Shown here in pieces: positions 1 through 21,892 of a stretch of 21,892 bases of DNA. Location: IMG/VR virus record IMGVR_UViG_3300002132_000088, positions 1-21,892 of that record. One strand, given 5' to 3'. The notes under the pieces are model-generated. The model saw only the letters and a list, made by a program, of their open reading frames with translations, was not told the origin of the DNA and searched no databases. Positions within the stretch are counted from its first letter, which is position 1. Every line of letters begins with the position of its first letter. The DNA comes from a virus. Both the position numbers and the translations under genes were made by a program.

Positions 1-243
1 GCAGCAGACATCAACGGTGTTACACCATCAACAGAAACTATTGCCAGTGGTGAATATCCAATTAGTCGTCCACTGTACTTCTATGTAAAAAATGCACACC
101 TAGATGATATTCCAGGTATGCGTGAATACATTGAGTTTTTCTTGTCAGACGATATGGCAGGACCAGATGGCCCACTAGCAACATACGGTCTTGTTAGTGA
201 TCCAGAACTAGCAGCAACACAAGCAATCGTTGCTGGGTTCTAG
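1..243 (+). CDS. pstS: PstS-like phosphate-binding protein, 3' end only
   Basis: The reading frame is open from the first base and ends at TAG 241-243, leaving 80 residues of the C-terminus. The segment YPISRPLYFYVKNAH followed by IPGMREYIEFFLS and a closing GLV matches the C-terminal lobe of periplasmic phosphate-binding proteins of the PstS family, which feed phosphate to the PstCAB transporter. Phage-borne pstS is well known in marine T4-like phages, where it is thought to sustain phosphate uptake during infection. A strong hairpin terminator follows directly. The start, signal peptide and N-lobe lie outside the window, so completeness cannot be judged. Confidence 0.85.
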   Translation, partial: AADINGVTPSTETIASGEYPISRPLYFYVKNAHLDDIPGMREYIEFFLSDDMAGPDGPLATYGLVSDPELAATQAIVAGF

Positions 244-280
244 TGTTTGAATTCTTAGATCGATTTACACAGTTATATTT

Positions 281-306
281 GAAAAAGCCCTTTGCGGGGC
301 TTTTTC
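281..306. terminator. Bidirectional hairpin terminator between pstS and terC
   Basis: GAAAAAGCCC (281-290) pairs perfectly with GGGCTTTTTC (297-306) around a 6-nt loop. The A-rich and T-rich arm ends give a U-tract in either direction, so it can end both the rightward pstS transcript and the leftward terC transcript, whose stop codon lies 6 bases away. Confidence 0.9.
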
Positions 307-311
307 TTTTA

Positions 312-989
312 TTATAATCTAGGTTTTAAATGTAGTTTTGCTCTGTTGTATTGCCTTGCAGTAATAACAACTGCCACAGCCCACGGAACTATTTTAAGTA
401 TAGTAGGATCTAGCATAGCCCACCAGTTGGCCATTAGTGGCTCTTTGATAGCCATCATGCCTGCTACTAGGAATAATACAAAGCTACCTAAGAACACAGT
501 GTCTGGAAACTTAGTTAGTATCTTGCTGACAATGCCTGCACCAAACAATATAATAGGTACTGAGATTAATAGTCCTGCAATAACTAATACAAAGTTGCCG
601 TTTGCAGCCGCTGCAATGCCCAGAGCATTGTCTATGCCCATAACAGCATCAGCAACTAGGATAGTACTAATAGCTGACCAAAATGTATCAGCGGCTTTGA
701 CATCGTGTTCCTCATTATTAAATGCCAGCTTCCATCCAATCCATATCAGTGCAGCAGCACCTATAATTCGCAGTCCTGGAATCATTAACAGGTAAGTTAA
801 TGCTGCAACACTTACAAAGCGAATTGCCACAGCACCGAAGCTGCCCCAAAAGATAGCCTTCCTGCGTAGATGTACGGGTAGTTTGTTAGCAGCCATTCCG
901 ATAACTAGAGCGTTATCACCTGCTAATACGATGTCTATCAATATGATAGCTAAAAAAGCCCACAGGGCTTGGAGCGTGAAGAGTTCCAT
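312..989 (-). CDS. terC: TerC-family integral membrane protein
   Basis: 225 residues, about seven hydrophobic segments. The family signature appears twice, as expected for the internally duplicated TerC fold: LAGDNALVIGMAA near residues 22-34 (with D19 and D25) and MGIDNALGIAAAA in the second half. The length is normal for short TerC/YjbE-type proteins. Family members are linked to tellurite resistance and, for Alx and Bacillus TerC-type proteins, to Mn2+ export. The ATG at 989 is preceded by AAGGAAA, a good ribosome binding site. It lies downstream of the HAD gene on the same strand, with a candidate late octamer (1100-1107) between. TerC is a host-type gene and unusual in a phage; a role in metal homeostasis during infection is inference. 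Confidence 0.85.
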   Translation of the reverse strand: MELFTLQALWAFLAIILIDIVLAGDNALVIGMAANKLPVHLRRKAIFWGSFGAVAIRFVSVAALTYLLMIPGLRIIGAAALIWIGWKLAFNNEEHDVKAADTFWSAISTILVADAVMGIDNALGIAAAANGNFVLVIAGLLISVPIILFGAGIVSKILTKFPDTVFLGSFVLFLVAGMMAIKEPLMANWWAMLDPTILKIVPWAVAVVITARQYNRAKLHLKPRL

Positions 990-1065
990 AAGTTTCCTTA
1001 AACGTTATGGTCTCACTTCTTTGTCTATGCACCGGATATTTGTATATCGTGTTGACGGCACATAA

Positions 1066-1083
1066 AACTAGCACCCGCTAGTT
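1066..1083 (-). terminator. Weak hairpin terminator after the HAD gene
   Basis: Read on the minus strand, AACTAGC, loop GGGT, GCTAGTT form a 7-bp stem that runs into TTTTA. It lies 20 bases past the HAD stop codon and upstream of terC. The stem is AT-rich and the T-run short, so termination is probably partial. Confidence 0.45.
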
Positions 1084-1099
1084 AGTTACTCCCCGCGAG

Positions 1100-1107
1100 T
1101 ATTTATG
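1100..1107 (-). promoter_or_regulatory. Candidate T4-type late promoter (CATAAATA) for terC
   Basis: CATAAATA on the minus strand matches the late octamer seen upstream of many plus-strand genes here. It overlaps the end of the HAD gene and lies 110 bases before the terC ATG, farther than most other copies, so support is moderate. Confidence 0.45.
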
Positions 1108-1681
1108 CTACGATTAGATCGTATAATTCTTTCCAGTTCTTAACTACTGGATACTCGCATTCGTGGTGCATGTTGTGTCCGTGTTCAATAAGAATACTTT
1201 TCAACCCTAGTTCATGTCCACAGTCAGCATTTAGGGGCTTGTCTTCAATCCAATACATGCCGCTGTCTTTGTAGGGTGCAAGTGCATCGTCTTTGTCTGC
1301 GCCAGTGTCTAAACAGATAATTGTTTCGATAGCATTGCCAAAGATCTTACGTAGATTCATTTCACGTAGTTTCTGCGCATTCCTGTCTAAACTCAAGCTG
1401 GTAATAACACGGAACTGATAGCCGTGTTCTTCGTGCAGTCTTTTAACATAAAAAGCGCTGTCACGCAATGCAGGCAGGAAGCCAACTGCTGCCGATTCGT
1501 TAAAAGTCTTAACAACTTTTTTGGAATCCTTTTCTTCTAGTTCGTTGTAGTGATGATGTAGATAATAACTTTTCTTATTATCAGCTGTGAGTGTGTATCC
1601 ACGTTCTTGCATCCAAACTGAGAATGCCCATTCCCAATCCAAAAGTACACCGTCTGCGTCTGTGAGTATTAGTTTATTCAT
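1103..1681 (-). CDS. HAD-superfamily hydrolase (possible nucleotidase/phosphatase)
   Basis: 192 residues from the chosen ATG. Motif I is LTDADGVLLDW (nucleophile D8, acid D10), motif II is the Ser/Thr in VITSLSLD, a lysine sits in the DKDDAL region, and WIEDKPLNADCG supplies the motif IV acid. These are the four parts of the haloacid dehalogenase fold, most like small phage and bacterial 5'-deoxynucleotidase-type members. The substrate cannot be read from the sequence. I choose ATG 1681 because it has a GAAAGAG ribosome binding site; an in-frame ATG at 1696 would add five residues but lacks one. A sigma70-like promoter lies just upstream, suggesting early expression. Confidence 0.75.
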   Translation of the reverse strand: MNKLILTDADGVLLDWEWAFSVWMQERGYTLTADNKKSYYLHHHYNELEEKDSKKVVKTFNESAAVGFLPALRDSAFYVKRLHEEHGYQFRVITSLSLDRNAQKLREMNLRKIFGNAIETIICLDTGADKDDALAPYKDSGMYWIEDKPLNADCGHELGLKSILIEHGHNMHHECEYPVVKNWKELYDLIVA

Positions 1682-1715
1682 TATTCGCTCTTTCATTGTT
1701 TCATTTTACTTTATA

Positions 1716-1744
1716 AGTATACACTCATAAAATGGACTTGTCAA
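1716..1744 (-). promoter_or_regulatory. Sigma70-type promoter for the HAD gene
   Basis: On the minus strand TTGACA (1739-1744), a 17-bp spacer and TATACT (1716-1721). A perfect -35 and optimal spacing suggest host RNA polymerase reads it early in infection. It faces away from the promoter at 1759-1787. Confidence 0.8.
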
Positions 1745-1758
1745 CCTCATCTTTATAC

Positions 1759-1787
1759 TTGACATTTGTAAAAACTCGTGCTATATT
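1759..1787 (+). promoter_or_regulatory. Sigma70-type promoter for the 1811 gene
   Basis: TTGACA (1759-1764), a 17-bp spacer and TATATT (1782-1787). The start point falls near 1794, giving a leader of about 17 nt that holds the AAGGAAAAA ribosome binding site before ATG 1811. Confidence 0.8.
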
Positions 1788-1810
1788 ATATACATGGTAA
1801 GGAAAAAGAT

Positions 1811-2542
1811 ATGTCCAAAGTTATTATAGTTGAATCAAAAAACGGAGCAGACAACGTCGACAAGAGTCGTCAAGCAACCAATGTTTCAAATTTAAATGAA
1901 GATAGAAAGCAGTGGCAAAAGATTGTCAATGGTGATGCTAAAAGCAAAGTGATCCCTACATTGTTAAGCAGACTGGAAAAGAATTATGAATACTATGGCT
2001 TCGCACAGAAAGAAGACATTGATTTTCCTGCTGTTCAAAAGCTAGCAAAAGCCTACATTGATGCTGATGCTTGGTTGCAGATAAACTACTGCCGTGACAG
2101 CACTAGACAAAGCATCGACGAAAGCGTACAGACTGCTACTATTAAAGAGTATGTAAACGATACATTTACAAGCATACCCAACGGCAAAGAAGTTCCATTC
2201 AACGGAACGATTGTTTCTAAGAAAGAAGCCAATGGATTAAATGGAAAACAGGTTAAAGCTAGAAGCGTAGATGCTGTTGGCCAGATTAACGATCGCAACG
2301 TAAAGATATTTCAAAAGTATTCTAAAGTCTCAGGCAGTGGGCAGTCGCATCAAACACTAGAAACACAGAATTGGCTAGAAGAGGTACTAAAGATCAACGA
2401 CGACACTATGATCTTTGTTGCACAGTTAGATGGCGCAGAGGCAGAAAGCCACATACCTGAACTACGTAAGCTAATAGCTGATACAGACAATGTCTTTGTT
2501 GGCAACAGCGAAGAAGTAATTGACTGGTTGAACTCGCACTAA
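1811..2542 (+). CDS. Unrecognised early protein upstream of the DNA methyltransferase
   Basis: 243 residues, mostly charged and polar, with no signal peptide or membrane segment. The start is ATG 1811, preceded by AAGGAAAAA; an upstream GTG at 1778 in the same frame lies inside the promoter and is not used. I do not recognise a family. The C-terminal third alternates hydrophobic strands and acidic helices (DDTMIFVAQLDGAE, then NVFVGNSEEVIDWL), suggesting a small alpha/beta domain. It reads toward the methyltransferase, 61 bases away, so it may work with it, for example as a restriction or specificity partner. No PD-(D/E)XK or HNH motif is clear, so this remains a guess from position. Confidence 0.8.
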   Translation: MSKVIIVESKNGADNVDKSRQATNVSNLNEDRKQWQKIVNGDAKSKVIPTLLSRLEKNYEYYGFAQKEDIDFPAVQKLAKAYIDADAWLQINYCRDSTRQSIDESVQTATIKEYVNDTFTSIPNGKEVPFNGTIVSKKEANGLNGKQVKARSVDAVGQINDRNVKIFQKYSKVSGSGQSHQTLETQNWLEEVLKINDDTMIFVAQLDGAEAESHIPELRKLIADTDNVFVGNSEEVIDWLNSH

Positions 2543-2545
2543 ATA
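2538..2545 (+). promoter_or_regulatory. Late promoter octamer ACTAAATA before the methyltransferase
   Basis: ACTAAATA overlaps the stop codon of the upstream gene and lies 58 bases before the methyltransferase ATG. It is identical to the octamers at 7763 and 17750, so it may give late expression in addition to early readthrough. Confidence 0.5.
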
Positions 2546-2603
2546 AAATCACTACCAACTTGCTGAAAACGCCATGGTAGTTAAACTGAAAAAGGAATTA
2601 AGA

Positions 2604-3602
2604 ATGAGCTATGAACTTCACTTAGAAGACTGTATCGATTGGATGAACTCCCAAGCAGAGGCATCAATTGAATGTATTATTACAAGTCCCCCATACAACC
2701 TAGACATCAAATATGGCAAGTACCAAGACGGCATGCCACGTGACAGCTATCTTAAATGGCTGAACGATGTTGCTGTGGCAATGAAACGAGTCCTAACAAC
2801 AGACGGACAATTGTTTCTCAACGTAGGCTATTCGAATATCGATCCTTGGGTAGCCATGGACGTTGCCCAGGTGTTCCGACAAGTGTTTGTCCTACAGAAT
2901 AACTTTACTTGGGTCAAGCATATTGCAGTAAATGATCAAGGGCACGGACAGTACAAGCCCATTGCCAGTGATCGGTTCTCTAGTGCAACAACTGAAAGCA
3001 TCTTCCACTTTACTAAAAAGGGTGATGTCAAAGTTGATAGGCTTTCTATCGGACAACGGAACAAAGCAGAAGGATACAAGTACCCCGAACTGTACTCTGA
3101 GAACCGGCACATTGCAACATATCGTCGCAAGGTATCACGCAAGCTAGGATTCACGAACTGGACTAACTTACAAGCTAATGCTACAGACAAACAAAAAACA
3201 GAGTTTGATACTATTCTAGCAACTCAACTAAAAGCTAATCCTTATGATCCTGACAAAAAGAAATGTATCGGCAATGCTTGGTACATTCCTTACACACCTA
3301 CTTCAAAGTTAGCTAAAGAAATGGGTGCAGAGAATGATTCCGGAACTAGGGAGAAAGGTCGCGGCGGCCACCCTGCAACTTTCCCAGAAGGCCTGTCTGC
3401 ACAGTGCATACGCTATTCCGGTATTGAAGAAGGTTCTAAAGTATACGACCCGTTCATTGGAACCGGTACTACTATAATTTCCGCATTGAAATTGGGTATG
3501 AAGGGCGTTGGAACTGATATTGATCAGTCCTACTTAGACTTTGCCACTGCTAGAATATCTGGCGCAGTAAAAGAGCTGGCTATCACTAACTTGTTTGATT
3601 AA
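2604..3602 (+). CDS. Beta-class DNA amino-methyltransferase
   Basis: 332 residues. The catalytic motif IV TSPPYNL (27-33) comes before the SAM-binding motif I DPFIGTGTT (282-290), the motif order of beta-class exocyclic amino methyltransferases. A target-recognition region lies between. SPPY is commonest in N4-cytosine enzymes but also occurs in N6-adenine ones, so the methylated base is undecided. ATG 2604 is preceded by AAAGGAATTAAGA; an in-frame ATG at 2574 would add ten residues without a ribosome binding site. Phage enzymes of this type usually protect phage DNA from host restriction or alter expression. Full length and intact. A bidirectional terminator follows. Confidence 0.9.
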   Translation: MSYELHLEDCIDWMNSQAEASIECIITSPPYNLDIKYGKYQDGMPRDSYLKWLNDVAVAMKRVLTTDGQLFLNVGYSNIDPWVAMDVAQVFRQVFVLQNNFTWVKHIAVNDQGHGQYKPIASDRFSSATTESIFHFTKKGDVKVDRLSIGQRNKAEGYKYPELYSENRHIATYRRKVSRKLGFTNWTNLQANATDKQKTEFDTILATQLKANPYDPDKKKCIGNAWYIPYTPTSKLAKEMGAENDSGTREKGRGGHPATFPEGLSAQCIRYSGIEEGSKVYDPFIGTGTTIISALKLGMKGVGTDIDQSYLDFATARISGAVKELAITNLFD

Positions 3603-3620
3603 TACTAATTTTAGATAAAC

Positions 3621-3645
3621 GAAAAGGGTCACAAGGACCCTTTTC
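3621..3645. terminator. Bidirectional hairpin terminator
   Basis: GAAAAGGGTC (3621-3630) pairs perfectly with GACCCTTTTC (3636-3645) around ACAAG. It separates the rightward methyltransferase from the leftward 89-residue gene and has A/T-rich arm ends usable in both directions. Confidence 0.85.
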
Positions 3646-3682
3646 TATTCTACTATTTAAATTTCCGCTATGCGGTTAATAA

Positions 3683-3952
3683 TTATTTCTTCACAGCGCC
3701 GTTGACAAATGAGTACATTTTTTCTGCTGTTTCTAGAACTTTATCTAGTCCTGGAAATTCTGGCATGCTAACTGTATTAACAATTTGACCAGTCTTCTCA
3801 TCACGAGTAGCAGTCATTTCCCAACCTGCAAATTTAGATTGGAAGTCGTCTTGTACTAGGCTTTTTGCCATGCCCAAGATGTCTGTACGGATTTCGTAGC
3901 CGTTTTTATTAAATTTAACTTCTGGAAGTTTTGGTGTTTCGAAATTTGACAT
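3683..3952 (-). CDS. Small conserved-looking phage protein, 89 aa, function unknown
   Basis: 89 residues, soluble, with a proline-rich start (MSNFETPKLPEVKF) and a helical C-terminus ending in basic residues. Pattern: an extended N-terminus, a predicted beta-hairpin around GWEMTATRDEKTGQIV and an amphipathic helix. I do not recognise a family. It has a strong Shine-Dalgarno (CAGGAG, 7 nt from ATG) and a near-consensus sigma70-type promoter, so it is likely made early and in quantity. A hairpin sits at the predicted 5' end of its mRNA. It lies between the alpha/beta hydrolase gene and the shared terminator. Confidence 0.8.
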   Translation of the reverse strand: MSNFETPKLPEVKFNKNGYEIRTDILGMAKSLVQDDFQSKFAGWEMTATRDEKTGQIVNTVSMPEFPGLDKVLETAEKMYSFVNGAVKK

Positions 3953-3983
3953 AATAATCTCCTGTGTGTTTAATGTCTGTGTT

Positions 3984-4010
3984 TACATAGGTACTTCTTT
4001 TCCCTATGTA
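3984..4010 (-). promoter_or_regulatory. Inverted repeat at the mRNA 5' end of the 89-aa gene
   Basis: TACATAGG (3984-3991) and CCTATGTA (4003-4010) form a perfect 8-bp inverted repeat with an 11-nt centre. The predicted start site of the leftward promoter falls near 4006, so the repeat is either an operator on the initiation region or a 5' stabilising hairpin. Confidence 0.55.
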
Positions 4011-4012
4011 CT

Positions 4013-4041
4013 ATTATATATGCCTAGTCCTCACAAGTCAA
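4013..4041 (-). promoter_or_regulatory. Sigma70-type promoter for the 89-aa gene
   Basis: On the minus strand TTGACT (4036-4041), 17-bp spacer, TATAAT (4013-4018). The -35 box begins one base past the hydrolase stop codon. Confidence 0.8.
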
Positions 4042-4042
4042 C

Positions 4043-4618
4043 TTATTTCTGAAACGTTGATAACCGTTCTTGAATAAGCTCAACCACTACGTCACTAAGC
4101 ACTACTTCATAGTGGTTGCAATCTACTTCTACTAGTTCCATATCAGCATGGTGTCGCTGACTAGAAATAGTGACTACTCCGTCATTAGCAGCTAACATAA
4201 AAGGACTTTGACCTTTTACTGTGACAATGTTAGTCCACGGATGCTGAATTTTAATCTTGTCCGCCTGACGCATCGTCCAACTGCTGGGACCTATGTCACG
4301 CATCAGTCTGCTGAACGGTAAAAAATATTGGGCATACTGTGCTACTTCAGCGCCACCATAAGGTGTGCTTAGAGTCACAGCCCCTAGCACCTGTTCGGGC
4401 ATAGCATTAGCCAGGTGTAATGCGTATATTCCACCTAGACTATGAGCTACAAATACAATATTGTCACTGTCTTTCAACTGCAACAACATGTCGTTTAGGT
4501 TATTTTCAAACCCGTTGCGACTGTCGTAATTAACGTCTATGCCGCTGCCTAGTTTGCTTCTAAGATAGTTAAAACTTTCACTAGTAGCACTAGCGCCATG
4601 TATGTACACTATTTTCAT
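4043..4618 (-). CDS. Alpha/beta hydrolase (lipase/esterase-like)
   Basis: 191 residues. The N-terminus IVYIHGAS supplies the HG oxyanion motif (H7-G8), the nucleophile elbow is AHSLGG with S60, and the likely rest of the triad is D146 in ANDGVV and H169 in CNHYEVV. These are the ordered landmarks of a serine alpha/beta hydrolase of the short lipase/esterase type. There is no signal peptide, so it should act in the cytoplasm. The substrate is unknown; host lipid, an acylated metabolite or a peptide ester are possible. It is the last gene of a minus-strand small-protein cluster, 13 bases after the preceding stop, and also has a candidate late octamer close upstream. No good Shine-Dalgarno precedes the ATG. 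Confidence 0.85.
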   Translation of the reverse strand: MKIVYIHGASATSESFNYLRSKLGSGIDVNYDSRNGFENNLNDMLLQLKDSDNIVFVAHSLGGIYALHLANAMPEQVLGAVTLSTPYGGAEVAQYAQYFLPFSRLMRDIGPSSWTMRQADKIKIQHPWTNIVTVKGQSPFMLAANDGVVTISSQRHHADMELVEVDCNHYEVVLSDVVVELIQERLSTFQK

Positions 4619-4631
4619 AGTGTATTTACAT

Positions 4632-4703
4632 TTATTTAGACTGGGGGATACCGTTTACCCAATCCCAGTCTTCATCAGTCATTGGTTGCCAGTTGCAGTT
4701 CAT
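4632..4703 (-). CDS. Possible 23-residue microprotein
   Basis: The reading frame starts at ATG 4703 in an ATGA overlap with the upstream gene and ends at TAA 4632-4634. It encodes 23 residues, Trp- and Asp-rich (three Trp). The overlap and placement within the cluster favour translation, but the size and the late octamer overlapping its end leave doubt. No family recognised. Confidence 0.4.
   Translation of the reverse strand: MNCNWQPMTDEDWDWVNGIPQSK
4633..4640 (-). promoter_or_regulatory. Candidate late octamer TCTAAATA before the hydrolase
   Basis: On the minus strand TCTAAATA ends 14 bases before the hydrolase ATG, within the spacing range of other octamers here. It overlaps the end of the 23-codon frame. 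A second partial copy, TGTAAATA at 4623-4630, is only 4 bases from the ATG. Confidence 0.45.
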
Positions 4704-4864
4704 AGCTTGACTCCAAAGGGTAATTTAGGAGTCTTGCCCAACATTAATTCATGGTAAGCCCATTGCCAATCGCGACCGTACTCGGCACGAGCAAGACGCA
4801 TAATGTCCTGCTCATACTTAGTTTCATACCCGCAAATTCTTGCAAGAATGTCGAATAGTTTCAT
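4700..4864 (-). CDS. 54-residue protein of the minus-strand small-gene cluster
   Basis: Starts at ATG 4864, overlapping the DUF1127 stop as ATGA, and ends in another ATGA at 4700-4703. The product begins MKLFDILARICGYETKYEQD, continues with a charged helical middle holding several Trp/Tyr, and ends in a Pro/Lys-rich tail. No membrane segment. The chain of start/stop overlaps on both sides strongly suggests coupled translation and a real gene. I do not recognise a family; the mid region resembles short helical host-factor mimics but that is only an impression. Confidence 0.65.
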   Translation of the reverse strand: MKLFDILARICGYETKYEQDIMRLARAEYGRDWQWAYHELMLGKTPKLPFGVKL

Positions 4865-5067
4865 GGATGCACCTCAAACAAATGATGTTTGTTTTTAAAG
4901 CTAGCCTTTGAATCAGCATATCGTTGAGTCTCTATAGCAACACGAGGAATATCTCCACGGTGCAGTCCGATGTCATTGAGTTCTTTATCGGATAAACTAC
5001 TTAGTTCTCTGAAGGTTCTGTTATAAACTGAAACAGTAGTTAAGAACTTAAAAAACTTTTTAAGCAT
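4861..5067 (-). CDS. DUF1127-domain small protein
   Basis: 68 residues. The central NRTFRELSSLSDKELNDIGL plus the following HRGDIPRVA match the DUF1127 (YjiS-like) motif: an Arg-rich helix, then L-S-D-x-E-L-x-D-I-G and an R-x-D-I pair. These small basic proteins are abundant in Alphaproteobacteria, and some have been linked to RNA turnover and phosphate or carbon metabolism. The start codon overlaps the upstream gene by 8 bases and its stop overlaps the next start as ATGA. In a phage it is likely acquired from, or mimics, a host regulator. Copies are usually about 45-75 residues, so this one is intact. Confidence 0.85.
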   Translation of the reverse strand: MLKKFFKFLTTVSVYNRTFRELSSLSDKELNDIGLHRGDIPRVAIETQRYADSKASFKNKHHLFEVHP

Positions 5068-5260
5068 TGTCTCTGCCCTTCATACTAAGCATTAGTTCTT
5101 TTGCTAAGTCATGATGACCCATCTGCGACAATGCAGCAGCAGCTCTAGCTGTACCAATTGCTTCAGTGACATCGAGAATGTTAGTGAATGTTTTGTTTGC
5201 AAAATTTGCAATTGATGCGCAAAATGCGCAATAGTATGTGTTCAACGTTGAAGTTGTCAT
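5060..5260 (-). CDS. 66-residue small protein upstream of the DUF1127 gene
   Basis: Starts at ATG 5260, preceded by AAAGGAAATAAA. A longer frame to 5380 exists, but those upstream codons fall in a GC-rich hairpin leader and have no ribosome binding site. The product begins MTTSTLNTYYCAFC and its C-terminal half, with TARAAAALSQMGHHDLAKEL, resembles the helical tails found on short alphaproteobacterial DUF1127-associated proteins. No membrane segment. First gene of the cluster, overlapping the DUF1127 gene by 8 bases. Function unknown. Confidence 0.75.
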   Translation of the reverse strand: MTTSTLNTYYCAFCASIANFANKTFTNILDVTEAIGTARAAAALSQMGHHDLAKELMLSMKGRDNA

Positions 5261-5402
5261 TTTATTTCCTTTAATGTGTGTGTGCTTTAGGGGAGCAATA
5301 CCCCGGTCTTTGCCGGCGTCAGTCTGTTTTCTGGCGTTTCCCGCGCCCCAGTCTTTCCTGGTGTCATCAGTAATAACCACTAATGGTTTCTACTAACATC
5401 TT
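5261..5402 (-). promoter_or_regulatory. Long GC-rich hairpin leader of the minus-strand cluster
   Basis: About 140 bases lie between the predicted start site and ATG 5260 and are GC-richer than the rest of the window. Three small stem-loops follow one another: CCAG/CTGG (5348-5361), CAG/CTG extending to six pairs with one mismatch on the transcribed strand (5317-5336) and CCGG/CCGG (5303-5316). The outer two have loops GAAAGA and CAAAGA on the minus strand. GGGG/CCCC (5290-5304) can compete with the last. This suggests a cis-regulatory RNA; I could not match it to a riboswitch class I know. Confidence 0.5.
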
Positions 5403-5412
5403 TATTTACCAC

Positions 5413-5441
5413 AGTATGCTGCATCTGCACGATAAAATCAA
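5413..5441 (-). promoter_or_regulatory. Sigma70-like promoter of the minus-strand small-protein cluster
   Basis: On the minus strand TTGATT (5436-5441), 17-bp spacer, CATACT (5413-5418). A late-like GGTAAATA octamer (5403-5410) sits directly downstream on the same strand. The rest of the 5261-5564 gap holds the leader and the rightward promoter at 5491-5519. Confidence 0.55.
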
Positions 5442-5490
5442 CCACTTTTTACACATATCGTCTTTGCAGTTTTTGCATGACTGATGCTTA

Positions 5491-5519
5491 TTGACTTCCT
5501 TGATATATTATGCTACACT
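5491..5519 (+). promoter_or_regulatory. Sigma70-like promoter for the 5565 operon
   Basis: TTGACT (5491-5496), 17-bp spacer, TACACT (5514-5519). It lies upstream of a late octamer for the same operon, so the operon may be read both early and late. Confidence 0.55.
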
Positions 5520-5533
5520 TGTTGTTTAATTGA

Positions 5534-5541
5534 GTTAAATA
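5534..5541 (+). promoter_or_regulatory. Late promoter octamer GTTAAATA for the 5565 operon
   Basis: GTTAAATA ends 23 bases before ATG 5565, the same spacing as the identical octamer at 9400-9407. Confidence 0.6.
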
Positions 5542-5564
5542 TACTATAAACAAATGGACGTCTA

Positions 5565-5849
5565 ATGAAATTACGCACCAGGTCAATCTTACAAGAGCTT
5601 AATGAGCTAGCAGATGTACGCAACAAAGATGCGTTAGTTGAAAGCCGCGCCACTAACATTATCAATAGTGCTATTAATCTTATCGAAAGCCTGCATAAGA
5701 ATTATACAGCAGAACAAGCAGACGAATTAGAACGCCGTTTCATCAATGCTATCCGTGGACAGGATACTGCAAAGTTTACACGTGGTATCCGCAAGATAGT
5801 AGAATCACGCAAAACTAAGAAATTATTGGAATCAAACGACAATGCATAA
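5565..5849 (+). CDS. Helical basic protein, 94 aa, function unknown
   Basis: 94 residues, rich in Arg, Lys and Glu, predicted almost wholly helical, without membrane segments. The N-terminus MKLRTRSILQELNELAD is amphipathic and resembles the head-targeting leaders of T4 internal proteins. It opens a three-gene operon and its end overlaps the nucleotidyltransferase start by 8 bases, so the products are probably made together and may interact. No family recognised. Confidence 0.8.
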   Translation: MKLRTRSILQELNELADVRNKDALVESRATNIINSAINLIESLHKNYTAEQADELERRFINAIRGQDTAKFTRGIRKIVESRKTKKLLESNDNA

Positions 5850-6648
5850 TTTATTCGAGGGCGGCAACGTTTTCAAAGGCCCAGATAAACAATCACTAAC
5901 ACAGCGCATTGGCACTAGCGATGTACCTGCGACAATTGATTGGATTGAAAACGCAACAGGCTTAGACTTCACTGCGGAAAAAGGTGAAGATCAAAAGCCA
6001 GTTAAATGGCTAGGTACTACTGGTCGTAAAGAAAACTCCGATGGCACCTTTGAGCTTAACAGTTCGGGTGATTTGGATCTAAGCGTTGATGCCAACGAAG
6101 TAGACAAGAAAGAATTCGCCGCTAAACTAATGACACAGTTTGGCAAAGACAGTGTAAAACTAAGTGGCGATAACGTACACTTGAAAACACCTATTAAGGG
6201 TGATCCAGAGAACGGATTTGTACAAGCAGACTTTATGTTCAGCAACAATACCAAGTTCCAACAGGGAAGTATGATTGGTGGACAAGGCGAGTACCGAGGC
6301 GAGCACCGACACATTGTATTAAGCAGCATTGCTCGTGCTAGAGGAATGAAGTATAGTCCTAAGTATGGAATAGTTGATCCAGAAACCAACGAACCTGTTC
6401 CGGGTGGCGATGACTGGAATACTATTGCCAAACAGTTGTTAGGACAAACAGCATCAGTTAAAGATATCAAAAGTGTTGACGCTATTCTAAACTATATTGA
6501 AAAACTTCCTAACTACGAAGAGCTAATTGCAGCAGCAAGAGAAACACTAGGGCGTCAAGGAGTTAAACTTCCCGAAGCTATTACATTTGAAAGCGCACAA
6601 ACAGGAACACCTGCGTGGTTCCGTAGAATGATGAGTAGAGTAAGATGA
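5842..6648 (+). CDS. Pol-beta-type nucleotidyltransferase-like protein
   Basis: 268 residues. The core follows the minimal nucleotidyltransferase pattern: WLGTTG (56-61) as the hG[G/S/T] loop, SGDLDLSVD (75-83) giving the metal-binding D77 and D79, and VQADFMF (127-133) giving the third carboxylate D130 on the next strand. A helical region around 200-240 follows. This is the layout of DNA polymerase beta-superfamily enzymes that transfer NMP to RNA, DNA, protein or drugs. The acceptor is unknown. The N-terminus MHNLFEGG contains L-F-E/G, a fit to the T4 gp21 protease consensus. It overlaps the KxDG gene by 4 bases, suggesting joint function. Confidence 0.75.
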   Translation: MHNLFEGGNVFKGPDKQSLTQRIGTSDVPATIDWIENATGLDFTAEKGEDQKPVKWLGTTGRKENSDGTFELNSSGDLDLSVDANEVDKKEFAAKLMTQFGKDSVKLSGDNVHLKTPIKGDPENGFVQADFMFSNNTKFQQGSMIGGQGEYRGEHRHIVLSSIARARGMKYSPKYGIVDPETNEPVPGGDDWNTIAKQLLGQTASVKDIKSVDAILNYIEKLPNYEELIAAARETLGRQGVKLPEAITFESAQTGTPAWFRRMMSRVR

Positions 6649-7742
6649 GAGCATTTGAATTTTTAACAGAAGCCGAAGCTCCTGCTCCTAAGAAAGTAGG
6701 GCGTGAGTTTAATCACTTAGAAGATCTAGTATTCACTGAAGTCAACGGTGCATCTAAAGCTATTCAAATTCTAAAAGACCTAGCCAGTCCCGACACTAGC
6801 ATTACTATCAAGTGGGACGGCAATCCAACAGTGTATTGGGGACGTGAAGAAGACGGCACGTTCCGTATGGTTGGTAAGAATAACTGGGGACGTGAAGAAG
6901 GCAAGAGCTCTAGCCCTGAAGAACTAAAACAGTTTATCCTAAGTAGAGGCAAGGGTGAAGAATGGCGTGAGAAGTTTGCCAACGACATGGCCAGCCTATG
7001 GCCTGTATTTGAAGCTGGTACACCTAAAGACTTCCGTGGATATGTATATGGAGATATTCTATTCCATCCAGGTAAGCCCTATGAAGGCAGTGACGGCACA
7101 ATTAGCTTTACTCCTAACCAAACAACATATTCTGTTAAAGCAACTAGTCCTACTGGACAACGACTAGGCAAGGCTAAGATTGCAGTAGCAGCACACAAGA
7201 GTTTAGACTACTTCGGCGACAAGAGTGGTTCAGACCTAGATGATGTTAAAGCACTTAACATCAATCCTGCACTTGTGGTTTTCGGATTAACTAGTGTTAG
7301 CCATCGCCCAGCAGTTGGCGCAGAAAATCTTTCTAAAATTGAAAGTCTAGCTAAGAATCAACAGGCGATTAATAAAATGTTAGCACCAGTAGCTGGCATG
7401 GGTTATTTGCAAAGTGAAATTTACACGTTTGTTAATGCACAATCAAGAGCCAAACAATTAGATAACATCAACACAGAAGCATTTATGGCCTTTGAGCAAA
7501 AGACTCCTGTAAAAGCAGCTAAGATACAAGCACACAGTGAAGCGCATCCCGGCGTTATGGATAATATGTTTGAGCTTGTGCGTGAGATCATGGCAGCTAA
7601 AGACGAAGTCATTCGAGAGCTTGATCAAGCAGAGGGCGATATTACTACTACAACTGGTGGCAAGCCAGGTGGTGAAGGTTATGTGGCAGGTGGTTCTAAA
7701 CTAGTACCACGTGACCGTTGGACTCCTTTTAGAGCCGACTAA
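6645..7742 (+). CDS. KxDG protein, DUF6267-like (ligase-fold relative)
   Basis: 365 residues. IKWDGNPTVYWGR (55-67) holds a KxDG motif with K56, the nucleotide-attaching lysine of polynucleotide ligases and capping enzymes, and a downstream GR. GYVYGDILF (132-140) resembles ligase motif III, and ISFTPN then TYSVKA resemble the family block that follows. The pattern of KWDG, GDI and TPN/YSV fits the DUF6267 family of T4-like marine phages as I recall it. A clear motif IV (EG) is not seen, so ligase activity is not established. The N-terminus MRAFEFLTEAEAP matches T4 capsid-targeting leaders, with L-T-E/A as a gp21-type cleavage site. It ends in a Gly-rich tail. Last gene of the operon. Confidence 0.75.
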   Translation: MRAFEFLTEAEAPAPKKVGREFNHLEDLVFTEVNGASKAIQILKDLASPDTSITIKWDGNPTVYWGREEDGTFRMVGKNNWGREEGKSSSPEELKQFILSRGKGEEWREKFANDMASLWPVFEAGTPKDFRGYVYGDILFHPGKPYEGSDGTISFTPNQTTYSVKATSPTGQRLGKAKIAVAAHKSLDYFGDKSGSDLDDVKALNINPALVVFGLTSVSHRPAVGAENLSKIESLAKNQQAINKMLAPVAGMGYLQSEIYTFVNAQSRAKQLDNINTEAFMAFEQKTPVKAAKIQAHSEAHPGVMDNMFELVREIMAAKDEVIRELDQAEGDITTTTGGKPGGEGYVAGGSKLVPRDRWTPFRAD

Positions 7743-7754
7743 GCACGGTTTTTT
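7733..7754 (+). terminator. Weak terminator after the KxDG gene
   Basis: AGCCG (7733-7737) can pair with CGGTT (7746-7750), one G-U pair, across an 8-nt loop that spans the stop codon, followed by TTTT. It is short and probably leaky. Confidence 0.35.
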
Positions 7755-7762
7755 CCAATCTG

Positions 7763-7770
7763 ACTAAATA
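7763..7770 (+). promoter_or_regulatory. Late promoter octamer ACTAAATA for the 7844 gene
   Basis: ACTAAATA lies 73 bases before ATG 7844, leaving a leader of about 67 nt that contains a perfect hairpin and a strong Shine-Dalgarno. Confidence 0.65.
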
Positions 7771-7805
7771 CTTTATAAGAATCAAGGTGGTTCTTAATAT
7801 AAGCC

Positions 7806-7822
7806 AGTCCCTGAGCGGGACT
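7806..7822 (+). promoter_or_regulatory. 5' leader hairpin of the 7844 mRNA
   Basis: AGTCCC (7806-7811) and GGGACT (7817-7822) form a perfect 6-bp stem with loop TGAGC, just upstream of AGGAGAAA. It leaves the ribosome binding site free and may protect the message or bind a regulator. Confidence 0.5.
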
Positions 7823-7843
7823 ATTGATTAGGAGAAACATATC

Positions 7844-8197
7844 ATGGCAGCATTCACAAGAGTATCCGGCGCAGCAGCCGCAGTTGTAGATGTACTAACA
7901 TCTACAGCACAAATCGCAGCATTTTTGGTCACAGTTAAAGATGACAGCAACACAGCTATCGATCTACGTGCAGACGACGGCGTTGTTGATGGCAATTTAG
8001 AAAAACTACTTAAAGAGTTAGCCCCATTAATGTACTTTGCTACAAACAGCTCAGCTGGTACAGTAACAGTGGTTATGGACGGTCATGCTAATGATGCAGC
8101 TTCATTGCAATCTCGTGTACGTCACGTGTTTGAAGCAGCAGCAGGCGATAATGATTCTACAGTAATCGCAGCTGGCGAACTAGTAGCAGCATCTTAA
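7844..8197 (+). CDS. Ala/Val-rich late protein, 117 aa, probably a virion component
   Basis: 117 residues, Ala-, Val-, Thr- and Asp-rich with few basic residues, and predicted alternating strands. No signal peptide. The Shine-Dalgarno AGGAG, a late octamer, a leader hairpin and a strong dedicated terminator make this a single-gene late unit built for high output, as expected for an abundant structural protein such as a head decoration protein. This assignment comes from expression signals and composition, not from a recognised domain. Confidence 0.8.
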   Translation: MAAFTRVSGAAAAVVDVLTSTAQIAAFLVTVKDDSNTAIDLRADDGVVDGNLEKLLKELAPLMYFATNSSAGTVTVVMDGHANDAASLQSRVRHVFEAAAGDNDSTVIAAGELVAAS

Positions 8198-8222
8198 TAA
8201 ATTTCCTAGGGATGGGAAGTGG

Positions 8223-8251
8223 GGGTGGAATTTATTTTCCACCCTTTTTTT
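8223..8251 (+). terminator. Strong rho-independent terminator after the 7844 gene
   Basis: GGGTGGAA (8223-8230), loop TTTATT, TTCCACCC (8237-8244), then seven T. The strongest terminator in the window. Confidence 0.95.
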
Positions 8252-8256
8252 ATGGC

Positions 8257-8264
8257 CATAAATA
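8257..8264 (+). promoter_or_regulatory. Late promoter octamer CATAAATA for the 8275 gene
   Basis: CATAAATA starts six bases after the terminator T-run and ends 10 bases before ATG 8275. With the usual T4 late initiation distance, the leader is only about 5 nt. Confidence 0.7.
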
Positions 8265-8274
8265 GTAGCACATT

Positions 8275-8664
8275 ATGGCAAGATATCAAATTACAACATT
8301 AGTAGACATAACACGTAGTCAGGCCACAAGAGCTGACACTGATCCTATCAGATTAGGTCAGCAGGCCAACTTCAACAGCTTGATTCAGACTATTGGACTT
8401 CGTTCTAATATATCATGGATCAATGATCCGGTTAAGCATACAGGGCAATTACCAGACGAAGAGGGCAAAGCCACGCACTGGATATGGGAATTTGATACAG
8501 AGCGTGAAGATGTTTTTTTGAAAGAAGACAATCCTGTTGGATGGTTGATCACTGACTTGCATTCAGTGCCGGTCGTTGACCTATTAGAAGAATCAGTGAG
8601 CTTTACTCGTCCTGCGTTTCAAACCAAGAACGGTAATAAAAATACTTGGATATCAATTATCTAG
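8275..8664 (+). CDS. Phage protein, 129 aa, function unknown
   Basis: 129 residues beginning MARYQITTLVDITRSQATR, with GQQANFNSLIQTIGLRSNI and a Trp-rich middle (HWIWEFDTER), ending in a strand ITWISII-like close. I have the impression of a small conserved myovirus protein with this opening, but no function is known to me. No membrane segment. No Shine-Dalgarno precedes the ATG and the late octamer is very close, so it may be translated from a nearly leaderless mRNA. Virion or virion-assembly role is possible from its neighbours. Confidence 0.8.
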   Translation: MARYQITTLVDITRSQATRADTDPIRLGQQANFNSLIQTIGLRSNISWINDPVKHTGQLPDEEGKATHWIWEFDTEREDVFLKEDNPVGWLITDLHSVPVVDLLEESVSFTRPAFQTKNGNKNTWISII

Positions 8665-8688
8665 GTAGTTTAATTATTTTAAATTCTG

Positions 8689-8696
8689 TGTAAATA
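8689..8696 (+). promoter_or_regulatory. Late promoter octamer TGTAAATA for the 8702 gene
   Basis: TGTAAATA ends 5 bases before ATG 8702, so transcription would begin at about the first base of the start codon. Confidence 0.5.
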
Positions 8697-8701
8697 TCTG
8701 C

Positions 8702-9022
8702 ATGGAACACAATAATAAAGAAATCGAAAAACACATATCGGTATGGATGTACTTAGGTGCAATACTTCCACTGTCAGCGTTGTCTGCGTTGTTCTGCATA
8801 TGGTTAATAGGCACTGAACAGTTGTTGGATATACTGATGATCGTAGGAATAACTGTGGCTTTTACAGTTTCAGCTGTTTGGTGGTGGTGGGCACTATACA
8901 GTATGAAACGGCTAATAGACCAATGGAACGACACTGGAAGAAAAGTTGAAGAAGCACTGAACGAAATCGGCGAGGTTAGGAAACTAGTCAAAGATGTAAT
9001 ACGTTCAGCAGATGATAAATAA
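8702..9022 (+). CDS. Two-helix membrane protein with C-terminal coiled coil (holin-like?)
   Basis: 106 residues. Two hydrophobic segments, about residues 15-38 and 42-66, the second running into a WWWW patch, then a charged helical tail with heptad-like spacing (LIDQWNDTGRKVEEALNEIG). A two-pass small membrane protein with a charged tail fits a holin or other inner-membrane lysis protein, but many phage membrane proteins look alike. No Shine-Dalgarno is seen and a late octamer is almost adjacent to the ATG. The stop codon overlaps a GATAAATA at 9014-9021. Confidence 0.75.
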   Translation: MEHNNKEIEKHISVWMYLGAILPLSALSALFCIWLIGTEQLLDILMIVGITVAFTVSAVWWWWALYSMKRLIDQWNDTGRKVEEALNEIGEVRKLVKDVIRSADDK

Positions 9023-9138
9023 CATATCAGAAGTATAATACTTTTGGTATTCAAAGGCATACATTTAGGCATTCAATCATATATTAGGCACATGGCTCGG
9101 AGCGAGCACTTGACTTATCACATTGGAGAACTGCCGAC

Positions 9139-9372
9139 ATGGTAGATACGACGAAATTAGAACGAGAAAGCCTAGAGGCACACGTAGACTTATGCGCTCT
9201 ACGTTATGAGCAGTTGGATAATCGATTGACTGGCTTAGAAAGCAAAGTTAGTCATATTCACAGTGACATTATATCCGGCCAAAAAAGCCTTAATAAAATT
9301 ATTATCACCACAGCAGGAACTATTGTCGCCGCTGTACTTTCCATTGTTGTCACACTGCTGATGAAGATGTAA
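9139..9372 (+). CDS. Coiled-coil protein with C-terminal membrane anchor
   Basis: 77 residues. Residues 5-45 form a heptad-patterned coiled coil (LDNRLTGLESKVSHIHSD) and the C-terminus is a single membrane segment, about residues 53-75, ending in a Lys. The layout resembles XhlA-type holin-associated proteins. GGAGA lies 9 bases before the ATG. Together with the preceding two-helix membrane protein it could form a lysis module; the preceding gap of 116 bases holds a GATAAATA octamer and a short GCTCG/CGAGC hairpin. Function inferred only from architecture. Confidence 0.7.
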   Translation: MVDTTKLERESLEAHVDLCALRYEQLDNRLTGLESKVSHIHSDIISGQKSLNKIIITTAGTIVAAVLSIVVTLLMKM

Positions 9373-9399
9373 TAAAATTTTGTAGACATTATCTACACA

Positions 9400-9407
9400 G
9401 TTAAATA
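9400..9407 (+). promoter_or_regulatory. Late promoter octamer GTTAAATA for the 9431 gene
   Basis: GTTAAATA ends 23 bases before ATG 9431. Its last base is the first base of the terminator stem at 9407-9426, so the predicted start (about 9413) falls at the end of the stem's left arm. Confidence 0.6.
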
Positions 9408-9429
9408 AAGGACCAGAAGGTCCTTTTTT
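9407..9429 (+). terminator. Terminator abutting the 9431 start codon
   Basis: AAAGGACC (9407-9414), loop AGAA, GGTCCTTT (9419-9426), then TTT. It would end transcripts from the 9139 gene, one base before ATG 9431. The AGAAGG in its loop and right arm also serves as the Shine-Dalgarno of the next gene. Confidence 0.8.
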
Positions 9430-9430
9430 A

Positions 9431-9856
9431 ATGACAAATATTTCAAAACGAATAGAACAGATAGTCCGAAAGGAATTATCTCAAACTATCATTCCTGTTA
9501 AAACAGCAGAAGGCATCCTGGTAGGTGATGTATTGATTAAGAGCAAAGAACATTTTAAATCGCTGTACAAGCGCGGCGAATTATTATATGAAGGAATACA
9601 TTTAAATTCAGTTGCAATTGCCCTAGCAAATATGTTATCATTTAAACAACATGATGTTCGCATTGATGCAATATACAGAGCGGATCAAGAATACGGCAGA
9701 TACTTCACTGACAGTCAGCAGTTAAGGGCAATGTATCAAAAAGCTATGTCAAATGAGAATTTTGATAGAGCAGATATATTTTGGGCAAGATACGATCTAA
9801 GCAGAGAACGTGCTGTTTTAGCTAAAGATCGTGTAGAACGTTTACTGAATATCTGA
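9431..9856 (+). CDS. Phage protein, 141 aa, function unknown
   Basis: 141 residues, mixed charge, no membrane segment. Helical predictions dominate, with a central hydrophobic stretch LNSVAIALANMLSF and a C-terminal helix dense in Arg and Asp (DLSRERAVLAKDRVERLL). The start at ATG 9431 is fixed by AGAAGG upstream. It is a single late transcription unit. No family recognised; I suspect a small structural or assembly protein from its position between late genes. Confidence 0.8.
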   Translation: MTNISKRIEQIVRKELSQTIIPVKTAEGILVGDVLIKSKEHFKSLYKRGELLYEGIHLNSVAIALANMLSFKQHDVRIDAIYRADQEYGRYFTDSQQLRAMYQKAMSNENFDRADIFWARYDLSRERAVLAKDRVERLLNI

Positions 9857-9863
9857 ATAAATA
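9856..9863 (+). promoter_or_regulatory. Late promoter octamer AATAAATA for the 9891 gene
   Basis: AATAAATA overlaps the previous stop region and ends 27 bases before ATG 9891, the same spacing as at nrdA and nrdB. Confidence 0.7.
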
Positions 9864-9890
9864 TAGTACTAATCTGGGATTTAACATATT

Positions 9891-11135
9891 ATGAAAACAA
9901 CGGACCTTTTTACATCTAATAGATCGGCGGCCAAGCTCAATGAGTCTTTAGGCAAGACTTTTGGGAAGAAAATAAATTTGCCATCTTTTGACACTACACA
10001 GTTAGAAGATGCTCGCAACAAGCTAAGAACACAAATCCACGATGCACGTAGTCAAAGTGGATTCAACGAAACTGTTGAAAACGAAGCTCTTACACAGGCT
10101 CAATGGACATTAGATGCTATCAATGCAGAGATTGCAGAACGCTCTGAACACATTGTTGATAGTGATGTTGAAGAAGGTGCAGACACTGATCAAAAAGTTA
10201 TGAAGCTGTTTAAAGATTTTGACGCAAGTGCAAACGAAATCGGCGCATATGGCGATCCTGATGTTAAGAAAGCAATGCAGTTAGTGCAAGCTGGAAAAAT
10301 TGAAGATGCTGCTTCTGAAATTGCTGATGCATACTCTGATCAAGATGGCGGCGAAGTTTACGACATTAACGATATGTACACTGAGCTAGTTCAGGACTTA
10401 CTATATGTCACTGGCGCAGACGGTACAACTGATGATGCCTCAGCAGGCTTTGGCAACGAAGATTATGCAATGGAAAAGGCACCTCCAGGAGCCAAAGCAG
10501 AACGTATGGTAAAGCATATCAAAAAAGGATATGCTAACGACGGTAAGATTACAGATAGAGAAAAAGGTATTGCCTATGCAACAGCATGGAAGCAACACAA
10601 TAAAGAGAAAAATGAATCAGTCACAACAGGAGATGATATGACTAAACTAAGAGAAGGCGAAGTACAGCAGGCCAGTGCTATCGTGACAGCAAAAACTATG
10701 GTGGATAGAGTTAGCCGTTGGATTGAGGAACTTTCCGGTATGGAAAATGATACACTCTTGCAGTTAGGCGATAGCATCCGTGATGAAATGGGACAAGAGC
10801 AAGCAAAGGCATTTATCAGTGCATGTGCTCCTGCGATTGCATCAGCACTAGAAAACTTAAAATCAACTAGAGATACACTAAGCACCAGCGTTCGTTCGTT
10901 GGCAAGTGGTGAAGAGCCAACTGACATGCTTGGTGCTGAACCAGACATGGGCGACGATATGGCAGGTGATGACATGGGCGACGCAGTTGAGCCAGACATG
11001 ATGAACACTGACGAAGAGCCAGCAGATGAGTTCGGCGCAAGTGATGCAGCAACAGGCGGTGCCGAGGTTCCAGGACGCGAGCAACGTGAAAGCATTGATC
11101 GCAGCAACAGCCTATTACGAGTATTGGCAGGCTAA
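9891..11135 (+). CDS. Acidic phage protein, 414 aa, probable head-associated/structural
   Basis: 414 residues, strongly acidic. The N-terminus MKTTDLFTSNRSAAKLNESL has an L-N-E/S site like gp21-processed leaders. Near residues 197-240 is PPGAKAERMVKHIKKGYAND then an IAYATAWK motif, which I recall recurring in proteins of marine T4-like phages. The C-terminal region, about 340-400, is a low-complexity Asp/Glu/Met/Gly stretch containing a repeated 13-base unit (10944-10956 and 10971-10983). The composition suggests a scaffold or internal head protein. The next gene starts on its stop codon. No clear Shine-Dalgarno precedes the ATG. Confidence 0.75.
   Translation: MKTTDLFTSNRSAAKLNESLGKTFGKKINLPSFDTTQLEDARNKLRTQIHDARSQSGFNETVENEALTQAQWTLDAINAEIAERSEHIVDSDVEEGADTDQKVMKLFKDFDASANEIGAYGDPDVKKAMQLVQAGKIEDAASEIADAYSDQDGGEVYDINDMYTELVQDLLYVTGADGTTDDASAGFGNEDYAMEKAPPGAKAERMVKHIKKGYANDGKITDREKGIAYATAWKQHNKEKNESVTTGDDMTKLREGEVQQASAIVTAKTMVDRVSRWIEELSGMENDTLLQLGDSIRDEMGQEQAKAFISACAPAIASALENLKSTRDTLSTSVRSLASGEEPTDMLGAEPDMGDDMAGDDMGDAVEPDMMNTDEEPADEFGASDAATGGAEVPGREQRESIDRSNSLLRVLAG
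10944..10983 (+). repeat. Short direct repeat in the acidic tail
   Basis: GACATGGGCGACG occurs at 10944-10956 and again at 10971-10983, within a Met/Gly/Asp-rich coding stretch. It is coding low complexity and a likely site of slippage. Confidence 0.75.
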
Positions 11136-11521
11136 TGAGACTAACTGACCTAAAAGAGAATGATGACCAGCTGGATGAAATTCTTCCAGTGCTTGGCATG
11201 GCTGCAGGCGCAGTAGCCCGTGGCGCAGCCCAAGTAGGTGCAAAGGTTGGTAGTGCCGCTCTTAAAGGTGCCGCTAAGGTTGGTACTGGCATAGCTAAAG
11301 CTGGTGCCGGTATAGCTAAAGGAGTTGCCCAACAAGCAGTTGGCGCGATTGCTAACAGGATGGGTGGCGCAGGCGACAGTGGTGAACAAGATCCAGCAGC
11401 AATGGCACAACAGCAACAAGAGATGAATGCTCAAAAGGCTGAGATCCAACAGGCAATCAAAGACAAACAGGCCGAACTACAAGACCTGCAACAACAACTT
11501 TCTAACGTAGGAAAAGCATGA
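11135..11521 (+). CDS. Ala/Gly-rich amphipathic protein with coiled-coil tail, 128 aa
   Basis: 128 residues. After MRLTDLKENDDQLDEI comes an Ala/Gly-rich tract (about 20-80) with recurring AK-V-G and GIAKA/GIAKG units spaced like a glycine zipper, then a Gln-rich coiled coil (about 90-125). The long small-residue segment could insert in a membrane or pack as a helix bundle. The product starts on the stop of the acidic gene and overlaps the next start. It may be a capsid-carried or membrane-active protein; both are inference. Confidence 0.7.
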   Translation: MRLTDLKENDDQLDEILPVLGMAAGAVARGAAQVGAKVGSAALKGAAKVGTGIAKAGAGIAKGVAQQAVGAIANRMGGAGDSGEQDPAAMAQQQQEMNAQKAEIQQAIKDKQAELQDLQQQLSNVGKA

Positions 11522-11898
11522 GATTTTTTGAATTCAGCGGCGATGATGTCGGACTAGATAAGTTTGTAATGATACTTAAAAACTTCATCGGCAGAGCCGC
11601 TTCTAAGAAGCAACCTGCCAAACTTAATTGGGCCGCGATTCAAAAAGTAGCATCGGATAGTGGTTTCGAATTTGGTGCTGACTACGAAACATTTAAATCT
11701 ATGTATGATTCTAGTCCAGCTATTCAGGGGTTGGTAAAAAACTTTAATGCAGACGGTATTGAATTGAACGTTCCTGGAGTAGCAGAACCAGGTGATGCTA
11801 ATGCACAATCCCCAGTAAACAGTGGACAAACTAGCCAAGATGCTGTTGACAAAGCAGCAGCATCAGCAGCTCCAGGACAATTAGCCAATCAGGCTTGA
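11518..11898 (+). CDS. Phage protein, 126 aa, function unknown
   Basis: 126 residues starting MRFFEFSGDDVGLDKF, an opening like the MRAFEF of the KxDG protein. A folded-looking middle (about 35-80, with NWAAIQKVASDSGFEFG) is followed by a Pro/Gly/Ala/Gln-rich disordered tail. Overlaps the previous gene by 4 bases, so the three genes 9891-11898 form one late operon. The stop codon lies inside the -35 box of the exonuclease promoter. No family recognised. Confidence 0.75.
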   Translation: MRFFEFSGDDVGLDKFVMILKNFIGRAASKKQPAKLNWAAIQKVASDSGFEFGADYETFKSMYDSSPAIQGLVKNFNADGIELNVPGVAEPGDANAQSPVNSGQTSQDAVDKAAASAAPGQLANQA

Positions 11899-11923
11899 CA
11901 TCCCTAAATTTTTAGTGTAATAT
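11895..11923 (+). promoter_or_regulatory. Sigma70-type promoter for the exonuclease gene
   Basis: TTGACA (11895-11900), 17-bp spacer, TAATAT (11918-11923). The TGA stop of the upstream gene is part of the -35 box. The expected start point, 7-8 bases on, is ATG 11931 itself. Confidence 0.75.
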
Positions 11924-11930
11924 ATAAAGT

Positions 11931-12629
11931 ATGACAAATACTTATACACCCCCTCCCTTCGTAGAGAAGTTCCAATATAAAAGTTGTGTACAGATTAATG
12001 ATCCTGTGACACGTAAAAGAGTTTACCAAACTCCAGATGGCGAGAGTCTTCCTAGTGTGACTACTATCCTTAGTGCTACTAAAGATATGACACACTTGAA
12101 TGAATGGAAGAAGCGTGTTGGCGTAGAAAACGCACAGCGCATTACTACAGAAGCCTCTGGTGTTGGTACAGCAATGCACAACAATCTAGAACGATTTGTA
12201 TGCGGCATGCAAAGACAGCCAGGAAACAATCCTGTACATGTACAAGCTAATAAGATGGCTGATGTTATTATCGAAAACGGTCTAAGCAAAGTTAATGAAA
12301 TTTGGGCAATGGAACAGAGCCTGTATTTTCCAGGCTTGTTCTCGGGTACTACTGACTTAGTTGCTGTGCATGACGGCGAGCCTGCTGTGTGTGACTACAA
12401 ACAAACTAATAAGCCTAAGAAAGCAGAGTGGGTAGAAGATTACTACCTACAACTAATGGCTTATATATTAGCACATAACGAAGTCTACGGCACAAACATT
12501 CGTAAAGGTGTCATTTTCATGTGTTCAAGAGCCTTTGAATATCAACAGTTTACACTAGAGCCTAAAGACTTTAACAAGTATCAAGATGCTTGGTTGTCGA
12601 AAGTTGAAGAGTATTACTCCCTGAGGTAG
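11931..12629 (+). CDS. PD-(D/E)XK exonuclease (RecB/MGME1-like)
   Basis: 232 residues. The nuclease core is in order: GVGTAMHNNLE with H83, MEQ with E128, SGTTDLVAV with D142, VCDYKQT with D155 and K157, and the QxxxY-like YYLQLMAY with Q174. This matches RecB-family and MGME1-like exonucleases, which degrade single-stranded or ended DNA using two metals. Phage members act in recombination, host DNA breakdown or DNA maturation. It has a sigma70-like promoter, no Shine-Dalgarno and a predicted leaderless transcript. All catalytic residues are intact. Downstream, a late octamer for the tail spike follows immediately. Confidence 0.85.
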   Translation: MTNTYTPPPFVEKFQYKSCVQINDPVTRKRVYQTPDGESLPSVTTILSATKDMTHLNEWKKRVGVENAQRITTEASGVGTAMHNNLERFVCGMQRQPGNNPVHVQANKMADVIIENGLSKVNEIWAMEQSLYFPGLFSGTTDLVAVHDGEPAVCDYKQTNKPKKAEWVEDYYLQLMAYILAHNEVYGTNIRKGVIFMCSRAFEYQQFTLEPKDFNKYQDAWLSKVEEYYSLR

Positions 12630-12637
12630 GATAAATA
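12630..12637 (+). promoter_or_regulatory. Late promoter octamer GATAAATA for the tail-spike gene
   Basis: GATAAATA starts at the base after the exonuclease stop codon and ends 30 bases before ATG 12668, which has AGGAGAAA as its ribosome binding site. Confidence 0.75.
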
Positions 12638-12667
12638 CTAGGAATAGAAGTTTCTAGGAGAAATACC

Positions 12668-14272
12668 ATGGCAGTTGTGCAAATAAGTAAGATTCAGCAT
12701 CGTAGAGGGCAAAAAAATTCAAGCAGTGGGATACCGCAGTTAAGCTCGGCTGAATTTGCGTGGGCAGTAGACAGCCAAGAGTTATTCATTGGTAATGGCA
12801 GCGTTGCAGAAGGTGCACCTTACGTAGGCAATACAAAAATTCTTACTGAGCATGATAATATTTTAGATCTAGTATCTAGTTATCAATATGCCTCAAATGA
12901 TACTTCTATCACTTTAAGCGTATCTAGAAGCCTGCAATCGAAGATCGACGAGATTCAAGTTAGTGTTGCTGACTTTGGTGCAATTGGTGACGGCTCAACC
13001 GATTGTGTAGTGTTCTTTGAAACTGCGTTTACAGAATTATTTAGAAACGCAAATCCTAACTTCAAGAAAGTACTAGTTGTACCAAATGGTGAATATTTGT
13101 TTACCAGCGACTTAACTATTCCTAGTAATGCTATTATTGTAGGCGAAACTCAGCTAGGTGCTGTTCTAAATATCGGATCTCACAACATTCGATTTATTAC
13201 ATCAGCTGGACAAGAACTTGCAGCGTTTAACAGTGGCAACCGTCCGAGAAACATCGAACTTACTAACTTAACTGTTCTAAGAACAACAGGGCAGGTCACA
13301 CTATCTGGTATTGCTGATTCACACTTTACAAAAGTTAAATTCCTAGGTGATTATATATTAGGTGATGCAGTTAGTTCACTAGCATCTGAGCCAGCAGCAG
13401 TGTTCTGGAATAATAACCTAATAGGAACAAGAGTCACAAACATAAATTTTGTTGACTGTTTATTCCAAGAGAATAGTGTGTCGGTAAAATGCCTACAAAC
13501 AGATGTGTTTGACAGTGATGTTAGATTTACTGACACTAAATTCTTTGTTTCTGACACAGCAATTTATATTGACGGAGTTGAGACTCAAGGCAACACATGG
13601 ACTATAGAACACTGTGTGTTTGAAGAGGTTGCCAAGCAAGCGTTTAGATCTACCAATGGTCGAGGAACTGTCATTCAGAAGTGTACATTCAAGAACGTTG
13701 GCAATGGTACAGCCACTGCTGAGAATCCAGAAGAGCCGATGATATACTTTGGTGAGAAAGTAGGCAACATTGTTAACAATGCCAACAGTAATAGACAACA
13801 GTTAGCAGGAGTCACATCGACTAGTTTAACTGGTGCAATTACAGAAGTATACAACGGTGCTGGTGTAGATTTCATCAACAAGAATCATTCATTGATTTAT
13901 CTATCAGATAGTTTTAATCCGTTAGCAGTATTTTCTGCATTAAATAAATTTACACTTATTAAGTATTTTTTAAATTTAGGCGAGCATAGTCGTTATGGCG
14001 AATTAACTATCATGATTGGTAATGACTTATCTATTGGAGACAATGGTTCAGACATTACTATAACAGATAGCTACACATACTCACCGAGATACATCACAAC
14101 TGAAGGAGGAAATCTTATGACTAATTTTGAATTTAGTGCTACTAAAACTAGCAATACAACAGGTGACGATTCTACTGCTGCCGTTGCAGATACAATTGTT
14201 CTGTCTTATAAGAACCCTCTAGCTACAGGCCAAACAGGTTCCATCTCTTTTGATGTAGCCTACGGTGTTTGA
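12668..14272 (+). CDS. Tail spike/fibre with right-handed beta-helix
   Basis: 534 residues. Residues 1-60 (QISKIQHRRGQ, then ELFIGNGS) resemble the N-terminal tail-attachment domain of major-tropism-determinant-type fibres. SVADFGAIGDGSTDCVVFF (about 98-116) is the classic opening of the pectate-lyase-type beta-helix, and repeated short strands with Asn and Val follow to about 370. The C-terminal part (about 390-534) is a separate beta-rich domain, probably receptor-binding or trimerisation. This is the adhesion protein of the virion, attaching to surface polysaccharide or protein; enzymatic activity is not evident. It has its own late octamer and overlaps the next gene by 8 bases. Confidence 0.8.
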   Translation: MAVVQISKIQHRRGQKNSSSGIPQLSSAEFAWAVDSQELFIGNGSVAEGAPYVGNTKILTEHDNILDLVSSYQYASNDTSITLSVSRSLQSKIDEIQVSVADFGAIGDGSTDCVVFFETAFTELFRNANPNFKKVLVVPNGEYLFTSDLTIPSNAIIVGETQLGAVLNIGSHNIRFITSAGQELAAFNSGNRPRNIELTNLTVLRTTGQVTLSGIADSHFTKVKFLGDYILGDAVSSLASEPAAVFWNNNLIGTRVTNINFVDCLFQENSVSVKCLQTDVFDSDVRFTDTKFFVSDTAIYIDGVETQGNTWTIEHCVFEEVAKQAFRSTNGRGTVIQKCTFKNVGNGTATAENPEEPMIYFGEKVGNIVNNANSNRQQLAGVTSTSLTGAITEVYNGAGVDFINKNHSLIYLSDSFNPLAVFSALNKFTLIKYFLNLGEHSRYGELTIMIGNDLSIGDNGSDITITDSYTYSPRYITTEGGNLMTNFEFSATKTSNTTGDDSTAAVADTIVLSYKNPLATGQTGSISFDVAYGV

Positions 14273-14687
14273 TCTACATAGCAAAGATAGGTTAGCAGCA
14301 TGGAAAAAGTTCAGAGACAGTTTAGAAACTAGCGGTCACCCGCTAGAAGATGTTGCTGAACTTTGGGCCCGTGCTCCGTTTGTAAGCGACTATCTCGATC
14401 CAGAAAATCCGTCCAAATGGCCTGATCCTTGGCATCTTATTCTAGATTTGCGGCTAGACACTCTTGCAATCTCTCTAGGAATGCTGTATACTATTAAATT
14501 AACGCAGCGTTTTATTCACACTGGATGCGAGATACATAAGTCTACAAACACCAATAAAAAAGATACTAGCTATCTATTAGTTGTAGACAATCAGTATGTT
14601 TTAAACCTTGAGTATCGAAAAGTACTAAAAATTATCGAATTAGATCAAATGGAAACCAACATCATTTGGTCTGGTTCCAAGTTGTAA
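14265..14687 (+). CDS. Tail-spike-associated phage protein, 140 aa (GTG start)
   Basis: 140 residues from GTG 14265, overlapping the spike stop codon. No in-frame ATG occurs early, so GTG is the best start. A Trp/Pro-rich block NPSKWPDPWHLILD (about 49-62) is followed by LGMLYTIKLT, and strands dominate the C-terminus. I have an impression of a small protein of this kind next to tail-fibre genes of marine T4-like phages. Coupled translation with the spike suggests a chaperone or attachment role, which is inferred only from position. Confidence 0.7.
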   Translation: MFDLHSKDRLAAWKKFRDSLETSGHPLEDVAELWARAPFVSDYLDPENPSKWPDPWHLILDLRLDTLAISLGMLYTIKLTQRFIHTGCEIHKSTNTNKKDTSYLLVVDNQYVLNLEYRKVLKIIELDQMETNIIWSGSKL

Positions 14688-14693
14688 TAAATA
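14686..14693 (+). promoter_or_regulatory. Late promoter octamer AATAAATA for nrdA
   Basis: AATAAATA overlaps the previous stop codon and ends 27 bases before ATG 14721. RNR is usually an early or middle gene, so a late-type signal here is notable. Confidence 0.65.
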
Positions 14694-14720
14694 TCAAACC
14701 AAGAACAAAAGAGAAGAATA

Positions 14721-17057
14721 ATGAGCATCACTGTTATAAAAAGAAGTGGGGATAAAGAACCACTAGCTGTTGAGAAATGGCAAGCCCAGGTAGCTAAAGT
14801 TTGCAAAGGAATTGCAGACGTTAGTCAATCAATGATCGAGATCAAAGCACAGCCGCACTTTTATGACGGTATCACTACAGAAGAAATTGACGGCATTACA
14901 TTAAGAGCTATTGTTGACTTAATTGATTTTGAACATAATCCAGATATCGGACATGTAAACTATCAATATGTAGCAGGGAAGCAGCGCCTGTCAATGTTGA
15001 GAAAAGATGTGTACGGCCAATACGAGGTTCCCCACCTATACGATATCGTAAAGAAAAACGTTTCAGTTGGACTGTATACACAAGAACTACTTGAGTGGTA
15101 TACTGAAGAAGACTGGAACAAGATGAATGATATGCTGGATCATGAGAAAGACGAGCAATACGGTTATGCATCTATCGAACAGTTAATTGAAAAATATTTG
15201 GTACGCAATCGTGCAACGAAAGAAATTTATGAAACTCCACAGATTAGATACATGGTTGCCGCAGCTACAGTCTTTCATAAGGAAGAGCCTAATTCAGCTA
15301 GAATGCGCTACATCAAAGAATATTACAATGCGGCAAGCGATGGTTTGTTTACTCTTGCTACACCTGTGTTGGCTGGCCTTGGCACTCCTACTAAACAGTT
15401 TAGCAGTTGTGTTCTTATCCGTAGTGACGACAACCTGGATAGCATATTTGCTTCTGGGGAGATGATGGCCAAGTATGCTAGCAAACGTGCTGGCATTGGT
15501 TTAGAGATTGGACGGCTACGTTCATTAGGTAGTCCCATCAGAGGCGGTGAGATCATGCATACTGGTATGATCCCATTCCTTAAGAAATGGTTTGGTGATT
15601 TGCGTTCATGTTCACAAGGTGGAATTCGTAATGCTAGTGCTACAGTGTTTTATCCTATTTGGCATCATCAGTTTGATGATCTTATTGTGCTTAAAAATAA
15701 TCAAGGCACTGAAGAAACTCGAGTCCGACATATGGATTACGGAGTGGTTCTTTCTGCCTTCTTCTGGAGACGGTTTAAAAACAAAGAACAAATAACGTTC
15801 TTTGACCCTAACGAAGTACCTGACTTGTATGAAGCGTTCTATAAAGATACACCTTTGTTTGAAGAACTATATGTCAAGTACGAAAAGCGCAAAGACTTAC
15901 GTAAAAAGTCTATGAGTGCTGAAGAAGTGTTCAAGAGTGGTATTCTGAAGGAACGCACAGACACAGGTCGAATATATCTAGTATTCATTGATAATGTAAT
16001 GAAACAAGGTCCATTTGATCCTGAATATCATGCGATTTATCAGAGCAACTTGTGCTGTGAGATCCTATTACCCACACGTCCGTTCAAGAGATTAGATGAC
16101 GATAGTGGCCGCATAGCGTTATGTACACTGGGATCTATTAACTGGGGTTCGTTCCGGAACCCAGAGGATATGCGTAGAGCTTGCAGAATTCTACAGCGTA
16201 GCCTGAATAACATTCTTGACTATCAAGACTTTTTGTCTATTCAAAGTAAACTAAGTAATGACGAAATCCGCCCATTAGGGATTGGCGTCACTAATCTTGC
16301 ATACTGGCACGCCAAGCGTAGCTTTAAGTATGGCGAGAAGGATGCATTACAAGATGTTAAAACTTGGATGGAGCACCAAGCGTTTTACTTAACAGAAGCA
16401 TCCGTTGAGTTGGCAAAAGAACGTGGTGCATGTTTAGACAGTGCAAACACTAGATACGGCCAAGGTGTGTTTCCTTGGGAACTACGTGCTAACGGAGTTA
16501 ACGAACTTGCAGACTTTACTCCTGAGCTTGACTGGGAAACCCTCCGTATAGAAATGAAACAGCACGGTGTTCGTAATGCTACATTAATGGCCATTGCTCC
16601 TGTTGAATCTAGCAGTGTTGTGATTAATTCAACTAACGGCATCGAAATGCCAATGAGTTTGATCAGCACTAAAGAATCAAAAGCAGGATCGTTCACTCAG
16701 GTTGTTCCAGAGTATAACAAGTTAAAGAACAAGTATCAGCTAATGTGGGAGCAAACAGACTGTGAATCTTATATTAAGACAGCAGCAGTTCTAGCTGCAT
16801 ATGTTGATCAAAGTATCAGCACTAACACATTCTACAATCCAGCACACTTTCCTGAGCGTAAGATTCCGACTACATTAATCGCTAAGAATTTAATGCAGGC
16901 ACACATGTGGGGATTGAAAACTTTCTACTACAGCTTGATTAACAAAGCAGGTAGTAAACAACAGGCAGAGTTAACACCCGAAGTACACTATAACGGCTTC
17001 TACGAACGTGAATCTGAACCTGAATTTGAAGATGACTGTGAGGCATGCAAACTATGA
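14721..17057 (+). CDS. nrdA: Class Ia ribonucleotide reductase, large subunit
   Basis: 778 residues. It reduces ribonucleoside diphosphates to deoxy forms in the cytoplasm with NrdB. An ATP-cone domain (about 1-100) suggests allosteric activity control. Active-site residues are present: C230 (FSSC), the radical cysteine block NLCCEI (N443, C445, E447) with an extra cysteine C446, C468 in IALCTLGSINWG, the radical-transfer pair Y736-Y737 in FYYSL, and a C-terminal redox pair C773 and C776 (CEAC), shorter than the spacing in E. coli. AGAGAAG precedes ATG 14721. Its stop overlaps iscU as ATGA. Confidence 0.97.
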   Translation: MSITVIKRSGDKEPLAVEKWQAQVAKVCKGIADVSQSMIEIKAQPHFYDGITTEEIDGITLRAIVDLIDFEHNPDIGHVNYQYVAGKQRLSMLRKDVYGQYEVPHLYDIVKKNVSVGLYTQELLEWYTEEDWNKMNDMLDHEKDEQYGYASIEQLIEKYLVRNRATKEIYETPQIRYMVAAATVFHKEEPNSARMRYIKEYYNAASDGLFTLATPVLAGLGTPTKQFSSCVLIRSDDNLDSIFASGEMMAKYASKRAGIGLEIGRLRSLGSPIRGGEIMHTGMIPFLKKWFGDLRSCSQGGIRNASATVFYPIWHHQFDDLIVLKNNQGTEETRVRHMDYGVVLSAFFWRRFKNKEQITFFDPNEVPDLYEAFYKDTPLFEELYVKYEKRKDLRKKSMSAEEVFKSGILKERTDTGRIYLVFIDNVMKQGPFDPEYHAIYQSNLCCEILLPTRPFKRLDDDSGRIALCTLGSINWGSFRNPEDMRRACRILQRSLNNILDYQDFLSIQSKLSNDEIRPLGIGVTNLAYWHAKRSFKYGEKDALQDVKTWMEHQAFYLTEASVELAKERGACLDSANTRYGQGVFPWELRANGVNELADFTPELDWETLRIEMKQHGVRNATLMAIAPVESSSVVINSTNGIEMPMSLISTKESKAGSFTQVVPEYNKLKNKYQLMWEQTDCESYIKTAAVLAAYVDQSISTNTFYNPAHFPERKIPTTLIAKNLMQAHMWGLKTFYYSLINKAGSKQQAELTPEVHYNGFYERESEPEFEDDCEACKL

Positions 17058-17443
17058 GCTACTCGGATAAAGTAATCGAACACTATGAAAATCCAAGAAA
17101 TGTTGGTACCCTAGACAAGAATGATGCTAATGTAGGGACAGGCATGGTTGGGGCGCCGGCCTGCGGTGACGTGATGAAACTACAAATCAAAGTAATAGAC
17201 GGTATCATCACTGATGCTCGTTTTAAAACCTATGGTTGCGGTAGTGCGATTGCCAGCAGCAGCTTGATCACTGAAATGGTCAAAGGCATGAGTCTTGAAC
17301 AAGCAGGTGCAATAAAGAACAGTGAACTAGCCGAAGAGCTATCACTGCCTCCTGTTAAGATACACTGTAGTATTCTTGCCGAAGACGCTATCAAGGCAGC
17401 AGTGGCAGATTATCGATCTAAGCATGATAACACTAACGCCTAA
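17054..17443 (+). CDS. iscU: IscU-type Fe-S cluster scaffold
   Basis: 129 residues. The three cluster-binding cysteines sit at C37 (APACGDVMK, with D39), C62 (YGCGSAIASSS) and C105 (KIHCSILAEDAIKAA), nearly the E. coli numbering. LPPVK (99-103), the HscA chaperone recognition motif, is intact. It accepts sulfur from IscS and iron, and hands [2Fe-2S] clusters to apoproteins. The start is ATG 17054, overlapping the nrdA stop; an upstream in-frame ATG at 17045 would add three residues. No iscS, hscA or hscB is nearby, so it must use host partners. Its end overlaps iscA by 20 bases. Confidence 0.92.
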   Translation: MSYSDKVIEHYENPRNVGTLDKNDANVGTGMVGAPACGDVMKLQIKVIDGIITDARFKTYGCGSAIASSSLITEMVKGMSLEQAGAIKNSELAEELSLPPVKIHCSILAEDAIKAAVADYRSKHDNTNA

Positions 17444-17744
17444 GGCCGCTGGCAAAATAAAAACTCATCTAGATAACCGCGGCTCGGGTATTGGCATTAG
17501 AGTTGGAGTGAGGACTACAGGGTGTTCTGGCATGGCATATGTATTAGAATTTGCAGATTCTACATCATCAACTGATGAAGTCTTCACTCTAGAAGGCATA
17601 CAGATTGTAGCTGATAAGAAAGATTTAATATACCTCCAAGGCATGACTATTGATTATCAACGTAATGGACTAAATGAAGGTTTTGAGTTTGTCAATCCAA
17701 ATGAACGTGACCGATGTGGTTGCGGAGAAAGTTTTAGAGTATAA
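17424..17744 (+). CDS. iscA: A-type Fe-S carrier (IscA/ErpA/HesB family)
   Basis: 106 residues, normal length. The family cysteines are present: C34 in TTGCSGMAY and the C-terminal C98-x-C100 in DRCGCGESF. These bind iron or clusters and deliver them to target apoproteins. The start, ATG 17424, opens MITLTPKAAGKIK, the usual family beginning; the frame extends upstream only inside iscU. It overlaps iscU by 20 bases, so nrdA, iscU and iscA form one translationally coupled set. Whether it is IscA, ErpA or SufA in detail cannot be decided. Confidence 0.92.
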   Translation: MITLTPKAAGKIKTHLDNRGSGIGIRVGVRTTGCSGMAYVLEFADSTSSTDEVFTLEGIQIVADKKDLIYLQGMTIDYQRNGLNEGFEFVNPNERDRCGCGESFRV

Positions 17745-17749
17745 TAACA

Positions 17750-17757
17750 ACTAAATA
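17750..17757 (+). promoter_or_regulatory. Late promoter octamer ACTAAATA for nrdB
   Basis: ACTAAATA ends 27 bases before ATG 17785, spaced as at nrdA and the 9891 gene. It can restart transcription between iscA and nrdB. Confidence 0.65.
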
Positions 17758-17784
17758 ATAGCAGAAATAATAAAGAGAAAATAA

Positions 17785-18885
17785 ATGAGTAAAGAACAAT
17801 ATAACCTGTCTAAGAAAACAGACTATCTTAATCGTAAGATGTTTCTAGACCCTGCTGGTCCTGTGACTATCCAACGATTCGAAGAAGTAAAATATAATAA
17901 ACTTGCAGACTTTGAAAAAACTGCACGTGGTTTCTTTTGGGTGCCTGAAGAAGTTAGCTTAACCAAAGACGCACAGGATTTTAAAAATTCAAGTGATGCT
18001 GTTAAGCATATCTTTACCAGCAACCTGCTAAGACAAACAGCACTAGACAGTTTGCAAGGCCGAGCGCCTGCACAAGTGTTTACTCCAGTGTGTTCTTTGC
18101 CGGAACTAGAAGCAGTGTTATATAACTGGAGCTTCTTCGAAACTAATATTCACAGTCGCAGCTACAGTCATATCATCCGCAACATTTATAATGTACCTAA
18201 GGATGTGTTTAACACTATCCACGATACACAAGAGATTGTTGACATGGCTAGTTCTATCGGAAACTACTACGAAAAGCTACACATTATAAACATGAAGAAA
18301 GAGCTCGGTCATAAAATCGACGAGCAAGATCATATTAATGCTATCTATCTTGCACTACACGCAAGCTACGGTCTAGAAGCATTCCGCTTCATGGTATCGT
18401 TTGCTACTAGCCTTGCTATGGTTGAGAACAAGATCTATATTGGCAATGGCAATATTATTAGTTTGATTTTGCAAGACGAATTACTGCACAAAGGCTGGAC
18501 AGCGTACATTATTAATCAAGTAATTAAAGAAGATCCACGTTTCGCCAAAGCTGCTCAAGACTGCTACGCTGAAGTTGTACAGATTTACAAAGACGTTATT
18601 CAAGAAGAAAAGGAATGGGCAGACTTCCTATTCAAGAAAGGGCCGGTGATTGGACTTAACGCCGCCATTCTCAAAGAATTCGTTGATCATACAGCAGCAA
18701 GTGCATTGAAAGACATTGGTATTAAATACTGGGCGCCTGCTCCGAAGAATTCTCCAATTCCTTGGTTTAACAAACACAGCGATACTAGCAAGAAACAAAC
18801 AGCATTACAAGAAAGCGAATCAACCAATTATGTTATTGGTGTGATGGGAGAAAATCTTGACTATGATGCGCTACCGGCTATATAA
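17785..18885 (+). CDS. nrdB: Class Ia ribonucleotide reductase, small subunit
   Basis: 366 residues. It carries the metal-tyrosyl cofactor for NrdA. Landmarks align with E. coli NrdB: D88 (ALDSLQGR), E119 and H123 (ETNIHSRSY), radical Y127, E198 (LEAFRF), E232 and H235 (QDELLH), and the Trp in FFWVPEE. One residue is inserted between E119 and H123, giving E-x-x-x-H where most class Ia proteins have E-x-x-H; D88 to E119 spacing is normal, so the insertion is local. The C-terminal Tyr used for radical transfer lies in NYVIG, and the tail is acidic-hydrophobic. AAGAGAAAA precedes the ATG. Confidence 0.97.
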   Translation: MSKEQYNLSKKTDYLNRKMFLDPAGPVTIQRFEEVKYNKLADFEKTARGFFWVPEEVSLTKDAQDFKNSSDAVKHIFTSNLLRQTALDSLQGRAPAQVFTPVCSLPELEAVLYNWSFFETNIHSRSYSHIIRNIYNVPKDVFNTIHDTQEIVDMASSIGNYYEKLHIINMKKELGHKIDEQDHINAIYLALHASYGLEAFRFMVSFATSLAMVENKIYIGNGNIISLILQDELLHKGWTAYIINQVIKEDPRFAKAAQDCYAEVVQIYKDVIQEEKEWADFLFKKGPVIGLNAAILKEFVDHTAASALKDIGIKYWAPAPKNSPIPWFNKHSDTSKKQTALQESESTNYVIGVMGENLDYDALPAI

Positions 18886-18893
18886 TAAAGATT

Positions 18894-19061
18894 ATGTATA
18901 AAGCACAATACAAACGCAACAACCCCTACGAAGCATGGACTGTGATCGGACATTACGGCAATGAAGCCGCGGCTATTACTGCCGCACTTAGTTATAAAAA
19001 CAAAGGTGTAATTATGGTTAGAGTCACTGATAAAAAGGGTGGGGTTGTTTTCTCAAGTTAA
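18894..19061 (+). CDS. Small protein, 55 aa, between nrdB and glutaredoxin
   Basis: The frame from ATG 18894 to TAA 19059-19061 fills the gap between nrdB and grx almost exactly, starting 8 bases after the nrdB stop. The product begins MYKAQYKRNNPYEAWTVIG, has an Ala-rich helix (NEAAAITAALSYKNKG) and a strand pair ending in VVFSS. The beta-alpha-beta feel and gap-filling position favour a real gene, although the AAAG at 18887 is a weak ribosome binding site. No family recognised. Confidence 0.65.
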   Translation: MYKAQYKRNNPYEAWTVIGHYGNEAAAITAALSYKNKGVIMVRVTDKKGGVVFSS

Positions 19062-19071
19062 AGGAAACAAA

Positions 19072-19323
19072 ATGATCGAAATTTACGGCAAACCTTCTTG
19101 CCCCTACTGCGAAAAAGCCAAAGCACTATGTGAAGTCCGTGGCTTTAAGTATAGCTACAAATCAATGGGCACAGACTTTACCAAAGAACAATTACTAGAA
19201 TCATTTCCAAATGCTCGCACAGTTCCACAGATTAAAATAAACGGTGCAAGCATTGGTGGTTATGACCAATTAGTAAGATATGTAGAAGACACAGGGTACA
19301 CTGGAACAGGACACACACTATAA
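19072..19323 (+). CDS. grx: Glutaredoxin
   Basis: 83 residues. Thioredoxin-fold markers: the active site CPYC (C10, C13) after MIEIYGKPS, TVPQI with the cis-Pro, and GGYDQL for glutathione binding. It can reduce the NrdA C-terminal cysteines with glutathione, which fits its place beside nrdAB as in T4. Start ATG 19072 follows AAAGGAAAC; an in-frame upstream extension to 19039 is not credible. Its stop overlaps the next start (TAATG). A monothiol-type role in Fe-S handling with IscU/IscA is less likely, since the site is dithiol CPYC. Confidence 0.93.
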   Translation: MIEIYGKPSCPYCEKAKALCEVRGFKYSYKSMGTDFTKEQLLESFPNARTVPQIKINGASIGGYDQLVRYVEDTGYTGTGHTL

Positions 19324-19610
19324 TGTTAATCGAACTACCATACAAAGTTGGAGACAATGTCTCTTTTAAATTAAGCTCGGGCGAGGAAATTATTGCTCGC
19401 CTTGAAGCAGAAACAGATAAAAATTATACGCTGCACAAACCTATGGTTTTAATCGCAGGCAAAGAAGGTCTTGGATTAGCACCGTTTATGTTTAGCGTAG
19501 CACCAGACGGTAAGTTTGTATTGCAAGCACAGTCAGTGAGTTGCGTTGCTAAAACTGAAGAACAGATTAGCAAACAGTATACTTCACAGACTTCTGGAAT
19601 TTTGTTATAA
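19323..19610 (+). CDS. Sm/LSM-like small beta-barrel protein
   Basis: 95 residues. The opening VGDNVSFKLSSGEEIIARLEAE (read as strand-turn-strand) looks like the Sm1 motif of Sm/Hfq-type proteins: a glycine-bounded strand pair with an acidic end. The rest continues as short strands (YTLHKPMVLI, LGLAPFMFSV, FVLQAQSV), consistent with a five-strand barrel. Such proteins bind RNA or form rings; here the function is not known. It starts on the grx stop codon and ends one base before the PAAR gene, so it is part of a run of coupled genes. Confidence 0.65.
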   Translation: MLIELPYKVGDNVSFKLSSGEEIIARLEAETDKNYTLHKPMVLIAGKEGLGLAPFMFSVAPDGKFVLQAQSVSCVAKTEEQISKQYTSQTSGILL

Positions 19611-19611
19611 C

Positions 19612-20751
19612 ATGCCAAAGCAGGTTCATCGGCAAGGAGATTCTAGGTTATGTGGTGCTACTACAACTGTAGTAGGCCAAAACACAGTCTATGTAGAAAA
19701 TCAACTTGTTGCTGTAGAAGGTGATACTAATACACACGAAGGTGGTGCCTTTAATACACCTGCTGGGTTCAATGAAGTTTATGTAAACAATAAACCGATA
19801 ATTAGAATAGAAGATCCTGCAGGAGCAGATACGTTTCATCCGTCACCGCCTACAGACGCTACTAGCTCAGGAGCCTCTACAGTATATGCTGGCTTCCCTA
19901 TTGAACGCAATGTTGGAACAGCTGAAACACCTGTGGTAGCATTTGAGCTAGAAACACAGCCTGCAGGAGAAGCTCCAGTCGGAGCAGTTGCAGAGGAAAT
20001 AGCATCAGCTACACAGATGAGTAATAATACTCCAGGCGGCGGCGCAATTGCTCCTAGAGTGGATGGCGGTCCGTTTACTGATTCTGGAAATACTGCAGGT
20101 GCCAGTAGTAGTTTTGTTCCGGGACCTCCTGGAGATTGTACACGACCTGAACTAGGTAAAGTCAGCGAACGCTACGAGTCTAATGGAGATTCAGCAGCCA
20201 TTGGTAATGACAGCACAGGTGGATATAGTTATGGTACATATCAAATCGCTACTAAGACAGGCACATTTGCAAACTGGATGAGTTATCTACAAGCTCTATA
20301 TCCGGCAATATATACTGTCCTAAGTGACGCAGGTGGCACTTCCGCAGCAACCGCAGGAACAGACTCATTTAAAGCAGCGTTCAAAGGATTAAAATCAAAT
20401 CCTGATTTTGTAAAATGTCAGCACGATTTTATCCAAGCTACTCACTACGATAAGTTAGTAGCAAAGATTAAAGCTGCAACAGGATTAGATGTATGTGATG
20501 GTTCGCACTCAAATGGGTTGCAAGATGCTGTTTGGAGTATCAGTGTACAACATGGACCAGGTAGTAAAATACCAGAGCGGGCTTGGGCAGGACTTGGTGA
20601 TCTAACAGCAGTAAGCGAAACAGCTCTAATAAATGCTCTTTACGATGAAAGACAACCATCGAAATATTTTGGCAAATCGACTGCCGCAGTGCAGGCTTCT
20701 GTAGGAAGACGTTTCTCTACAGAAAGAACAGATTGCCTAGCAAGTGTTTAA
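19612..20751 (+). CDS. PAAR tail-tip protein fused to a lysozyme-like domain
   Basis: 379 residues. Residues 1-95 form a PAAR domain, the sharp tip of contractile tails, with likely metal ligands H6, C14, H42 and H76. A Gly/Thr/Pro linker follows (about 96-180). The C-terminal domain (about 180-379), with VSERYESNGD, GYSYGTYQIATKTG and WSISVQHGPGS, resembles the VgrG/phage-tail muramidase domain and would cut peptidoglycan. In T4 the tip (gp5.4) and lysozyme (gp5) are separate proteins. The start is ATG 19612; an upstream extension in the same frame lies inside the previous gene. One base separates it from that gene. Confidence 0.85.
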   Translation: MPKQVHRQGDSRLCGATTTVVGQNTVYVENQLVAVEGDTNTHEGGAFNTPAGFNEVYVNNKPIIRIEDPAGADTFHPSPPTDATSSGASTVYAGFPIERNVGTAETPVVAFELETQPAGEAPVGAVAEEIASATQMSNNTPGGGAIAPRVDGGPFTDSGNTAGASSSFVPGPPGDCTRPELGKVSERYESNGDSAAIGNDSTGGYSYGTYQIATKTGTFANWMSYLQALYPAIYTVLSDAGGTSAATAGTDSFKAAFKGLKSNPDFVKCQHDFIQATHYDKLVAKIKAATGLDVCDGSHSNGLQDAVWSISVQHGPGSKIPERAWAGLGDLTAVSETALINALYDERQPSKYFGKSTAAVQASVGRRFSTERTDCLASV

Positions 20752-20765
20752 TAGAAAGGAACACC

Positions 20766-21185
20766 GTGAATCAAATTAAAAAATACTTATGGATGGGACT
20801 GGGTTTCATAAGTTTAGGAATGGCTTATATCGGAGTTATTACTCCAGGATTGCCTTATAGTATATTTGTAGTGTTTGCTGCCTACTGCTTTAGCAAGGGC
20901 AACGAACGTATGCACAACTGGATCATGAACCACAAGTTGTTTGGCCCATTTTTGCGAAACTGGGGAGAGCGTAGAGTGTTCCCAACTAAAATGAAATTCT
21001 TTATGGTGTTTATGATGAGCACTAGTTTATGCATTATGTTATTCACTGGAGTTAAACCGATTGGTATTATTAGTACTGCTATTTTTATGGCTTGTGTGGC
21101 TGTATGGGCTTGGAGATTTCCAGGGTCAGTTGAAGAACACCAGAGAAGAAAAACCAATAACAAGAGGATCGGATGGCTAAAATAA
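20766..21185 (+). CDS. DUF454 (YbaN-like) inner membrane protein
   Basis: 139 residues from GTG 20766, which has GAAAGGAAC upstream; the ATG at 20733 in frame would sit inside the PAAR gene and lacks a site. Membrane segments near residues 8-30 and 75-115 flank a basic loop (HNWIMNHKLFGPFLRNWGER), the family hallmark that includes GLPYSIFV and a Trp-rich end. YbaN-type proteins are small host inner-membrane proteins of unknown role. In a phage this may alter the envelope or lysis timing; that is inference. Its end overlaps the next gene by 13 bases. Confidence 0.8.
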   Translation: MNQIKKYLWMGLGFISLGMAYIGVITPGLPYSIFVVFAAYCFSKGNERMHNWIMNHKLFGPFLRNWGERRVFPTKMKFFMVFMMSTSLCIMLFTGVKPIGIISTAIFMACVAVWAWRFPGSVEEHQRRKTNNKRIGWLK

Positions 21186-21424
21186 GTTTAGAACAATTAA
21201 TAGATCTTGCATTTGCAAATGAAGAAGGTGACCCGATTGACTGGGGTGTCTTTCAAAGCGGCAAAGAAGAAGCAATGAAAATGATTGGTACAAGCATACT
21301 AGATATGTTTAATAAAGAAACATGGACTGACGAACACAAGTTTATTGCCATGGCAACTATCACAAAGTTAACTGTAGAAAACTTTGTACTACATGCAAGG
21401 TTGATGAAAAACGATGAAGTGTGA
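21173..21424 (+). CDS. Phage protein, 83 aa, function unknown
   Basis: 83 residues, acidic and predicted helical, beginning MAKISLEQLIDLAFANEEGD, with WGVFQSGKEEAMKM and a long C-terminal helix. ATG 21173 overlaps the DUF454 stop by 13 bases and has AAGAGGATCGG as its ribosome binding site. No membrane segment and no family recognised. Together with the next gene it forms a coupled pair at the end of the PAAR operon. Confidence 0.75.
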   Translation: MAKISLEQLIDLAFANEEGDPIDWGVFQSGKEEAMKMIGTSILDMFNKETWTDEHKFIAMATITKLTVENFVLHARLMKNDEV

Positions 21425-21719
21425 ACAAGGCGACCTAGCTAAGATTATATATTCTTTGAATCCCAGCAACATTGGCAAAATTGTTATAGTAGAAAGCTAT
21501 ATTGGAAAGTTTAATCAAAGAGATACATTTTTCTTTAAAGGTATAACTTGTATGTGTCCAGTCACAGATCATTACTGGTGGATAGCCGGCGATGGCTTGA
21601 ATAATAATTTTGGCGATACTCCAAAAGCCTACATTGCTGACACATGGCTAGAACCAATTCGTCCCGATATCCAAAAAATGTCAGTTGATGAAAAAATAGA
21701 TATTGACATAGCAGCATAG
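21414..21719 (+). CDS. Phage protein, 101 aa, function unknown
   Basis: 101 residues, with a strand-rich first half that includes CEQGDLAKIIYSLNPSNIGK, somewhat like a KOW or SH3-type barrel, then CMCPVTDHYWWIAG and a C-terminal acidic stretch. Overlaps the preceding gene by 11 bases. Several cysteines (C3, C46, C48) could bind metal but spacing is not typical of a zinc ribbon. No family recognised. The tmRNA late promoter starts 7 bases past its stop codon. Confidence 0.75.
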   Translation: MKCEQGDLAKIIYSLNPSNIGKIVIVESYIGKFNQRDTFFFKGITCMCPVTDHYWWIAGDGLNNNFGDTPKAYIADTWLEPIRPDIQKMSVDEKIDIDIAA

Positions 21720-21725
21720 TTGTGT

Positions 21726-21733
21726 TATAAATA
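21726..21733 (+). promoter_or_regulatory. Perfect T4 late promoter TATAAATA before the tmRNA gene
   Basis: TATAAATA matches the T4 late consensus exactly and lies immediately upstream of the tmRNA acceptor piece. It is the best octamer match in the window and suggests tmRNA is made late. Confidence 0.75.
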
Positions 21734-21739
21734 TAACTG

Positions 21740-21892
21740 TAATGTTGAAACTTTAGCAACGACGGACAAGACCCCGGGGCGGTACCGGGCGACTCCACCA
21801 AGTATACATTTGCTGAGTGTATAGTTGTTGGGGTCGAAATAGGATAGATTGACGTAAGAGAGAAAGTGGAGTTACCGGGATCTAAGCGCCGT
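21740..21892 (+). ncRNA. ssrA: Circularly permuted two-piece tmRNA, 3' truncated by the window
   Basis: The acceptor piece comes first. A T-arm of five perfect pairs, CCCGG (21773-21777) and CCGGG (21785-21789), with a 7-nt loop GGCGGTA, is followed by CGACTCC (21790-21796), A and CCA (21798-21800). A 29-nt spacer holds a TATACA/TGTATA hairpin (21803-21823). The coding piece then begins with GGGGTCG (21830-21836), which pairs with CGACTCC over seven bases including one G-U, forming the acceptor stem. A D-like GGAT...TTGACG follows. This order, acceptor then coding, is the permuted form typical of Alphaproteobacteria. The 5' end (21740) is approximate and the tag reading frame lies past the window. 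The T-loop departs from the usual TTCRANY. Confidence 0.85.

Follow-up and report, generated by a model that had tools for sequence, protein, structure and literature searches.

The tmRNAs of the Bxz1 group of mycobacteriophages and of Bacillus phage G appear to come from one-piece genes. Like the gene described here, they are encoded by phages (PMC4131195), as is the tRNA-like domain of tmRNA in mycobacteriophage DS6A (PMC4131195, PMC11915505), a fragment without the tag reading frame that full-length relatives of our gene possess. Across all forms, 79 unique phage tmRNAs have been reported (PMC11915505), and 53 two-piece tmRNA structures, 50 of them aquatic, have been found among phage genomes in work that also described the permuted tmRNA of phage Melnitz (PMC9004378). 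Because two-piece phage tmRNAs are already published (PMC9004378, PMC11915505), the RNA itself is of a known type, and the idea that a phage could rescue ribosomes with its own tmRNA and a tag of its choosing, raised in a preliminary description made from the sequence alone, is not new (compare Melnitz, PMC9004378). New in the wider phage set considered here are the composite promoter in front of the gene, its cassette-like exchange and the protein genes in its spacer.

The ssrA gene of Methylophilales phage Melnitz (MZ577097) is a permuted tmRNA gene of alpha type, as ours most likely is, in a T4-like aquatic phage, and it shares with our gene the exact composite promoter TTGACA-N17-TATAAATA. 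It differs in having a PDDEXK gene upstream and a late-transcription coactivator downstream, a glutamine riboswitch at the tmRNA 3′ end and a 142-nt spacer with an unannotated ORF. Alphaproteobacterial tmRNAs (RF01849, RF04321) have the same split order, T-loop GGCGGTA and acceptor stem, and are set apart from our gene by its being encoded by a phage, apparently exchanged between phages and preceded by the composite promoter.

In the window, the whole 21,892-nt stretch of viral DNA analysed here, we found a permuted, two-piece tmRNA gene on the plus strand at 21738-21892, cut by the end of the contig before the tag. It matches both the Rfam model tmRNA_permuted (RF04321; 76.4 bits, E 2.4e-13) and the model alpha_tmRNA (RF01849; 73.8 bits, E 1.1e-18), with scores above the gathering scores and matches clipped solely by the contig end. 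Both models cover the 3′ half, or acceptor piece (21738-21800), which contains the T-arm CCCGG-GGCGGTA-CCGGG (21773-21789) and the acceptor strand CGACTCC (21790-21796), followed by an A (21797) and the CCA end (21798-21800). A 29-nt hairpin spacer without an ORF (21801-21829) leads to the clipped 5′ half (21830-21892), which opens with the other acceptor strand, GGGGTCG (21830-21836). The two strands pair at 7 of 7 positions, with a G.U as the third pair, an alanine identity element in tmRNA and tRNA-Ala. Folding of 21770-21860 produced the T-arm and an acceptor helix that runs on into the spacer hairpin (z = -3.6). The gene thus has an acceptor/T-arm half upstream of a D-arm/coding half, a 7-bp acceptor stem and a CCA, as permuted tmRNAs do. 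This is the layout given in the preliminary description, which is borne out in every stated element by the coordinates, the fold and the two Rfam models, including the alpha-tmRNA covariance model that it had named as a check. Its view that the T-loop is unusual was mistaken, since GGCGGTA is the alpha_tmRNA consensus in the same Rfam alignment. ARAGORN called no tmRNA in the window, because the gene ends before the tag.

The architecture had also been called alphaproteobacterial. The window piece does obtain its best covariance score as alpha type; however, this clipped score alone does not settle the subtype, because a control gene (L203) that scored best as beta in full length (102.2 bits) scored best as alpha (64.9 bits) once cut at the window's end point, and we set aside the assignment based on it. 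Better support comes from the nearest full-length homologue, L329, which is 96.4% identical to the window over 167 nt and is recognised as alpha type at 97.4 bits. Judged by this near-identical relative, the tmRNA of the window is most likely of alpha type, in line with the original proposal.

The gene stands among phage genes. Also encoded in the window are the two ribonucleotide reductase subunits, along with a glutaredoxin, a PAAR-like protein and further phage-type proteins, and the conserved upstream neighbour of the tmRNA, o21414 (21414-21719, plus strand), is a 101-aa phage protein matching phrog_2529. Relatives of o21414 occur in 186 viral stretches. Of 107 o21414 loci, a set that includes some near-duplicates, 80 are followed on the same strand by a tmRNA no more than 2.5 kb away (median distance 278 nt), 4 lack it, and in the other 23 the contig ends first. 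The gene order nrdA-nrdB-grx-o19323-o20733-o21414-tmRNA was found repeatedly, with insertions. Among named phages, o21414 has no relative, and a blastn search with the window tmRNA returned one short stray match only. Between nrdA and nrdB (window 14721-18885) lie genes for IscU-like (17045-17443) and IscA-like (17421-17744) iron-sulphur assembly proteins. Elsewhere in the window, the minus strand encodes a TerC-family membrane protein (312-989) and a DUF1127 protein (4861-5067), both of kinds commonly encoded by bacterial chromosomes. Three relatives have tRNA genes with the anticodon CTA ahead of the tmRNA locus (L243:6972-7047, L256:3442-3518 and L269:6745-6819); ARAGORN labels them tRNA-Pyl, and they are possible amber suppressors.

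Comparison of the tmRNA with its flanking genes revealed discordant ancestries. The 3′ half in the window is identical at 63 of 63 positions to those of L326, L327 and L329, and the 5′ half is 98% identical, yet NrdA and NrdB of these phages are 38-45% identical to the window's; in all, four phages with NrdA and NrdB at 38-45% identity have tmRNA halves that are 97-100% identical. In phages with NrdA and NrdB 75-90% identical to those of the window, by contrast, the tmRNA halves share about 15-70% identity with its own, L199 coming nearest at 62-73%, and the tmRNAs at the same place score mostly best as beta, some as alpha. Strong conservation could account for part of the identity between the tmRNAs, but not for their discordance with the flanking genes. 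Given this discordance, we abandoned the idea that tmRNA type tracks flanking-gene ancestry. From these comparisons, the tmRNA gene behaves as an exchangeable cassette that would have passed between unrelated phages. The wider stretch 14721-21892 is itself a mosaic, in which NrdA, NrdB and o20733 are 75-90% identical to one phage set, and a different set is nearest for glutaredoxin, o19323 and the tmRNA.

Complete tmRNAs of the near-identical set carry the tags ANANYSLAA (L329), ANENFALAA, ANDNYAPEMALAA and ANANHQPAMALAA; tags differ within this set, and therefore that of the window is not predictable. Syntenic tmRNAs carry proteolysis-type tags. The rescue RNA would be exchanged as a unit of which the tag is among the most variable parts. 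Additionally, some relatives have exceptionally long tags of 26-33 residues ending in ALAA or AVAA (L231, L232, L235, L238, L242, L250, L253, L254, L271, L285, L296, L298, L303 and L304, and also L067, L083, L100 and L119). One type has the common core ANADTFDF.AMSFTGNTV..G, and the other is built around FVDFSAPVT/FVDFGALNK.

A tmRNA gene at the end of a contig could be a piece of host DNA, either joined by misassembly or left as an ssrA remnant by a prophage that integrated there, and ssrA is a common integration site. Such an origin is contradicted by dozens of independent contigs in which a complete tmRNA stands in the same gene order, by the gene's own promoter, and by the window's 23-nt T-arm/acceptor string, which had no exact match in 84,980 bacterial and archaeal genomes and in this, too, sets the gene apart from alphaproteobacterial tmRNAs; we hold it to be extremely improbable. 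Because gene order and tmRNA recur across the o21414 loci, a join to bacterial DNA is very unlikely, and this synteny answers the worry over misassembly that accompanied the claim of a tmRNA within a phage genome. The truncation could alternatively mean that the window copy, which ends before any tag, is a decoy of the DS6A type, in which the tRNA-like domain alone ties up SmpB or AlaRS and so inhibits trans-translation in the host. Phage tmRNA without a tag is known, and a molecule of this kind inhibited tmRNA (PMC4131195, PMC11915505), yet the contig end explains the truncation here, and near-identical L329 has a complete 9-aa tag. Moreover, the last 19 nt of the window are present in 27 other viral contigs, all within permuted tmRNAs, which continue to the tag region wherever the DNA continues. 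A decoy is accordingly improbable, and we read the gene as a tmRNA clipped by the contig end. When used to look for the missing 3′ end of the same phage, this 19-mer led to those 27 other phages, with no overlap. Twelve o21414 loci likewise stop 150 nt or less from the tmRNA match, which suggests that near-identical sequence common to diverged phages may form a natural assembly break point.

The preliminary description placed the gene behind a perfect late promoter. The T4-type late-promoter octamer TATAAATA is indeed present on the plus strand at 21726-21733, but it doubles as the -10 box of a composite promoter (21703-21733), with a sigma-70-type -35 box, TTGACA, on the same strand at 21703-21708, overlapping the 3′ end of o21414 at an exact spacing of 17 bp, so that the label of a late promoter is incomplete. 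The octamer sits in a 6-bp inverted repeat, GTTATA-AA-TATAAC (21724-21737). It was found once in the window against 1.6 expected, which is not above chance, and since this count is uninformative alone, a comparison across relatives was needed. After clustering of phage tmRNA loci at 85% identity, 52 of 113 clusters had the octamer at a distance of 55-95 nt upstream of the CCA end, where its frequency in the rest of these loci would predict 0.39. TTGACA, scored with at least 5 of 6 letters, lay exactly 17 bp before the octamer in 35 of those 52 clusters, whereas of 75 octamers at other places 4 were preceded by it (Fisher p = 3e-14). Twelve long phage records (1.77 Mb) contain the exact composite three times, each time as a tmRNA promoter, that of Melnitz among them; other bipartite promoters in these records mostly have TATAAT-type -10 boxes. 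None of the 16 clusters in the o20733-derived set (L229-L308) has the octamer; in several, TTAAATA stands there instead, and in others we could recognise no promoter.

Genes for gp55-like late sigma factors (E about 1e-25) are present in the two largest near relatives, of 364 kb and 280 kb. The octamer thus recurs among phages of which some have a factor of the kind that would read it, yet a -35 box is also present. This combination points to a promoter usable early by the host sigma-70 and late by a phage factor; some phages would then have their ribosome-rescue RNA controlled by a promoter fit for the early as well as the late phase of transcription. Sigma-70 alone could use it too, and it may be a strong early promoter only, with TATAAATA as a -10 variant without late use, as the optimal 17-bp spacing of TTGACA and the description of the Melnitz promoter as early by its authors (PMC9004378) would allow. 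From such a promoter, however, one would expect TATAAT, and what marks the tmRNA is instead the exact late octamer together with a perfect -35 box, in phages whose near relatives encode gp55-like factors. We therefore consider early use alone possible but somewhat doubtful, and favour use of the composite promoter in both phases.

Overall, the window very probably derives from a T4-like, probably large-genome aquatic phage with its own alanine-type permuted tmRNA, carried under the composite promoter as an exchangeable cassette and presumably serving ribosome rescue. A single transcript would start just after the promoter (about 21738), made early by host sigma-70 RNA polymerase on TTGACA-N17-TATAAA and late through a gp55-like late sigma factor on TATAAATA. 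Host RNases would excise the spacer to give an acceptor piece and a coding piece joined by the 7-bp acceptor stem, and host AlaRS and SmpB would load the molecule. We infer a need for host SmpB because none of 15 tmRNA-bearing phage records contained an SmpB, in a search that was positive in 10 of 14 known genomes used as control. By analogy with the tmRNA family, the loaded tmRNA would free ribosomes that have stalled on cleaved messages, adding a degradation tag of LAA type. In the genome, the cassette would keep to much the same site, downstream of the cluster of nrdAB and the glutaredoxin gene. An isolated, clipped tmRNA has in this way become a testable case.

Many relatives have a longer spacer between the tmRNA halves, and in it an ORF equipped with a Shine-Dalgarno site of its own. 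We compared 24 distinct spacers 90 nt or more in length; in 14, an ORF of this kind takes up 70% or more of the spacer, and for none of these did more than 2 of 100 randomised controls do as well. A scan for the series CCA, TAAGGA and ATG, in this order, returned at least 119 viral stretches, at least 71 of them at permuted tmRNAs; among the viral matches listed, 66 have a measured spacer, of 74-373 nt. The same scan in bacteria and archaea gave none at a permuted tmRNA among the 119 matches listed. Examples of such loci are L138:6377-6562, L163:2287-2478, L505, L508, L560, where the nested gene is a thioredoxin gene, and L563, with about 60 others. The nested genes encode a thioredoxin (Pfam E 4e-21), DUF2061 (3.5e-20) and PGDYG (3.4e-6) proteins and several short membrane peptides. 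Within nine families, every pair but one gave a dN/dS of 0.02-0.26, the exception having three differences only, and by this measure the nested genes are under purifying selection. Random controls, dN/dS and domain matches together rule out chance ORFs.

We folded five examples, and in each of them four or all five of the Shine-Dalgarno bases (AAGGA) pair within a helix that extends the acceptor stem; in this predicted structure, folding of the precursor would hide the nested gene's Shine-Dalgarno site. We found no mention of genes nested in tmRNA spacers in the open-access literature searched. A split structural RNA with protein genes in its spacer would, if true, be an unusual gene arrangement, and since it appears to be present in cultured phage Melnitz it is directly checkable: the unannotated spacer ORF there (L323:6097-6261, 54 aa) reads into the 5′ half. 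It also carries a warning, as assemblies break within phage tmRNA genes and annotation overlooks the nested ones.

The permuted tmRNA of aquatic phages is probably a mobile cassette whose spacer acts as a landing site for protein genes, with a transcript that would be both pre-tmRNA and mRNA and whose folding or processing could switch translation of the nested gene. The window, with its 29-nt spacer, would represent the short, empty form. Homologues of nested genes also stand outside spacers, namely QZI94817.1 just upstream of the Melnitz tmRNA (L323:5781-5981) and a free-standing homologue of another nested family in L155, which argues that these are ordinary small phage genes that entered the spacer. 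L555, which shares its acceptor strand with the window and its tag with L329 and also has the composite promoter, does have a nested gene.
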